NCBI GenBank assembly: GCA_014323865.1
Contig: JACONG010000007.1
Coordinates: 1 to 59,772, forward strand
Direction: 5' to 3'
DNA length: 59,772 nt
Source: Rhodospirillales bacterium
Lineage (GTDB): Bacteria > Pseudomonadota > Alphaproteobacteria > SP197
The notes beneath the pieces are model-generated. The model saw nothing but the letters and a program-made list of their open reading frames with translations, was not told the DNA's origin and ran no database searches. Of the stretch, positions 1 to 59,772 are shown in pieces; the stretch's first letter is position 1, and each line of letters starts with the position of its first letter. The translations under genes and the position numbers were made by a program.

Positions 1-327
1 ATATCCCGTCATGGTGGCTTTCCCGTTACGCGGGAGGGAAGACGGGGCGACAAGACTGCCAGCTGCAGCTGAATCAATCTTGTTGAACTTGTTGATGATT
101 CCGTTACGATAGATGAACGGTTCAACTATTTTGTTTCGAAAACCTCCAGTGTGTCGGACGACAAGGGGTTCGGGACCCTGCTGGCCAGCAAATGTGAGTT
201 CGGACACACTGGCGAGAGTCGCGGCCTCACCGGAATCGGCACCGGAATCTGCGTTGGCGGAAACCCCTGCAATCAGAAGCACAGCTGCAACAACGCTCGA
301 CAACTTGTTCATGGCCAACCTGTTCAT
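1..327 (-). CDS. Partial secreted protein of unknown family (N-terminal 109 residues)
   Basis: A leftward reading frame runs open from an ATG at 327 to the window edge, so only the N-terminus is present. A purine-rich ribosome binding site (GGAGAAATCGACC) precedes the ATG. The first 27 or so residues form a typical export signal: a basic start, a hydrophobic stretch (SSVVAAVLLIAGV), then a possible cleavage site after ANA. The mature part shows no motif I recognise. A secreted or periplasmic location is inferred from the signal alone. A second in-frame ATG six codons downstream is an alternative start. No function is assigned. Confidence 0.55.
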   Translation of the reverse strand, partial: MNRLAMNKLSSVVAAVLLIAGVSANADSGADSGEAATLASVSELTFAGQQGPEPLVVRHTGGFRNKIVEPFIYRNGIINKFNKIDSAAAGSLVAPSSLPRNGKATMTGY

Positions 328-473
328 GGTCGATTTCTCCCTGTTCGTCGACATCCTCGACGAAAGCCGACCATATCGGGTCGAAGGGCCGGGGGTCAAG
401 CCTCGTTGGAACTTTTTTCGCTGACCGACGCGGACACGCACGCCGTCGATATTCAGCCCCTCAGGCATCGCGT

Positions 474-2510
474 TCAATTGAGATCGCGCGGAATGACACT
501 GTCCCAGGTCTTCGCAAAGACCCGGCGATCACCTTCGAACGCCTCGCAGTTTGCCCAGAAGAGCCAGTCGGTGGCGCTGCAGGCCAGGGTCGAGCGGGTC
601 TCTGTACGGATATCGAGATCATGCTCGTCGCTGCCGAAGCGATGGGTCCAGTGAACCGTCATGTGCGCCGAGGCCGGGTCGTTCTCCTTGATGTCGAAGG
701 CCTGCCAGACGCGTGATCCGAAGGTCCAGCCGGTTTCGGGATCCCGGGTCAGGCCGCTGTCGTTGACGACCGTCATGCGGGTCTGGCCGGTGGTGTCGTC
801 GTGTTCCACCCGGCGCTGGTAGTCGGCGGGTTCGAGGGTCTCTGTCTCCCAGGGTGCCGAACTCTCCGGCGGTCCGAACTGCCGCAGGGCTCCGTCCTCG
901 GCACGGGCATCACGAAGCGGCAGGCCAAGTGACGATCGACCGGTGCGCAGCAACACCGTCACGGGCTCCGGCGACGGCCAGAACATCGGCCATAGGCTGT
1001 TGGACAGCGCGACACGGATACGGTGGCCGGCCGGGATGTGTTGTGCAATGTCGTTGAGCTGCAGGCGAACGCGATAGGTCTTGCCCGGGATGAGAGGTTC
1101 CGGGTGCTCGTGGCTGTCGCGGTGAGTCAGGTTCAGGGCGCCGTAGCTCACCCGGGTCGAGGCACCGTCCGGAGCAACGTCGCACAGCCGGGCGATCAGG
1201 AAGGCATTGGGACGGTCGGCGCTGACCTCAAGGTCGAGCACCGGTGCGCCCATGATCTCGACCGCTTCTGTCAGCGGTTCGGTCTCGAACACAATCGAAC
1301 AGCCGTCATCTTCGCGCTGGTCGGCCGGGGCATCGGGTACGAGGCCGTAGCTGAACCATTCGCCCTGGCGCTGACCCATCGTCATCGGGGTGTGGATGAT
1401 GGCGTCGCCGTCGTCGCCGGATTCGGTCGAGAGTGCGCCCCTGGAGTTCAGGTGAAGCGTTCTGGTTTCGATGTTGGGCGAGGGCCACGAAGGTTCGGTG
1501 ACCCAACGGCCCGGATGTTCCGCGCGCCAGGTGGCGGGCGAAACGCTCTCCTGCATCCAGACCCGGTACTCCGGTTCGTTCATGATCCCGGTGTCGATGC
1601 CCTTCAGCCACTGATCCCACCAGCGCAGTGTTTCCTGCAGGAAGCCGATGCGCGGTCCGGGTGTGGCGAAGTGGGGATACTTGTGCGCCCACGGTCCGAC
1701 CAGCCCCTTTTTCGGGCACGAGAGACCGGCCAGCATGCGCGGCACGGCATTGGAGTAACCGTCGGCCCAACCGCCTACGGCATAGACGGCGGCCTCGATG
1801 TCGCCGTGGTTCTCGATCACCGAGCCGTGCTGCCATTGCGCGTCACGGCGCTGGTGATGAAGCCACTTGATTATCCAGGGATCGTTCCGTTCGAGCCGTT
1901 CCAGCCACTGCGCCCGCCAGTCGTCGACCATGGCCGGATGCGGTGGTCGGGTCTGCATGCCAAACATGGTGGCGGCCCACGACAGATTGTCGTTGATCAT
2001 GACGCCGCCCATGTAGTGGATGTCGTCGGCGTAGCGATCATCGGTCGAAGCAATCGTGACGATCGCCTTCAGCTCCGGCGGCTTGCGTGCGGCGACCTGC
2101 AGGCCGTTGAAGCCACCCCACGAGATTCCGATCATGCCGATCGCGCCCGTGCACCACGGCTGGGCGGCGATCCAAGCGAGGATCTCGAGCGCATCGTCCT
2201 GCTCTCCCTCAAGGTACTCGTCCTTGAGTATGCCGTCCGACTCCCCCGATCCCCGGATGTCGACGCGGACACAGGCGTAGCCGTTGCCGGCATAGTAGGG
2301 GTGGGTCAGCTCATCGCGAGCGCGCGTGCTGTCGACCTTTCGGTAGGGCAGGTATTCCAGAATGGCGGGAACCGGGTCCTGCTCGGCGTCAGTGGGCAGC
2401 CAGATGCGTGCTGCGAGTCTGGTGCCGTCGCTCATCGGTATCCACGTGTGCTCAATGACACGAATGCGGCGCGGAAACTGCGTGACGACGTCGATATCGT
2501 TGGTTGCCAT
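474..2510 (-). CDS. CocE/NonD family alpha/beta hydrolase (X-Pro dipeptidyl-peptidase-like)
   Basis: This 678-residue protein belongs to the CocE/X-prolyl dipeptidyl-peptidase S15 group of serine hydrolases, which cleave esters or acyl-peptide bonds. The nucleophile elbow GISWGG places the catalytic serine near residue 130. The acid is probably Asp250 in GGWADGYSN, and the base is the His in GPWAHKYPH near 276-280. The C-terminal third has the jelly-roll layout of the family. I chose the ATG at 2510 because AGGGAGAAC lies just upstream; the frame stays open 66 codons further, but that part looks unrelated. The substrate cannot be read from sequence. The next gene upstream, on the same strand, is an amidohydrolase for N-acyl amino acids. 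Confidence 0.85.
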   Translation of the reverse strand: MATNDIDVVTQFPRRIRVIEHTWIPMSDGTRLAARIWLPTDAEQDPVPAILEYLPYRKVDSTRARDELTHPYYAGNGYACVRVDIRGSGESDGILKDEYLEGEQDDALEILAWIAAQPWCTGAIGMIGISWGGFNGLQVAARKPPELKAIVTIASTDDRYADDIHYMGGVMINDNLSWAATMFGMQTRPPHPAMVDDWRAQWLERLERNDPWIIKWLHHQRRDAQWQHGSVIENHGDIEAAVYAVGGWADGYSNAVPRMLAGLSCPKKGLVGPWAHKYPHFATPGPRIGFLQETLRWWDQWLKGIDTGIMNEPEYRVWMQESVSPATWRAEHPGRWVTEPSWPSPNIETRTLHLNSRGALSTESGDDGDAIIHTPMTMGQRQGEWFSYGLVPDAPADQREDDGCSIVFETEPLTEAVEIMGAPVLDLEVSADRPNAFLIARLCDVAPDGASTRVSYGALNLTHRDSHEHPEPLIPGKTYRVRLQLNDIAQHIPAGHRIRVALSNSLWPMFWPSPEPVTVLLRTGRSSLGLPLRDARAEDGALRQFGPPESSAPWETETLEPADYQRRVEHDDTTGQTRMTVVNDSGLTRDPETGWTFGSRVWQAFDIKENDPASAHMTVHWTHRFGSDEHDLDIRTETRSTLACSATDWLFWANCEAFEGDRRVFAKTWDSVIPRDLN

Positions 2511-2708
2511 GGTGTTGTTCTCCCTGCTTGTCGCGACGCTATCGGCGTTGTCGAACGCCTGCAATCGCCTTGCGCGACCGCAGGCCTGGTATGCCGCCTC
2601 GGCAGCCTCGAGATGCCCGCAGCGCGCTTCGACGCGGCCCAGATTGAAGAGATGAGGTGCCAAGGGCGACTTCGGGGTCTTCGCCCTTGTGGCGCGAGAC
2701 GGCTTCAC
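2511..2708 (-). other. In-frame upstream extension resembling a TPR helix-pair remnant
   Basis: The reading frame of the CocE-type hydrolase stays open for 66 codons above its chosen start. The translated stretch contains a helix-pair-like piece (LFNLGRVEARCGHLEAAEAA) resembling a tetratricopeptide repeat, which is foreign to the hydrolase family. It may be the end of a deleted TPR gene fused in frame, or a true N-terminal extension. The strong ribosome binding site at the internal ATG favours the former. Confidence 0.3.
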
Positions 2709-2741
2709 GCAGCGGGGTCGGACGTGCCCGGTGCCCTCATC

Positions 2742-3626
2742 TCACTCGGCCGCGTTGGCGGGAGCGGCGATGGTCAGCGCCGCTTCGGCGACGGCGAGAA
2801 CCATGGATTCAAGGGCCGTCCGTACGGCCGCCATGCCGGGTCCGCGACGCATGGTTCGTTCATGCATGTAGAGGCCGCGGTTGAGTTCGATCTGGACAGC
2901 ATGGATGCCAAAATCCGGACGCCCGTAGTGCTCGGTGATGAAGCCGCCGGCGTAGGGATCGTTACGCCGCACCACAAGCCCACGGTCGCGCAGGGCCTCG
3001 GTGGCGGCAGCCGTGATCAAGCGGTCGCACGACGCACCGAAGCGGTCGCCGATCACGACATCGGCATTTTGCTGATTGCCGTCGTTGCCGGTCGAAGGCA
3101 TGGAATGGCAGTCGACCAGGCAGATTGATCCGAAGGTTTCGCGCCCCTCCTTGATCAGGGCCACCAGAGTGTCGTGATAGGGCACATAGCAACGCTTGAT
3201 GCGGCGTTCTGCCTCGTCGGGCGGCAGCCTGCGCCTGTAGATCTCAGCACCACCGGCGACGACCCGGGGCACCGTTCCGAGCCCGGCCTTGACGCGCGGA
3301 CTGCGGCTGTTGACCCAGCGTGGCAGCGCGGAATTGAACATCTGGGGGTCGAGCTCATAGGGTTCGCGATTAGGATCGAGATAGGCGCGCGGAAACAGCG
3401 CATGAACCGAAGCGATGCCGTGGTCGGTCACGCCCTCGATCAACTCATCGACGAAGGCGTCTTCCGAGCGTCGGATCGCCAGGTCGTCGAGCCGGCTGGA
3501 GGCCAGGAAATCGGGGCTGTAGTCACGGCCGCTGTGCGGCGAGGAAACGACCGCCGGTAGGCGCCACCGGTCGGGTTTCCGGAGCACCAGGACGTCTCCG
3601 GTCCCGTTGTCGTTTGCCCGTGTCAC
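2742..3626 (-). CDS. N-formylglutamate amidohydrolase family protein
   Basis: This 294-residue protein matches the N-formylglutamate amidohydrolase (HutG/FGase) family of metal-dependent deformylases, which release formate from N-formyl amino acids, classically at the end of histidine breakdown. Visible signatures are VVSSPHSGRDY near the N-terminus, FPRAYLDPNREPYELDP, LVDCHSMPS and the late EHYGRPDFGIHAVQIELNRG, all typical for the family. Length is usual. It lies upstream of the CocE-type hydrolase on the same strand, but no other hut genes are visible, so a general deacylase role is possible. The start at 3626 follows a divergent promoter gap shared with the decayed receiver gene. Confidence 0.85.
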   Translation of the reverse strand: MTRANDNGTGDVLVLRKPDRWRLPAVVSSPHSGRDYSPDFLASSRLDDLAIRRSEDAFVDELIEGVTDHGIASVHALFPRAYLDPNREPYELDPQMFNSALPRWVNSRSPRVKAGLGTVPRVVAGGAEIYRRRLPPDEAERRIKRCYVPYHDTLVALIKEGRETFGSICLVDCHSMPSTGNDGNQQNADVVIGDRFGASCDRLITAAATEALRDRGLVVRRNDPYAGGFITEHYGRPDFGIHAVQIELNRGLYMHERTMRRGPGMAAVRTALESMVLAVAEAALTIAAPANAAE

Positions 3627-3725
3627 GGCTCCGATTTAGACTACACCCGTGGACATGTCATCCCCCGGTTGGGTGGGCTGTGCGGTGGGTTTGCGGTGCC
3701 GCTGGTCGGGACGGAAATAACGCCG

Positions 3726-4084
3726 ATGGCGCGGATTCTCTTGGCAGCACAGGACGATGCGCTTCGAGGCTATCTCGCTAGAACTCTGCTTCGTCAGGGA
3801 CACACGGTTTCACCCGTGTGCAGCGGCCGTGATGCGACCCCCATCTCGTGCCCGTCGCCTTTGATATCCTGATCACCCAGGACTGCATGGACGAGATCGA
3901 CGGCCCTGAGCTCGCCCGGCGGGCCGGTGCGGCCGTTCCCTGCTTGCGGGTGTTGTCCCTCAATGGCTTTCGTGTTCTGCCGCTCAAGGAGTGCGCCCGA
4001 CCCGTGTTTGATGACAACGTGCTCGAGCGGCCGTTCCATCTCAACAGGCTTTCCGACGAGATCGACAACCTTCTGGTTGCGTGA
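3726..4084 (+). pseudogene. Decayed CpdR-like single-domain response regulator
   Basis: Two frames together spell a single receiver domain like CpdR, a small alphaproteobacterial regulator of ClpXP proteolysis. The first part starts at an ATG (MARILLAAQDDALRGYLART); after a frameshift near 3830-3850 the second frame gives FDILITQDCMDEIDGPELARR and ends in NRLSDEIDNLLVA. The usual phospho-acceptor region (LLTDIVMP in relatives) reads LITQDCMDE, and the conserved lysine of SKPFH is replaced in LERPFH. Both losses would abolish phosphotransfer, so this is a relic rather than a simple sequencing error. An intact CpdR may exist elsewhere in the genome. Confidence 0.7.
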
Positions 4085-4118
4085 TACGCGGAGAACCCGC
4101 CTTTCAGGAAAAAATGTC

Positions 4119-5294
4119 ATGAACGACAACTCCGTCTTCGCCTCGATCGAGGATGCGGTCCGCGCCATTGCCGATGGCAAGCCTGTCGTGGTTGTCGACG
4201 ACGAATCGCGTGAGAACGAGGGCGATCTCATCATGGCCGCCGATCGGGCGACCCCTGAAACGATCGCGTTTTTCGTGCGTTACACCTCGGGCGTCATCTG
4301 CGCGCCGATGGAGGGCGAGCGGCTCGACGAACTCGACCTGCCGCAGATGGTGCAGCACAACACCGAGCAGCACCGCACGGCCTTCACGGTTTCTGTGGAC
4401 TACCGTTATGGCACCTCGACCGGCATTTCGGCCGCAGACCGTGCCAAGACGATCCGCGCGCTCACGGGCGACGGCGGCAACCGCGATGTGCGTGCCGGCG
4501 ATTTCGCCCGGCCCGGCCACATCTTCCCCTTACGGGCGCGAGAAGGCGGTGTGCTGACGCGTGCGGGCCATACGGAAGCGGCGGTCGATCTGGCGCGCAT
4601 GGCGGGCTGTTATCCGGCCGGCGCGATCTGCGAGATCGTCAACGACGACGGCACGATGATGCGTCTGCCCGATCTCATCCCTTTCACGCGCGAGTATGGC
4701 CTGCATCTCATCTCGATTGCCGACCTTATTGCTTATCGCCGGCGTAACGAGAAGCTGGTCGAGTGCGTGGAGACCGCGCCCTTCCAGACCAGCCATGGCA
4801 TGTTCGTGGCCCATGTCTATCGCTCCATGGTCGACGACACTGAGCACCTCGCCCTGGTCAAGGGCGATCCCCTGGCCGAGGTCGAGGGCGTTCTGGTCCG
4901 CGTGCATGCGGCAAGTGCCATCGACGATGTCTTCGGCGGCATGCGGGGGGCAGGCCGAAGCCTGATCGATCTCGCCATGGAACGGCTGGCGGCCGAGACC
5001 GTCGGCGTTCTGCTTTACCTACGCGGTACACAGGGTTGGGGCCTGGGTCTGGGACGTCGCCGCGTCTACGACCAGGACAATGCCGATCAGAACGACGTGC
5101 TGCATGGCTCGGACTGGCGTCAGTACGGCACCGGCGCACAGATTCTCTACGATCTCGGCCTGCGCGACATCCGCATCCTGACCAACAATCCGGCGCGCTA
5201 CCGCGCGATCGAGGGCTACGGCCTGACGATTTCCGGCAAGGTGGCGTTCACCGAGGCAGGCCCGGCCGAGGACGCTGTCGCCGAGGGGGCCTGA
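4119..5294 (+). CDS. ribBA: 3,4-dihydroxy-2-butanone-4-phosphate synthase fused to a degenerate GTP cyclohydrolase II-like domain
   Basis: This 391-residue protein makes the four-carbon precursor of riboflavin from ribulose 5-phosphate. Residues 1-205 form the RibB domain, with the catalytic acidic loop RENEGDLIMAAD and the TRAGHTEAAVDL motif. The C-terminal half aligns with GTP cyclohydrolase II, but where active enzymes carry zinc-binding cysteines (HSxC...RCDC) this one reads VRVHAASAIDDVFGGMRGAG, so no zinc site is visible and GTP hydrolysis is unlikely. Such RibB proteins with an inactive second domain are known in proteobacteria. The ATG at 4119 was chosen because the frame upstream encodes the receiver relic. 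A GTG start for hisC follows after 4 bases. Confidence 0.88.
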   Translation: MNDNSVFASIEDAVRAIADGKPVVVVDDESRENEGDLIMAADRATPETIAFFVRYTSGVICAPMEGERLDELDLPQMVQHNTEQHRTAFTVSVDYRYGTSTGISAADRAKTIRALTGDGGNRDVRAGDFARPGHIFPLRAREGGVLTRAGHTEAAVDLARMAGCYPAGAICEIVNDDGTMMRLPDLIPFTREYGLHLISIADLIAYRRRNEKLVECVETAPFQTSHGMFVAHVYRSMVDDTEHLALVKGDPLAEVEGVLVRVHAASAIDDVFGGMRGAGRSLIDLAMERLAAETVGVLLYLRGTQGWGLGLGRRRVYDQDNADQNDVLHGSDWRQYGTGAQILYDLGLRDIRILTNNPARYRAIEGYGLTISGKVAFTEAGPAEDAVAEGA

Positions 5295-5298
5295 CGTC

Positions 5299-6384
5299 GT
5301 GACCACCTCACCGCGTCCGGCAATCGCGGCATTGGAGTCCTATGTCGGCGCCGAGACCACGATCCCGGGATTCGATACGCCCATCCAACTCGGCAGCAAC
5401 GAACTCGGCTTTGCGCCGAGCCCTGAGGTAGCGGCAGCGATCCGGGCCACGGCCCAAGAGGGCCAAGCCTACAGCGACGTCGACCAAGTTGATCTGCGTG
5501 ATGCGCTGGCCCGTTGCCATGGTCTCGATCCTGCCCGGATCCTCTGCGGTTCCGGCTCGATGGAGATCATGGCGCAGCTCGCCCAATGCTACCTGGAGCC
5601 GGGCCGCGCCATGGTCATGAGCCAGTACGGCTACCGCTTCCCCAAGACGCTGGTGGAGATCAACGGCGCCGATGTGATCTTGGCGCCCGAGCGCGATCTC
5701 ACAATGGACGTCGATGCCATGCTCGCGGCCGTGACGCCCGAGACCGCGATTGTCTTTGCCGTCAATCCGAATAACCCGACGGGCACCCTGGTGCCGTTCT
5801 CCGAGATTCGTCGCTTGGCCGAGAACCTGCCGTCCAATGTCATGCTCTGGCTCGACGGGGCCTATGGCGAATTCGTCGACCGCGATGACTTCGACACCGG
5901 CGAATGTCTGATCGACGAGGGATTCAACGTCGTCACCCTGCGCACCTTTTCGAAGGTTTACGGGCTGGCCGGACTCCGCGTTGGATGGGCCTATGCGCCC
6001 GAGGATATCGTGGCGACAGTCAAAAGGATGCGGACCCTGGGCAGCATTCCGACCCAGTGCCTGGCGGGTGCGACTGCGGCGGTCGCCGACCAAGACCATG
6101 TTGCCGCCGTGCGGCGCAAGACACTCGATCTGCGCAACCGCTTCACCGATCAGCTCCGCCAGTTCGGTCTGAAGCCGGTTCCGAGCGAGGCGAGCTTCGT
6201 CCTGGTCGAGATTCCGGAGAGCCTCAGCATGGACGGCGAGGCGTTCTATCAGGCCGTGAAGGCCCGGGGCATCCTGCTGCGCCGGGTCGCCAACTTCGAC
6301 CTGCCGAACCACCTGCGCATCAGTATCGGCGCACCCGACGAGATGACTACCCTCAGCGACGTTCTGGCTGACATCCTAGGATAG
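5299..6384 (+). CDS. hisC: Histidinol-phosphate aminotransferase family protein
   Basis: A 361-residue fold-type I PLP-dependent aminotransferase of the HisC group, which converts imidazole-acetol phosphate to histidinol phosphate and can also act on aromatic amino acids. Motifs include NELGFAPSPEV near residue 35, FAVNPNNPTGTLV, LDGAYGEF with the PLP-contacting Asp and Tyr, and TLRTFSKVYGLAGLR with the PLP lysine at about residue 219. The GTG start at 5299 lies 4 bases after ribBA, so the two are probably co-transcribed. Whether this is the histidine-pathway enzyme or a paralogue with another role cannot be decided, since no other his genes are nearby. Confidence 0.8.
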   Translation: MTTSPRPAIAALESYVGAETTIPGFDTPIQLGSNELGFAPSPEVAAAIRATAQEGQAYSDVDQVDLRDALARCHGLDPARILCGSGSMEIMAQLAQCYLEPGRAMVMSQYGYRFPKTLVEINGADVILAPERDLTMDVDAMLAAVTPETAIVFAVNPNNPTGTLVPFSEIRRLAENLPSNVMLWLDGAYGEFVDRDDFDTGECLIDEGFNVVTLRTFSKVYGLAGLRVGWAYAPEDIVATVKRMRTLGSIPTQCLAGATAAVADQDHVAAVRRKTLDLRNRFTDQLRQFGLKPVPSEASFVLVEIPESLSMDGEAFYQAVKARGILLRRVANFDLPNHLRISIGAPDEMTTLSDVLADILG

Positions 6385-6456
6385 TCCCGCGACCGCGACG
6401 GTGCTGTTGCAAAGCGCCCGTGCTTTGGCTATCTACATCGTCTTCTCGCGAAGGAT

Positions 6457-6531
6457 GGGCGCATAGCTCAGCGGGAGAGCACTACGTTGACATCGTAGGG
6501 GTCGCTGGTTCAATCCCAGCTGCGCCCACCA
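6457..6531 (+). tRNA. tRNA-Val (anticodon GAC), CCA encoded
   Basis: A cloverleaf can be folded: acceptor GGGCGCA/TGCGCCC, D arm with AGCGGGA, anticodon stem CTACG/CGTAG enclosing TTGACAT with anticodon GAC, and T arm GCTGG TTCAATC CCAGC. The 3' ACCA is encoded. The bases just outside (AAGGAT at 6451-6456 and ATCCTT at 6532-6537) are also complementary, so the precursor would have an extended terminal stem. Confidence 0.95.
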
Positions 6532-6537
6532 TCCTTA

Positions 6538-6709
6538 TGTCGCTGTCGGACCGGATGCCGGGACAGCAAAACAGGTCCCAGGTGCCGCCCACCACGTCGC
6601 TGCCCTCAAGGATCTCGTAGCTCTTGTCCGGGCACATGGTCTGCAGGTGCCATGCGGCACTCACGCCCGAGATGCCCGCACCGACGATGATGACATCGGC
6701 CTGTTACAT
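6538..6709 (-). pseudogene. N-terminal remnant of a flavin-containing (Baeyer-Villiger type) monooxygenase
   Basis: The leftward translation reads QADVIIVGAGISGVSAAWHL, then SYEILEGSDVVGGTWDLF and a PGIRSDSD motif. This is the FAD-binding N-terminus of Baeyer-Villiger/flavin-containing monooxygenases. The ATG at 6709 is followed directly by TAA, so it cannot be translated from there, and the coding homology stops about 6 bases from the 3' end of the tRNA. About 55 residues of a protein normally near 500 remain. The clean end next to a tRNA gene suggests deletion or integration at that site. Confidence 0.75.
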
Positions 6710-6774
6710 AACGGCTCCGTTGTTGGCGCACATGACAATATATGAACGCAAAGAGAGCGATCAAAGTGGGATGA

Positions 6775-8154
6775 TCATGCTGCGGTTGCGGCGATCTCTG
6801 CGGCGAATCGACGTGACTGGCGCCTGAAGCGCAGGGTCATGAGGATCGACGCACCCAGCATGGCGCTCGCCATGCCGGCCCAGATGCCGGCACCGCCCAA
6901 TTTGAGTTCGAACCCGAGAACATAGGCTATCGGGAAGCCGAGCCCGGCGCTGGTCCCGACCGCGATCAGCATGGGGACTGTCGTGTCCTTCAATCCCTGT
7001 AGCGCACCGCGGGCGGCTATCTGCACGGCGTCCGCAATCATGAAGAACGCAGCGACGCTCAGAAGGACTGCGGCGAGATTGAGTGCCTCCGTGTTGGCGG
7101 CGTCGGCCGGATCGAGAATCAGACCGGCGACCGATCGGCCGGCGAACCAGAACACCATGACCGGAAGCACCGCAATCAGACCGGCGAGCGCCGTTGCGGT
7201 CCATCCGGCGCGGACGACCCCATCAGGATGGCGTGCGCCGGCGGCACGTCCCACGCGGACGGCGCCGGCCTGAGCCAGTCCAACCGGGATCATGAAGACG
7301 AACCCGTAGCACTGTCCTGTCACGGCGTGGGCGGCGAGCGCCTCGACGCCCAGTCGTCCCATCATCGACGTCGTCACGAAGTACATGCCCATCTCGGCAA
7401 TCTCGATGAAGGCGATCGGTGTGCCCACCTTCACGATTTCGCCGATCACGGGCCACTTGATGCGCCAGAACCGCCCCAGCAGACGATAGCGACGGAACTT
7501 GCGATCCCGCACGATGAAAACGAGCAAGGCGGTGAACATCACCCAGTTCACGACCAGGCTTGCGATGCCCGCGCCTTCAAGGCCCATGTTGGGTGCGCCG
7601 AAGTTGCCGAACATCAACGTGTAGTCGAGCAGCGCATTAAGGCCGATGCCGCAGACGGTGATCACGAGCACCGCCCGAGGGCGTGTGTGGGCGGCGAGGA
7701 ACTCGGTAAGAACGGCGAACCACAGCGAGGGCACAAGACCCCAAAGGAGCCAGCGCAGATAGGCCTGTCCGTCGTCGGCCACCTGCTGATCCTGCCCGAG
7801 GAACACGAGGATCGGGCCTGAGTACCAGGAGATGAATGACACCGGGATGGTAAGGCACACCGCGAGCCATGCCGCGTTGCGCATGGTCGGCCTGATCCCG
7901 CGAAAACGCCGGGCACCCAGATGCTGGGCCATGATCGGCGTTGCGCCGGTCAGGACGCCCATGGCGAAGGCGGTGAACACCCAATAGAACGTGCGCGCGA
8001 GTTCGCCCGCCGCGATCGCCTCGGTGCCGATCCAGCCCATCATGATGACGTCGGTCATCATGATCGCCATGTAGGAGAGATGGGTCAGCGCCAGCGGCAC
8101 CGCGAGATGAACGATGGCGCGGGGCTCGCGCAACCAGAGAGACAGGGAACTCAT
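6775..8154 (-). CDS. MATE family multidrug efflux transporter (NorM-like)
   Basis: A 459-residue membrane protein with about 12 hydrophobic segments in two similar halves, as in MATE exporters that expel cationic drugs or metabolites in exchange for sodium ions or protons. The N-terminal region (PLALTHLSYMAIMMTDVIMM, then GATPIMAQHLGARR) and the second-half repeat (PVGLAQAGAVRVGRAAGAR) are typical. Length is usual. It stands alone: the tRNA and relic lie downstream and a gene-poor stretch lies upstream. No adjacent regulator is visible. The substrate is unknown. Confidence 0.9.
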   Translation of the reverse strand: MSSLSLWLREPRAIVHLAVPLALTHLSYMAIMMTDVIMMGWIGTEAIAAGELARTFYWVFTAFAMGVLTGATPIMAQHLGARRFRGIRPTMRNAAWLAVCLTIPVSFISWYSGPILVFLGQDQQVADDGQAYLRWLLWGLVPSLWFAVLTEFLAAHTRPRAVLVITVCGIGLNALLDYTLMFGNFGAPNMGLEGAGIASLVVNWVMFTALLVFIVRDRKFRRYRLLGRFWRIKWPVIGEIVKVGTPIAFIEIAEMGMYFVTTSMMGRLGVEALAAHAVTGQCYGFVFMIPVGLAQAGAVRVGRAAGARHPDGVVRAGWTATALAGLIAVLPVMVFWFAGRSVAGLILDPADAANTEALNLAAVLLSVAAFFMIADAVQIAARGALQGLKDTTVPMLIAVGTSAGLGFPIAYVLGFELKLGGAGIWAGMASAMLGASILMTLRFRRQSRRFAAEIAATAA

Positions 8155-9286
8155 GGAAAGTCCGATCTTGGTCGGAGGGACAAGAGGACGGCCGTCAGGG
8201 CGAGAACGGTTGCGGTGTTACCGGGATGGACTGGTGTGCCAGTCGTAACAAGCGGCTTGCCGATGCGGTCGTCAATGACCAGCGCCCGGCCTAAAGGCCA
8301 GGTCGGGTGCAGCACAGGTCGCTGCAGTCAGACGATGCCGATGAACATGCGCGCCCCTATAAGGGGAATGTCGGACCGGAGCAACGCTACGCCGCGAGAT
8401 CGTGGGCGCCCGGCTGGCCAAGATGTGACCGATCGACCATCACGAGCCGGCCCAAGTTTGGTTGCATCGTGATCGCTGGAAGGTTCTGGAGGATTCTGTG
8501 ACGGGACAAGAACGATGCCGACCCCTGGTGGGCTGCCGATGTCGCCGCCACGATCGGCTCTTACAACGCTGTCGTGAAGGTTGCGGATGCTGCTGGCATT
8601 GAGCTGGAGCCGGCGACGGCCGAGATGACCGTCGACATCCGTGCCGATCTGGGGCTCGTCGATGCCAAAGAGTGATCTCTGCGAACGGCTTGAGAGCGAT
8701 GGGGCTCTGGTTGACGACTGGATCGCCTACACGTCAGGCCACAAGGGGAAGAGCGCTGCCTACGAACGGATGGAGTTGCTCGTCCGCGAGCAGTCCTGGG
8801 TCGCGCTGGGGCCATCTGCGCAACCGCCGAACGCACAGACGATGTGCGCCTTCTTGCCAGTCTTGACGTCGGGCCTCTTGAAGACCTGCTCAATCATCAT
8901 GGAATCGACCTGATCGACTGCATCGAACAACTTGCGTGTTGCGATCGGCAGTTTTGTCAGACTCTTAACGGTGTCTGGCGCAATGGCATCAACGAGGCGG
9001 TTTGAGCCCGAATCATAGTGTTTCGAAAGCCGCCGGACCGAGTGCGGACCCATGGTTCGCATGAACAACCATATGGCCCCGCGCATCGCTAGTGGCCTCG
9101 CCGAACGCGCCCCCTATGCCTCCTGACCTCACTTGATTGTGCCATCAATGACTGAGCCTTCCATCTAACCTGTCACCCCGGACAAGGGCCGTAGGCCCAC
9201 CGATCCGGGAGCCTGGGCCACACCGATGTCTCGTAACGGGATCGCGGCTCTCTCGTTGGTCGGCCGGGATGCACTCAGGAATTGGT
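8155..9286. other. Gene-poor, eroded 1.1 kb stretch
   Basis: No intact gene is convincing here. A rightward coding-like fragment occupies 8502-8675 (reading PWWAADVAATIGSYNAVVKV and ending at TGA). An overlapping rightward frame from 8662 begins MPKSDLCERLESDGALVDDW and loses plausible protein character after about 50 residues. A leftward frame at about 8830-9086 contains NRLVDAIAPDTVKSLTKLP. I recognise none of these families. A hairpin (CCCGG...GGGCC gta GGCCC...CCGGG) at 9177-9209 lies about 80 bases beyond the MttB stop and may terminate that operon. The mixture suggests several truncated genes. Confidence 0.4.
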
Positions 9287-10870
9287 TCACACTGCCGGGC
9301 GCATGGTGTCGCGCGGCAGCACGATGTTGAAGGCATCGCGTATGGCCTGGTCGACCTCTTCCGTAATGTGCGCGGGGAAGTGCTCCGACAGAAGCGCCTT
9401 CTTGCGACTGATGGCGTTCTCGATCAGGTCGGGCTTGTCCTTCTCGAGCCACTCCTTGGGACTGCTGCGGTCGCCGAGCGTCGGATAGACGTACTCGGTC
9501 TGCATCAGGCTCAGCGTCTGGCCTGCGCCGAGGTAGTGGCCGGGGCCACCCATGCAGACCTCCTTCATGGTCTCAAGCGCCATGGTGTCGTCGCTGACCT
9601 CAATGCCGCGCACACAGCGCATACAGGCTGCGATCACGTCGTTGTCGACGAAGAGTGCTTCAAGGCAGTGGCTTAGCAACGAGGCGTGCATGCCGACGCT
9701 CTCGTAGATCATGTTAAGACCCGAGAGACCGGCCATGACGTTCGCCATGCCGCGCTCGAACCCGGCCTGCATGTCCATCTCCTTGGAATCGGACATCGCG
9801 CAGGCCGATCCGCCGGGCAGGTCGTAGTAGCGCGCCATCTGGCCGCAGGCCGCCGTCAGCAGGCCCTGTTCAGGCGAGCCGCCCGACATTGCACCGGTGC
9901 GCAGGTCGGAGACGAAGGGCCAGGTCCCGAAGATCGCGGGATGCCCGGGTGCCATGGCGTTGACGTAAACCACGCCCGCGAGACACTCGGCAACCGCCTG
10001 GACAACCGCGCCGGCGAGCGGGGCAGGAGCCGTTGCACCCGCCTGGCCTGCCGACAGCAGCAGGATCGGCATGCCGCCCCGAATCAGGGTCTCCATCACC
10101 AGGCAGCTTTCGGTCGCGAACTTCATCGGCGGCACGACGAAGCAGTTCGAGTTCGAGACGAAGGGCCGTTCGCGCCAGGCTTTCTCGGAGCCCGCCACCA
10201 TGTGGAGCATCTCGAGCCCCCGGGCCGCGTTCTTCCACTCGGTGAACGAGGTGCCGACATGCTTGGTTGTGCCCGATACGCAGGCGTAGAGCGTGTTGAG
10301 GTCCATGTCGGTGGGATCAGGCGTATCGCGCGGGGTTAGCGTGCGCTGGAAGAAGTGGATGTTGTCGAGGCTGTCGACCACACGGGCAGAGTTATAGAGG
10401 TCCTCGACCGTCGGTTCGCGGTTCTCGCGGGTTTCGGGATCGTAGACGAACACCGCCGCGCCGGCCGATCCGAAGTGGACGCGGTAGCCGCCGGGCTGGA
10501 TGTCGTACTGCGGGTCCTGGCCGTGCAGCGTGATGTCACGTGCGGCCTTGGCCACCATGTCCTCAACCAGCGCGTGAGGGAATCGGATGCGGCCGTCGGC
10601 GCCCTGTATGGCACCCGCACCCGTCAGGATCTCGACGCCGCTGTCGGGTGCGTCGGCTAGGCCGACCTCCTCGAGCGCCTGGAGCGCCGTGGCGTGGATC
10701 TTGTCTTGGTCGATGGCGGCCAGCGGCTTGTACCAGCCGCCTTCCATACCCGGACGCACAGGCCGCATGTTCTCCGGCAACGGTGCGGCACGGGCCGCCT
10801 TGCGGGCGGCGCGGCCCCCAGGACGGCGGCTGCGGGGGACGCTATTGTCGGAAACGCTGGTGTCGGTCAT
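9287..10870 (-). CDS. MttB-family (non-pyrrolysine) methyltransferase
   Basis: A 527-residue member of the trimethylamine methyltransferase MttB superfamily (COG5598), which moves a methyl group from a quaternary or tertiary amine to a corrinoid or another acceptor. The central TIM-barrel region shows NSNCFVVPPMKFA, PGHPAIFGTWPF, GLSGLNMIYESVGMHASLLS and the C-terminal GGPGHYLGAGQTL. No in-frame amber codon is present, so it belongs to the pyrrolysine-free subgroup that includes glycine betaine methyltransferase MtgB. The first 30 residues are basic and low-complexity. It is the last gene of an operon with two FAD/GcvT demethylases. No corrinoid protein is encoded in the window, so the methyl acceptor is open. 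Confidence 0.85.
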   Translation of the reverse strand: MTDTSVSDNSVPRSRRPGGRAARKAARAAPLPENMRPVRPGMEGGWYKPLAAIDQDKIHATALQALEEVGLADAPDSGVEILTGAGAIQGADGRIRFPHALVEDMVAKAARDITLHGQDPQYDIQPGGYRVHFGSAGAAVFVYDPETRENREPTVEDLYNSARVVDSLDNIHFFQRTLTPRDTPDPTDMDLNTLYACVSGTTKHVGTSFTEWKNAARGLEMLHMVAGSEKAWRERPFVSNSNCFVVPPMKFATESCLVMETLIRGGMPILLLSAGQAGATAPAPLAGAVVQAVAECLAGVVYVNAMAPGHPAIFGTWPFVSDLRTGAMSGGSPEQGLLTAACGQMARYYDLPGGSACAMSDSKEMDMQAGFERGMANVMAGLSGLNMIYESVGMHASLLSHCLEALFVDNDVIAACMRCVRGIEVSDDTMALETMKEVCMGGPGHYLGAGQTLSLMQTEYVYPTLGDRSSPKEWLEKDKPDLIENAISRKKALLSEHFPAHITEEVDQAIRDAFNIVLPRDTMRPAV

Positions 10871-10914
10871 GGTCTGTTTCCTTCCGATCTGACCGTGTCA
10901 ACGAAACTCAAAAA

Positions 10915-13368
10915 CTACATCCGGACTCGTTCAGCCTTGGGATCATACATCGGCTTGAGCGAAGCTTCCGCAGCCATGCGCACGCCGGCGATTTCGACCT
11001 CCCAGGACGAGCTGGTGATGTCTTCGTCCTTCTCGCCGGGTTCGACCGGGACATAACCCATGCCGATCGCGCCGCCGAGGAAGTGGCCGTAGTTGCCCGA
11101 GGTCAGATGGCTGACGATCTTGCCGTCCCTGACCAGGGGCTCGTTGTGATAGACGAGTGGCTCCGGGTCCTTGAGCTTGAACTGCACCATGCGGCGCTTC
11201 AGGCCTTCTTCCTTCTTCCGCATCACGGCGTCGCGGCCGATGAAGTCCGGCTTCTGCACGCGCACGGCGAAGCCCAAGCCTGCCTCAAGGACGTGATCCT
11301 CGTCGGTGATGTCGTGGCCGAAGTGACGAAAGGCTTTCTCGATCCGGCAGCTGTCGAGCACGTGCAGACCGGCGAGCTTGAGGCCGTGGGCGGCACCGGC
11401 TTCCTCGAGCACCTCGAAAACATGGGCCGTCAGGTCGGTGCTGGGGTAGAGCTCCCAGCCGAGTTCGCCGACGTAGCTCACGCGATGGGCGCGACAGACG
11501 CCATAGCCAATCTCGATCTCGCGCATGGTCCCGAAGGGGTGCTCCTCGTTGGAAAGGTCGGCGGGCGAGGTGGCGCTGAGCACGTCTCGCGCCTTGGGAC
11601 CCATCAGACAGAGCACGGATTCGGCGGCCGTCACGTCGGTATAGACGATATGGGCGTCGTCCGGCGTGTGGCGCTTGAGCCAGACCATGTCGCGCACCAG
11701 CGAGGCACCGGGCACCACGATCAGGTATTCGGTCTCCGAAAGCCGGGTAACCGTGCAGTCACTCTCAATGCCGCCCCGACTGTTGAGGAACTGGGTGTAG
11801 ATCAGCTTGCCCGCCTCGACATCTACGTCGTTGGCGCAGATCCGGTTGAGCACGGATGTGGCGTCGCGGCCCTCCGCTCGGATCTTGCCGAACGACGTCA
11901 TGTCGAACAGGCCGACGCCTTCGCGCACGGCCATGTGTTCCTGGGCGGCGTACTCGAACCAGTTCTGGCGCTTCCAGGAGTACTCGTACTTCGCCTCGAC
12001 TCCCTCGGGCGCGAACCAGTTGGCACGCTCCCAGCCGGCGGTGACACCGAAGCAAGCACCACGCGCCTTGAGATGCTCGTGGAGCGGCGAACGGCGCACG
12101 CCACGCGCCGTCTCAGGCTGGCGGTAGGGGAAGTGGTCGGCATACAGCAGGCCGAGCGACTCGCTGACCCGCTCCTTGAGATAGTGCCGGCTCTTCTGGA
12201 ACGGCTGGACCCGGCGGATGTCGATGTTCCACAGGTCGAACGGCGGCTCGCCGTCGTTCATCCACTGGGCCAGCGCCATGCCTGCGCCGCCCGACGATAC
12301 GATGCCGATCGAGTTGTACCCGCATGCCATGAAGTAGTTCTGCAGCTCCGGCGCCTCACCCAGGTAGTAGCTGTCGTCAGGCGTGAAGCTCTCGGGTCCG
12401 TTGAACCAGGTGCGGATGCCCGCTTCACCCAGCATCGGCATGCGGTTGATGGCCTTTTCCAGCACCGGCATGAAGTGCTCAATGTCCTCGGGCAGCTGGT
12501 CGAAGCAGAAGTCCTCAGCGATACCGTTCATGCCCCAGGGCTTGGCGTTGGGCTCGAAGGCGCCGAGCATCATCTTGCCCGCGTCCTCCTTGTAGTAGGC
12601 CCATTCCTCGGGTACGCGCAGCACCGGCACTTGGCTCAGACCCTCGATCGGCTCGGTGACGATGTAGAAGTGCTCGCAGGCGTGCAGGGGGATGTTGACG
12701 CCCGACATGGCGCCGAGTTCACGCGCCCACATGCCAGCGCAGTTGACCACAAACTCGCTCTCGATCGTGCCTTCGGTGCCGTCGTCGCCCTTCCACGCGA
12801 CTCCGGTCACCTTCTTGCCGTCGTCGTGCACGGCCGTGACCTTCACATTCTCGACGATCTTCACGCCATTCTGGCGCGCACCCTTGGCGAGCGCCTGGGC
12901 GATGTTGGCGGGATCGCACTGGCCGTCGAGCGGCAGATGGACGGCGCCGACAAGATCGTCGGTGTTGAGGTGCGGGTAGAGTTCCTTGACCTCGGAAGCG
13001 GTGACCTCGTTGACGTCGACACCGAAGGCGCGGGCCAGAGAGGCGGTGCGGTAGATCTCCTCCTTGCGCTCCTCGGAGAGCGCCACGGTGATCGAGCCGT
13101 TCTGCTTCATGCCCGTGGCGATGCCGGTCTCTTCCTCGAGCCTGGTGTAGAGATCGGCCGAGTACTTCGCGAGTCGGGTCATGTTCTGGCCGTTGCGCAG
13201 CTGGCCGACGAGACCGGCGGCATGCCAAGTGGTGCCACAGGTGAGCTGCTTGCGTTCGAGCAGGATCACGTCGGTCCAGCCGAGCTTGGCCAGGTGATAG
13301 GCGACCGAGGCGCCGGAGACACCGCCGCCGATGATGACCGCGCGGGCCTTGCTTGCAATCTTGGGCAT
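10915..13368 (-). CDS. FAD-dependent dimethylglycine/sarcosine dehydrogenase-type protein with GcvT domain (copy 2)
   Basis: An 817-residue two-domain demethylase. Residues 8-400 form the DAO-type FAD domain ([17 protein letters not shown]) with His49 in TTWHAAG, the residue that covalently binds FAD in dimethylglycine and sarcosine dehydrogenases. Residues about 430-810 form an aminomethyltransferase (GcvT) domain with [10 protein letters not shown] and a C-terminal beta-barrel ([20 protein letters not shown]), expected to pass the methyl carbon to tetrahydrofolate. I chose the ATG at 13368, which lies 4 bases after the stop of the upstream paralogue, although the frame is open further up. 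It is co-transcribed with that paralogue and MttB. Likely substrates are dimethylglycine, sarcosine or related N-methyl amines. Confidence 0.88.
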
Positions 13369-13372
13369 CGGT

Positions 13373-15820
13373 CTAGCTCCGGAGGCTTTCGTTGTCGGGG
13401 TCGAACAGCGGTTGGTCTGGCTGTACGGTTGCCGGGTAGCGCTCGCCATACATCTCAATCTCGAGCTCCGTGCCCGGCTCGGCCAAGTCGGCGCGCACCA
13501 TGCCGAGCGCGATCGACTTGTCGATCCGGTGGCCCCATCCGCCCGAGGTGGTCTCGCCGACCATGTCCTCGCCCTTCCACACCGTCGACATGTAGGGCGC
13601 GTCGTAGTCGCCGGCTTCGACGATCATGGTGGCGAAGCGCTTCTTCACACCCTGCTGGCGTTCGTTCTCCAGCGCCGCCTTGCCCTTGAAGCTCTCTTTA
13701 TCCCACTTCACGAAACGCTCCAGGCCGCCCTGCAGGATCGTGTAGTCGGTCGAGAGATCGCCTTTCCAGGAGCGGTAACCTTTCTCAAGTCGCAGGCTGT
13801 TCAGCGCGAACATACCGAACGGCTTGAGGCCGTGGTTCTTGCCGGCCTCTATCAGTGCGCCATAGACCTTCGACGTATCGGCTGACTGACTGTGGATCTC
13901 CCAGCCCAGTGCACCAGCATAGGAGACACGCAGAAGCAGCACCTCGCAGCCCGCGATGGTCGCATTCTGCCAGGTCAGCCACGGCATTGAGACATCAGCG
14001 TCGCTGATCTCTGCGAAGAGTGCGCGAGCGTTCGGGCCCGAGACGATCTGTGTGCAGCGCTGGCCGGTCTGGTTCTCCAGCGTGATACCGGAGCTCTCCG
14101 GAATGTGCCGCTCGAGCCAGTCGCGGTCGTGCCACTGGGCGGCACCCGCACTGATCAGGTACATCTCGTCCTCGCCCAAGCGAATGATCGAGAGCTCGGT
14201 GATGATCCGGCCCGCGTCGTCGGCGAAGTAGCCAAGACCGATACGGCCGATCTTCGGAATGCCGCCGGTGATCATGCCGCGCAGCCAGTCCTTGGCACCC
14301 TCACCCTTGAGGTGGAACCAGGAGAAGCCGGGCAGGTCGAGCACGCCAACAGCGTCCCGCACGGCGAGGCACTCCTCGCGGATGCGCTGGTACCAGGGGC
14401 CTGCGCGGCTCCAGGTCTGGGTCGACTCTTCACTGATGTCGTCGCCATCCTGCGCGAACCAGTTGGCGCGCTCCCAGCCGCTGTAGGCGCCCATCTGACC
14501 GCCCATGCCTGTGATCTGGTCGTGGACCGGCGAGACCCGCTTGTCGCGGCCGGCGGGCCATGCATGTGCGGGGAAGTGCATGGCGTATTCGTGGCTGTAG
14601 ACCTCCATCGCCTTGGCGATCGCGTGGTTGCGGTCGGCGTAGTCGGTGAAGCGGCGGGGGTCGCACGACCACATGTCCCACTCGGTCGCACCTTCGATGA
14701 CCCATTCGGCCAGTACCTTGCCCGCACCGCCGGCCTGGGCGATGCCGAAGGTGAAGACGCAGGCCTCGAAGGCGTCGGGCACGCCGGGCATCGGGCCGAT
14801 CAGCGGATTACCGTCGGGCGCATAGGGAATCGGGCCGTTGATCACCCGGCTCACGCCGCCGGTCGCGAGCAGTGGCACACGGGCCATGGCGTCTTCGATG
14901 TACCACTCCAGCCGCTCCAGATCGTCGGGATAGAGCTGGAACGAGAAGTCGTCGGGCATGGGATCGTCGCCCGTCACCCAGTGCGCCTTGCAGTTGCGCT
15001 CGTAGGGGCCGAGGTTCAGGCCGAACTTCTCCTGGCGCAGGTAGTAGCTGCTGTCGACGTCGCGCAGCAGCGGAAGCTTCTTGCCGGTCTTGGCGGAGTA
15101 GGCCTCGAGCTCGGGGATCTGTTCGGTCAGCATGTACTGGTGCGACATGGAAACACAGGGCACGTCGCGGCCGAACATCGCGCCGACCTCACCTGCGCGG
15201 TAGCCCGCGGCATTCACGACATACTGGCAGCGGACGTCGCCGTGGGGCGTTTCGATGACCCACTCGCCGCCGTCGCGGCGTACGCCCGAAACCGGGCAGA
15301 AGCGCACGATCTTCGCACCAAGGTCGCGGGCGCCCTTGGCCAGCGCCTGCGTGAGCTGCGCGGGATCGATGTCGCCGTCGTAGGGGTCATACAGCCCGCC
15401 TTCGAGGTCGTGGGTCTTCAGGAATGGACAGAGCTCCATGAGCTCATCGTTCGTGCACATCTTCACGTTCATGTTCTGGTAGCGGCCCATGCTGCAGACG
15501 CGCTCGAACTCGAGCATGCGGTTCCGGGAATGCGCCAGCCGGATCGAGCCGGTGACGTGATAGTTCATCGGATAGTCGACCGCGTCGGCCAGACCGCGGT
15601 AGAGCTCGGTCGAATAGCGCTGCATGTTCATGACCGACCAGCTCGCCGAGAAGGTCGGGACATTGCCGGCGGCGTGCCATGTCGAACCCGAGGTCAGCTC
15701 GTTCTTTTCGAGCAGCAGGCAATCGGTCCAGCCTGCCTTGGCGAGGTGGTAGAGGCTGGAGGCGCCTACCGCGCCGCCGCCGATGATCACGACCCGTGCC
15801 GTGCTGGGGAGATCAACCAT
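13373..15820 (-). CDS. FAD-dependent dimethylglycine/sarcosine dehydrogenase-type protein with GcvT domain (copy 1)
   Basis: An 815-residue paralogue of the following gene with the same order of domains: Rossmann FAD site [17 protein letters not shown], probable covalent-FAD His49 in STWHAAG, then a GcvT domain with [14 protein letters not shown] and a C-terminal [19 protein letters not shown]. Sequence divergence between the copies is large, which suggests different N-methyl substrates rather than a recent duplication. The start at 15820 has a near-perfect ribosome binding site (AAGGAGG). The XRE-cupin regulator ends 25 bases upstream, so the regulator is probably first in the operon. Electrons would pass to an ETF-type acceptor, which is not encoded here. 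Confidence 0.88.
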
Positions 15821-15845
15821 GTCCTGTCCTCCTTCGACGCCGTCC

Positions 15846-16442
15846 CTAGTAAACAGGCGGCGAGACAATCCAGATCACAACGGCCTCATCTGCACCGGCG
15901 TTGCGCCAGCGGTAAGGCTCTTCTCGAAAACGAAAGCTGTCGCCGGCTTCGAGCCGGAACCAGGTGCCGGAAATCTCCAGGTCGAGCGTGCCGGCGATAA
16001 TGTAGCCGGCTTCCTCGGTCATGCGGGTCACCGGCTCTGCCAGCCGGGCACCCGGGGCGAAGACCGAACGCACGACCTCGTAGCTGCCGGTTAGGTCGGG
16101 CGAGAGCAGCTCCTCGACCAGGCCTTCCTCACTGTTGCCGAGCGGTCGTCGGGCGCTGGCGCGGACCACACGGCCACGTTCGTCGGCTGGTGCATCGTCG
16201 TTGTGGAAGAAAAACCCGATCGGCAGGCCGAAGAACTCCGAGGCATGGCGCAGGTCGCGGATGGCGGGTTCGTTGACGCCACGCTCGACCTGACTGAGCC
16301 AACCGACGGAACGACCGAGGGTGAGCGCCAGTTCGGCGATCGTCAGCCCGCGTGCCTTGCGCAGGGCGCGAAGCTCCGCGCCGACGCCTGGGACATCGGG
16401 TGACTCGGGCAGGGGGTGATCGGAAACAACACCAACGGCCAT
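15846..16442 (-). CDS. XRE-family transcriptional regulator with C-terminal cupin domain
   Basis: A 198-residue DNA-binding protein. Residues about 20-78 form a helix-turn-helix of the Cro/C1 type (LRALRKARGLTIAELALTLG, then VGWLSQVERGVNEP), and residues about 120-195 form a small cupin barrel (EPVTRMTEEAGYIIAGTLDL, then EAGDSFRFREEPYRWRNAG) expected to sense a small ligand. Such HTH-cupin proteins often control amine or amino-acid catabolism next door. It lies directly ahead of the two demethylases on the same strand, so it most likely controls that operon and itself. The ligand may be a betaine-derived methylamine (inference). Confidence 0.85.
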   Translation of the reverse strand: MAVGVVSDHPLPESPDVPGVGAELRALRKARGLTIAELALTLGRSVGWLSQVERGVNEPAIRDLRHASEFFGLPIGFFFHNDDAPADERGRVVRASARRPLGNSEEGLVEELLSPDLTGSYEVVRSVFAPGARLAEPVTRMTEEAGYIIAGTLDLEISGTWFRLEAGDSFRFREEPYRWRNAGADEAVVIWIVSPPVY

Positions 16443-16520
16443 AGGCGACCATCTTCGCTAAAATGAATGTTTGATCCTGATTATTCACTTTTCTGACTTT
16501 CAAGCAACAAAAATTCATCC
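16443..16520 (-). promoter_or_regulatory. Candidate promoter/operator of the methylamine demethylation operon
   Basis: An AT-rich patch sits just upstream of the regulator start, in contrast to the GC-rich surroundings. It holds an inverted repeat TGAAT (16464-16468) and ATTCA (16483-16487), with a further ATTCAT at 16513-16518. Read leftward, a weak TTGCTT / AATAAT pair with 16-base spacing could be the promoter. The assignment rests on position and base composition only. Confidence 0.3.
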
Positions 16521-16608
16521 CATATCGAGTGATTCTGTGGTGATTTCCGCCCCCGCGCCGCGCCGTGATGCTCTAGAGTACACGCGTGCCCACAACCGGT
16601 AACGTGCC

Positions 16609-16949
16609 ATGACCGCCGCTTCAGACGGCGCGCGGCGGCGTTCTGACCTCAATTTCGACGGCCGCTACAAGATCGACGTGTCCAAGGTCGACACGAGCGT
16701 CCTGTGGCGCATAACGCAGATGGCTTTCCAGAACCGCTGGCGCATGGCGATCGCGATCACCGCCGCCGTGGCGGCCGGTGTGTTCCAGCTCTTCGTGCCC
16801 CAGTTTCTCGGTCGCGCGGTCGACGAGGCGCAGGGGCTCCTGACAACGGCGGCCTCTACAGCCGGCTCTACCACATGAACTACGCCAGCTTCGACGACAT
16901 CCCCGAGGAGGAGATCGCGAAGCTCACCAAGACGGACGGCGAGACCTGA
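16609..16949 (+). pseudogene. ABC exporter (permease-ATPase fusion) with its middle deleted
   Basis: The 5' part encodes the start of an ABC exporter: a polar N-terminus, then the first membrane helix WRMAIAITAAVAAGVFQLFV and PQFLGRAVDEAQGL. Near 16840-16850 the sequence jumps to another frame that spells the extreme C-terminus of the same family (GGLYSRLYHMNYASFDDIPE) and stops at 16949. The remaining transmembrane helices and the whole nucleotide-binding domain, roughly 500 residues, are missing. A single internal deletion in an otherwise recognisable gene explains this best. Confidence 0.75.
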
Positions 16950-17032
16950 CCGGTCGCCGTCCCATCAGGTTTGCCGGCCTGACCTCGACATAGGTGTGCG
17001 TTAGACTGGCGAACGAACAAGGAGGCAGGTCG

Positions 17033-18232
17033 ATGTCTGCAGCACTCCATGATGTCGTCATCAGCGCCGACTCCCATGTCGGCGAACCCGATGCCATCAG
17101 GCCCTATTTCCCCAAGGATATGCGCGACAAGCTGCCGGAGTTCCGGCAGGGTGACGACGGCCATTTCCGCATCTATGTCGACGGTGTCGAACGCGAGGGC
17201 GCGCTCAAGAAGGCGTGCAACGAGGTCGACCTGATGAAGGAGTTCCGGCTTGACCCAGCGCTCGGAACCGACATCGATCGGCTCTATCGCGACATGGCCC
17301 TGGAGGGCGTCGATGCCTCGGTGATCTTTCCAAACATCGGACTGGCCTGCTCCCGCGGCAACGACGATGCAGCCTACTATCATGCGTGGGCGAGGGCCCA
17401 TAACGACTTCGTCTGGGATGTATTCGGCCCGGTGCACCATCGGCTGAAGCCCGCTGCGATGCTCGCGGTCGATGACATCGACGAGATGCTCAAGGAGGCG
17501 CGACGTTCCCTCGACCGCGGCTTCTGCACGCTCTTCGTGCCGGCCAATGTTCCCTGGCTGCCCTATCGCGCGAAAGAGTACGAGCCGCTCTGGGAGATGG
17601 CCGAAGAGGCGGGTATCCCGATCACCTTTCATATCTTCAGTGGCAACCTGGCATTCGACGCCGATTTCATCGATCTCGGTGCGATGAACGACGAACGCAT
17701 TGCCGCCTACCGGACGTACGTTGAGAACGACGACGAGGAATACGAACACCTCAACGCGACGGTGACCGGGATGCTGGCAGGCATGTCGCCCATCGTGGAA
17801 CTGACCGGCTCCGGCATCCTGGAGCGCCACCCGAACCTGAAGATGGTCGTCACGGAATGTGAGTGCGGTTGGCTGGCCTGGGTGCTGCACGCCATGGATC
17901 AGATGCAGCGCCAGCGTCATCTCGGCATGAAGCCCCTGAAATTAAAGCCCAGCGAATATTTTCTGCGCCAGGGTGCGATCACGATCACTGACGATCCCAT
18001 CGCGCTTCACAACGTGCCCTTCACCGGCACGGACGTCCTGCTGTGGGGCAACGACTACCCCCACGACGAGGGCTCGTTCCCCGAGAGCGCGAAGCACATC
18101 CAGACGATCCGCGACACGCTGACGCCCGAACAGGCGCATCACGTGCTCTGCGGCAATGCCGCTCGGCTCTACGGGTTCGACCTTGATCAGTTACAGGTGA
18201 CCCGCGACGAGGTCACCAGACACGCGGTATAA
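17033..18232 (+). CDS. Amidohydrolase family protein (amidohydrolase_2, ACMSD-like)
   Basis: A 399-residue TIM-barrel metal hydrolase/decarboxylase of the amidohydrolase-related family. The N-terminal metal motif reads SADSHVGEP (Asp13, His15), a mid-barrel histidine lies in PITFHIFSG, and the C-terminal metal aspartate is in LWGNDYPHDEGSFP near residue 340, followed by the typical NAARLYGFD. The ATG at 17033 has AAGGAGG eight bases upstream. Relatives act on phenolic acids and related carboxylates, including decarboxylation, but the substrate here cannot be inferred. It appears monocistronic, and a hairpin follows the stop. Confidence 0.82.
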   Translation: MSAALHDVVISADSHVGEPDAIRPYFPKDMRDKLPEFRQGDDGHFRIYVDGVEREGALKKACNEVDLMKEFRLDPALGTDIDRLYRDMALEGVDASVIFPNIGLACSRGNDDAAYYHAWARAHNDFVWDVFGPVHHRLKPAAMLAVDDIDEMLKEARRSLDRGFCTLFVPANVPWLPYRAKEYEPLWEMAEEAGIPITFHIFSGNLAFDADFIDLGAMNDERIAAYRTYVENDDEEYEHLNATVTGMLAGMSPIVELTGSGILERHPNLKMVVTECECGWLAWVLHAMDQMQRQRHLGMKPLKLKPSEYFLRQGAITITDDPIALHNVPFTGTDVLLWGNDYPHDEGSFPESAKHIQTIRDTLTPEQAHHVLCGNAARLYGFDLDQLQVTRDEVTRHAV

Positions 18233-18324
18233 GGCGACTCGCCCTACATTTCTTCCGCCATGCCACAGGTTGACCGGAACATCCATTATCCACACTCGTC
18301 AACGGTTCGTTCGGCCGTCGATGG

Positions 18325-18347
18325 ATAGCCCGGTCAAGCCGGGCTAT
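18325..18347. terminator. Hairpin between convergent genes
   Basis: ATAGCCCGG and CCGGGCTAT form a 9-bp stem around a 5-base loop. It lies between the amidohydrolase gene and the oppositely oriented WYL regulator. There is no clear U tract, so it may instead be a copy of a dispersed intergenic repeat that can stop transcription from both sides. Confidence 0.4.
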
Positions 18348-18392
18348 GACGGAGCAGGGTGCTCTTGGCCATCCGCCAGATGGCGTAGGCGC

Positions 18393-19091
18393 TTAGTCCA
18401 GAGCGGCGTGAGGCATGCGGAGTTGTTCATGCCAGTCCTGCCGCAGTGTTGCAGCCTGATTGGCGAAGCCGTCGCCGGTCTCCGCGCAATGGACGATGCG
18501 GTCGGCACGGAAGTGCCGGAACGCCGTGCGCAGCTCGCACCATGCCGCGAGCACCGTTGTTTCGGTGTAGTAGATAACCGCCAAGGGAAAGACCGTGCGG
18601 TCCGTCTCCCTTCCGTCACCGTCCCTGTAGAGCAGGCGAAGCCGCAGGTCGTCGCGGACGGCACGGCGCAGCAGGCCCATGTCGACATTGTCGGGATCGG
18701 CTGCCCCGAAGCGGGAGATGACGAAGCGGCCGTCGTCGAGATCGCGCCCGAGCGCCTCGGGCAGAACCTCGGCGATCTTGGCGGCGACCCGATCCGCGGC
18801 GGCCTCAAGCCCCTTGTCGCCGATGCGCTGCAGGAGCCCCAGCCCGACCACGATGGCTTCGATCTCCTCCCGGTCGAACATCAACGGCGGCAGGTCATAG
18901 CCGGGCCGCATGATGTAGCCGATGCCCGCGGCACCTTCGATTGGGACGCGCATTGCCATCAGAGCGGCGATGTCGCGATAGATCGTGCGCGGGGTCACCT
19001 CGAGCGCTTCGGCAAGCTGTGCTGCCGTCATTGATGAGCGGGCCCGGCGCAGGATCTGGATCAACTCGAACAGGCGGTCGGCGCGGCGCAT
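18393..19091 (-). CDS. YafY-type HTH/WYL-domain transcriptional regulator
   Basis: A 232-residue regulator. Residues 1-60 form a DeoR-like winged helix (MRRADRLFELIQILRRARSS, then EVTPRTIYRDIAALMAMRVP), and residues about 130-215 form a WYL domain (VRDDLRLRLLYRDGDG and YTETTVLAAWCELR), which senses nucleic acid or a small ligand in other members. It is divergent from a PPOX-class flavoprotein gene, a common pairing in alphaproteobacteria. A perfect 20-bp palindrome lies between the two starts and is the obvious operator, so it probably controls both genes. Confidence 0.87.
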   Translation of the reverse strand: MRRADRLFELIQILRRARSSMTAAQLAEALEVTPRTIYRDIAALMAMRVPIEGAAGIGYIMRPGYDLPPLMFDREEIEAIVVGLGLLQRIGDKGLEAAADRVAAKIAEVLPEALGRDLDDGRFVISRFGAADPDNVDMGLLRRAVRDDLRLRLLYRDGDGRETDRTVFPLAVIYYTETTVLAAWCELRTAFRHFRADRIVHCAETGDGFANQAATLRQDWHEQLRMPHAALD

Positions 19092-19130
19092 CGCATGATA
19101 TCTCCATGGCAGGCAGGGTGCCCGTTCATT

Positions 19131-19150
19131 CCTGACAGCATGCTGTCAGG
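19131..19150. promoter_or_regulatory. Perfect 20-bp palindrome, likely operator of the WYL regulator
   Basis: CCTGACAGCATGCTGTCAGG is self-complementary over its full length and sits 40 bases from each of the two divergent start codons. A related half site (CTGAAATGTCAGGAGG) lies downstream and overlaps the ribosome binding site of the PPOX gene. Position and symmetry fit a dimeric repressor site. Confidence 0.65.
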
Positions 19151-19189
19151 AGCCATGGGTGATAGTGCCTGAAATGTCAGGAGGATGTC

Positions 19190-19732
19190 ATGCCCAACCC
19201 CCAGCCCGCCCTGGATCAGCGCTTCACCGACTTCATCGAACGTCAGCAAATGTTCTTTGTCGCAACGGCGGCCGAAGACGGTCGTGTCAACGTCTCGCCC
19301 AAGGGGCTCGACAGCTTGCGCATTCTCGCGCCCGATCGTATCGTCTGGCTGAACCTGACCGGCAGCGGCAATGAAACCTCCGCCCATCTCCAGGTCAAGA
19401 ATCGCATCACGCTGATGTTCTGCGCGTTCGAGGGCGCTCCGATGATCTTGCGGGTTTACGGCTCGGCCCGTCTGCTGCATCCACGCGATGACGGCTGGAG
19501 CGAGCTGCTCGGCCTTTTCCCCGTCATGGCTGGCTCGCGCCAGATCTTCGACATCGCCATTGATCGGGTCGAGCCATCCTGTGGCAGCGGTGTGCCGCTC
19601 TATGCCTACAAGGGACAGCGCGGCAAGACACAGCTCGTGCCGTTCTACGACAAGATGGGCGAAGAAAAGGTGCGCCAGTATTGGGACACCAAGAACAAGG
19701 TGAATATCGACGGCCTGGCGACGGGAATCTGA
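19190..19732 (+). CDS. PPOX-class pyridoxamine 5'-phosphate oxidase family protein
   Basis: A 180-residue split-barrel FMN- or F420-binding protein. The fold is suggested by the N-terminal FIERQQMFFVATAAEDGRVN, NVSPKG and WLNLTGSGNETSAH, then NRITLMFCAFEGAP, which is the usual layout of this PPOX subgroup. Proteins of this kind are often annotated as general stress or redox proteins, with no settled reaction. GTCAGGAGGATGTC precedes the ATG. The divergent WYL regulator and shared palindrome suggest inducible expression, with the PPOX protein handling the compound or stress that the regulator senses. Confidence 0.85.
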   Translation: MPNPQPALDQRFTDFIERQQMFFVATAAEDGRVNVSPKGLDSLRILAPDRIVWLNLTGSGNETSAHLQVKNRITLMFCAFEGAPMILRVYGSARLLHPRDDGWSELLGLFPVMAGSRQIFDIAIDRVEPSCGSGVPLYAYKGQRGKTQLVPFYDKMGEEKVRQYWDTKNKVNIDGLATGI

Positions 19733-19849
19733 ACCCGTGCGATTAAGCGCCACCGTCCGTTCAGACGGCGGTTGCCACCACGGTGTTGCGCGCTCGGAAG
19801 TGCCCGACAAGCGACACGCCGCCAAGGCTCTTGTGCTAAGACAGGAGTT

Positions 19850-20119
19850 GTCCTGCACAGAGTACAGGCTCACCATGTGAATGTGGTCTTCCAGTCTTTT
19901 GCTGAACACACTGGTCAGGCGAGTGAACCAGCGCATACCCATCCGCATGGTCAGGCTCTGGCGCTTCACATAGTTGGTGCTGACGTGCTTGGGATCGGTA
20001 GAGCCTTCCAACCATTGCTTCTTGATGCGCCCGTGCACTCAAGCGTGGCTGTACTTTCGCTCATGGCTCTTGCCGTCCGTCTGGTAGCCGTACAGTTTCA
20101 CCAGTTTGGCGCGCATCTA
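19850..20119 (-). pseudogene. IS1-family transposase remnant
   Basis: Leftward reading gives AKLVKLYGYQTDGKSHERKY, an in-frame stop, then DPKHVSTNYVKRQSLTMRMG and MRWFTRLTSVFSKRLEDHIH. This matches the C-terminal catalytic part of IS1-like transposases (in relatives: ISTSYVERQNLTMRMSMRRF). The C-terminus degrades after HMVSLYS, and I see no terminal inverted repeats. Only about 90 residues survive, so the element cannot transpose. It marks old mobile-element activity just upstream of a more AT-rich block. Confidence 0.65.
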
Positions 20120-20306
20120 CATCCGGCTTCAATCGCGGTCCAAGTCCAAACATCGCCCGCACCTTCAGGGGGGACTTTGCCTTCTCAATGTTCTTAGCCT
20201 TGGCATAAGAGAATGACCAGATTGACAGTTAGAAAGTAAAACATTCACTTTTATTTCTCATGATCTTTGTCACCGAACCAATTAATCTACTAGTCATCTT
20301 TAAGAG

Positions 20307-20335
20307 TTGACCTGAGTCGTGCGCTGTGGTATGGT
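20307..20335 (+). promoter_or_regulatory. Sigma70-type promoter for the ribbon-helix-helix gene
   Basis: TTGACC (20307-20312) and TATGGT (20330-20335) are separated by 17 bases in an AT-rich stretch. The predicted transcript would begin near 20342, leaving a leader of about 115 bases before the ATG at 20459. Confidence 0.5.
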
Positions 20336-20458
20336 TTAATGTCAAATCGGCTTAGACGAAGCGTGTATGGACTCGGCAAAGTGATTTTTGTATGCGAAAT
20401 GTATAACAAGGCTTCGCGATGCCCAGTTTCAGGGCACAAATCGAGGGAGGACTCCACC

Positions 20459-20752
20459 ATGTGTCAGGTTTTTGCCGGTCAGGATACCGTGCGTTATGCC
20501 TGTATCACCCGTCGGTTGCGTCTGAACGGACAGAGCACCAGCATCCGGCTCGAAAACGCATTTTGGGATATTCTAGACGATATCGCCGCCAACGAGGGCG
20601 TTTCAACCCCACATTTCTTGTCGAAGCTTCATGACGAGGTTCTCGAACTGCGAGGCGAGCCATCCAATTTCACCTCCCTGTTGCGCTGCGCCTGCCTGAA
20701 ATTCCTAGAGCTTTCGCCAGACCGAAAGCCCGCGGCCATCGCAGCCGAGTAA
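20459..20752 (+). CDS. Small ribbon-helix-helix domain protein
   Basis: A 97-residue protein with a ribbon-helix-helix fold in its central part: RRLRLNGQSTSIRLENAFWD is the DNA-contacting strand and first helix, and DIAANEGVSTPHFLSKLHDE follows. The C-terminus reads FTSLLRCACLKFLEL. This matches the alphaproteobacterial RHH_4 group of small probable DNA-binding proteins. The start follows GAGGGAGG. Its own promoter and leader suggest it is transcribed alone. The target genes are unknown; the glyoxalase gene follows about 115 bases downstream and is a possible target by position only. Confidence 0.75.
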   Translation: MCQVFAGQDTVRYACITRRLRLNGQSTSIRLENAFWDILDDIAANEGVSTPHFLSKLHDEVLELRGEPSNFTSLLRCACLKFLELSPDRKPAAIAAE

Positions 20753-20868
20753 CTCGCATGATCCCGTAAAAGAAAAATTTCAAGGGTAGTATCCGCATAC
20801 TACCCAGCCTCCCGGAATGGCTGTCTAAGCTGCAGGGCAAGACATGAAAGCTGGACAGGAGGCCAACT

Positions 20869-21264
20869 TTGGCCAAAAGCATTCACTCCATGATCCGCGT
20901 GCTGGACGAGGATCGTTCGGTGGCGTTCTACCGCGAAGCTTTCGGCCTCGAATTGGCGGACCGTCTCGACTTTCCTGATTTCACGCTGATCTACCTGAGC
21001 AACGCCGAGGCGGAGTTCGAGGTCGAACTGACTGTCAACAAAAGCCGGACAGAGCCTTATGACCTGGGCGACGGTTACGGGCACCTGGCGGTTTTGGTCG
21101 ATGACCTCGATGCTGAACACGCGCGTTTGGAGGCCGCCGGTCTCGCCCCGCGCAAGCTCGTCACCTTTGCGCCGGCAGGTAAGTTTGTTGCCCGGTTCTT
21201 CTTCATCGCAGATCCCGACGGTTACCAGATCGAAGTTCTGGAACGGGGCGGGCGTTACCAATGA
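20869..21264 (+). CDS. VOC-family glyoxalase I-like protein
   Basis: A 131-residue vicinal-oxygen-chelate protein resembling lactoylglutathione lyase. Motifs in order: SIHSMIRVLDEDRSVAFYRE with an N-terminal metal histidine, FEVELTVN with a Glu ligand, DGYGHLAVLVDD with a second His, and IADPDGYQIEVLER with the last Glu. Full glyoxalase I enzymes remove methylglyoxal with glutathione. The start is a TTG at 20869, supported by GGACAGGAGG just upstream. It directly precedes the dehydrogenase pair, so it may clear a reactive aldehyde or ketone made there (inference). Confidence 0.85.
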   Translation: MAKSIHSMIRVLDEDRSVAFYREAFGLELADRLDFPDFTLIYLSNAEAEFEVELTVNKSRTEPYDLGDGYGHLAVLVDDLDAEHARLEAAGLAPRKLVTFAPAGKFVARFFFIADPDGYQIEVLERGGRYQ

Positions 21265-21287
21265 TCGCAAAAAGAAGGAATGGAGAC

Positions 21288-21812
21288 ATGTCCGACATGC
21301 AAGACCTGAGCGTGCTGACACGCCGAGACCTGCTGAAGCGCGCCAGCGCGGCCAGCGCGTCCCTCGTCGTGGGTGCCGGATTTCTGGCCGCCCCCAATGC
21401 GGCCTAAGCCTATGCTCCCACATCGCTGGATGCCGAGACCTTTGCAACCCTCGTGCAGATGGCACGTGACATCTATCCCCACGACAAGGTGGGCGACGAA
21501 TTCTACGTGATCGCCGTCAAGGGATACGACACCCCCGAGGCCGCCCCCGGCATTGCGGACGGCATCGCAGCGCTGAATGCCGCTGCCCAGGGCAGAGGCT
21601 TTGACAGCTACCTCGCCACTGGGTGGGAACGCGACCGCGTCGACATCCTGCGCGGTATGGAAAACAGCGCCTTCTTCCAGCAGATCCGCGGCGGATTGGT
21701 GACCGGCCTCTACAACCAGAAGGCCGTCTGGCCGATCTTTGGCTACGAGGGCGAGAGCTTCAGCAAAGGCGGCTACATCAACCGCGGTTTCAACGACATC
21801 AACTGGCTCTGA
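21288..21812 (+). pseudogene. Tat-exported small subunit of a gluconate/sorbitol dehydrogenase, interrupted by TAA
   Basis: From an ATG at 21288 the frame encodes a twin-arginine signal (VLTRRDLLKRASAASASLVV), then reaches TAA at 21405-21407 right at the expected signal cleavage region. The same frame resumes with AYAPTSLDAETFATLVQMAR and continues to 21812 as a normal gluconate 2-dehydrogenase subunit 3-type protein (PHDKVGDEFYVIAVKGYD). In intact systems this subunit escorts the FAD subunit to the periplasm. The rest of the frame is undamaged, so the stop is either very recent, an assembly error, or bypassed. Reinitiation at GTG 21453 would give a protein without a signal. Confidence 0.75.
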
Positions 21813-21833
21813 GTCGTAGGGAGGACAAGCATT

Positions 21834-23405
21834 ATGGCTGCACCTTTTGATCTGACCGACGACAGCGTGGTCGTCATCATCGGCACCGGCGCAGGCGGCG
21901 GCGTTCTGGCCAACGAACTGGCGCAGAAAGGCGTCTCAGTCGTGGCTCTCGAAGCAGGTGCCCGGCATTTGCCGGAGGATTTTATCAACGACGAATGGGA
22001 CAGCTTTGTCCAGCTGGCTTGGCTTGACCCGCGCACCACTTCGGGCGACTGGCGCGTCGCCAAGGACTTCAGCGGCTTGCCGGCCTGGATCGTGAAGTCG
22101 GTGGGCGGCGCCACCCAGCACTGGGCAGGCGCATCGCTGAGGTTCCAGGAGCATGAATGGAAGGCGGAAACGACCTATGGACCCGTGCAAGGGGCCTCGC
22201 TGCTGGATTGGCCGATTGATGCCGCCGAGATGGATCCTTGGTACACCAAGGCTGAGGACAAGCTTGTGGTCACCCGCACTGGCGACCGTCCCGGACTACC
22301 GGGCAACAACAACTACCTTGTCTTTGAAAAAGGTGCCCAAGCGCTCGGTTACCAGCAGGTCCATACCGGCCGCATGGCGATCAACTCGGACGACAAGCGC
22401 GACCGGCTGATGTGCCAGCAGACCGGTTTCTGCTTCCAGGGCTGTAAATGGGGCAGCAAGTGGTCGGCAGGCTATGTCGACATCCCGGAGGGCGAAGCGA
22501 CCGGCAACTTGGAAGTTCGGACACAATCGCACGTCGCCCGGATCCTGCACGACGACAGCGGCAAGGTCACCGGTGTCGAATACTTCGACGCCGATGGTAA
22601 TCTGCAGATGCAGAAGGCTCGCGTCGTGTGTGTGGCCGGCAATTCGTTCGAAAGCCCGCGGCTGCTGCTGAATTCAGCTTCGTCGATGTTCCCCGACGGG
22701 CTCGCCAACCGTTCGGGCCAGGTCGGGCGGAACTATATGCGGCACATGAGTGGCTCGGTTTACGCCGTGTTCGACAAACCAGTGAAGATGTGGCGCGGCA
22801 CTACCATGGCCGGCATCATCCAGGACGAAGCGCGTCACGATCCGTCGCGCGGCTTCGTTGGTGGATACGAACTCGAAACGTTGGCATTGGGCCTGCCGTT
22901 CATGGCCGCCTTCCTGGATCCGGGAGCTTGGGGTCGGGAGTTCACTTCGGCGCTGGATGCCTACGAGAACATGGCCGGCATGTGGATCGTGGGCGAGGAC
23001 ATGCCGCAGGAGGCCAACCGCGTCACGCTCAACCACGACGTCACAGACCAATACGGTCTTCCGGTGGTCAATGTCCATTTCGACGACCATCCAAACGACA
23101 TCGCGATGCGCAATCATGCTTATCAACAGGGTCAGGCCGTTTATGACGCGGTAGGTGCCACGCGCACCTTCCCGACGCCGCCCTATCCGTCGACTCACAA
23201 CCTCGGCACCAACCGGATGTCCGAAAGCCCGCGCGACGGCGTCGTGAATAAGTGGGGTCAGACCCACGACATCGCAAACCTGTTCGTCTCTGACGGCTCG
23301 CAGTTCACTACGGGTGCGGCGGAGAACCCGACGCTGACCATCGTCGCGCTGGCGATCCGGCAGGCAGATTATGTTGCCGGCGAGCTGAGCAAAGGTAACA
23401 TCTGA
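21834..23405 (+). CDS. GMC-family FAD-dependent dehydrogenase (sugar/polyol oxidising, large subunit)
   Basis: A 523-residue GMC oxidoreductase. The N-terminal FAD motif is VVVIIGTGAGGGVLANELAQ, followed by VVALEAGARH. The C-terminal domain has PYPSTHNLGTNRMSESP, with the conserved His-Asn neighbourhood, and NPTLTIVALAIRQADYV. It has no signal peptide, as is usual for large subunits of gluconate or sorbitol dehydrogenases that are exported by riding on the Tat-tagged small subunit encoded 20 bases upstream. No cytochrome c subunit gene follows. With the small-subunit gene interrupted, export of this enzyme is doubtful. Confidence 0.85.
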   Translation: MAAPFDLTDDSVVVIIGTGAGGGVLANELAQKGVSVVALEAGARHLPEDFINDEWDSFVQLAWLDPRTTSGDWRVAKDFSGLPAWIVKSVGGATQHWAGASLRFQEHEWKAETTYGPVQGASLLDWPIDAAEMDPWYTKAEDKLVVTRTGDRPGLPGNNNYLVFEKGAQALGYQQVHTGRMAINSDDKRDRLMCQQTGFCFQGCKWGSKWSAGYVDIPEGEATGNLEVRTQSHVARILHDDSGKVTGVEYFDADGNLQMQKARVVCVAGNSFESPRLLLNSASSMFPDGLANRSGQVGRNYMRHMSGSVYAVFDKPVKMWRGTTMAGIIQDEARHDPSRGFVGGYELETLALGLPFMAAFLDPGAWGREFTSALDAYENMAGMWIVGEDMPQEANRVTLNHDVTDQYGLPVVNVHFDDHPNDIAMRNHAYQQGQAVYDAVGATRTFPTPPYPSTHNLGTNRMSESPRDGVVNKWGQTHDIANLFVSDGSQFTTGAAENPTLTIVALAIRQADYVAGELSKGNI

Positions 23406-23444
23406 TTTCTGGGCCGCGGCGTCCTGCGTCGCGACCCATCACTG

Positions 23445-23585
23445 TCACATAGTGGATCAAGCTGTCGACCACCGGTTTCCGGTTCTCGACGAGGTAGCCG
23501 TAGGGGGCGGCACCCCAACCATCCACATAACCTTCTTGCCGCTGACGGCAACCTTGTCGCGGATTCGTTCCGCTGTAACCTAATG
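23445..23585 (-). mobile_element. Serine recombinase (resolvase/invertase family) fragment
   Basis: Leftward translation reads VTAERIRDKVAVSGKKVMWM, then VGVPP, and after a one-base shift PYGYLVENRKPVVDS. This is the conserved recombinase-domain block of large serine recombinases (relatives read IRDKIAASKAKGMWMGGVPP). Only about 45 residues remain. It abuts the truncated second FGGY kinase gene directly, so an integrating element or its deletion probably cut that gene. Confidence 0.7.
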
Positions 23586-24005
23586 CGTTGCTTTCATCGC
23601 TGACGACCGGAGCTCCGGCGAGCAAACTCACGATCCAGTCAGCTTTATGGAGGATGCGCACAACTGCCCGTCCATGTCTGGAGAACAAGCGCGCGCCATG
23701 CGCGGCGCTGTCACGTGGGCTACCCCAGGCTATGCGGTCCGGTATGACCATGCCCGCAACGGTATCATTGCACATAAGCGCGTCACCAGCTGGACGGCTC
23801 GCCTTGTCCAGCCCCACGACCGTGCCAGAGGTTCCGTCATCACGGTGGCCAATGCCGCTTCCCACACGTCGGGGCTCCAGAGGTTCACTCCGAAATCACG
23901 CAGCTTTGCGGAGGCCTTGCAAACGATGTTCCCTGCAGGCGAAAGAACGGCGGCGCGTACACCCGATATCCCGATATCGATACCAAAAGCATTGGGTCCT
24001 GTCAT
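23586..24005 (-). pseudogene. Truncated, frameshifted FGGY carbohydrate kinase (second kinase of the polyol operon)
   Basis: The ATG at 24005 overlaps the stop of the upstream aldolase-like gene. The frame begins with a kinase phosphate-binding motif (AFGIDIGISGVRAAVLSPAG), shifts frame near 23845, and continues GTVVGLDKASRPAGDALMCN and KADWIVSLLAGAPVVSDESN before ending at a recombinase fragment. About 140 of roughly 450-500 residues survive, without the ATP-binding C-terminal domain. It was evidently the last gene of the operon. Confidence 0.75.
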
Positions 24006-25033
24006 GATCTTGCTCCGTCCTGCAGCCGCGCCGTTCGGGCCTTTTGGAGTGATTGCCGATATTTCTCCGCGTCCCAGCCGAGAAGTTCGGCGATTTCGCT
24101 ATCGTCGAGACGCTTCGGTTCAGATGGCAAACGATAGACAACCTCGCCGATCATCTGCGCCAGAGCCTCCTGTGCGGGCGAGGCATCCTGCGGGATGGCG
24201 GCTCCTTTGTCCGGATAAAACGCGAGGGCTCCAGTCTGCCCATCGGGCCTCACAATCGGACCGCTTTCGGCGATGAATGGAGACGGGCCCAAAAAAATCA
24301 CCTGATCAGGAAAGAACGCGCTGCCCAAGGCCAAACCGAGCCGCACGGGATCAAAGGCAATGGCCGTGGTGGCCCCTGCACCAAGCGGTTTCCAAGGGGT
24401 GCCCGCGAGATCGGTGACTAATGACGGATCCGCTGCCCGGGACGGTGCAGCGCCAGGATCAAATGCGTTGCGCGCGCGCGCAAGGACGGCTTCGGCCTCG
24501 GCCGTCGTCTGTCCCACCGCGATGATGCCGTGATTGCCGAGGACAGCCCCCTGCGCGCCGGGCCGCCATGCCGCCCGGATGGCGCGGGCTAGAGCGGCAC
24601 CCGGTTTGACATAATCTACCCAGACGAGCCCCAGGGGATCCAGCTCGGATCGGGTAATGGGGACGGTGGCGCGGGCCAGGGTCGCCACGCAATGTGTGTG
24701 GATCACGACCGGCGCATCAAGGACAGCGTGAAAGCCGGCCTCGATCGATGGTCTGAGTCCATCACTGTTTTGAAACAGCTGCGGCGTGTCCGCCGTCGGC
24801 GCACTGGCAATAACCGCGTCCTTCATCGCGGCGGCATTTACGGCGGTAAAAACATCATTGGTCGCCGAATCGGCAAGCCACGTCCCGGAGGCCTTGATGA
24901 GCATGTGAGCGCCATTCTTGAAGGAGACGTTACCGCCTGGCCCCTGGATCTGCATGGGATCCTGCCCGATACGGGCGGATGCGAGGCGGAGTGCTGCAAA
25001 TTCGGCGCTCTGCCGTAGATCGGTTTCGGTCAT
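24002..25033 (-). CDS. Class II aldolase/adducin-domain protein (longer, two-part form)
   Basis: A 343-residue protein whose first 210 residues or so follow the class II aldolase/adducin fold: GPGGNVSFKNGAHMLIKASG near residue 31, a catalytic-type Glu in SIEAGFHAVL, metal ligands in VIHTHCVATL, and LGNHGIIAVG. The remaining 130 residues are an extra region unlike simple FucA enzymes, so it may be a sugar-phosphate aldolase or dehydratase of the longer type. The start at 25033 overlaps the stop of the GlpD-like gene (ATGA), and its own stop overlaps the kinase remnant, which indicates translational coupling. In the operon it would cleave or rearrange a phosphorylated ketose (inference). Confidence 0.75.
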   Translation of the reverse strand: MTETDLRQSAEFAALRLASARIGQDPMQIQGPGGNVSFKNGAHMLIKASGTWLADSATNDVFTAVNAAAMKDAVIASAPTADTPQLFQNSDGLRPSIEAGFHAVLDAPVVIHTHCVATLARATVPITRSELDPLGLVWVDYVKPGAALARAIRAAWRPGAQGAVLGNHGIIAVGQTTAEAEAVLARARNAFDPGAAPSRAADPSLVTDLAGTPWKPLGAGATTAIAFDPVRLGLALGSAFFPDQVIFLGPSPFIAESGPIVRPDGQTGALAFYPDKGAAIPQDASPAQEALAQMIGEVVYRLPSEPKRLDDSEIAELLGWDAEKYRQSLQKARTARLQDGARS

Positions 25034-26532
25034 GCGACCTCTGCACGCAAGAGCCACTCGGAAACCTGCGCCTGTTCGGCCGGAGTCATGAAGAGACTGT
25101 GTTTGGTGCGTCGTTCGAGCATGTCTTCAGCAGTCTGTGCCCATTCATGCTTCATGAGCCAATGGGCTTCGCGGGCATAGAAGAGGCCGCCAAAATGCAG
25201 GCCTAGATCCTCGATCCGTGTTACATCTTTCAGCAATCGAAAGGCATCAGTCCCGTAGCACACCGCGTAGTGCCAGGCTAAATCGTCGTCCATCCAGGCA
25301 AAGCGCCTTTTGAACGTCGCGAACCAGCGGGTGAATTCGGACCCGGGGATGTCGCCCCCGGGCAGTGGGCTTCCGTCGGTCCACGCCCCGTCCATCTGCG
25401 GAAACATCGGTGCGAGACGGTCCAGCGCGGCCTCTGCCAGTTTTCGGTAGGTCGTGAGTTTGCCGCCAAAGGCGGACAAAAGCGGTGCACGCCCGTCCTC
25501 GCCCCCGTCCATCTCAAACGTGTAGTCCCGGGTGACTGCGGATGCGCCTTTGGTAGCGTCATCATCGAACAGGGCCCGCACCCCGGAATAGGCCGAGCGA
25601 ATGTCTGCCTCAGTCAGATTGGCAAGAAAATAGTGGTTCAGAATGCCCAGAAGATAAGAGATTTCTACCTCATCTATCGCAACCGCTTCGGGTCGCCCGT
25701 CAAAGGGAATGTCGGTCGTGCCAACCAGGGCGAGGTCGTCGAAGTACGGATTGACAAAGATGATCCGCTTATCCGGTGCTTGCAGGACAAAACCGTGATC
25801 GCCGTCCCACCAGCGTTTCATGATGAGATGTGATCCTTTGACAAGGCGAATACGCTTTGAAGAATTCACGCCCGCAACCTGGCTAATCACGTTTTCTACC
25901 CATGGTCCGGCCCCATTGAACAACGCCCGGGCCGTCACTTCACGCGTCCCGTCCGGACCTTGGAGTGTGACCCGCCACATCGCCCCGTCCCGGCGCGCCG
26001 ATGCAACGCGGGTCCGGGTTCGGATTTCGGCCCCCCGCCTGGCTGCGTCCACCGCGTTGAGAACGACAAGCCGCGCATCGTCGATCCATACGTCGTAATA
26101 GGCAAATGCGTGGTCAAATCCATGGCGTAACGCTTTGCCTTCGGGTGCGGTGTCGAGGTGCACCGTCTTGGTAGCTGGAATGCGTTTGCGCCCCCCGAGA
26201 TTGTCATAGAGAAACAGCCCCAGCCGGATCAGCCAGCGCGGTCTTTGTTCCGATGAATGGATAAGCAAAAGCCGCAGAGGCCAGGCAAGATGCGGTGCTG
26301 CTTCAAGGACGACTTCACGCTCGATCAGGGCCTCGCGAACCAGTCGGAACTCGTAATGCTCAAGGTATCTCAAACCGCCATGAATGTATTTTCCCGAGCG
26401 AGACGATGTGCCTTGTGCAAGATCGTCTTTCTCTGCCAAAAGTACCCAAAGCCCGCGCCCGGCAGCATCCCGGGCCATTCCGGCACCGTTTATGCCACCG
26501 CCGATCACAACGAGATCATAGGGCTCGGACAT
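25030..26532 (-). CDS. GlpD/EryB-like FAD-dependent polyol-phosphate dehydrogenase
   Basis: A 500-residue FAD enzyme of the aerobic glycerol-3-phosphate dehydrogenase family. It has VVIGGGINGAGMARDAAGRG (FAD site, residues 9-28), QGTSSRSGKYIHGGLRYLEH, VKGSHLIM, DIPFDG and the C-terminal LSAFGGKLTTYRKLAE, followed by the GlpD-type C-terminal helical domain. The reaction is oxidation of a polyol phosphate to a ketose phosphate, with electrons going to quinone. EryB, the erythritol-phosphate dehydrogenase, has the same length and fold, and the EryA-like kinase in this operon makes an EryB-like role attractive, but glycerol 3-phosphate cannot be excluded. The ATG at 26532 is 3 bases from the preceding stop. 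Confidence 0.85.
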   Translation of the reverse strand: MSEPYDLVVIGGGINGAGMARDAAGRGLWVLLAEKDDLAQGTSSRSGKYIHGGLRYLEHYEFRLVREALIEREVVLEAAPHLAWPLRLLLIHSSEQRPRWLIRLGLFLYDNLGGRKRIPATKTVHLDTAPEGKALRHGFDHAFAYYDVWIDDARLVVLNAVDAARRGAEIRTRTRVASARRDGAMWRVTLQGPDGTREVTARALFNGAGPWVENVISQVAGVNSSKRIRLVKGSHLIMKRWWDGDHGFVLQAPDKRIIFVNPYFDDLALVGTTDIPFDGRPEAVAIDEVEISYLLGILNHYFLANLTEADIRSAYSGVRALFDDDATKGASAVTRDYTFEMDGGEDGRAPLLSAFGGKLTTYRKLAEAALDRLAPMFPQMDGAWTDGSPLPGGDIPGSEFTRWFATFKRRFAWMDDDLAWHYAVCYGTDAFRLLKDVTRIEDLGLHFGGLFYAREAHWLMKHEWAQTAEDMLERRTKHSLFMTPAEQAQVSEWLLRAEVA

Positions 26533-26535
26533 ACC

Positions 26536-27252
26536 TCAGGATTTCGCCTTGCGTTTCTTGCCCTCCTGCGCTGGCGAGCCGGTGGCAATGTCCTTGTAGT
26601 CATCCTGGATCCCGTAGGAGCTGAAGCCTTGAGCGGTTTCGGCAATCTCGGCTTCGGTGAGCAGAACCGGCCCACCAATGGCCAGCGTGAGATAATATTG
26701 CCTGGCAATCGCTTCGAGTTCCACCGCGCGCCACATCGCCTTGTCGAGATCCTCGCCCATTGCGATAGACCCGTGATTGGCCAGAAGGCAGGCTGTGCGA
26801 TCCTCCAGCGCTGCGATGGCGTAGTCCGAAAGATCCGCGGTACCATAACGCGCATAAGGCGCCAGCCGCACATCCGTGCCCCCGAAGGCCGCTATCATAT
26901 AGTGGCAGGCGGGGATCGGTTTACGTGCGATGGCCAGAGCCGTGCAATAGCTCGGATGGGCATGGACCACCGCGCCCATATCGGTCCGGTTGTTGAGGAT
27001 ATCGAAATGAAATCGCCACTCAGTCGAGGGTTTCAAAGGTCCTTCCCAGGTGCCGTATTCGGCATCAAAGGGCATGGAAGCAATCATGTCGGGGGTCAGC
27101 TTGTCATAGGGGATGGCTGATGGAGAGATCAGCATCCGATCTTCGAATCGGGTTGATATATTGCCTGATGTACCTTGGTTCAGGCCACTGGCATTCATGA
27201 ACAGGCATTTGTCTATAATCGCCTGACGCAGGTTTTTCTCGGCTTTCTTCAT
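26536..27252 (-). CDS. Class II aldolase (L-fuculose-phosphate aldolase-like)
   Basis: A 238-residue zinc-dependent aldolase of the FucA/AraD type. Features: GTSGNISTR near residue 28 (phosphate binding), the Glu in STEWRFHFDI near 79, zinc histidines in VVHAHPSYCTA at about 97 and 99, and a later His in LLANHGSIAMG. Length is standard. FucA-type enzymes split a ketose 1-phosphate into dihydroxyacetone phosphate and an aldehyde. The ATG at 27252 was chosen over upstream codons because GAGGATCCT precedes it. It sits between the hydroxyacid dehydrogenase and GlpD-like genes, suggesting that an aldolase step replaces the isomerases of classical erythritol breakdown. Confidence 0.85.
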   Translation of the reverse strand: MKKAEKNLRQAIIDKCLFMNASGLNQGTSGNISTRFEDRMLISPSAIPYDKLTPDMIASMPFDAEYGTWEGPLKPSTEWRFHFDILNNRTDMGAVVHAHPSYCTALAIARKPIPACHYMIAAFGGTDVRLAPYARYGTADLSDYAIAALEDRTACLLANHGSIAMGEDLDKAMWRAVELEAIARQYYLTLAIGGPVLLTEAEIAETAQGFSSYGIQDDYKDIATGSPAQEGKKRKAKS

Positions 27253-27259
27253 AGGATCC

Positions 27260-28300
27260 TCAGCAGGGGTTAAGGGGGAGCTCTCCGGCGAGCCAGCGGC
27301 GAACTTCTTCTGCCGCTTTACCGGTGGCGATACGCACGGTTTTGAGGGAGGCCCCGGCAATATGAGGGGTCAGCGTGACATTGGGTAACTGCAAAAGCTG
27401 CCAATCCGGCGGTGTCGGCTCGATCGCGAAAGTCTCAAGCATCGCGCCCCGCAGATGACCTTCCGCCAAGACCTCATAGAGCGCGTCATAATCCATGAGC
27501 AGGCCTCGGGCAGTATTGACCAGCGTGGCACCGGGCTTCATCGCGTGAAGGGTTTCGGCGTTCATCATGTTACGTGTCTCTTCGGTGACACGCGGATGGA
27601 GCGTCACGATATCCGCTTCTGCGAGCAGGCGTCCAAATGATACCATTTCAACGCCGGCCTCAATATCCGACGGATCAAGCTGAACATAAGGATCACTGAC
27701 GAGCACGTGGGTGCCAAAGGCGGACAGCAACTTGACCACCCGTGTCCCGACGGCGCCGTACCCGATGACGCCCACAGTCATATCCGATAATTCATCACCG
27801 GTGACATCGGCGCGATAAAGATCGCCGCGATAGTCGCCTTTGCGCAAGGCATCATGCCCGCGGGTTATGTTGCGCGTCTCGGCGAGGATCGCGCCCAGCG
27901 TGAACTCGGCCACCGCGCTGGCATTGCGCCCCGGCGTGTTGACCACGAGCACGTCGTGATCTCTGGCTCCCACCATGTCAATATTGAGAGGACCGCCCCG
28001 TGACACCGCAACCATCTTGAGACTGGGCATCGCTTCGAACATCGCCCGCGACAGCGGTGCGAGATGCGTGACCAAGACCGGCGCGGTGCCCACATGCTCG
28101 ATCACCTCGTCCGGCGACCCCATGTATTCCTTGAGACCATCCATGCCCGGCACGGCATATCCATGTTCCATCGGCGTATCGGGCCAGGGCTGTTCAAGCT
28201 TGCGGCACGCAATGGCATCGCCACAGGCTGCCAACAGCGCGTCCTCAAACATGTCCGGGAGCATGAAACGATCGCCGATGATCGCCACATCTGTTGTCAT
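27260..28300 (-). CDS. D-isomer-specific 2-hydroxyacid dehydrogenase family protein
   Basis: A 346-residue NAD(P)-dependent oxidoreductase. Residues about 150-300 carry the Rossmann fold with VGVIGYGAVGTRVVKLL, then SDPYVQLDP. Catalytic candidates are the Arg of VNTARGLLMD, the Glu of ETFAIEP and the His of LTPHIAGAS. The family interconverts 2-oxo and 2-hydroxy acids, for example glyoxylate/glycolate, hydroxypyruvate/glycerate, or sugar acids. In this operon it could dispose of a two- or four-carbon acid or aldehyde product after the aldolase step (inference). Its ATG overlaps the kinase stop (ATGA) and the aldolase begins 8 bases downstream, so the genes are tightly coupled. Confidence 0.85.
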   Translation of the reverse strand: MTTDVAIIGDRFMLPDMFEDALLAACGDAIACRKLEQPWPDTPMEHGYAVPGMDGLKEYMGSPDEVIEHVGTAPVLVTHLAPLSRAMFEAMPSLKMVAVSRGGPLNIDMVGARDHDVLVVNTPGRNASAVAEFTLGAILAETRNITRGHDALRKGDYRGDLYRADVTGDELSDMTVGVIGYGAVGTRVVKLLSAFGTHVLVSDPYVQLDPSDIEAGVEMVSFGRLLAEADIVTLHPRVTEETRNMMNAETLHAMKPGATLVNTARGLLMDYDALYEVLAEGHLRGAMLETFAIEPTPPDWQLLQLPNVTLTPHIAGASLKTVRIATGKAAEEVRRWLAGELPLNPC

Positions 28301-29856
28301 GACAAGGCTTCTCGCATGGTTTGCTGCGTGTTCCAGATTGCTGGGAATGCAGCGCGGGTCTTGCGGTAGGCATCAAACAAGACGTCATATGTCGCTGTGA
28401 GGCCCGGGTCCGGGGGTTCGGCATCCTGCAAAAGGGGTTTGACCCAGGATTCGGATGCCGCAGCGGGGCTGTCGAACCATCCATTGGCCAGCCCCGCGAT
28501 CATCACCGCGCCTGCCGCTCCCGCCTCTTCGCGCGCCACCGTGCGCACGGGGCGGTTAAGGGAGGATGCAAGAAAACGTCGCAGCGCCACGGAGCGGGCG
28601 GCCCCTCCAGCGAGCCGGATTTCCGCGGGGATATCGCCCATTGATGCATAACAATCGCGCGCCGCCAGGGCGAGCCCGTCATAGACCGCACGCACCAGAT
28701 CGAACCATCCGATGGACTGGTCAAGTCCGGTAAAGCTCGCCCGAGCAACCGGATTGGTGAACGGACCCCGTTCCCCGGCACTCGAAATGTAAGGATGAAA
28801 AAGCGCGGCTCCGGGACGCGCCTCCATGACCTCGTTATCGAGCCCCTCAATAAGGGTTTCGGGTTCTGCATCTATGCCTTGCGCGCCAAGGATTTGTGCG
28901 GTGATTGACAAGATCCAATCCACATTCAACGTAGCTGCCATATTGGTCTGTAACTGGGCATAGGCGTGACCGGGAAACGCCATCGTGTATCCGGTACGGT
29001 CGGCGTTGAGGTGAATCTGGTCCACGTCGCGCGCAAATCGCATATGCACACCCGTGCTGCCCAAAATCGTAAAGCCGGGCCGGACCGCCTCGTCATAAAG
29101 CCCGGCACCAAAGGCCGTGCACATGATGTCTACATAGCCCAATGAAACCGGCAGGCCCTCGGGCAGGCCCGTCACTGCCGCCGCATCCGCAGACAGGCGG
29201 TTGGCTTCCCGCGCACCATCCAGAATGTCGGGCAGGAGCCTGCGATACCGCGACAGTCCAAGGGCGTCGATCACGTCTTCGGCGTATTGGCGGGTGCGAA
29301 AATCGCCAAAGGTAAAGATCCCTTCGGTGGGATCGGTTGCCCGCACGCCGGTCAACTTGAAATAAAGCCAGTCCTTGCAGTGGAGCGCCGTTGCCGCCTG
29401 ATCGAGAAGGTCGGGAGCATGGCGCGACATCCACAGCATATGGGTGCGCATCTGGCACACATTCACGCCAGACCCTGTCCGGGTGTAGATCGTGCCGATC
29501 CCGTCCGAGGCAGCGACCTCTCCGGCTTCGGCAGCGGCCCGGGCATCCAGCCAAAGCCAGCCATCGTGGACCGGCTCGCCGGCATCATCAATGAGCCATG
29601 TCCCGTCGCCCTGCCCGGTGACGCCAATCGCGCAGACTCGGGTTGGCCCGACGGTCTCGGCTACGTCACGCAAGACCGCCGCGGTGTCCTCCCATGTCCG
29701 GCCCATACTCTGTTCCACACCGCCGTCGGGGCGGCTGTGATAGCTGTTGCGGCGACTGGCCGAGGCAATCTGCGCGCCTTGCGTGTCAAAGGCGACCGCC
29801 TTGATGACGGATGTGCCTGCGTCAACACCGATCAGAACATCGCCGATTGTGTTCAC
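28297..29856 (-). CDS. FGGY-family carbohydrate kinase, erythritol kinase (EryA)-like
   Basis: A 519-residue ATP-dependent sugar or polyol kinase with the two ribonuclease-H-like domains of the FGGY family: GVDAGTSVIKAVAFDTQG at the N-terminus, GVTGQGDGTWLID, DGWLWLDARAAAEAGE, HCKDWLYFKLTG, ILGSTGVHMRF, and the C-terminal EIRLAGGAARSVALRRFLAS. The length and the GTWLID/WLWLDARA/FTFGDFR pattern resemble Brucella erythritol kinase EryA more than glycerol kinase or xylulokinase, but that rests on memory, not alignment. The start is a GTG overlapping the ATPase stop. It would phosphorylate the polyol after uptake by the ABC transporter encoded just upstream. Confidence 0.78.
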   Translation of the reverse strand: MNTIGDVLIGVDAGTSVIKAVAFDTQGAQIASASRRNSYHSRPDGGVEQSMGRTWEDTAAVLRDVAETVGPTRVCAIGVTGQGDGTWLIDDAGEPVHDGWLWLDARAAAEAGEVAASDGIGTIYTRTGSGVNVCQMRTHMLWMSRHAPDLLDQAATALHCKDWLYFKLTGVRATDPTEGIFTFGDFRTRQYAEDVIDALGLSRYRRLLPDILDGAREANRLSADAAAVTGLPEGLPVSLGYVDIMCTAFGAGLYDEAVRPGFTILGSTGVHMRFARDVDQIHLNADRTGYTMAFPGHAYAQLQTNMAATLNVDWILSITAQILGAQGIDAEPETLIEGLDNEVMEARPGAALFHPYISSAGERGPFTNPVARASFTGLDQSIGWFDLVRAVYDGLALAARDCYASMGDIPAEIRLAGGAARSVALRRFLASSLNRPVRTVAREEAGAAGAVMIAGLANGWFDSPAAASESWVKPLLQDAEPPDPGLTATYDVLFDAYRKTRAAFPAIWNTQQTMREALS

Positions 29857-30965
29857 GCCAGCTGTCCCCCGTGGCCGATGGCCGCGCCACTCTCGCTGTC
29901 AAAAATGTGGAGATCCTCGGGCTGGATCTGGATCCCGATCTCGGCGCCCGGTCGCACCGTTGCCCGGTCATGCAGGACAGACACAATGGTGCTTTCGGCA
30001 AAATTCGCGGCGATATGGGATTGATCGCCCAGCCATTGATTGGCAAACACCGTCACCGGCAGGCCCCCCTCGCTCAAACGCACGGCATGGGGGCGGATAC
30101 CGATGGCCACCCCATCCGGATAGGTGGCAAGCCGATCCCTCAAAGCTGGCGCAAAGGCCGTTTCGTCACAATCAAGCGCCACGCCGCCATCGAGTGAAAA
30201 CCGCATTTTTCCCCCTGATAGCGACAGCCGGGCGGCAAACACATTCATGGGCGGCTCGCCAATGAAGGTTCCGGCAAAGAGGTTCGCGGGCCGGTCCTTG
30301 AGTGCTGCGGGCGTGTCAAACTGCTGCAACTCTCCGTCCTCCATGACCGCGATGCGGTCGGCCAGCGCGTTGGCCTCGGTCTGGTCATGGGTGACGAGGA
30401 TGGCGGTCAGACCGCGGTCCTGAATGAAGTGTTTGACACGGCCCCTCAGAAGCGCGCGGAACTGCGGCTCCAGTTGCCCCATCGGTTCGTCCAGAAGATG
30501 CAGCTCCGCCTTGCGCACAAGGGCCCTGGCAAGCGAAGCGCGTTGCTGTTGCCCGCCCGACACTGACGAAGGATAGCGGTCGAGCACGTCCTCCAACTCC
30601 ACAAGGTTCGCCATCTCGTCAACGCGTGCCGTGATCTCGGATGTAGCTAGCCGTTCGGCCTTGAGCGCGAAGGCGATGTTTTCCCTGATCGTCAAAGGCG
30701 GGTAGAGCGAATAGCCTTCGAATGCCATCGCCACCCCCCTACGTGCCGGCGGCAATGTGTGGATCGGTTTGCCTTGCACCCTGATTTCGCCTGAGGTGAC
30801 GTCCTCGAAACCGGCGATCATGCGCAATGTCGATGTTTTGCCGCAGCCCGATGAGCCCAACAGAGCGACGATTTCGCCCTTGTTGATGGTCAGATCAAGA
30901 TTCTTTACAGCACGGACACTGCCACCATAGGTCTTGCTGACCGAGGATATGTCCAGGAAACTCAT
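29853..30965 (-). CDS. ABC transporter ATP-binding protein (GlpT/UgpC-like, consensus-site half)
   Basis: A 370-residue carbohydrate ABC ATPase with a C-terminal regulatory TOBE-like domain. Motifs: Walker A LLGSSGCGKTST, Q-loop region MAFEGYSLYPPLT (Glu where Gln is usual), signature VSGGQQQRASLARAL, Walker B LHLLDEPMG with the catalytic Glu, and the H-loop VTHDQTEA. The D-loop (GQLE) is atypical. It is the second of two different ATPases in the operon, as in the rhizobial glycerol transporter GlpVPQST. Its ATG overlaps the stop of the partner ATPase, which fits production of a heterodimer that energises the two permeases. Confidence 0.88.
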   Translation of the reverse strand: MSFLDISSVSKTYGGSVRAVKNLDLTINKGEIVALLGSSGCGKTSTLRMIAGFEDVTSGEIRVQGKPIHTLPPARRGVAMAFEGYSLYPPLTIRENIAFALKAERLATSEITARVDEMANLVELEDVLDRYPSSVSGGQQQRASLARALVRKAELHLLDEPMGQLEPQFRALLRGRVKHFIQDRGLTAILVTHDQTEANALADRIAVMEDGELQQFDTPAALKDRPANLFAGTFIGEPPMNVFAARLSLSGGKMRFSLDGGVALDCDETAFAPALRDRLATYPDGVAIGIRPHAVRLSEGGLPVTVFANQWLGDQSHIAANFAESTIVSVLHDRATVRPGAEIGIQIQPEDLHIFDSESGAAIGHGGQLA

Positions 30966-32056
30966 GCCGCAGCCTCGCTTTTGCTGCTTGCGGGGCTGAT
31001 CCGCGTCCCGGTGGCCTTGTCAAACAAGAGCGTTGCCCTGCCTTCGAACGACAGCTTCGCCTTGCCCCCGCTCGGCCCTGGTTGGCCGGCGGGGCGCGAG
31101 ACAACGATTTCGCGGCCGCGCAGAGTTTTGGTCAGGGCGATCATCTTTTCGTTGAACGGGTTTTCCGCCTCGATATCGACCGGAATTCCCTCTTCGGCGA
31201 ACCAAATGGCTTCGGGGCGCACCCCCAGCACCGCCGGTTGTCCAACCGTCTCTTCATAGCCGGGGGGGAGGTGCACGTGGAACTCGGACAGGCTCACAAA
31301 CACGCCCTGTTCATCCCGTTGCGGAGTCACATCGAGCAGATTGATTGCCGGATCGCCAAACAGTTGCGAGATGTCCTGCGTTGCGGGCCGGAAATAGATG
31401 TCTTCCGGCGTGCCGGTCTGGGCGATGCGCCCAGCCTCCAAAACCGCGATCGTGCGGCCAAACGCCATGGCCTCCTTGTAGTCCTGGGTGACATAGATGA
31501 CGGTCGCGCCTCGATCCGCCAACAGGCGAGGCAATTCGAGCCGCATCTCAAATCGCAGTTTGGCATCGACATTGCACAGCGGGTCGTCAAGCAGGAGGAG
31601 ATCAGGCTCAGCCACGAGCGCACGCGCCAGCGCGGTCCGTTGCTTTTGCCCGTTCGACAGCTCCCTTGGAGCATGGCTCAGCACGTGATCAATCTTGAGC
31701 AATTCCGCGACCCGGCGAACGCTCGCGGCGATGTTCTCCCGCGTTGTACGGCGAGCCTCAAGCGGGCTGCCAATGTTTTTTTCCGCCGACATATGCGGAA
31801 AGAGCGCAAAGTTCTGAAACGCCATGCCAAGACCGCGATCCTCGGGCGGTAGAGCGGTGGCGTCCTCTCCATTCAGCCAGACATGACCGCTATCCGGCTC
31901 GACTGCCCCTGCGATGCACCGCAAAAGCACGGTCTTGCCCGCGCCGGACGGGCCGAACAGAACAAGGATTTCTCCCTTTGGCACATCAAAGGACACGTCG
32001 TTCAGGACGGTTTCCGTCTTGAAGCTTTTGCTGAGACGCTCAACCCGAATGCTCAT
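30962..32056 (-). CDS. ABC transporter ATP-binding protein (GlpS-like, degenerate-site half)
   Basis: A 364-residue partner ATPase. Walker A is normal (LFGPSGAGKTVLLRC) and the Q-loop is normal (MAFQNFALFPH), but the signature reads LSNGQKQR, Walker B ends LLLLDDPLCNVD with Asp in place of the catalytic Glu, and the H-loop His is Gln (VTQDYKEAM). A C-terminal domain of about 130 residues follows. One of the two composite ATP sites in the expected heterodimer should therefore be slow or inactive. The ATG at 32056 lies 9 bases after the permease stop. The substrate is inferred to be a polyol from the kinase and dehydrogenase downstream. Confidence 0.88.
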   Translation of the reverse strand: MSIRVERLSKSFKTETVLNDVSFDVPKGEILVLFGPSGAGKTVLLRCIAGAVEPDSGHVWLNGEDATALPPEDRGLGMAFQNFALFPHMSAEKNIGSPLEARRTTRENIAASVRRVAELLKIDHVLSHAPRELSNGQKQRTALARALVAEPDLLLLDDPLCNVDAKLRFEMRLELPRLLADRGATVIYVTQDYKEAMAFGRTIAVLEAGRIAQTGTPEDIYFRPATQDISQLFGDPAINLLDVTPQRDEQGVFVSLSEFHVHLPPGYEETVGQPAVLGVRPEAIWFAEEGIPVDIEAENPFNEKMIALTKTLRGREIVVSRPAGQPGPSGGKAKLSFEGRATLLFDKATGTRISPASSKSEAAA

Positions 32057-32064
32057 AACGGCGG

Positions 32065-32922
32065 TTACCCTTTTACGGCGCCCAGTGAGAGGCCTTCGAC
32101 CAGATAGCGTTGTGCATAAAGCGCGAGCGCGAGGGTCGGTGTGATCGACAGGACAATAGCCGCTGCGATCTGGCCATACTGGATGCCGCTTGCAGTCACA
32201 AAGGCCAGGGCACCCACGGTCACGGGCTGTTTGTCAGCCGATGCCAAAACCAGCGCGAAGATGAAGTTGTTCCAAGCGAAAATGAAGGCAAGCAACGCCG
32301 CCGCTGCGATGCCCGGTGCTGCCAACGGAAGGCAAATCCGGCGGAACGTGGAAAACCAGCTATGACCTGCGATGCGATAGGCATGTTCGACATCGGGCGA
32401 GATATCCTCGAAATACCCGCGCACGATCCACAGAATAAGCGGCAGGCAAATCAACTGATACACCCAGATCAGCCCGAAATAGGTATCAGCCAGCCCGATC
32501 TGCTGGAAATAAAGGTTCAATGGCAAAAGCACGAGCAGCGGTGGTGCAAACCGGAAGCTCAGGAGGGTAAAGGCAATGTCTTCGGAACCGCGAAACTTAT
32601 GCCGGGCAAAGGCATATGCCGCAGGCACCCCGAGAATGAGCGCCAGCGTCACCGATCCGACCGACAGGATGATCGAGTTCATCAGATTGGACATGAATTC
32701 GATGCCCATGGACGCCACATTGCTGTCGAGCCGACCGGCGATGATGGCCGCGTAGTTGGACAAAGTGGGTTCAAAGACCATTGATGGCGGAGACCGCAAA
32801 ATCGTCTCATTGGTCTGGAGGCTCATTAACAGAATCCAGAAGATCGGGAACATGAAGAACAGAACCACCATCACAAGCGCGATACCACGAAGGATCAATT
32901 CAAGCAGTGAATGGTGTTGCAT
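32065..32922 (-). CDS. ABC transporter permease (MalG-type, carbohydrate)
   Basis: A 285-residue inner-membrane permease with six predicted helices. The N-terminal helix is ALVMVVLFFMFPIFWILLMS; the cytoplasmic EAA loop reads EHAYRIAGHSWFSTFRRICL, the site that contacts the ATPases. The last helices end in LALALYAQRYLVEGLSLGAVKG, the usual C-terminus of MalG-like subunits. The ATG at 32922 is preferred because an upstream in-frame extension overlaps the other permease gene. It pairs with the MalF-type subunit encoded 5 bases upstream. Confidence 0.9.
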   Translation of the reverse strand: MQHHSLLELILRGIALVMVVLFFMFPIFWILLMSLQTNETILRSPPSMVFEPTLSNYAAIIAGRLDSNVASMGIEFMSNLMNSIILSVGSVTLALILGVPAAYAFARHKFRGSEDIAFTLLSFRFAPPLLVLLPLNLYFQQIGLADTYFGLIWVYQLICLPLILWIVRGYFEDISPDVEHAYRIAGHSWFSTFRRICLPLAAPGIAAAALLAFIFAWNNFIFALVLASADKQPVTVGALAFVTASGIQYGQIAAAIVLSITPTLALALYAQRYLVEGLSLGAVKG

Positions 32923-32927
32923 AGGGT

Positions 32928-33851
32928 TCAGACCTCGCCCCGGGCACGTTCGCGCAGACGCAGCCAGTTCTTGATGAAAAGGTTGGAGAGAAAGAAGGTG
33001 ATGGCCCATAGAACGAGCAACAGCGCCGCTGATCGGCCCACATTGGTGGATTGGAAGAAGTTCAGGTAGGCCTCGACCTGAAACACCATCAACTGATCGC
33101 CCGGTCCGCCTTGGGTCATCGCGTAGATGATGTCGAATTGCTGGATGCTGTCGAGGAGCCGGAAGAGCGCTGCGGTAAGGATATAGGGCATCAACATGGG
33201 CAACGTGATGCGCCAGAACTGCTGGAGGCGCGGCCCACCGTCGAGCGAAGCCGCCTCAAATGGCTGCTTGGGCAGGGATCGCAGCCCGGCCAGCAGCAGA
33301 ATCATAATGAAGGGCGTGTAGACCCAGATATCGACCAGAACAACGGTCATCAACGCGGTCGACGGGTCCGAACCCCACCGCGTATCGGTAAATCCAAGCA
33401 CCTGTGCAAAATAACTCAGAATACCGAAATTCGGATTAGTCATCAGCTTGAACATCAGCGCCGCGAGGGCTGGGGCTGTCATCAACGGCATTAAAAGCAT
33501 GATCGACACAAAATTATTCAGCCGCGTGCGTTTTTGCAAAAGGAGCGCGATGCCGAGCCCCAGAAGCAATTCAAGCCCGACGGTCAGAAAGGCATAGATC
33601 AGGCTGACTTGAAGCGTGTTCCAGAACGACGAATCCGTGAGAAAATTGAGATAGTTCTCACCCCAATTAATACCCCGGTTCCAAGGCTGCGATAACCGGA
33701 ATTTCTGCAGCGAATACCACACAGCTGTGAAAAACGGGATCAGGATACCGATGCAAACCAGAAGAGCCGGCAGGCTCAACAGGTAGGGAAATACTCTGGA
33801 AGGGACACGAAAGCGCCGCCTTGCCTGGGTGGCGCCGGTCACATTGGCCAT
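32928..33851 (-). CDS. ABC transporter permease (MalF-type, carbohydrate)
   Basis: A 307-residue permease with about six helices, starting with a cytoplasmic tail and FPYLLSLPALLVCIGILIPF. The EAA loop reads EAASLDGGPRLQQFWRITLP, typical for the MalF-like half of carbohydrate importers. The ATG at 33851 is preceded by AAAGGACGAC; the frame upstream runs back into the binding-protein gene and is not used. It forms the membrane channel with the next gene. A gap of 55 bases separates it from the binding-protein stop. Confidence 0.9.
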   Translation of the reverse strand: MANVTGATQARRRFRVPSRVFPYLLSLPALLVCIGILIPFFTAVWYSLQKFRLSQPWNRGINWGENYLNFLTDSSFWNTLQVSLIYAFLTVGLELLLGLGIALLLQKRTRLNNFVSIMLLMPLMTAPALAALMFKLMTNPNFGILSYFAQVLGFTDTRWGSDPSTALMTVVLVDIWVYTPFIMILLLAGLRSLPKQPFEAASLDGGPRLQQFWRITLPMLMPYILTAALFRLLDSIQQFDIIYAMTQGGPGDQLMVFQVEAYLNFFQSTNVGRSAALLLVLWAITFFLSNLFIKNWLRLRERARGEV

Positions 33852-33906
33852 AATGTCGTCCTTTGGAATGCGGCGGGCTCGAGATGGCCCGCCGCGATCC
33901 GATGTG

Positions 33907-35349
33907 TCAGCCCAAGCCTGCGTCCTTGAGCTGGCCGTTGACGCTCTCGGCCAGTTGGTCGAGCCCTTCGTCCACGGGAACCTCATTGGCCACCATTTTC
34001 TGCAAGGTCGCTGCCCATTCCGTTGTCAGGTCAAAGAACAGCGGTTGCGCGGTAAAGTGTATCTTGGCACCAGATGCGGACACATCATGCATTTCCACAT
34101 AGCCCGGATAGCTGTCGCTGAGGCGTTTGCGGAAGCCTGCGTCATCCCAGACCGATTGGCGCACCGGATTGACGAAATCCATCTGGGTCGCGCCAAAGAG
34201 ACCGTGTTCCGGACCAGATGCCCATTGCATGAAGTACCACGTCGCATCGAGATCCTGGCTGAACTTGGACATGGCCAGGGACCAGATCCAGATGTTCGGC
34301 GTCGGCGCAGCCGACGCGGGGTTGGCCGCAAAAGGCGCATAGGCCAGCTTGCCCGCCATGGCGTTTTCGCCGCCATTCATGAAGTAACCCAGAATATCCG
34401 CATCATAGATCATGGCGGATTTTCCTGCGCCGAGATCCGTGCCGACCTGATACCAGGTATGTGTCGACCAGTCTGCAGCGCCGCTGTCCTGGATCATCTT
34501 GACCCATTTGCTGTGGTAGTGCTTGGACACATCCGTGTTCATGGCGGCCGACAATTTGCCGTCATCGGAGACGTTGAGATCCCTTTGACCAAAGTTGGCA
34601 TAGCCTGACAGGAAACCGGGGTGGATGGTCGCCCAGCTCCGCGAACCGCGCACACCGATTCCATAAACACCTTCGTTTGCCGCCTGCAGCTTGGCCGCGG
34701 TTTCAACCAGCTCGTCGATATTGGTTGGCACGCCCACACCGGCCTTGTCCACCATCTCCACATTGTAGGCGAGATTGTTTTGCTCGTAGCCCCACGGAAT
34801 ACACCACTGGAACGCATCATCCGAACCGAGCGCCCCGCCAGGACGACCATTCCAGGCACAGGATTTGCGCACGCCTTCGAGCATGTCGGTCCAGTTGTAA
34901 TTCGGGTTGGTTTTGGAGGGGTCGTCGATCCATTCGTTGTGATCGACGATCCAGCCCGCAGGACCATAGGTCCATGTCATATACGCGCCGGTCATGAACG
35001 CATCATATTCGCTGGACCGGGAACTCAGGGCGGCGGTCACCTTGTCGAAATATACATCTTCCGGGAAGATGTCATAGGCGACTTCCATACCGGTCAGCTC
35101 TTTGAAGTTGTCCAGATTGGCCAGCATCGCATCCGTGTAGGGGTGCTTGTTCAAAAGAAGCTTGATCGATTTTCCGGAATGCGCTTTCCAATCGAAATCA
35201 GCGGCCAGCGCCTGGGTCGCCGCAGCATTCACAAGAACCGACGCTGTGCCTGCCGTCACACCCATGCTCGCCAGCCCACGGAGCAAGCTCCGACGGCTCA
35301 TCTGGCCGCGCATATAGGCCCTGATTAGGTCTTTTCCCTTATCATGCAT
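33907..35349 (-). CDS. ABC transporter substrate-binding protein (family 1, Tat signal)
   Basis: A 480-residue periplasmic solute-binding protein of the carbohydrate group. The N-terminus has a twin-arginine motif (QMSRRSLLRGLASMG, residues 16-30), a hydrophobic segment and a probable cleavage site after ALA near residue 49. The mature protein shows the alternating-lobe pattern of family 1 (KSIKLLLNKHPYTDAMLANL, then YDIFPEDVYFDKVTAALSSR), and aromatic residues (WTYGPAGW, FQWCIPWGYEQNN) likely line the sugar site. Export by the Tat route is unusual but known for some binding proteins. Its start overlaps the SorC gene stop by 8 bases, so it is the first structural gene of the operon. Confidence 0.88.
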   Translation of the reverse strand: MHDKGKDLIRAYMRGQMSRRSLLRGLASMGVTAGTASVLVNAAATQALAADFDWKAHSGKSIKLLLNKHPYTDAMLANLDNFKELTGMEVAYDIFPEDVYFDKVTAALSSRSSEYDAFMTGAYMTWTYGPAGWIVDHNEWIDDPSKTNPNYNWTDMLEGVRKSCAWNGRPGGALGSDDAFQWCIPWGYEQNNLAYNVEMVDKAGVGVPTNIDELVETAAKLQAANEGVYGIGVRGSRSWATIHPGFLSGYANFGQRDLNVSDDGKLSAAMNTDVSKHYHSKWVKMIQDSGAADWSTHTWYQVGTDLGAGKSAMIYDADILGYFMNGGENAMAGKLAYAPFAANPASAAPTPNIWIWSLAMSKFSQDLDATWYFMQWASGPEHGLFGATQMDFVNPVRQSVWDDAGFRKRLSDSYPGYVEMHDVSASGAKIHFTAQPLFFDLTTEWAATLQKMVANEVPVDEGLDQLAESVNGQLKDAGLG

Positions 35350-36370
35350 TTCCTTGTCCTCCCAAAGCTCGCAATTGATCGGCCGCTACGGCGTCTTTGC
35401 CCTCCAGCCCTTCGACGAGAATGCGAGCGGTTGCCTCGTCGATAATCAAACCTGTCAAGATGCCACTTCTGAGTGCAGCCCTGATCGCGCTCACTTTGCC
35501 GTTGCCACCGGCAACAGCGACCACGTCGCGTCCCTTGAGATCGCAAAGATCCAGCGCCATTGTCCGGCCGTCCAAGGGGGTGGCGATTTTTGCGCCGTTT
35601 TCGTCTATGAATTGCCCGAGGATCTCGGCCGCGGCCCCGCTTTGCCGCAGGCTCTGCCCCACATTGAACCCCTGGGTACCGGCCATGCTTGCCCCGATCG
35701 ACGTCGACAGATCGCCAATACCGACAACGGCCAGCGTGGCGCTGTGCATCCGGTTGAACGCCTCTGTCAACATGGATTGCGCCAGCATCACCTCACGGTC
35801 CCCGGCCGAATCTGCGAACAACGGCACCGGCATCAGATAGGCGTCCGCGCCCGTTTTCTGCGCCAGCCGGTGGATCACATCGTAAGGGTTGGCCGCGAGA
35901 GATCGGGTCAACCCGCCCAACAGCGATACGAACACCTTTTCGGTCTTCGGCGTACGCCCAAGCTGTTCGACCATGGCTGCGATGGTACGGCCATGGGCAA
36001 CGCCGATGACATCATGCGCTTTGCTGGTGATGGCCTGGGTGAGCCAGTCTCCGCCGGCAGCACCGAGGCTCTTCAAAGGAAGCGGACCCCGTTCCGGCAG
36101 ATCCATCGCCACCCTGCACAGAGAAAGCTCATAGGTTTCGGCGATCTTGTTTTCCATCTCCAGACAGGTCGCGGATGTCGCATTGACCACAATCTGCACA
36201 ATTCCGCTCGCCTGCGCCTTCGAGATTGCCCGATGCGCCCGCGTTGTCGACATGCCGAGCCGCGCCGCCACTTCGCCTTGAGCCAGACCACCGACAAAAT
36301 GCAGCCACGCAGCACGCTCAACGAGATCGTCGTCTTCAGTCTGGCGTGTGGTCGGTCTGCCTTTGGCCAT
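35342..36370 (-). CDS. SorC/DeoR-type sugar-binding transcriptional regulator (EryD-like)
   Basis: A 342-residue regulator. Residues about 15-62 form the helix-turn-helix (GLAQGEVAARLGMSTTRAHR, then AISKAQASGIVQIVV). The rest is a SorC-type effector domain with VIGVAHGRTIAAMVEQL, FVSLLGGLTRSLAANPYDVI, TLAVVGIGDLS and VVAVAGGNGKVSAIRAALRS. EryD of the Brucella erythritol operon has the same architecture, so this is a plausible polyol-phosphate-responsive repressor. It is the first gene of the operon and overlaps the binding-protein gene. A palindrome just upstream of its start is a likely self-control site. Confidence 0.87.
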   Translation of the reverse strand: MAKGRPTTRQTEDDDLVERAAWLHFVGGLAQGEVAARLGMSTTRAHRAISKAQASGIVQIVVNATSATCLEMENKIAETYELSLCRVAMDLPERGPLPLKSLGAAGGDWLTQAITSKAHDVIGVAHGRTIAAMVEQLGRTPKTEKVFVSLLGGLTRSLAANPYDVIHRLAQKTGADAYLMPVPLFADSAGDREVMLAQSMLTEAFNRMHSATLAVVGIGDLSTSIGASMAGTQGFNVGQSLRQSGAAAEILGQFIDENGAKIATPLDGRTMALDLCDLKGRDVVAVAGGNGKVSAIRAALRSGILTGLIIDEATARILVEGLEGKDAVAADQLRALGGQGNA

Positions 36371-36377
36371 GTCTGCG

Positions 36378-36439
36378 GTGCCAATATTGCACTATTTTTC
36401 GGATGCGGGATTTTTTGCACGGTTTGGATTTTCTGTCAA
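36378..36439 (-). promoter_or_regulatory. Promoter and candidate SorC operator of the polyol operon
   Basis: Leftward, a perfect -35 box TTGACA (complement of 36434-36439) stands 17 bases before an A-rich weak -10. Between it and the start codon lies the near-palindrome GTGCAATATTGGCAC (complement of 36378-36392) with a fully symmetric CAATATTG core, and a related GTGCAAAAAAT half site upstream. The position, just 8 bases from the start codon, suits a repressor site. Confidence 0.45.
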
Positions 36440-36479
36440 CTTCTGCTGGTGCCGGGCTCTCTCACCGATCTTCTCGAGG

Positions 36480-36966
36480 TGCCCCAGGCGCTCGGTATCG
36501 TCGACCAGATTGCCGCTCTCTAAAGTGGCCGGTTTCGACGTGGAAGGTAGTCGACCTCAACACGGAGGCCACGATCGCCCAATCGGCCGAGGCCATCGCG
36601 GCCGTGGTGCGGTCGGACGCACGACCGATCTGTATCAGGTCCGGCTCAATGTGCGCGACGCCTATCTGGACGAAACGCCGAGGCGATCGTCGAGATCGTC
36701 GACGAGGTTCCCATGCTTTCGGTCGCCGGACGTATAGAGAGCAACGGGCGGCCGTCCAAGCACGATGTTATGGCCGACTGGATGAACGGCGAGGGCATTC
36801 CCAACGACGGCACGGTGCTGACCTGGTCGTCGGTTCCGCCGGGCAGCCGCTAAATCGTGCACGATGGCTTCAACCGCACAGGTCCCGCCTCGACCACATG
36901 CTCGCCTGCGACATCGATCGTGAGACCCTGACCAAGGTGCTGATCGTCCTTGAGCTTGAAGACTGA
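36480..36966 (+). pseudogene. Frameshifted pseudogene of unknown family
   Basis: Three rightward frames contribute consecutive protein-like pieces: KVVDLNTEATIAQSAEAIAA, then GRTTDLYQVRLNVRDAYLDE, then VEIVDEVPMLSVAGRIESNG and VMADWMNGEGIPNDGTVLTW up to an in-frame TAA at about 36851, and last ACDIDRETLTKVLIVLELED ending at 36966. This fits one gene with at least two frameshifts and a stop. I do not recognise the family. It marks the right flank of the polyol island, where the sequence returns to the GC-rich style of the chromosome. Confidence 0.45.
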
Positions 36967-37052
36967 TTGCCAGGCAAGAACACGCTTGTCACAGTGCTGC
37001 TTTGGAGATGTGGACGCATCGCATCCTCGTGCGTGCAGCAGGAGCGCCTCTC

Positions 37053-37949
37053 ATGGACAATCTGGACTTCAGATGGCCCGGTAACTTCTACAAGGGCAAC
37101 ATGCACACCCACAGCACGAACTCCGACGGCAGCCTAGCGCCGGACGCGGTGTGCAATGCCTATCGCGAGAAGGGCTACGACTTCCTCGTGATGACCGACC
37201 ACTTCATGGAGGTCTACGGCTATACGGTGACCGACACGCGGCCCTATCGCACGGACGACTTCACCACGATCATCGGTGCTGAACTGCACGCCCCGGAAAC
37301 CTCAGTGGGCGAGATCTGGCATATCAAGTCGATCGGGCTGCCGTTCGACTTCGAGCCGTTGAGAGACGGTGAGACGGGGCCCGAGATTGCCAGGCGTGCC
37401 CACGAGGCTGGCGCCTTCATTGGCATCGTGCATCCGTCCTGGTACGGCCTGACCCATGCCGACGCACGCGAGCTGCCCTTTGCCCATGCGGTCGAGATCT
37501 ACAACCACGGCAGCGCCGTCGAGGTCGACCGTGGCCACGACTGGCCCTTCCTCGATGTCCTGCTCAACGAGGGCTGGAAGCTCTCGGGCTATGCGGCCGA
37601 CGATGCCCACGAACTGACCCACGACTGGCTCGGTGGCTGGGTGATGGTGCAGGCCGAGGAGAACGAGCCGGAACTCCTGCTCCATAGCCTCAAGGCGGGG
37701 CGTTACTACTCCAGCATGGGACCCGAGATCCATGACATCGCGGTCGAGGACGGCAGGGTCAATGTCCGCTCGTCCGAAGCCAGCGTGATCGCGATCCAGG
37801 GCCGCGGCTCCCGTTCCGGGCGCGAGATGGGCGACTGCATCACCCGCGCCAGTTTCGACCTCTACCCTTTCGAGGACAGCTACTTCCGCATCACCGTGAT
37901 CGATAAGGACGGCAAGCGCGCTTGGTCGAACCCGTACTGGCTGGACTGA
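37053..37949 (+). CDS. PHP-domain metallohydrolase (CehA/McbA family)
   Basis: A 298-residue protein of the polymerase-and-histidinol-phosphatase superfamily. The first metal motif is GNMHTHSTNSDG (His18, His20), followed by FLVMTDHFME (Asp49, His50), IVHPSWYG and SGYAADDAHE with later metal residues. The CehA/McbA subgroup includes carbaryl hydrolases, but most members act on unknown phosphoesters, esters or carbamates. The ATG at 37053 is preceded by GCAGGAGCG. It appears to be transcribed alone, with a hairpin after the stop. No partner gene indicates the substrate. Confidence 0.82.
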   Translation: MDNLDFRWPGNFYKGNMHTHSTNSDGSLAPDAVCNAYREKGYDFLVMTDHFMEVYGYTVTDTRPYRTDDFTTIIGAELHAPETSVGEIWHIKSIGLPFDFEPLRDGETGPEIARRAHEAGAFIGIVHPSWYGLTHADARELPFAHAVEIYNHGSAVEVDRGHDWPFLDVLLNEGWKLSGYAADDAHELTHDWLGGWVMVQAEENEPELLLHSLKAGRYYSSMGPEIHDIAVEDGRVNVRSSEASVIAIQGRGSRSGREMGDCITRASFDLYPFEDSYFRITVIDKDGKRAWSNPYWLD

Positions 37950-37963
37950 ACCCCCTTGGTGTC

Positions 37964-37995
37964 ATCCCGGAAGCCGCAATGCGGCTGCCCGGGAT
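37964..37995. terminator. Strong hairpin after the metallohydrolase gene
   Basis: ATCCCGG (37964-37970) pairs with CCGGGAT (37989-37995), and inside it AGCCGC (37972-37977) pairs with GCGGCT (37981-37986). There is no U tract. It lies between convergent genes and resembles the CCCGG-bearing dispersed intergenic repeats of alphaproteobacteria, as do the hairpins at 9177 and 18325. Confidence 0.4.
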
Positions 37996-38089
37996 CTCGG
38001 TCATGTTCAATCTTGAAGCTGTCGCGAGACGGAATCCCGGCTCTGCGGTCGCATTGCTCCCTTGGCCGCGATGAAACTCCGGTTGAGGT

Positions 38090-38756
38090 TCACTTCAGTT
38101 CGCCCGTGTTCTCGTCTCCGGGCGAAGCCCGCTTGGCGTTGAAGTCGCCGATCGAGCCGTAGGTGCTCCATGGCCCGAACCCCATCAGCGCACGTTCATG
38201 ATCGCTCAGTCCCGCGATCACTTCGGATCTGGTTCCATAGGTGAAGTTGAGCAGATGACGGATGAAGGGTGCGGCCCAGTAGGTGGTGATGCCGATGCGC
38301 GATGTGCGGCGGGTGTTGAGGCTGGCGGCATGCCAGGTTCGGCCTTCCCACAGAACGATGCAGCCCGCCGGCGCGATCGCCTGCACCGTGTCGAACGTGG
38401 CTTCGGGATCGGGCTCCACGCCCGAGAGGCGGCTTCCCGGCACCAGGCGCGTGGCTCCGTTCTCGACCGTGAAGTCGGTAATCGCCCACATCACGTTGCA
38501 GATCACGGGCGGGTTGATCGGGCCGTCGGCCGGCACAGGTGGGCCACAGAGCGTCCTGGTCCGTCATGCATCGGAGAAGTGGTCGTATGGCTTCGACGGC
38601 AGGGCAGGGCGTGGCATCCACCATGTAGTCGGGATGGATCGCCATCTCCTTGTTTCCGGGCCAGGTGATGTGCGCCGGGAACTCCGAAGCCTTAGGGCTC
38701 AACGTCGGCCTTGACCCTGTGATGCTGGCGGTGGGTTCAGGTCGGACTGTCATCAC
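38090..38756 (-). pseudogene. Phytanoyl-CoA dioxygenase (PhyH) family gene, frameshifted and shortened
   Basis: The C-terminal half is a good PhyH-family match: VICNVMWAITDFTVENGATR, LVPGSRLSG and WEGRTWHAASLNTRRTSRIG with the distal iron histidine. The N-terminal half is in another frame (SEFPAHITWPGNKEMAIHPD, then TDQDALWPT), and the proximal HxD iron motif cannot be read. The total is about 220 residues, shorter than usual. Its start overlaps the acyl-CoA ligase stop, so it was once the third gene of that operon. Confidence 0.7.
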
Positions 38757-40345
38757 GTCGACTCCCTGTTGCCTCTGGTCTCAAGTTCCCGCTTCAGGGT
38801 CTGTTTGTCGATCTTGCCGATGGGCAGACGTGGAAGCTCTGCGCGGATATCGAAGGTTTTGGGCACCTTGTAGTTGGCCAGGCGCTCACGACACCAGGCA
38901 TCCAGACCGGCTTCGTTCAGCGCTGTTCCTGATCGTGCTTCCACGAACGCATAGCCGACCTCGCTGAATACCTTGTCCGGCACACCGAGAACCGCGACGA
39001 GACCGGTGTCGGGGTGTTCCTCGATCGCGATCTCGACCTCGCGCGGATAGATATTGAAGCCGCCGGAGATGAACATCTCCTTGGTCCGTCCGACGATCTC
39101 CAAGTTGCCGTCGGCCCAGACCTCGACCACGTCGCCGGTGCGAAACCAACCGTCGGCGGTGTAGGCCTTGCGGGTCGCGTCGTCATCGCGGAAGTAACCC
39201 GCCAGCAGCCAGTCGCCGCGCGCCTGAATTTCACCCTGTTCGCCGGGCGCTGCCACGTTGCCCTCGGCATCGGCAACGCGGATGTCGAACCCGGCATGCG
39301 GCTTGCCGATGGTACGCGAGAGCACTTCGAAATCTGCATCGGCCGCGGTGAAGGTGATATAGAGGCCGAGCTCGGTCATGCCGAAGCTGGTGCGCAGGGC
39401 GCAGGGCAGGTCGTTCAGTGTCGCCACCACGTCGGCGGCCATCGGCGCACCTCCCCAAGTCATGAACTTGAGGTTCGAGAGGTCGCGTCGGGTGAGATCG
39501 GGATGGTTCGCCATCATGTGGAACTGGACCGGCGAGCCCAGAAGGTGATCGATCTGTTCCTCTTCGAGCAGGCGCAGCAGGCCGCCGGGGTCGAAGCGGT
39601 CCTGAAACACCAGCGTGCCGCCGGCATAGATGCCGAACACGCCGGTCATGCCGACGCCCGCGATGTGGTTGGTTGGCATCATGTGAAGGATGCGGGGCCG
39701 GTCCATCGGCCAGTGCTCGAGCTCCACCGCGCTACCGGTCAGCAGGGCGCGATGCTTCACCATGGCCGCCTTGGGCTGCCCGGTGGTTCCCGAGGTGAAG
39801 ATCAGCACGGCGGTATCATCGATGGTAACCGATGCGCGCGCCGCTTCGAGCCGGTTGTCGGTGACGTCGTCACCGGCTCTCAGAAAGGCGTCCGCCATGG
39901 TGCCGCCCTCGAGTGGCGCATCAATCGTCACCAGCGTGCGGATCGACGGGACCTCGGCCATGAGGGCCAGCAATTCCTTCTCGCAGTCGCGGCCGTGGAT
40001 GTAGCGGAAGGCTACCAGAACGATGGGCTCGGCAAGCTCCGTGACATGGCGGAACTCAGGCAGCTGGTAACGCGGATGATAGCCGGTCCAGATCGCGCCG
40101 ATCTCGGTCGTCGCCAGCATCACGGTCAGCCACTCGACCGAGGGCGGGCAGAGCATGGCGACGCGGTCACCCTTGCCGACGCCTGCAGCGAGCAGCGCCT
40201 TGGCCCAGCGCGCCATGGCGTCGTCGAGCTGGCCGTAGGTCAGGCGCATCTGGTCGTGGACCGCGGCTTCGCGCTCTGGCTCCCGCGCGGCATGGTGGCT
40301 GACGCACTGGCCTATCCGGACGGCATCCACGGGAAGCGGGATCAC
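38753..40345 (-). CDS. AMP-binding acyl-CoA synthetase
   Basis: A 530-residue adenylate-forming ligase that activates a carboxylic acid with ATP and joins it to CoA. Core motifs: VLIFTSGTTGQPKAAMVKH (phosphate loop), FGMTELGLYITFT, GWFRTGDVVEV, EIVGRTKEMFISGGFNIYP (hinge) and the C-terminal catalytic lysine in LPIGKIDKQTLK. I chose the GTG at 40345 because GCGGAGGCGGC lies just ahead and it overlaps the preceding stop (GTGA); an ATG at 40372 is the alternative. The acid is unknown. Neighbouring TIM-barrel and PhyH genes suggest breakdown of an unusual hydroxylated or branched acid (inference). Confidence 0.88.
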   Translation of the reverse strand: MIPLPVDAVRIGQCVSHHAAREPEREAAVHDQMRLTYGQLDDAMARWAKALLAAGVGKGDRVAMLCPPSVEWLTVMLATTEIGAIWTGYHPRYQLPEFRHVTELAEPIVLVAFRYIHGRDCEKELLALMAEVPSIRTLVTIDAPLEGGTMADAFLRAGDDVTDNRLEAARASVTIDDTAVLIFTSGTTGQPKAAMVKHRALLTGSAVELEHWPMDRPRILHMMPTNHIAGVGMTGVFGIYAGGTLVFQDRFDPGGLLRLLEEEQIDHLLGSPVQFHMMANHPDLTRRDLSNLKFMTWGGAPMAADVVATLNDLPCALRTSFGMTELGLYITFTAADADFEVLSRTIGKPHAGFDIRVADAEGNVAAPGEQGEIQARGDWLLAGYFRDDDATRKAYTADGWFRTGDVVEVWADGNLEIVGRTKEMFISGGFNIYPREVEIAIEEHPDTGLVAVLGVPDKVFSEVGYAFVEARSGTALNEAGLDAWCRERLANYKVPKTFDIRAELPRLPIGKIDKQTLKRELETRGNREST

Positions 40346-41175
40346 GCCGCCTCCGCGTTGAGCACGGCCCATGTCGCACGCGCCCAGTCCTCCAGAATCA
40401 GGGCCTGGTCCCAGCGGTCGGTACCCGTGATGCCGTAGGGCGGCGAACCCAATTCGCAGAGGAAGTTCAGGATTGCGCCGTCAGGCTTGCGTTCATGCCA
40501 CTGGTGTATGGCCTGCTCCCACCAGATGTTGAACAGCGCCACCCATTCGGCGTGCTGGGGCCAGTCGATCGCGATTTGCACCTGCTCACGGGTGGCGATG
40601 CGGCCCTGAAGGCCTGCACAACGTTTGAGCACCTTGTCGAAGGCCGCCCTGTGCACGTCGCCGAGCGGCAGCACGACCTCGCGGCTGACGACGGCATGGC
40701 TCAGGTCGCAGGCGATCTCCATCTCCGGCACGAGGTCCATGACCTGCCCGGTGTGGAAGAGGCCGTTCGTCAGTGTGTAAAGGTGCCGTTCGAAATGCGC
40801 CTCGACCCCAATCTTGTCGGCCAGCGCCAGGCTACGGCAGACATGGTCGGCGCCCTCGTCGGGCGTGTAGGGGGAGACAACCGCGTTGATCGCAACGAAA
40901 CGGCTCCCGAGTTTGTTCGCCATCGCGAAGACGGGTTTCAGGTCCTCCACATCGCAGGGGAAGGCGACCAGGATGTTCTCCAGACCGTATTCGTCGAACA
41001 GTGGCTTGGCCTGTTCGACGGTCGGGAAGTCGTCCGAGACCATGTGGATCGACATGCCGTCGTAGCCCGCCTCCTTGATCATCCGGAACGTCTCGTCGAG
41101 CGTCCATTCCAGGCCGTCAGGTGCGCGTTGTTCCATCGCCCAGCTCGGCTGGAACACCTCCAGCGTGTGACCCAT
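40342..41175 (-). CDS. Xylose isomerase-like TIM-barrel protein
   Basis: A 277-residue protein of the sugar phosphate isomerase/epimerase (AP endonuclease 2-like) family. The barrel pattern shows in ETFRMIKEAGYDGMSIHMVS, then FDEYGLENILVAFPCDVEDL, SRFVAINAVVSPYTPDEGAD and the metal-type acidic and histidine residues in EMEIACDLSHAVVS. A late segment (WVALFNIWWEQAIHQW) is unusual for plain isomerases. The start at 41175 follows GGGGAGAATC. It is translationally coupled to the acyl-CoA ligase, so it may isomerise or cleave a precursor of the acid that is activated. The specific reaction is unknown. Confidence 0.72.
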   Translation of the reverse strand: MGHTLEVFQPSWAMEQRAPDGLEWTLDETFRMIKEAGYDGMSIHMVSDDFPTVEQAKPLFDEYGLENILVAFPCDVEDLKPVFAMANKLGSRFVAINAVVSPYTPDEGADHVCRSLALADKIGVEAHFERHLYTLTNGLFHTGQVMDLVPEMEIACDLSHAVVSREVVLPLGDVHRAAFDKVLKRCAGLQGRIATREQVQIAIDWPQHAEWVALFNIWWEQAIHQWHERKPDGAILNFLCELGSPPYGITGTDRWDQALILEDWARATWAVLNAEAA

Positions 41176-41281
41176 GTGATTCTCCCCGTCTGATCGAAGC
41201 TTAGCGGGAGGGCGTGGACCGGCAAGGCTTGAAGCGACAGGCCAGACGCGCAATGGTCCTCCGAGTCAGAGGATTGCTGCC

Positions 41282-42088
41282 ATGTCCGATCTCGTCAGTC
41301 AGGAAACGATCGACACCTATCAGGCCGACGGCGTCGTCCTCATCAAGAGCCTGTTCCCCGACTGGGTCGAGAGCCTGTCGAAAGGTGTGCAGCAGAACCT
41401 CGATCAGCCCGGCGCGAACGGAAAGCTCTATCACGACGATGGCGGCCGGCTCTTCATGAGCGACTACTGCAACTGGCAGCGCATCCCCGAGTATGAGGAC
41501 TTTCTGCGCCACTCACGCTGTGCCGAGCTGGCAGCCGCGCTGATGCAGTCGGAGACCGCACGTTTGTTCCACGAGCATGTGCTGGTCAAGGAAGCGGGCG
41601 CGACCATCGCCACGCCCTGGCATCACGACCAGACCTACTACTGCGTCGACGGCTGGCAGAACGTGTCGATCTGGATTCCGCTCGATCCCGTGGCGCGCGC
41701 CACCAGCCCCGAGTTCGTCGCGGGCTCCCACAAATGGGGCCGCAGCTTTACGCCCGAGCGTTTCAACACGCAGCCGCTCTACGGCGAAGCCGACACCTAC
41801 GAGAAGCTGCCCGATATCGAGGCCAACCGCGCCAACTACGATATCCGCGGCTTCGATCTGGAGCCGGGCGACGGCATCTGCTTCCACTACCTCACGGTCC
41901 ATGGCGCGCCGGCCAACCGCTCACTCTCGACTCCGCGCCGCGCCGTCTCCGCCCGCTGGATCGGCGACGACGCCCGCTTCGCTACGCGCCCCGGTCCGAC
42001 ATCACCACCGTTCCGCGACGTGGTTCTGCAACCGGGCGATGTGATGGACGCACCGGAGTTCCCGCTGTGCTGGCCTAGGGCGGCGTAA
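41282..42088 (+). CDS. Phytanoyl-CoA dioxygenase (PhyH) family protein
   Basis: A 268-residue Fe(II)/2-oxoglutarate-dependent oxygenase. The iron site is readable: HxD in TPWHHDQTYY (His114, Asp116) and a distal histidine in YLTVHGAPANRS, with a following Arg for 2-oxoglutarate. SIWIPLDPVARATSPEFVAG and SHKWGRSF are typical for the family. It would hydroxylate a small molecule. It is divergent from the ligase operon that carried a second, now broken, PhyH gene, and is followed 25 bases later by the hotdog-DsbA fusion gene. Confidence 0.88.
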   Translation: MSDLVSQETIDTYQADGVVLIKSLFPDWVESLSKGVQQNLDQPGANGKLYHDDGGRLFMSDYCNWQRIPEYEDFLRHSRCAELAAALMQSETARLFHEHVLVKEAGATIATPWHHDQTYYCVDGWQNVSIWIPLDPVARATSPEFVAGSHKWGRSFTPERFNTQPLYGEADTYEKLPDIEANRANYDIRGFDLEPGDGICFHYLTVHGAPANRSLSTPRRAVSARWIGDDARFATRPGPTSPPFRDVVLQPGDVMDAPEFPLCWPRAA

Positions 42089-42113
42089 TCGCGCTTGTTC
42101 ACGCCTATCCGAC

Positions 42114-43112
42114 ATGCGCCCCGTCCCTGAAGACCTCGCTCACACGATCCGCTTCGATCCCACGGCCGATGACACCGCCGCTGCGATCGGCAATGTCGGG
42201 GTCGAGGTGGTTTCGACCGTCACCATGATCGTCTGGGTCGAGACGGCCTGCGGGCAGCTTCTGCATCCCCATTTCGAGGAGGGGGAGGCGAGTGTCGGCA
42301 CGCGGGTGGCGGTCGATCACGTTGGTGCGGCCTATGTTGGCCGACCGGTCACGGTCCGCGCCGAAGTCACGGGCACGGAGAGGCGCAAGATCAGTTTTGG
42401 GGTGCGGCTGGAGCAGGACGGCCGCGAGGTTATGCGCGGCGAGCACATCCGCGCGGTGATCGACCTTGAGCGCTTCCTCGATCGTCAGGCGGAACAGCGC
42501 GAACGGTCCGTCGTGCCGTCGGTCACATTCTTCTTCGACGTGCACAGCCCCTGGTCCTATCTCGCGTCGACGCGGATCGACGCGATGGCCCGACGCCACA
42601 ACGCGCCGGTTATCTGGCGGCCGATCCACCTGCCCAAGCTGATGAAGCGCATCGACGGCATGCGGCCAATGGACCAGACCCCGGCACGGGTCGCCTGGTA
42701 CGAACAGGACGTTCACGACCGGATGGCCGAACACGGCCTGGCCTATGACCCCCATCCGGACTATCCGCTGCGACCGTCGCGCGCCTTGCGCGCCTGCGTC
42801 TACGCTGCCGAACAAGGCTGTGCGTCCGCCTTCGTCCAGGCCGTGATGCGCGGCTACTGGTCCGAACATGCCGACATCACCGATCTCGATTGGCTCCAGG
42901 CGGTGGCCGACGCGACCGGCCTCGGCCCACGCGCGATCGCCGAGATCGTCGAGGCTCCGGTCTACAAGCAGGCTGTGGCCGACAACACCGATGAGGCCAT
43001 CGCCGCGGGCGTGTTCGGCGTTCCGAGCTTCCTGTTCGGTGACAAGCTCTACTTCGGTGCCGATCACATGGATATGCTCGAGGCGGCCATGGCACGTGCC
43101 GCGACTGGCTAG
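42114..43112 (+). CDS. Hotdog thioesterase-like domain fused to a DsbA-like (HCCA isomerase/GST-kappa) domain
   Basis: A 332-residue protein with two apparent domains. Residues 1-125 resemble a FlK-like hotdog thioesterase (ETACGQLLHPHFEEGEASVG, then VGRPVTVRAEVTGTERRKIS and FGVRLEQDGREVMRGEHIRA). Residues about 133-330 are a DsbA-fold 2-hydroxychromene-2-carboxylate isomerase-like domain (VTFFFDVHSPWSYLASTRID, with Ser-Pro-Trp in place of a CxxC, and AGVFGVPSFLFGDKLYFGAD at the end). There is no frameshift at the join and spacing is natural, so the fusion looks real. It suggests coupled handling of a CoA thioester and a glutathione-linked isomerisation. The TAG stop is part of a palindromic repeat. 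Confidence 0.78.
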   Translation: MRPVPEDLAHTIRFDPTADDTAAAIGNVGVEVVSTVTMIVWVETACGQLLHPHFEEGEASVGTRVAVDHVGAAYVGRPVTVRAEVTGTERRKISFGVRLEQDGREVMRGEHIRAVIDLERFLDRQAEQRERSVVPSVTFFFDVHSPWSYLASTRIDAMARRHNAPVIWRPIHLPKLMKRIDGMRPMDQTPARVAWYEQDVHDRMAEHGLAYDPHPDYPLRPSRALRACVYAAEQGCASAFVQAVMRGYWSEHADITDLDWLQAVADATGLGPRAIAEIVEAPVYKQAVADNTDEAIAAGVFGVPSFLFGDKLYFGADHMDMLEAAMARAATG

Positions 43113-43162
43113 AGCATATTCCGTTCAGATTGAATCAATCTGAACGGGTGAATCCGCTCTAG
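43109..43162. repeat. Palindromic intergenic repeat (copy 1) supplying two stop codons
   Basis: The unit begins CTAGAGC and ends GCTCTAG, with a central near-palindrome CGTTCAGATTG...CAATCTGAACG. It sits between convergent genes: the fusion gene ends with the TAG at 43110-43112 and the EamA gene with the TAG read from 43161-43159, so the two ends of the repeat provide both stops. A second copy lies at 44551. Confidence 0.8.
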
Positions 43163-44037
43163 ACCTTTCGCGCCAGAAGGACGCTGGCGAGGATGATCAT
43201 GCCGATGCCGATGGCGACCGGCAGCGTCGGGATATCGCCGAACGCGAGATAGCCCAGCACGACAGCGATCGGCAGCGACGAATACTCGAAGGGTGCCACG
43301 AGGCTGGCTTCGCCCTTGCGGTATGCGAGGATGATGAGGGAGTGCGCTGTGCCCGCACTGAGCCCGCCGGCGGCGATCATCAGCCATTCGATGTCCGACA
43401 CCGGCGCCCAGTGACCGGGGAAGGTCAGAACCGGGATCAGACCCAGCAACATGAAGGCGCAGGTCGTATAGAAGGACGTGACCGGTGCGGGTTCGGTCGT
43501 TCCCAGACGGCGGGCGAGGAGTGTCGTGATCGCCAATGCTATCGCACCGCCCACGGCCCAGAGTGCGGCTGGCTGAAACGCCTCGGTTCCCGGCTGCACG
43601 ATCACCAGTGCGCCCAGGAAGCCCAGGCCGATGGCGATCCAGCGGATCAGCGGCACCGTTTCGCCGAGCAGGACCCGTGCCGCGAGTGCCACCAGGAACG
43701 GCGATGAGAAGACGATCGCGGTGGCATCGGCGATGGGCAGCACCTGGATGCACTGAAGGTAGCAGGTGTAGGCCATCGCCATGGAGAAGCCGCGTGCGAT
43801 CTGCGCGCCGGGCCGCCTTGTCCTCAACTGCCGCCATGTCCGCGTGATCTGCAGGGCGATCAGGACCGGCACGAAGGCAAAGATCGTGCGGCACAGCACG
43901 TAGAAGAACGGCGTCTGGTTTTACATGACGATCTTGGCGATGATATCGCCCATGGTGAGAAGGCCGACGCCGGCGATGATGACCGCGATCGCAACTCCGG
44001 AACTGTCGTGCTGGTGCGCCTCGTTCGTGCGGCTCAT
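43159..44037 (-). pseudogene. EamA-family (drug/metabolite) transporter interrupted by TAA
   Basis: The full frame from an ATG at 44037 encodes a 10-helix EamA exporter but contains TAA at 43923-43921, after GVGLLTMGDIIAKIVM. The frame resumes at once with NQTPFFYVLCRTIFAFVPVL and runs intact to the end (GEASLVAPFEYSSLPIAVVL, then GIGMIILASVLLARKV). Only one codon is wrong in about 290. A GTG at 43899 could restart translation, but the product would lack the first helix. A recent nonsense mutation or an assembly error are the main options. Confidence 0.75.
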
Positions 44038-44185
44038 CCGTCGGCTCCGCAGGGGACTGGAAGCCACGTGCGCCCGCTGGCGACACGGATCACGCGCAAC
44101 CGTTGCGCGGCCGTCGGATGCTGGAAGCAGAGCAGGGGACCATGCAAGGATGACACTCTGCGACGATTGCCGCGGGCGCATCCTG

Positions 44186-44509
44186 TCAGAGCGGAACCTT
44201 CAGCAGCAAGCCGAATTCGCGCGCGAAGTCGACCGACACGCGCGCATGCACGCGGCCCTGCTTGTTGAAGAAGCTGCCGCGCTCGACCGTCGGGAAGATG
44301 CCCTCGCCTCGTCGCCGCTGTCGGGATCGACCGGTCGCCGGCCAACGCACGATCTCGACATCATGCCCGTGGGGATCGGTCACCAGCTCGCCGAACTTGC
44401 GCAGCGACTCGGGCGTGGCCTCCACGACGGGAACGTCATGGAGCAGCAGGCCCGGCCTGATCCGGGGGTTGAGGTAGTCGGGGGCAGCCTGGATCACAGG
44501 CTGAAGCAT
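44186..44509 (-). pseudogene. Ureidoglycolate lyase (AllA)-like remnant
   Basis: From the ATG at 44509 the product reads MLQPVIQAAPDYLNPRIRPG, then VVEATPESLRKFGELVTDPH and HDVEIVRWPATG, which match the N-terminus of AllA-like ureidoglycolate lyases. After that the conserved RPVDPDSGDE sequence is found only in a different frame, and the tail (RVHARVSVDFAREFGLLLKV) is short and does not match. So the gene is probably frameshifted and truncated. It lies between the EamA pseudogene and a repeat cluster. Confidence 0.5.
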
Positions 44510-44519
44510 GGAGGCTCTC

Positions 44520-44537
44520 AATTCATCTAGATGAATT
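44520..44537. repeat. Perfect 18-bp palindrome
   Basis: AATTCATCTAGATGAATT is fully self-complementary and lies just upstream of the AllA-like remnant. It could be an old operator site for a dimeric regulator. It is AT-rich in a GC-rich setting. Confidence 0.55.
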
Positions 44538-44550
44538 ACCCTGCCTATCA

Positions 44551-44605
44551 CTAGAGCATATCCCGTTCAGATTGTATCAATCTGAACGAGTGAAGATGCT
44601 TTGAG
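44551..44605. repeat. Palindromic intergenic repeat (copy 2)
   Basis: This matches copy 1 at 43109: CTAGAGCATAT, then CCGTTCAGATTG, one changed central base, ATCAATCTGAACG, and GTGAA. The right end has drifted (ATGCTTTGAG in place of CCGCTCTAG). The two copies lie 1.4 kb apart and flank the EamA and AllA-like pseudogenes. Confidence 0.75.
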
Positions 44606-44630
44606 TCTTTGGATGCAGAGCGAATTCACG

Positions 44631-44666
44631 CACTCAGTTGGAACCGCCCGCGATTCCAACTGAGTG
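44631..44666. terminator. Long perfect hairpin downstream of the betaine ABC operon
   Basis: CACTCAGTTGGAA pairs perfectly with TTCCAACTGAGTG around a 10-base loop. It lies about 90 bases beyond the stop of the leftward ProW-like gene. With no U tract on either side, it may be a second family of dispersed palindromic repeat rather than a classical terminator. Confidence 0.45.
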
Positions 44667-44755
44667 CGGCCCACTCTAACACGCAAACGACGATGCTGAC
44701 ATGACATGTGGTCGTGCGGGCACCGGAATCTTGTGAATTTCGGTGAGGCCTAACC

Positions 44756-46744
44756 TCAGGCGGATTGGTCGAACTGTGCCCGTCTCTTTGTCGCCCACGC
44801 GTTGATCAATCGATCGGCTGTCAAGCCCATGAAGGCGACGCACAAGCCGATGACGAGGCCTTTGCCAGCGTCCTGGAAGGTCAGAGCGCGGAAAATCTCT
44901 TGGCCGAGGTCGCGGGTGCCGATGAATGCGGCGATGATCACCATGAAGAGCGCAAACATGATCGTCTGATTCACGCCCAGCATGATCTCAGGGAAGGCGA
45001 GCGGCAGGCGAACCTTCCAGAGCAATTGGAAGCGGTTGCAGCCCGAGGTCCGTCCGGCCTCCTCAATCTGGCTCGGCACGTTACGCAGACCGAACATGGT
45101 GTAGCGGACGGCGGGAATTGTCGCATATATCACGATCGCGGCGATCGCGGCCATATCGCCGACCCGGAACAGCATGATGACGGGAATCAGGTAGATGAAG
45201 GACGGGAAGGTCTGGAAGGTGTCGCAGGCGAACTGCACGGCCTTGGCGCGCCATTCCGACCGGGCGGCCCAGATGCCGATCGGAACGCCGATTAGGACGC
45301 AGAGCACGACGGCGACGGCGACCATGTAGGCGGTGATCAGCGCGCGTTCCCAGAAGCCCGCGAGCACGATGAACATTATAAAGGCCGAAACCGTCGCGGC
45401 GAGGCGCCAGCCCCCCAGAACCCATCCTGCCAGGCCGGTGATTGCAACAACGGCAGGCCATGGCATCCACTGAAATGCCGTTCGGACCGGGATCAGGACG
45501 TGGAGCAAGAGACCGTCGCGGACGATCTCGAGCGCATCGAAGAAGTGGACCTGAATGTAATCGACGATGCCGTCCCACAGCGGCGCCGTTGTCACTGCAG
45601 CCGAACGCGGCCACTTCACGGCCCAGTCGGTGATCAGCGCCGCACCGATTGAGGCGGCGACAACGCCGAGGGCAGCGCAGATATAAAGGTGGCGCTTCCA
45701 CCAGGGGCCATTGGGCGCATGCTCGGGCTGACGCTGAGCGAGCGTCTGGCTGAGCCGGTCGAGCGTAATCGCCATCAGCACGATCGCGACGCCGATTTCC
45801 AGCGCCTGGCCGATGCGCAGCGACTGCAGGCGGAACAGCAGGTCGTTGCCCAGGCCCTTGGCGCCGATGAACGAGGCGATGACGACCATGGCGAGGCACT
45901 GCATGATGACCTGGTTGACGCCGACCATGATGGCGTTGCGCGCTGCCGGGATCTCAACCTTCAGCAGCATCTGGTGTTTCGTGCAGCCGCCCATGACACC
46001 GGCCTCGCGCACCTCCGGCAAGACGCCCTTCAGACCGAGCAGGGTGAGACGCGCCATCGGGGGCAGGGCGAACAGGATCGTCGCGATTGCGCCGGCCTTG
46101 TGGCTGACGCCGATGAACACCGCGACGGGGATAAGGTACGAGAAGTGCGGCATCGACTGCATCACGTTGAGTAATGGTGTCAGGATGCGTTCGAACCATT
46201 GCCTCTTGTAGGCCAGCAGGCCAAGCGCGATGCCGAGCAGGCCGGCGACCGGTGCCGCGACCATGACCAGCGAGAAGGTCAGCATCGACGGCTTCCACTT
46301 GCCGAAGACGGCGAAGTAGACAAAGCAGCCGCCCGCCAGCAGCGCCATGCGCCAACCGCCGATCCACCAGCCCAGCACGGCCGCCAGGCCCGCGATCATG
46401 ACCCAGGGCAGAGGCGGCAGCTTCCAGGGCCTTTTGAAGCCCGAGATCAGGACGCCTTCGGCGAAATCGAGTGGGATCTCGATGGTTTCCGCCATGAAGC
46501 GGGTGGTGTCCTTGAATGTAAAGAGACCGAGAATCTCTTCGTTGCTCAGGACTTCGACAATGGCGTTGATCCAGTCGATGAAGGGAACCGTCCACGTTTC
46601 GGGCGGAACAATCGCCCAGTCGGGCATAACAGGACGCAGCGTCAGCAACGCAACAAAAGGGAGGAAGACCAGACCGAACTGACCCAGCAGGCGCGCGCGT
46701 GCGGCGCCTTCATTGTCATGCTCGACGGTGTCGGCGATGGCCAC
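44756..46744 (-). CDS. proW: Glycine betaine/proline ABC transporter permease, tandem-duplicated form
   Basis: A 662-residue membrane protein made of two complete ProW-like permease modules. Each has its own EAA loop: EVREAGVMGGCTKHQMLLKV near residue 250 and QIEEAGRTSGCNRFQLLWKV near residue 570, each followed by a VNQ(V/T)IM segment. A normal ProW is about 300-350 residues and works as a homodimer; here the dimer appears fused. The start is a GTG at 46744, two bases after the stop of the ATPase gene. Together with the divergent binding-protein gene it forms a QAT-family importer for betaine-type osmolytes. Confidence 0.88.
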   Translation of the reverse strand: MAIADTVEHDNEGAARARLLGQFGLVFLPFVALLTLRPVMPDWAIVPPETWTVPFIDWINAIVEVLSNEEILGLFTFKDTTRFMAETIEIPLDFAEGVLISGFKRPWKLPPLPWVMIAGLAAVLGWWIGGWRMALLAGGCFVYFAVFGKWKPSMLTFSLVMVAAPVAGLLGIALGLLAYKRQWFERILTPLLNVMQSMPHFSYLIPVAVFIGVSHKAGAIATILFALPPMARLTLLGLKGVLPEVREAGVMGGCTKHQMLLKVEIPAARNAIMVGVNQVIMQCLAMVVIASFIGAKGLGNDLLFRLQSLRIGQALEIGVAIVLMAITLDRLSQTLAQRQPEHAPNGPWWKRHLYICAALGVVAASIGAALITDWAVKWPRSAAVTTAPLWDGIVDYIQVHFFDALEIVRDGLLLHVLIPVRTAFQWMPWPAVVAITGLAGWVLGGWRLAATVSAFIMFIVLAGFWERALITAYMVAVAVVLCVLIGVPIGIWAARSEWRAKAVQFACDTFQTFPSFIYLIPVIMLFRVGDMAAIAAIVIYATIPAVRYTMFGLRNVPSQIEEAGRTSGCNRFQLLWKVRLPLAFPEIMLGVNQTIMFALFMVIIAAFIGTRDLGQEIFRALTFQDAGKGLVIGLCVAFMGLTADRLINAWATKRRAQFDQSA

Positions 46745-46746
46745 GA

Positions 46747-47769
46747 TCAGGCACCCGGGGCAAACAATGCGTTGATCACGTTCTTGCGGCTGACGGAACC
46801 GACGACGGCGTCGTTCGCACCGATGACGCGGACCGGCTTGTCCTGTTCCAGGATCATCGCGGCGGCATCGGCGATCCGGTCGTTCTCATGGACCGTCTGG
46901 TCGGCCGCCTCGCCGTCGGTTGCAGCGTCCATGATCGTGTGGATGCGCAGGATCTTCTCCCGCGGGACGTTCTTGGTGAACTCGGCGACATAGTTGGTTG
47001 CGGGCGCGGTCACGATCTCCTCGGGTGTCGCGAGCTGTTGGATCTGACCTTCGAACATGATGGCCACTCGGTCGGCCAGGCGGATGGCTTCGTCGAAATC
47101 GTGTGTGATGAAGACAATGGTCTTGTTCAGCATCGACTGCAGGCGAAGGAACTCATCCTGCATTTCATGACGAATCAGGGGGTCGAGTGCGGAAAATGGC
47201 TCGTCGAGAAACCAGATATCGGGTTCGACCGCCAGGCTGCGAGCGATGCCGACGCGCTGCTGCTGGCCGCCGGAAAGCTCACGTGGGTAGTAACGTTCAC
47301 GACCTTTCAGGCCGACCAGTTCGATGATCTCCATCGCCCTTTTCCGGCGGGCGGCTTTGTCGATGCCCTGAACCTCGAGCGGAAACGCGACGTTCTCGAT
47401 GACCGTGCGATGCGGCAGCAGGGCGAAGTGCTGGAAGACCATGCCCATCTTGTGGCGACGCAGATCGATCATCTCCCTTTCGCTTGCCCGGGCGAGATCC
47501 TGGCCGTCGATGAAGACCTCGCCGGCCGTGGGGTCGATCAGGCGTGACAGGCAGCGCACCAGGGTCGACTTGCCCGAGCCGCTGAGTCCCATGATGACGA
47601 GGATCTCTCCCGACGAGACATCGAAGGAGGCATCGCGCACGGCCGAGATGTGACCGCTGGCTTTCACCGCATCGGGCGGCGGATTACCACCGTGTTCACG
47701 CAATACGCCCGTAGGATCAGGGCCGTAGAGTTTCCAGACTCCACGGCAGGAGATTTCCGCCTCTGACAC
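46747..47769 (-). CDS. proV: Glycine betaine/proline ABC transporter ATP-binding protein
   Basis: A 340-residue ATPase of the ProV/OpuAA type. Motifs: Walker A IMGLSGSGKSTLVRCL, signature LSGGQQQRVGIARSL, Walker B IWFLDEPFSALD and H-loop ITHDFDEAIRLADR. The C-terminal 60 or so residues form a CBS-like module (HENDRIADAAAMILEQDKPV, then VGSVSRKNVINAL), which in relatives gates transport by ionic strength or nucleotides. An insert near residues 10-40 (TGVLREHGGNPPPDAVKASG) is typical for this subfamily. The GTG start at 47769 is preceded by AAAGGGGG. It energises the fused permease encoded just downstream. Confidence 0.9.
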   Translation of the reverse strand: MSEAEISCRGVWKLYGPDPTGVLREHGGNPPPDAVKASGHISAVRDASFDVSSGEILVIMGLSGSGKSTLVRCLSRLIDPTAGEVFIDGQDLARASEREMIDLRRHKMGMVFQHFALLPHRTVIENVAFPLEVQGIDKAARRKRAMEIIELVGLKGRERYYPRELSGGQQQRVGIARSLAVEPDIWFLDEPFSALDPLIRHEMQDEFLRLQSMLNKTIVFITHDFDEAIRLADRVAIMFEGQIQQLATPEEIVTAPATNYVAEFTKNVPREKILRIHTIMDAATDGEAADQTVHENDRIADAAAMILEQDKPVRVIGANDAVVGSVSRKNVINALFAPGA

Positions 47770-48010
47770 CGCGCCCCCTTTATGTTTTGTTGGTCGCTGT
47801 TCTGCTTACGGCCACGATGCCCCGTGACTCCTCAAGCGTCAAAAAAGAATGATTCCGCCTTGCATTTCTAGTCAAAAGGACGATGATGGTCTAACGCTGC
47901 CGTATCAATTCATACCAATCACAATGGTGGCAGTGTGTGCCCGATTCCGAAAGAGGAGTGGGTGCATGGTGTTTTACGCTCACGTCTTGGAGACAAAGGG
48001 AGACTGAACC
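47770..48010. promoter_or_regulatory. Divergent promoter region between proV and the binding-protein gene
   Basis: This 241-base gap separates two divergent genes of one transporter and must hold promoters for both. It is AT-richer than its surroundings (CAAAAAAGAATGATTCCGCC, then CATTTCTAGTCAAAAGG). I cannot name a convincing -10/-35 pair or operator. The binding-protein gene has AAGGGAGACTGAACC before its ATG. Confidence 0.4.
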
Positions 48011-48961
48011 ATGCGTATCGTGAAGGGGTTTGCCGCAGTGGCGGCAGGTCTGATGCTTGCTGCGGGAACGGTCAGCGCGGACAGTGACGATCCGATCAAG
48101 ATTCCGATCCACAACTGGTCGAGTCAGATCGTCGGTTCCTATATTTTGGGCGCTATCTTTGAAGACGCCGGCTACGAAGTCGAGTACATCCCGGCCGACA
48201 GCCAGGTGGTCTACACGTCGATGTGCGAAGGCGACATCGACATCGTTCATGAGGTTTGGCAGGGTGCTTTCGGCGTCGCTTTCGAGAAGGTGGTCGACGA
48301 GGGCTGCGTGATCGACGCCCAGACCCACGACGCCAAGACCCGTGAAGAGTGGTGGTATCCGGATTACGTCGAGGAGGCCTGCCCGGGTCTGCCCGACTGG
48401 CAGGCTCTCAACGGCTGCGCCGAGATGTTCTCCACGCCCGAGACCGCGCCGAGGGGTCGCTTTCTGGCCGGTCCGGTCGACTGGCTCAAGCATGATCAGG
48501 AGCGTGTCGACGGCCTCGGTATGAACTTCGAGGTCGTAAATGCCGGTTCGGCTGCCGCTCTGTGGGCCGAACTCGATGCGGCTTCGTCGCGCGGCGAGCC
48601 GATCGTGCTGTTCAACTGGACGCCGAACTTCATCGAGGCGGTCTATGATGGCAAGTTCATCGAGTTTCCGGAGTACGGCGAGGGCTGCCTCGACGATCCG
48701 TCCTGGGGCATGAACCCGGATGCCACTTACGACTGCGGTAACCCGAAGGGCGGTTATCTCAAGATCGGTGTCTGGGAAGGCTTCCCCGACAACTGGCCCG
48801 GTGCCTACGAGATCGTGCAGAAGATCAATTTCTCGAATCTCGACATCGCGGTGATGTCCAAGCTCGCCGACATCGACGGTATGGAGCCCGAAGAGGCTGC
48901 TGAGCAGTGGCTCGCCGACAACGAAGATACCTGGCGCGGTTGGATTGGTGCCGGTTCCTGA
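48011..48961 (+). CDS. proX: Glycine betaine/proline ABC transporter substrate-binding protein
   Basis: A 316-residue periplasmic protein of the OpuAC/ProX family. It has a clear signal peptide (MRIVKGFAAVAAGLMLAAGT) with cleavage after VSA near residue 23. The mature part is rich in tryptophan (PIHNWSSQIVGSYILGAIFE, VHEVWQGAFG, REEWWYPDYV, LFNWTPNFIEAVYDG), the kind of aromatic box that holds quaternary ammonium groups by cation-pi contact. Paired cysteines may form disulphides. It is divergent from the ATPase and permease genes, and a rho-independent terminator follows. Choline or betaine is the likely ligand. Confidence 0.88.
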   Translation: MRIVKGFAAVAAGLMLAAGTVSADSDDPIKIPIHNWSSQIVGSYILGAIFEDAGYEVEYIPADSQVVYTSMCEGDIDIVHEVWQGAFGVAFEKVVDEGCVIDAQTHDAKTREEWWYPDYVEEACPGLPDWQALNGCAEMFSTPETAPRGRFLAGPVDWLKHDQERVDGLGMNFEVVNAGSAAALWAELDAASSRGEPIVLFNWTPNFIEAVYDGKFIEFPEYGEGCLDDPSWGMNPDATYDCGNPKGGYLKIGVWEGFPDNWPGAYEIVQKINFSNLDIAVMSKLADIDGMEPEEAAEQWLADNEDTWRGWIGAGS

Positions 48962-48982
48962 TCTTCGTTTTTGAGTGATCTC

Positions 48983-49014
48983 AAGGGGTCGTCCGGCATC
49001 GGGCGGCCCCTTTT
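48983..49014 (+). terminator. Rho-independent terminator after proX
   Basis: A 13-bp stem (AAGGGGTCGTCCG with CGGGCGGCCCCTT, two G-U pairs) encloses a GCAT loop and is followed by TTTTCTCGTTCTT. It lies 22 bases after the stop codon. Confidence 0.85.
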
Positions 49015-49103
49015 CTCGTTCTTGCATTTGATGTCTTTGTGAGTAGAGGCTTTTCCAAGGTGCGCGAGTCTGCGGGCCAACAATATCGATGAGGAGGCTA
49101 GTG

Positions 49104-50702
49104 ATGAGCGACAAACAGCTGAACTGGATGGTTGAAGAGGTCAAGGTCGGCAAGATAGACCGGCGCGAGTTCATCGGCCGTGCCGGTGCCCTAGGCGTCA
49201 CCGCGACGGTCGCAACCGGCATGCTGACCACCGCCGGTGTCGCAGAGACACCGATCAAGGGCGGCGAAGTCAATGTCGCCGGCGAATACACGGGTGCCGA
49301 AGAAACCTTCGACCCGACCAAGATGACCAACAATACCGACATTCAGCGCGCCTATCAGGTCTACAACCGGCTGACCAATCTCGACCGCGACATGAATGTT
49401 GTGCCCAACCTGGCAGTCGAGTGGGAAGCGGCCAATCAGGCCAGTGAATGGACCTTTGTGCTGCGTGATGGCGTCGAGTTCCACAACGGCAAGACGCTGA
49501 CCGCCGACGACGTGATCTATTCGCTCAACGAGCACATTAAGGAAGGTTCGGAATCGCCGGCGAAGCCGCTTCTCGAACCGATCATCGACATGCAGTCCGA
49601 TGGTCCCGACGTGGTGAAGATAACGTTGAACTCCGGCAATGCGGACTTGCCGGTCACGCTGGCGCACGACTTTCACATGTCCATCGTTCCGGAAGGCTGG
49701 GTCGACGGTGACGTGGTGGTCGGCACCGGCCCCTACAAGCTGACTGAGTTCACACCGGGCCTTGCGTCGGTCGCTGAGAAGTTCGGCAACTACTGGAACG
49801 AGAACGCGGGCCACGTCGACGCGTTCATCACCCAGGGCATCCCCGACAACGCCGCCCGTTCAAGCGCGTTGCGTGCTGGCGACATCGACATCGGTCCCAG
49901 CGTCGAGCCGCGCGTCGCCTCGCTCCTGGAGCAGTCGTCCGACGTCAAGGTTCACTCCACGCCGTCGGGCTCCTGGATGGCCTGGATCATGGCAACCAAC
50001 CGGGCGCCGACCGACGACAATAATCTGCGCCTTGCGATGAAGCACTGCGTCGACCGCGATTTCCTAGTCGAGAACGTGCTGCTTGGCCACGGCAAGGTCG
50101 GCAACGATTTCCCGGTCAATCCGGGTCTGCCGACCTATTCCAACGACATCCCACAGCACAACTACGATCCCGAGAAGGCCAAGTGGTACTGGGACAAGGC
50201 CGGACTCAGCTCGATCAAGCTGGCCGTTTCGAACGCGGGTCATGCCAATGCGATCGATGCCAGCATCATCCTTCAGGAGAACGCCCGTGAAGCCGGGATC
50301 GACATCGCGCTCAATCGCGTGCCCGATGACGGCTACTGGAGCCACACTTGGATGCAGGTGCCGTTCTGCGTGACCGGCTGGAACTCGCGTCCGACGGCCG
50401 ATGCCATCCTCACGATTGCGCTGGCCTGCGGCGGCTCGTGGAACGAGACCTTCTGGTGCAACGAGCGCTTCGACGAACTGCTCGTCATGGGCCGTCTGGA
50501 GACGGACCTCGCAAAGCGTCAGGAGATCTACCATGAGGCGTGCACCATCCTGCACGACGAGGGTGGGGTCTTCCTGCCGTTCTTCTCGAACTACATCGAG
50601 GCCACGACCTCACGAATCCAGAACTATCACGGCAGTTCCGCGTTCTCGATGGGTGCGGGCTGGCCCTACGAAGAGGTTTGGATTGACGATTCGATGGCCT
50701 GA
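49104..50702 (+). CDS. ABC transporter substrate-binding protein, family 5 (peptide/opine type), Tat signal
   Basis: A 532-residue extracellular solute-binding protein of the DppA/OppA family. The N-terminus carries a twin-arginine-like motif (KIDRREFIGRAGALGVTATV) and a probable cleavage site near AGVAET. Body motifs: TFDPTKMTNN region, YNRLTNLDRDMNVVPNLAVE, WEAANQASEWTFVLRDGVEF with HNGKTLTADDV, and VGTGPYKLTEF. The ATG at 49104 is preceded by GATGAGGAGG. No family 5 permease or ATPase genes follow; a terminator comes next. It must use a transporter encoded elsewhere. Its position between the betaine transporter and an MttB-family gene suggests an amine or opine-like ligand (inference). Confidence 0.87.
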   Translation: MSDKQLNWMVEEVKVGKIDRREFIGRAGALGVTATVATGMLTTAGVAETPIKGGEVNVAGEYTGAEETFDPTKMTNNTDIQRAYQVYNRLTNLDRDMNVVPNLAVEWEAANQASEWTFVLRDGVEFHNGKTLTADDVIYSLNEHIKEGSESPAKPLLEPIIDMQSDGPDVVKITLNSGNADLPVTLAHDFHMSIVPEGWVDGDVVVGTGPYKLTEFTPGLASVAEKFGNYWNENAGHVDAFITQGIPDNAARSSALRAGDIDIGPSVEPRVASLLEQSSDVKVHSTPSGSWMAWIMATNRAPTDDNNLRLAMKHCVDRDFLVENVLLGHGKVGNDFPVNPGLPTYSNDIPQHNYDPEKAKWYWDKAGLSSIKLAVSNAGHANAIDASIILQENAREAGIDIALNRVPDDGYWSHTWMQVPFCVTGWNSRPTADAILTIALACGGSWNETFWCNERFDELLVMGRLETDLAKRQEIYHEACTILHDEGGVFLPFFSNYIEATTSRIQNYHGSSAFSMGAGWPYEEVWIDDSMA

Positions 50703-50727
50703 TCGTTTGATAGAATTTTTGAATGGT

Positions 50728-50760
50728 GCCGGCGGGGTTTCCCGCCGGCGCTTTATCTTT
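50728..50760 (+). terminator. Rho-independent terminator after the family 5 binding protein
   Basis: GCCGGCGGG pairs with CCCGCCGGC around a GTTT loop and is followed by a T-rich tail (GCTTTATCTTT). It lies 25 bases after the stop. Confidence 0.85.
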
Positions 50761-50810
50761 CGCGCTCATGGATGTGATATGCGCAGGCAGACCAAGGGGA
50801 GCAGCTCGAC

Positions 50811-52355
50811 ATGGCACGACGCGCGAAGAACAGACAGGCCGCCGGCCGCCGCCGCAGCGAGAGCCCTGAGCGCAAGGTGCCGCAACTCCCTTGGACCGTA
50901 GTACGCAATCCCTATCCGCCCATGGAAATCGCCAGCGCCGACGAGATCGAGGCGGTGCACGACGGCTCCATGCGCGTCCTGGAGGAGATTGGCGTCAACA
51001 TTCTGCTTGATGAGGCGCGCGATGTCCTGAAAGGGGCCGGTGTTGCCGTGACGCCGGGTGAGACGCGGGTGCGTTTCGACCGTGGCTTCATTGAGGAAGC
51101 CGTCGCCAAGGCGCCCTCGCAGTACACGATCCACGCACGCAATCCGGAACGCAGCCGGGTGCTGGGTGGCAACCACGTCAACTTCTTCCCCGTGGCCGGC
51201 AACCCCAACATCTCCGACATCGAGGGCGGCCGCCGGGCGGGCAATCTGAAGGACTATCGTGATCTGCTGCGCCTGGCCCAGGTCATCAATGCGGTGCACG
51301 GCTGCACGCCAATGCTGGAACCGATCGATGTGGAACCCAACATCCGTTATCTCGACATCGTCGGCGAACAGTTCCTGATCACCGACAAGGTCGCCTTCGG
51401 TTACTCGCTCGGCCGTCGCAAGATCCTGGATGCCATCGAGATGGTGCGCATCGCGCGTGGTGTCGACGAAATGACGCTTCTCACCGAACCCAGCATCTGG
51501 ACAGTGGTGAACTGCAACTCTCCACTCCAGCTAGATATCCCGATGATGCTGGGCATGATCGAGATGTCGCGGCGCAACCAGGTGGTCGTGGTCACGCCGT
51601 TCACGCTGGCAGGCGCGATGGCGCCGGTCTCGATGGCTGGCGCGCTGACCCAGCAGAACGCCGAGGCCCTGGCTGGCATCGCCTTCTGCCAGACGGTCAA
51701 TCCCGGTGCGCCGATGGTCTATGGCGGATTCACTTCGAACGTCGATATGAAATCGGGTGCGCCCGCGTTCGGGACGCCCGAGTATGTGAAGGCGGTGCTG
51801 GCCGGAGCGCAGCTCGCACGGCGCTACGGCATCCCGTACCGCTCGTCGAACGTGAACGCTTCGAACTGGCCCGACGCCCAGGCGACCTATGAAGGTGCGA
51901 TGTCGCTCTGGGCGACGGTCATGGGCCACACCCACATGATCATGCACAGCTTCGGCTGGCTCGAGGGCGGTCTGCGCGCGTCCTTCGAGAAGATCGTGAT
52001 CGATCTCGAGATGGTCCAGACGCTGATGAAGGCGTTGGAGCCGCTCGATTTCTCCGAGCCTGAGCTCGGCATCGAAGCCATGCGCGATGTCGGTCCCGGC
52101 GGTCACTACTTCGGCACCCAGCACACCCTCGACCGCTATGAGTCAGCCTTCTACGAGCCCGTTCTGTCGGATTGGCGCAATTGGGAAACCTGGAGGGAAG
52201 ACGGCGCACTCGACGCCACCCAACGCGCCCACAAGGTCTACAAGCAGCTGCTTGCCGAATATGAGGAGCCGGCCATGGATCCAGCGATCCGCGAGGAACT
52301 GACGGCCTTCATCGCCCGGCGCAAGTCCGAGGGCGGTGCGACGGCGGACGACTGA
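50811..52355 (+). CDS. MttB-family (non-pyrrolysine) methyltransferase, second copy
   Basis: A 514-residue MttB-superfamily protein, clearly diverged from the copy at 9.3-10.9 kb. Conserved blocks: NPYPPMEIASADEIEAVHDG with VLEEIGVNIL, VTPFTLAGAMAPVSMAGALT, GAPMVYGGFTSNVDMKSGAP, HMIMHSFGWLEGGLRASFEK and the C-terminal GPGGHYFGTQHTLDRYESAF. No in-frame amber codon is seen, so it is of the pyrrolysine-free type. The first 25 residues are basic (MARRAKNRQAAGRRR), as in the other copy. It follows the terminator with its own ribosome binding site (AAGGGGAGC). Neighbouring choline and betaine genes suggest a quaternary amine substrate. Confidence 0.85.
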   Translation: MARRAKNRQAAGRRRSESPERKVPQLPWTVVRNPYPPMEIASADEIEAVHDGSMRVLEEIGVNILLDEARDVLKGAGVAVTPGETRVRFDRGFIEEAVAKAPSQYTIHARNPERSRVLGGNHVNFFPVAGNPNISDIEGGRRAGNLKDYRDLLRLAQVINAVHGCTPMLEPIDVEPNIRYLDIVGEQFLITDKVAFGYSLGRRKILDAIEMVRIARGVDEMTLLTEPSIWTVVNCNSPLQLDIPMMLGMIEMSRRNQVVVVTPFTLAGAMAPVSMAGALTQQNAEALAGIAFCQTVNPGAPMVYGGFTSNVDMKSGAPAFGTPEYVKAVLAGAQLARRYGIPYRSSNVNASNWPDAQATYEGAMSLWATVMGHTHMIMHSFGWLEGGLRASFEKIVIDLEMVQTLMKALEPLDFSEPELGIEAMRDVGPGGHYFGTQHTLDRYESAFYEPVLSDWRNWETWREDGALDATQRAHKVYKQLLAEYEEPAMDPAIREELTAFIARRKSEGGATADD

Positions 52356-52574
52356 ACGCGGGGGCCACCAGATGGACTGTGCCGCGCACGGTCCGTTCTC
52401 CGACATCGACGAGCGCGTCCGCCTGTTCGATGACCTGCTGTCCCTGATCACGTCGGCGGCCTTCACGACGGCACCCCGCCGGTGGTGTTCTGACAGCAGT
52501 CACGCGCGACACTTCCGGTCGCCGAGCGGCAGGCGGCGATTGTTGCAGTCGATCCCCGCCCGTTGACGGTGAAG
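52356..52574. other. Non-coding or fully eroded gap after the second MttB gene
   Basis: This gap contains no frame with convincing protein character. One short rightward frame reads DERVRLFDDLLSLI, which looks protein-like but then dissolves. No hairpin with a U tract is evident. Confidence 0.35.
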
Positions 52575-53000
52575 CGATCTCTTCGATCGCGCGGTCGGCA
52601 CATGGCGCGACTTTTCCCTCATGCTCACGGCGATGCTGTGACACCAGGGCAGGCCTGCGCGGGTGCGCCGCGGATTTGCCGACTACTTCGTTGCCGATCA
52701 CTTCGAGGACCATTGGGGCTGCGGGTACTGGAACGAGGGGTAGGGATGCTGGGCCATGGCCGATGCACAGCTTGATGACGTGCATCGGCAGGTCTATGGG
52801 ATCGCGTTCGAACCGCGCGGCCTCGTTCAGGAAGACATCCGCCGTGGACGCCTTGCCGCACCGTTCTCCCTGACGCTGGAACTCGACTGCCGCGTCTATT
52901 TCGTATGCCTGCCGCACGCCCTGGAACGGCCGCCGGTTGCGGCTTTCCGTGATTGGGCGCGGGCACAGGCCGTCGCGACGATGCTGCCTCCCGAAGACAT
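52575..53000 (+). pseudogene. Chimeric relic: transglutaminase-like fragment joined to a LysR regulator C-terminus
   Basis: From 52575 one frame reads DLFDRAVGTWRDFSLMLTAM, a TGA, then HQGRPARVRRGFADYFVADH and FEDHWGCGYWNEG, a TAG, then MADAQLDDVHRQVYGIAFEP. This is a transglutaminase-like (COG1305-type) core in which the usual GTCRDF catalytic cysteine is Trp. Without a frame change the text becomes DIRRGRLAAPFSLTLELDCR and LERPPVAAFRDWARAQA, the C-terminal effector domain of a GcvA-like LysR regulator. The join near 52810 therefore fuses remains of two unrelated genes, evidence for a deletion between them. Confidence 0.65.
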
Positions 53001-53012
53001 CGTGCTGTCACA

Positions 53013-53480
53013 GGGTCCGGGGAACCGGGCCAGATAGGCTTCAGCACGCGGCATCGCATCGTGCAGAAACCGGTCGGGCTGCCGCAGCCACAGACCGTCG
53101 CAGGTGCGCGAGAGCGGTTCCGAGACCATAACCGCGCGGGGCAGGGCACGGATCGTTCCGTCCCAAACGGGGTGGCGGCGCCGCGCCCGAGCCCAATAGC
53201 GATCCATGAAGAACCAGCAGTCGCTGTAGCCGTGGTAGTCGAACACCCTGTCGCCGAAGCTCACGACGATGTTGATTGCCGGTAAAGCTGTTGATGGGAC
53301 GGATCCAGAGTGCCTCCATCTCGCCACCGGTCGTGCCGTTCCAGAAAGGCGTAGGCTAGGATGTGGCAGGCGCAGCAGACGAAAAACACCCGATCGGGCA
53401 GGGCCCAGCGCTTGTGCTGATCGCGCTTGCTGTGGCCGGGCGTGCGTGGCTGGTACACCGGCGCACTCGGTCCCAGGTCG
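53013..53480 (-). pseudogene. Frameshifted pseudogene of unknown family
   Basis: Leftward pieces in different frames read DRVFFVCCACHILAYAFLER, then LWIRPINSFTGNQ, then INIVVSFGDRVFDYHGYSDC with WFFMDRYWARARRRHPVWDG and LWLRQPDRFLHDAMPRAEAY. They appear to be consecutive parts of one protein of about 170 residues with at least two frameshifts. I do not recognise the family. It lies just downstream of the decayed FAD oxidoreductase gene and on the same strand. Confidence 0.45.
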
Positions 53481-53504
53481 CGGTTGCTTCCTGCATGTCG
53501 CCGC

Positions 53505-54665
53505 GGTCGAGAAGGCAGCCGCTCACCAGGAACCATGCCAGGCCCAGTTGCCGGAAAGCGTGATTGGGCACGATTTCGGTCGGCTCGATCGTCATGTCCG
53601 GTTCCTCGCCCAGGACGACGCGGGCGAGCTGGATGCCGAACATGGAACACATTGCAACGCCGTGGCTGTTGAAGACCATACCGGCATGAACGTTCTCGGC
53701 CAGCTTGAAGAGGCACGGCGTGTGGTCTGTCGTGATGGCGACCTGGCCGTCCCACTTGAATTGCCAGCCGATGCCGTACAGCGCCGGGTAGATCTCGGCG
53801 GCCGTCTTCTTGAGGTGTTCGACGGAAACGGGTTCGCTGAGGTTCGTGAAATTGCCCCCACCCATTGATGACGAAGTGGTTGTCGCGGTCGAGTTGGAAG
53901 TAGTGCAACGCCCGGCGGGTCTCAGCGACGGCATGGCGGCCGAGCAGCACATGGGCGAGCTGTGTCTCGTTCAGGGGGTCGGTCGCCGATGGAAACGACG
54001 GTTTTTGAGATCGGGCCACGAACGGTCTGTGTAGCCGTTGGTACATAGCGGCACGTGCTCGGCCGCCACCTCGCCGCCCTCGGCGACCAATCGCTAGCCC
54101 TTGCCCTCCTGATGGATGCTGGTCGCACGGGTTCGACCGTATACCATGGCACCTTTCTCAAGGGCGGTGTGCGCCATGCCGCGAGTGTAGTACAGCGGCT
54201 GCAGGTGACCGCTTCGGGGCTCCCGCATGCCGGGATGATAGAAATCGGTGCCGATCATGTCCCTGAGGCCTTGGTGGTCGTAACGTTCGACCGTCACACC
54301 CAACTCGCCCCATTCCCTGACCCAGGATTCGAGGAACGTATTGCCGAAGCCCGCGTGAACGAAACCGGGGCGTTCGTGGTCGCAGACGACGCCGTGCCGT
54401 TCTATCAGGCCGAAGATGAGATCGGTTGCCTTGTCGAGCACGGCGGCACCCCGGTTGCTGCCGTACTTCGCCGGGATCTCCGACGGCAGCATGCGCCAGC
54501 CCGGATTGACCTGCCCGCTGTCGCGGCCGTATGTGCCCCCAGCCGGGTTCGTCCGCCTCCAGCACGATGACCGACTTGCCGAGTTCCGAAACAATGGAGC
54601 GCCGCCCTCAGACTGGTGAAGCCGCCGCCCACGATGACGACGGCGGCCTCCTCACTTTCCGCCAT
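53505..54665 (-). pseudogene. FAD-dependent (DAO-type) amine/amino-acid oxidoreductase, multiply frameshifted
   Basis: The start at 54665 gives EEAAVVIVGGGFTSLRAALH (FAD site). After a shift the next frame reads GRDSGQVNPGWRMLPSEIPA, LDKATDLIFGLIERHGVVCD and LQPLYYTRGMAHTALEKGAM, then meets a TAG. A further frame gives DPLNETQLAHVLLGRHAVAE and ALHYFQLDRDNHFVING, and another ends with AEIYPALYGIGWQFKWDGQV, FNSHGVAMCSMFGIQLARVV and HAFRQLGLAWFL. This is a PuuB-like gamma-glutamylputrescine or glycine oxidase type protein of about 430 residues with at least three frameshifts and one stop. Confidence 0.7.
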
Positions 54666-54805
54666 GGGTTAGGCATCTCGGCGGCAGGTGCGGCGCTTGC
54701 GGCCCAGACGCTGTCGGGCATGGACATGTTGGCGGTCCCAAAGCTATGGCTGAGTCTAGTCTCTGCTTTCGACCGAGAGCCAGCCGCTGTTGCCGTGGAG
54801 CACCG

Positions 54806-56335
54806 ATGACCAAGCAGCCCAACATCCTCTTCCTCATGATGGACCAGCTCGCCCCGCAGGTGCTCAAGCCCTATGGCGGCACGGTCTGCCGCACGCCGAA
54901 TCTCGAGAGGTTGGCGGCCGAGGGCGTCGTCTTCGAGAATGCCTACTGCAACTACCCGGTCTGTGCGCCAGCGCGGTACAGCCTGATGTCGGGCCGCCTG
55001 CCGTCGCGTGTTGGTTCCTACGACAACGCGAACACGCTGTCGTCGGAGGTGCCGACCTTTGCGCACTACCTGCGCATGATGGGCTATCACACGTGTCTGT
55101 CGGGCAAGATGCACTTTGTCGGCCCCGACCAGCTCCACGGCTTCGAAGACCGCGTCACGACCGACGTCTATCCTGCCAACTTCCTGTGGACTACGGACTG
55201 GACCCTCGGCCCGACCTATTGGGAGCCCTGGTACCACTCCATGCGCGCCCTGCTGGACGCAGGTCCGTGGCGGCGCAGCGTGAACGTGAAGTACGACGAG
55301 GAGGTCACGGTCGAGGCCTGCCGCTGGCTGCACGACCATGCCGACCGTGGCGACGACAGTCCCTTCTTTCTCGCTACCAGCTTTATCAGCCCGCACGATC
55401 CCTATCTCGCGCCGCCGAACCACTGGGACCTCTATACCGACGACGAGATCGACGAGCCCCGGGTCGGCGACATCCCGCTTGATGAGCGCGATCCTCACAG
55501 TCGTCGTCTCTATTACACGATCGGTCGTCATATGGACGAGGTCGGGCTGGACGATGTCCGCAGGGCGCGGCGGGCCTACTATGCGGTGGTGACCTGGCTC
55601 GACGAGCGCATCGGCCGCGTGCTCGAAACGCTCGAGGCGATCGGCGAGAGGGGCAATACCATCATCGTTGTCTCGGGCGACCACGGCGATATGCTTGGCG
55701 AGCGCGGCATGTGGTTCAAGATGAGCTTCCACGAGTGGTCGGCGCGGATCCCGATGATCGTGCACGCGCCCGGTACCTACGGCGCCCGACGGGTCAGGGA
55801 GAATGTCTCGCTGCTCGATCTCTTCCCCACGTTCCTGGAGTGGGCGAACGACGGTGCGATGCCCGAGCTTTTTTCGCCGATCGACGGCGGCAGCATGGCC
55901 GGCCTGGCAAGCGGTAACACTGACGGCTGGGCCGATACCGCCTACAGCGAGTACTGCGGCGAGGGTGCGGAATCGCCCCTGCTGATGGTCCGCCGTGGCC
56001 GCTGGAAGTACGTCCACTGCGATGACGACCCGCCACTGCTTTATGACCTCGAAGACGATCCCGACGAGCTAACCAACCGTGCGGGCTCCGTGGACGTGGC
56101 TGATGCTGAAGCCGAACTCAAGGCCGAGATCCATCGTCAGTGGGACACGGCAGACCTGAAGGAGCGGGTGATCGCGAGCCAGCGCGCCCGTACCTTCCTC
56201 GAGAAGGCGTTGTCTGTCGGCAAAAACGATCCGTGGGACTGGCAGCCGATGCGTGATGCCTCGCGTGAGTATGTCCGTGACGAGGGCGACATCCAGGGCA
56301 TCTACGACACGAGCTGGAGCGACCAGAAACGCTGA
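54806..56335 (+). CDS. betC: Sulfatase, choline-sulfatase-like
   Basis: A 509-residue type I sulfatase. The formylglycine site is PVCAPARYSLMSGRLP, with Cys53 in CxAxR. Metal residues lie at the N-terminus (FLMMDQLAP, Asp13) and in VVSGDHGDMLGERGMWFKMS near residue 293. The C-terminal part (RRGRWKYVHCDDDPPLLYDL, then DDPDELTNRAG, and a long tail with WDWQP) resembles choline-sulfatase BetC, which releases choline and sulfate from choline O-sulfate. The ATG at 54806 follows GTGGAG. A choline dehydrogenase-like gene starts 17 bases downstream, which strongly supports this role, though aryl or other alkyl sulfates cannot be excluded. Confidence 0.82.
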   Translation: MTKQPNILFLMMDQLAPQVLKPYGGTVCRTPNLERLAAEGVVFENAYCNYPVCAPARYSLMSGRLPSRVGSYDNANTLSSEVPTFAHYLRMMGYHTCLSGKMHFVGPDQLHGFEDRVTTDVYPANFLWTTDWTLGPTYWEPWYHSMRALLDAGPWRRSVNVKYDEEVTVEACRWLHDHADRGDDSPFFLATSFISPHDPYLAPPNHWDLYTDDEIDEPRVGDIPLDERDPHSRRLYYTIGRHMDEVGLDDVRRARRAYYAVVTWLDERIGRVLETLEAIGERGNTIIVVSGDHGDMLGERGMWFKMSFHEWSARIPMIVHAPGTYGARRVRENVSLLDLFPTFLEWANDGAMPELFSPIDGGSMAGLASGNTDGWADTAYSEYCGEGAESPLLMVRRGRWKYVHCDDDPPLLYDLEDDPDELTNRAGSVDVADAEAELKAEIHRQWDTADLKERVIASQRARTFLEKALSVGKNDPWDWQPMRDASREYVRDEGDIQGIYDTSWSDQKR

Positions 56336-56352
56336 CGCGAAAAGGGGCGGAC

Positions 56353-57996
56353 ATGGCGGGCTACGACTACATCGTCGTCGGTGCGGGATCGGGCGGCGGA
56401 TCGCTGGCGGCCCGTCTGAGCGAGGAACCGGACGTCCGCGTGCTTCTGCTCGAGGCGGGCGGTTCCACCGATCACTGGTCGATCCGCATGCCGGCCGGCT
56501 TCGGCATGCATTTCCTCGGCGGACCCTACAACTGGTCCTATCGCTCGGTGCCGCAGAAGAAACTGGCCGGCCGCAAGATCTATCAGCCGCGTGGCAAGGG
56601 GCTGGGTGGCTCGTCGGCGATCAACGGCATGGCCTACATCAGGGGTCACGCGCGCGACTTCGAGCGCTGGGAAGAAGAGGGTGCGCAATGCTGGGGTTAT
56701 GCCGACGTGCTGCCCTACTTCAAGCGCTGCGAATCCAATGTGCGCGGCGAGACGCCGTGGCATGGCGGCGACGGCCCCGTGGCCACGAAGACCTTCGGCA
56801 TTCGCATGGACCTCAACCGGGCCTTCGTTGAGGCCGGCGAACAGGCGGGCTTTTCCCGAACCAACGACGTCAACGGCTACCAGCAGGAGGGCTTCGGGTC
56901 GTTCGACCAGAATATCGACGGCGGTCAGCGGGCCAGCACGTGGCATGCCTACCTCAAGCCGGTCAAAGGCCGACCCAACCTGACGATCCGCACCGGCGCG
57001 GAAACCCACCGCATCGTGATTGAGGGCAAGCGGGCTGTCGGCGTGTTACTCGGCACCGGCGAGACCATCCGTGCGGAACGCGAGGTCATCATTGCGGCCG
57101 GTGCGTTCTCGTCGCCCCATCTCCTGATGCTGTCGGGCATCGGACCCGCCGATCACCTGCGCGAGCACGGCATTGAGGTCGTGCACGATCTGCCGGGTGT
57201 CGGCGGGAACTTGCAGGATCATCTCGAGCTTCACGTTCAGTGGGGCGCGGAGATCGGTCACACCCTGAACAGGATCGCGGCCAGCCCGCTGCGCAAGGTG
57301 GCGGCGGGTGTCCAGTGGTTCCTGACCCAGGACGGACCCTGCGCCACGAATTTCGTCGAGGTCGGCGCCTTCACCCGCTCGACGCCCGACAAGCCGCATC
57401 CTGACATCCAGTACCATTTCTTCCCATTCCTGCTGGACGGCTGGGGTGCCAGCACCAAACGCGGCGGCTTCTGCACATGCGTCGGCACGCTGCGGGAGCA
57501 CAGCCGGGGGACCGTCAGGCTTGCTTCGGCCGATCCGGGGGAGCGGCCGCTCATCGACTTCAACTTCCTCGACGACCCGCGCGATCTCGAAGACCTGCGC
57601 GCCTGTATCCAGCAGGCCCGTGACGTGGTCAGCCAACCGGCGATGGATGACTTCCGTGGTGCCGAAGTCGATCCCTGGGCATCAGCCAAGAGCAAAGATG
57701 CGATCGATCAGCTCATTCGCGAGACTGCCGAGAGCGCCTATCACCCCTGCGGCACCTGCAAGATGGGTACAGATGCCTTGGCCGTGGTCGATCCCGAATG
57801 CCGGGTTTGCGGCATCGAAGGCCTGCGCGTGACCGATAGCTCGATCATGCCTTCGATCACCAGCGGCAATCTCAATGCGCCGACCATGATGATCGGCGAG
57901 AAGGCGGCCGATCTCATTCTCGGTCGTGATCCCCTGCCGCCGTCGAACGCGGGATTTGCCGGCGCAGCGTCAGAGTTCCCGATCCCGGTGCCCTGA
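56353..57996 (+). CDS. betA: GMC-family choline dehydrogenase-like protein
   Basis: A 547-residue GMC oxidoreductase. N-terminal FAD motif YDYIVVGAGSGGGSLAARLS with VLLLEAGG; then GKGLGGSSAINGMAYIRGHA; FSSPHLLMLSGIGPADHLRE; GVGGNLQDHLELHVQW; and the C-terminal YHPCGTCKMGTDALAVVDPE with the catalytic-type His near residue 464, then SGNLNAPTMMIGEKAADLIL. These are the signatures of the choline or alcohol dehydrogenase branch. With the upstream sulfatase it would turn choline O-sulfate into betaine aldehyde; no betaine aldehyde dehydrogenase gene is seen in the window. The start follows GAAAAGGGGCGGAC. Confidence 0.83.
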   Translation: MAGYDYIVVGAGSGGGSLAARLSEEPDVRVLLLEAGGSTDHWSIRMPAGFGMHFLGGPYNWSYRSVPQKKLAGRKIYQPRGKGLGGSSAINGMAYIRGHARDFERWEEEGAQCWGYADVLPYFKRCESNVRGETPWHGGDGPVATKTFGIRMDLNRAFVEAGEQAGFSRTNDVNGYQQEGFGSFDQNIDGGQRASTWHAYLKPVKGRPNLTIRTGAETHRIVIEGKRAVGVLLGTGETIRAEREVIIAAGAFSSPHLLMLSGIGPADHLREHGIEVVHDLPGVGGNLQDHLELHVQWGAEIGHTLNRIAASPLRKVAAGVQWFLTQDGPCATNFVEVGAFTRSTPDKPHPDIQYHFFPFLLDGWGASTKRGGFCTCVGTLREHSRGTVRLASADPGERPLIDFNFLDDPRDLEDLRACIQQARDVVSQPAMDDFRGAEVDPWASAKSKDAIDQLIRETAESAYHPCGTCKMGTDALAVVDPECRVCGIEGLRVTDSSIMPSITSGNLNAPTMMIGEKAADLILGRDPLPPSNAGFAGAASEFPIPVP

Positions 57997-58034
57997 CTTA
58001 CACTCGGAGCTTGTGAGCGCGAGGCTTCGGTGAC

Positions 58035-58935
58035 ATGCCGGGGATCGGTTCGTCTAACCGTTACGACGTCATCAACAGAAAGAACCAATCGTCGGGCTTT
58101 CTGTTCCTCCTTCTGCTGTTCGGCATCGGGCTGATCGTGGCCCGCATCTTGCTGCGATCAGACTCTCGGCGCCTGCAAGAACTTGTTCGGGGATGTCGGC
58201 GAAGCGCTGGAGCGCGAGGTCGACAAAGTTGTCAGTCAGACGATGCCCGAAGGGCTGACCCTGGAGCAGGAGGAGGTCGAGGCGTCGTTCTACGAAGCCG
58301 TTGATCGTGGCGACCTCCAGGCGGCTGTCTCCCATGCCGCCGACTACATCGCACTGTGGCCGAGGGACTACCATGGCTACGATCTACGAGACTATGCCAA
58401 TTGGTCGCGTGACAACTGCAAGGAGGCTGCAGTCGACTTCGGAGGCACCATAGCCTGTAATCGGGATGACCAGTATGCCTAACACGCTCGCGCCTTCTGT
58501 CAGGAATTTCTTGGGTAATGGCTGCTTGCACGGAGTGATGCGGGTAGGGCTTACGAGCTTGCAACGCAGGATAGCGGCGTGCTTGCTGCGGTGTTGCTGC
58601 GAAGCTGGCTTGCCTTCTCTGACGGCGAATTTGGGGACGCGTCATCTGATTTCGCGTCGTTTGCCTCGTTTGACGAAGCCGCCAACACCAACGCCCTTGT
58701 CGCATGGTGGCTCACCGGGGCGATGGCAGGTCATTGAGACGACAGCATGCTCGCTGAGGACTTTCGTGACACGTTTGTCTCGGACACTTTCGGTGACCTC
58801 ACGCTTGACCTGTTTGCCGGCGCGTTGACACCTGCGATGTACCGAGAGGTCGTCGGTGATAATCCGATCGGCGCCTTCTATCCCGGTTACAAGCATTTCA
58901 TCGATCTAGATCTCGACGCGTCACAGGCGGCGTGA
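58035..58935 (+). pseudogene. Decayed membrane-anchored TPR-like protein
   Basis: Pieces in several rightward frames fit one gene: an N-terminal membrane helix (SGFLFLLLLFGIGLIVARIL), then LEREVDKVVSQTMPEGLTLE and SFYEAVDRGDLQAAVSHAAD, a TPR-like HGYDLRDYANWSRDNCKEAA, then after a stop and shifts AYELATQDSGVLAAVLLRSW, and last DTFVSDTFGDLTLDLFAGAL ending at 58935. At least three lesions are present. The function is unknown beyond a likely repeat-scaffold role. Confidence 0.45.
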
Positions 58936-59383
58936 CGAGTTCAAGCGGTTGCTGGAAGAGCACGAGCGGTTCGAGAGTTTCGAATCCGAGATTTTCGCCC
59001 AAAAACGAGGTCGATGACGGTACGGTTCGGCCGCGTGTGGATGCGTGACGGGTGCGCCAGATCGTGCTCAACCTGCTGTCCAATGCGGTCAAGTCCTCAC
59101 GCGAAGAAGGCATGTCCGTGTCAGTGTGAATGCCGATGCCGTCGGCACGCTGATGATCATCGAAGACCGCGGCGTCGGCATGACCGCCGAGGAGCTTGAG
59201 ACCGCATTCGAACCCTTCGTCCAGTTCGGCAGTGCGGGGCGCACGCGGAAGGGGACCGGCCTCGGGTTGCCGCTGACCAAGCAGTTGGTCGAACTGCACG
59301 GCGGTTCGCTGACGCTGGAGAGCACAGCAGGAGAGGGGACCCGGGCTGCGGTGCGCTTTCCCGCGAATCGCGTGGTGGCCTGA
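58933..59383 (+). pseudogene. PAS-sensor histidine kinase remnant with internal deletion
   Basis: The first piece (DEFKRLLEEHERFESFESEI, then FAQKRG and a stop) is part of a PAS domain. Shortly after, RQIVLNLLSNAVKSSREEG (the N box of a histidine kinase) appears in one frame, followed by VRVSVNADAVGTLMIIEDRG, VGMTAEELETAFEPFVQFGS and GTGLGLPLTKQLVELHGGSL in another, ending at 59383. The phospho-acceptor histidine region between PAS and ATPase domains is missing. The remnant cannot be a working kinase. Confidence 0.7.
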
Positions 59384-59450
59384 CACACCGGTTTCGTGCG
59401 TCTGGACGGTTTGGTCCCTTGATCACGCGGGCATCTCACGACAACCTGCC

Positions 59451-59485
59451 GCTTGCCGCCGCTTGCCGCCGCTTGCCGCCGCTTG
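59451..59485. repeat. 10-bp tandem repeat (3.5 copies)
   Basis: The unit GCTTGCCGCC occurs three times in a row, followed by GCTTG. It lies between the kinase relic and the start of the molybdopterin oxidoreductase gene. The unit is not a multiple of three, so slippage here would shift any reading frame. Confidence 0.85.
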
Positions 59486-59526
59486 GACCGCAGGTCGCCC
59501 GACCCGAATCGTTCCAGGCACCCTGC

Positions 59527-59772
59527 TTGAACGATCTGGAGCACCGGTTGTCCGACGAACGCCGACGCCTCGAACGCCGCATCGCGGAGATGCCGCCGAT
59601 CGCCGACGAGGTGGTCACCACCACCTGCTACATGTGCGCCTGCCGCTGTGGCATCCGCGTTCACAAGAAGGACGGTGAGCCGGTCTACATCGACGGCAAC
59701 AGCGACCATCCCGTCAACAAGGGCGTGTTGTGCGCCAAGGGGGCGGCGGGCCTGATGAACCATCGCTCGCCG
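59527..59772 (+). CDS. Molybdopterin oxidoreductase, N-terminus (partial)
   Basis: The frame runs open to the window edge. After a charged helix (LNDLEHRLSDERRRLERRIA) it reads VVTTTCYMCACRCGIRVHKK, then GNSDHPVNKGVLCAKGAAGL. The spacing CxxCxxxC followed by Cys about 28 residues later is the N-terminal [4Fe-4S] site of the formate dehydrogenase/nitrate reductase/DMSO reductase family. The start is uncertain: TTG at 59527 gives the best N-terminus, while ATG at 59590 is closer to the cluster. About 82 residues are present. The substrate cannot be assigned from this part. Confidence 0.75.
   Translation, partial: MNDLEHRLSDERRRLERRIAEMPPIADEVVTTTCYMCACRCGIRVHKKDGEPVYIDGNSDHPVNKGVLCAKGAAGLMNHRSP

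Follow-up and report, generated by a model that had tools for sequence, protein, structure and literature searches.

A hotdog thioesterase-HCCA isomerase fusion with relatives in histidine-utilization operons: a possible route for cis-urocanate isomerization

The window, a stretch of 59,772 nucleotides from a Rhodospirillales bacterium, carries a gene whose product joins a FlK-type hotdog thioesterase domain to a domain resembling 2-hydroxychromene-2-carboxylate (HCCA) isomerase and GST kappa (Table 1). The latter belongs to a rare, well-supported clade. Relatives of the fusion are often embedded in histidine/urocanate utilization (hut) operons and coupled to an acyl-CoA ligase; both associations are new here. 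We give about an even chance to the reading that the fusion is a two-step acyl-CoA enzyme which, with the adjacent ligase, would carry out an ATP-driven isomerization of an acid, most likely cis-urocanate in the hut-linked members.

The gene is a single uninterrupted frame, open for 332 codons from its ATG. The N-terminal part matches the FlK family of Pfam with 88.7 bits (E-value 3.1e-25, cut-off 27) and the C-terminal part the DSBA family with 135.5 bits (E-value 2.5e-39, cut-off 25.6). An AlphaFold2 model built with 27 homologues has a mean pLDDT of 93.4 and a pTM of 0.63, and drops below 50 only at residues 126–130, which form the linker between two folded domains. Fold matches were obtained with Foldseek and VIA-align. 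The N-terminal domain superimposes on FlK (3kx8; Z 19.9, rmsd 1.5 over 129 residues). The C-terminal domain, spanned over its full length by a DsbA-like thioredoxin fold with a helical insertion, matches HCCA isomerase (2imd; Z 25.0, rmsd 2.1 over 194 residues), GST kappa (1r4w; Z 24.5) and FrnE (Z about 21). These assignments are far beyond chance and bear out the frame and the two domains that an earlier note had read from this DNA.

Residues 38–131 of FlK align to residues 31–124 of the fusion with a constant offset of 7, so that T35, E43 and H69 correspond to T42, E50 and H76 of FlK. We take Glu50 and His76 to be members of the FlK triad, and T42 mutants are named among the matched FlK structures. 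The fusion thus shares with FlK (3kx8, 3p3f) the hotdog fold and a T/E/H triad at identical spacing, and the three positions are kept in 22/22 full fusions (position 35 being Thr in 19 and Ser in 3). Unlike FlK, the hotdog is fused to an isomerase domain, and the position of Phe36 is occupied by Gly in 21 of the 22 fusions and by Ile in one. Neither the fluorine gate nor a fluoroacetyl-CoA substrate is therefore expected.

In the C-terminal domain, S145, P146 and P304 are conserved in all 22 full fusions. S145 aligns with the serine of the SPFS motif of 2imd, and the motif S145-P146-W147 is SPW in 21 fusions and SPF in the remaining one; there is no CxxC. The earlier note had found the replacement of CxxC by Ser-Pro-Trp remarkable. 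It distinguishes the fusions from DsbA disulfide oxidoreductases, but it is the ordinary signature of the HCCA isomerase/GST kappa family and not a lost CxxC. The fusion further resembles NahD (2imd) and GST kappa in the fold of the whole C-terminal domain, in the cis-Pro loop GVP and in the Asp of the GxDR/H motif (D317). It differs from them in being joined to a hotdog and in its sequence, the C-terminal domain being 27–28% identical to the nearest solved structures. The clade motif HPxYPLR(P/N)SRALR is missing from 2imd in the alignment with the window protein and, unlike in the case of NahD, no naphthalene genes occur among the fusion neighbours examined.

Table 1. Features of the window, and gene orders around relatives of the fusion.
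Feature or gene order	Position or locus	Strand	Remarks
Fusion gene, FlK-type hotdog thioesterase and HCCA-isomerase/GST-kappa-like domain	42114..43112	+	332 aa, ATG start
FlK hotdog domain, residues 17-117	42162..42464	+	Pfam PF22636; FlK 3kx8 fold match
FlK-type catalytic triad span	42216..42320	+	T35 42216-42218, E43 42240-42242, H69 42318-42320
HCCA-isomerase/GST-kappa-like domain, DsbA fold, residues 137-326	42522..43091	+	Pfam PF01323; 2imd fold match
S145 codon, place of the NahD/GST-kappa thiol-activating Ser (SPW motif)	42546..42548	+	Alignment to 2imd
PhyH-type Fe/2-oxoglutarate dioxygenase	41282..42088	+	25 bp upstream of the fusion, same strand; Pfam PhyH E 2.5e-24
Xylose-isomerase-like TIM-barrel protein, weak	40342..41253	-	PF01261 19.8 bits, under the cut-off of 31.1
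AMP-forming acyl-CoA ligase	38753..40372	-	Pfam E 9.8e-77; clade differs from that of hut-linked ligases (tree)
Second PhyH gene, seemingly disrupted by a frame change	38090-38755	-	148-aa piece at 38090..38536
PHP-domain-like protein	37002..37949	+	PF02811 weak, 21.4 bits, cut-off 26.4
EamA-family transporter	43159..43899	-	Convergent with the fusion; kept adjoining in several relatives
hutU hutC hutI, then hutF hutH (SDR) ligase C-domain	L058, L060, L061, L062, L064, L069, L198		
hutF hutH SDR fusion hutG	L054		
hutI hutG ligase fusion	L201		
hutI hutG fusion	L200		
Full hut set beside ligase and fusion	L199		
hutU hutD hutC hutF, NCS1 permease, ligase, fusion	Raoultella plasmid NZ_CP145180.1		
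LysR, NCS1 permease, ligase, fusion alone	Paraburkholderia plasmid		

Full-length open frames were found in 10 aligned relatives and at 21 loci outside the window, with identities to the window fusion going down to 41%, and the alternative of two separate genes, divided by a stop at the join, was rejected, no split pair having been found. Nor does a detached hotdog gene accompany the genes that consist of the C-terminal domain only: a search of 11 such loci with 22 hotdog sequences gave no hits at E ≤ 0.01, while the same search found a match in 6/6 fusion loci used as positive controls. In the maximum-likelihood tree the C-terminal domains of the clade are monophyletic (32 of 53 rows, support 100/100). 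Twenty-three of these rows are fused; the nine others are one group of eight hut-linked rows and the single row L056, a copy from genome G015. Fused forms occur on all deep branches of the clade, and hut-linked forms on the first two. Parsimony thus makes the fusion old, with at least two losses of the hotdog, and the fused state looks ancestral. Rows L039, L043, L044, L048, L065 and L147 were omitted from this tree as partial, broken or near-duplicates of a kept row, except L039, which was simply not added; L018 and L019 stand for G015 and G012. The genes of L048 (G002) contain many broken frames, an assembly error being the probable cause.

The clade is sparsely distributed. A fusion or C-terminal domain orthologue is present in 15/16 genomes of the window's own family (G004 is the one without), and the sole match in a phylum-wide sample of 398 genomes is the window's own genome. 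In the order of G767 the clade was found in 11 of the 397 genomes sampled. In addition, 57 plasmid records carry a match to at least 80% of the fusion protein; the plasmid rows listed are from Klebsiella and Raoultella, with one Paraburkholderia record, and are annotated only as 'DsbA family protein'.

For 13/32 tree rows (L054, L058, L059, L060, L061, L062, L064, L069, L159 and L198–L201) the fetched locus also contains hut genes. They include hutF, hutH, hutU, hutI, hutC and hutG, in the gene orders given in Table 1. Hut linkage is absent from every row of the window family and from 10 further rows. Gene identities were checked with NCBIfam: hutU, hutC, hutI, hutF and hutH of L069 all score over the cut-off, and the HutC of L199 was identified in the same way. 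In a sample at the level of the order, not selected for hut, the four new loci that could be judged are all hut-linked (the fifth, G910, is at a contig edge). The linkage is therefore no product of the motif scan.

On the Raoultella plasmid only fragments of hutH are present, so that urocanate, and not histidine, seems to be the target of the cluster. At least 80% of this 13-kb stretch is found in 36 plasmid records, and no DNA similar to its NCS1-ligase-fusion part was found in E. coli genomes. Co-occurrence with hutU across genomes was rejected as proof because it is weak: hutU is found in 9/11 carriers and in 207/397 genomes of the whole sample (Fisher p 0.064). hutU was matched in each of the 16 genomes asked behind named clade loci, above the cut-off in 15, but half of the order has hutU too. 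The argument consequently rests on gene linkage.

The second association is with the ligase. In most hut-linked rows the fusion or C-terminal domain gene directly follows an acyl-CoA ligase gene, and there is a 4-base overlap between a start codon and the ligase stop in 12/12 ligase-fusion or ligase-C-domain loci examined (L057, L058, L060, L061, L062, L064, L069, L146, L159, L198, L199 and L201). The hut-linked ligases form one clade of their own (14 rows, support 100/99). This type, searched for with one hut-linked ligase as query, turned up in 8 of the 237 genomes sampled. All 8 belong to the 11 genomes that carry the C-domain clade; Fisher values near 1e-12 were set aside, as they presuppose that the 237-genome sample lies within the 397-genome sample. 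The two partners may also be apart, as in G756 and G758, where the ligase follows hutH in a hut operon and the fusion is on another contig. Among 22 genomes or records asked, 11 have a hut-type ligase at 50% identity or more and G003 has a match of only 41%; none was found in G000, G001, G007, G008, G755, G759, G760, G761, G768 and G807. The smallest unit, found in L146 and L159, consists of the NCS1 permease, the ligase and the fusion, with neither dehydrogenase nor oxygenase.

A permease, a ligase and a fusion on their own can do no more than import an acid, make its CoA ester, perform thiol chemistry on it and hydrolyze the product. In hut operons, cis-urocanate is the acid for which a change of geometry is enough; it arises under UV light from trans-urocanate, an intermediate of histidine breakdown. 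This leads us to propose the following route. In hut-linked members the ligase would convert cis-urocanate to cis-urocanoyl-CoA. The C-terminal domain would then catalyze the glutathione-dependent cis/trans isomerization of this α,β-unsaturated acyl-CoA to trans-urocanoyl-CoA: the glutathione thiolate, held by S145, would add to the β carbon, the single bond would turn and glutathione would leave. Finally, the FlK-type hotdog would hydrolyze the thioester and release trans-urocanate for HutU, so that together with the ligase a carboxylic acid would be isomerized at the expense of ATP. Since free carboxylates accept Michael additions poorly, activation by CoA is chemically sensible. We infer the isomerase chemistry, the use of glutathione and the substrate from the folds, the residues and the gene neighbourhoods. 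In the members that consist of the C-terminal domain only, which keep the ligase and the hut linkage with no hotdog nearby (11 loci), the thioesterase step would be dispensable or done elsewhere.

The net reaction of this route is that of the cis-urocanic acid isomerase of bacteria, an activity reported by Hug et al. 1999, to judge from the title cited in PMC9821622 and PMC5988872. No gene or mechanism for this activity, and no paper linking urocanate to CoA or to the isomerase family, was found in the literature searched, mostly outside subscription papers. The HutC regulons as described in section 12 of PMC5343134 include no such ligase, isomerase or thioesterase; the same section lists COG1457 (purine/allantoin-like) permeases whose substrate is unknown. 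The urocanate transporter in the parts of PMC12977541 and PMC7319117 consulted is HutTu. The clade and its dedicated ligase may, somewhat short of an even chance, be the first genetic candidate for bacterial cis-urocanate isomerase activity. With the same reserve, we would describe it as a CoA- and glutathione-dependent, ATP-driven switch, with isomerase and thioesterase fused, that recycles a UV photoproduct and is encoded in hut operons as well as on enterobacterial plasmids. Such a gene set can be expressed and deleted, which makes the question of the bacterial isomerase directly testable. The cis-urocanate reading would also give a function to the extra ligase and 'DsbA family protein' of hut operons, whose present annotations are generic. 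cis-Urocanate, made from the trans form by ultraviolet light, is discussed in PMC5988872, as far as consulted, as an immunosuppressive skin molecule.

Several observations speak against the cis-urocanate scheme. The SDR gene that separates hutH from the ligase in L060, L061, L062, L064 and L198 has no role in it (in L058 and L069 the SDR is absent from this gene order). The window fusion is not hut-linked and its genome, G000, yielded no hut-type ligase; the same search found none in G760 and G807, the genomes of the hut-linked fusions L054 and L200. Moreover, one hut lineage has lost its hotdog, and at the level of genomes hutU accompanies the clade only weakly.

The SDR genes would fit better with the same enzyme logic of ligase, isomerase or GST-like domain and thioesterase acting on another histidine-derived or imidazole acid, a possibility we regard as real though clearly the less probable. 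Conceivable, at similarly modest odds, are imidazole propionate or lactate and a urocanate that is N-methylated or hydroxylated; the SDR or PhyH would contribute a further step, and in the window the PhyH, ligase and TIM-barrel genes might then, again doubtfully, supply the substrate. A PhyH gene directly after hutU in L202 and L249, the pairing of PhyH with the fusion in most of the window family, XDH-type molybdenum hydroxylase subunits ahead of PhyH-fusion in four loci and two MTTB genes beside the hut genes of the window genome all point in this direction. However, the unit of L146 and L159, having no dehydrogenase or oxygenase, leaves room only for import, activation, isomerization or conjugation, and release. 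It is unlikely that the C-terminal domain is instead a glutathione transferase or lyase that makes or breaks glutathione-urocanate (β-thioether) adducts while the hotdog clears stray acyl-CoA, in a detoxification rather than a salvage. Glutathione transferase forms such adducts of cis-urocanate, and the match to GST kappa agrees with this, but the coupling to one ligase clade and the placement in catabolic operons argue for a productive step. A redox protein of the DsbA/FrnE kind, or a scaffold, in which the hotdog is a relic and no pathway-specific reaction is catalyzed, is suggested by the Pfam name and the FrnE matches but is highly improbable given the missing CxxC and a FlK triad kept in all full fusions despite their divergence.

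For the window copy the cis-urocanate reading is less certain. It lies in a branch of 16 rows (support 95/91) without hut linkage, and hutH, hutF, hutI and hutU of its genome are on another contig, C10. The window ligase was rejected as an orthologue of the hut ligases by the tree (30–34% identity). Both the PhyH dioxygenase and the ligase that the earlier note placed beside the fusion are confirmed by Pfam; its TIM-barrel gene is present too, with a Pfam match that stays under the cut-off. The three genes occur together in L037, L040, L041 and L056, and the TIM-barrel-like protein and second PhyH, a 349-aa protein in the relative L041, are part of the neighbourhood of the window branch. The fusion adjoins PhyH in most members of the window family and in L051, L052 and L055, in part with a ligase of the other clade. 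The suggestion of one pathway for an unusual acid thus gains from the conserved neighbours, and from the hut-operon relatives, which give urocanate as the likely acid in those organisms.

A related PhyH (about 50% identity) directly follows hutU in G807 and in G756 (L249), and the fusion of G807 lies in the same hut cluster as its hutU-PhyH. By this bridge the window substrate may still be urocanate-like. The window copy is best described as a derived member of uncertain substrate, perhaps urocanate-like; going by descent only, it would perform the same two-step chemistry on urocanoyl-CoA or a related β-(hetero)aryl-acryloyl-CoA. PhyH was rejected as a pathway marker, since close relatives are found in most carriers but mostly away from hut. 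Thiourocanate (ergothioneine) was likewise rejected as substrate in the window genome, whose HutU is a plain urocanate hydratase (952 bits, cut-off 375) scoring below the cut-off with thiourocanate models.

Some further observations concern the surroundings of these genes. The closest solved structure to the window PhyH is MysH. The PHP-domain-like gene stays by the cluster in L037, L040, L041 and L048, and downstream of the cluster (window 44756-50702) lie a family-5 solute-binding protein and a glycine-betaine-type ABC transporter, the latter made up of a permease frame, an ATPase and an OpuAC binding protein. Two genes of the MTTB family (trimethylamine methyltransferase-like; L161:67-3220) directly adjoin the hut genes of G000 on C10 and might point to methylated histidine betaines. 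In L249:1-1791 (G756:C28) the end of hutU is followed by a PhyH gene and a MaiA-type gene, a maleylacetoacetate isomerase (258.8 bits, cut-off 171) from another family of glutathione-dependent cis/trans isomerases. Three subunits of an XDH-type molybdenum hydroxylase are found upstream of PhyH-fusion in L042, L044, L045 and L046, one sub-branch of the window family, and in L045 a ThiS/MoaD-like protein also precedes the pair. In the same sub-branch, G007 has a second, divergent HutU paralogue (L164:10404-12014), which scores 584, 570 and 586 bits with the models of urocanate, thiourocanate and S-methyl thiourocanate hydratase, respectively.
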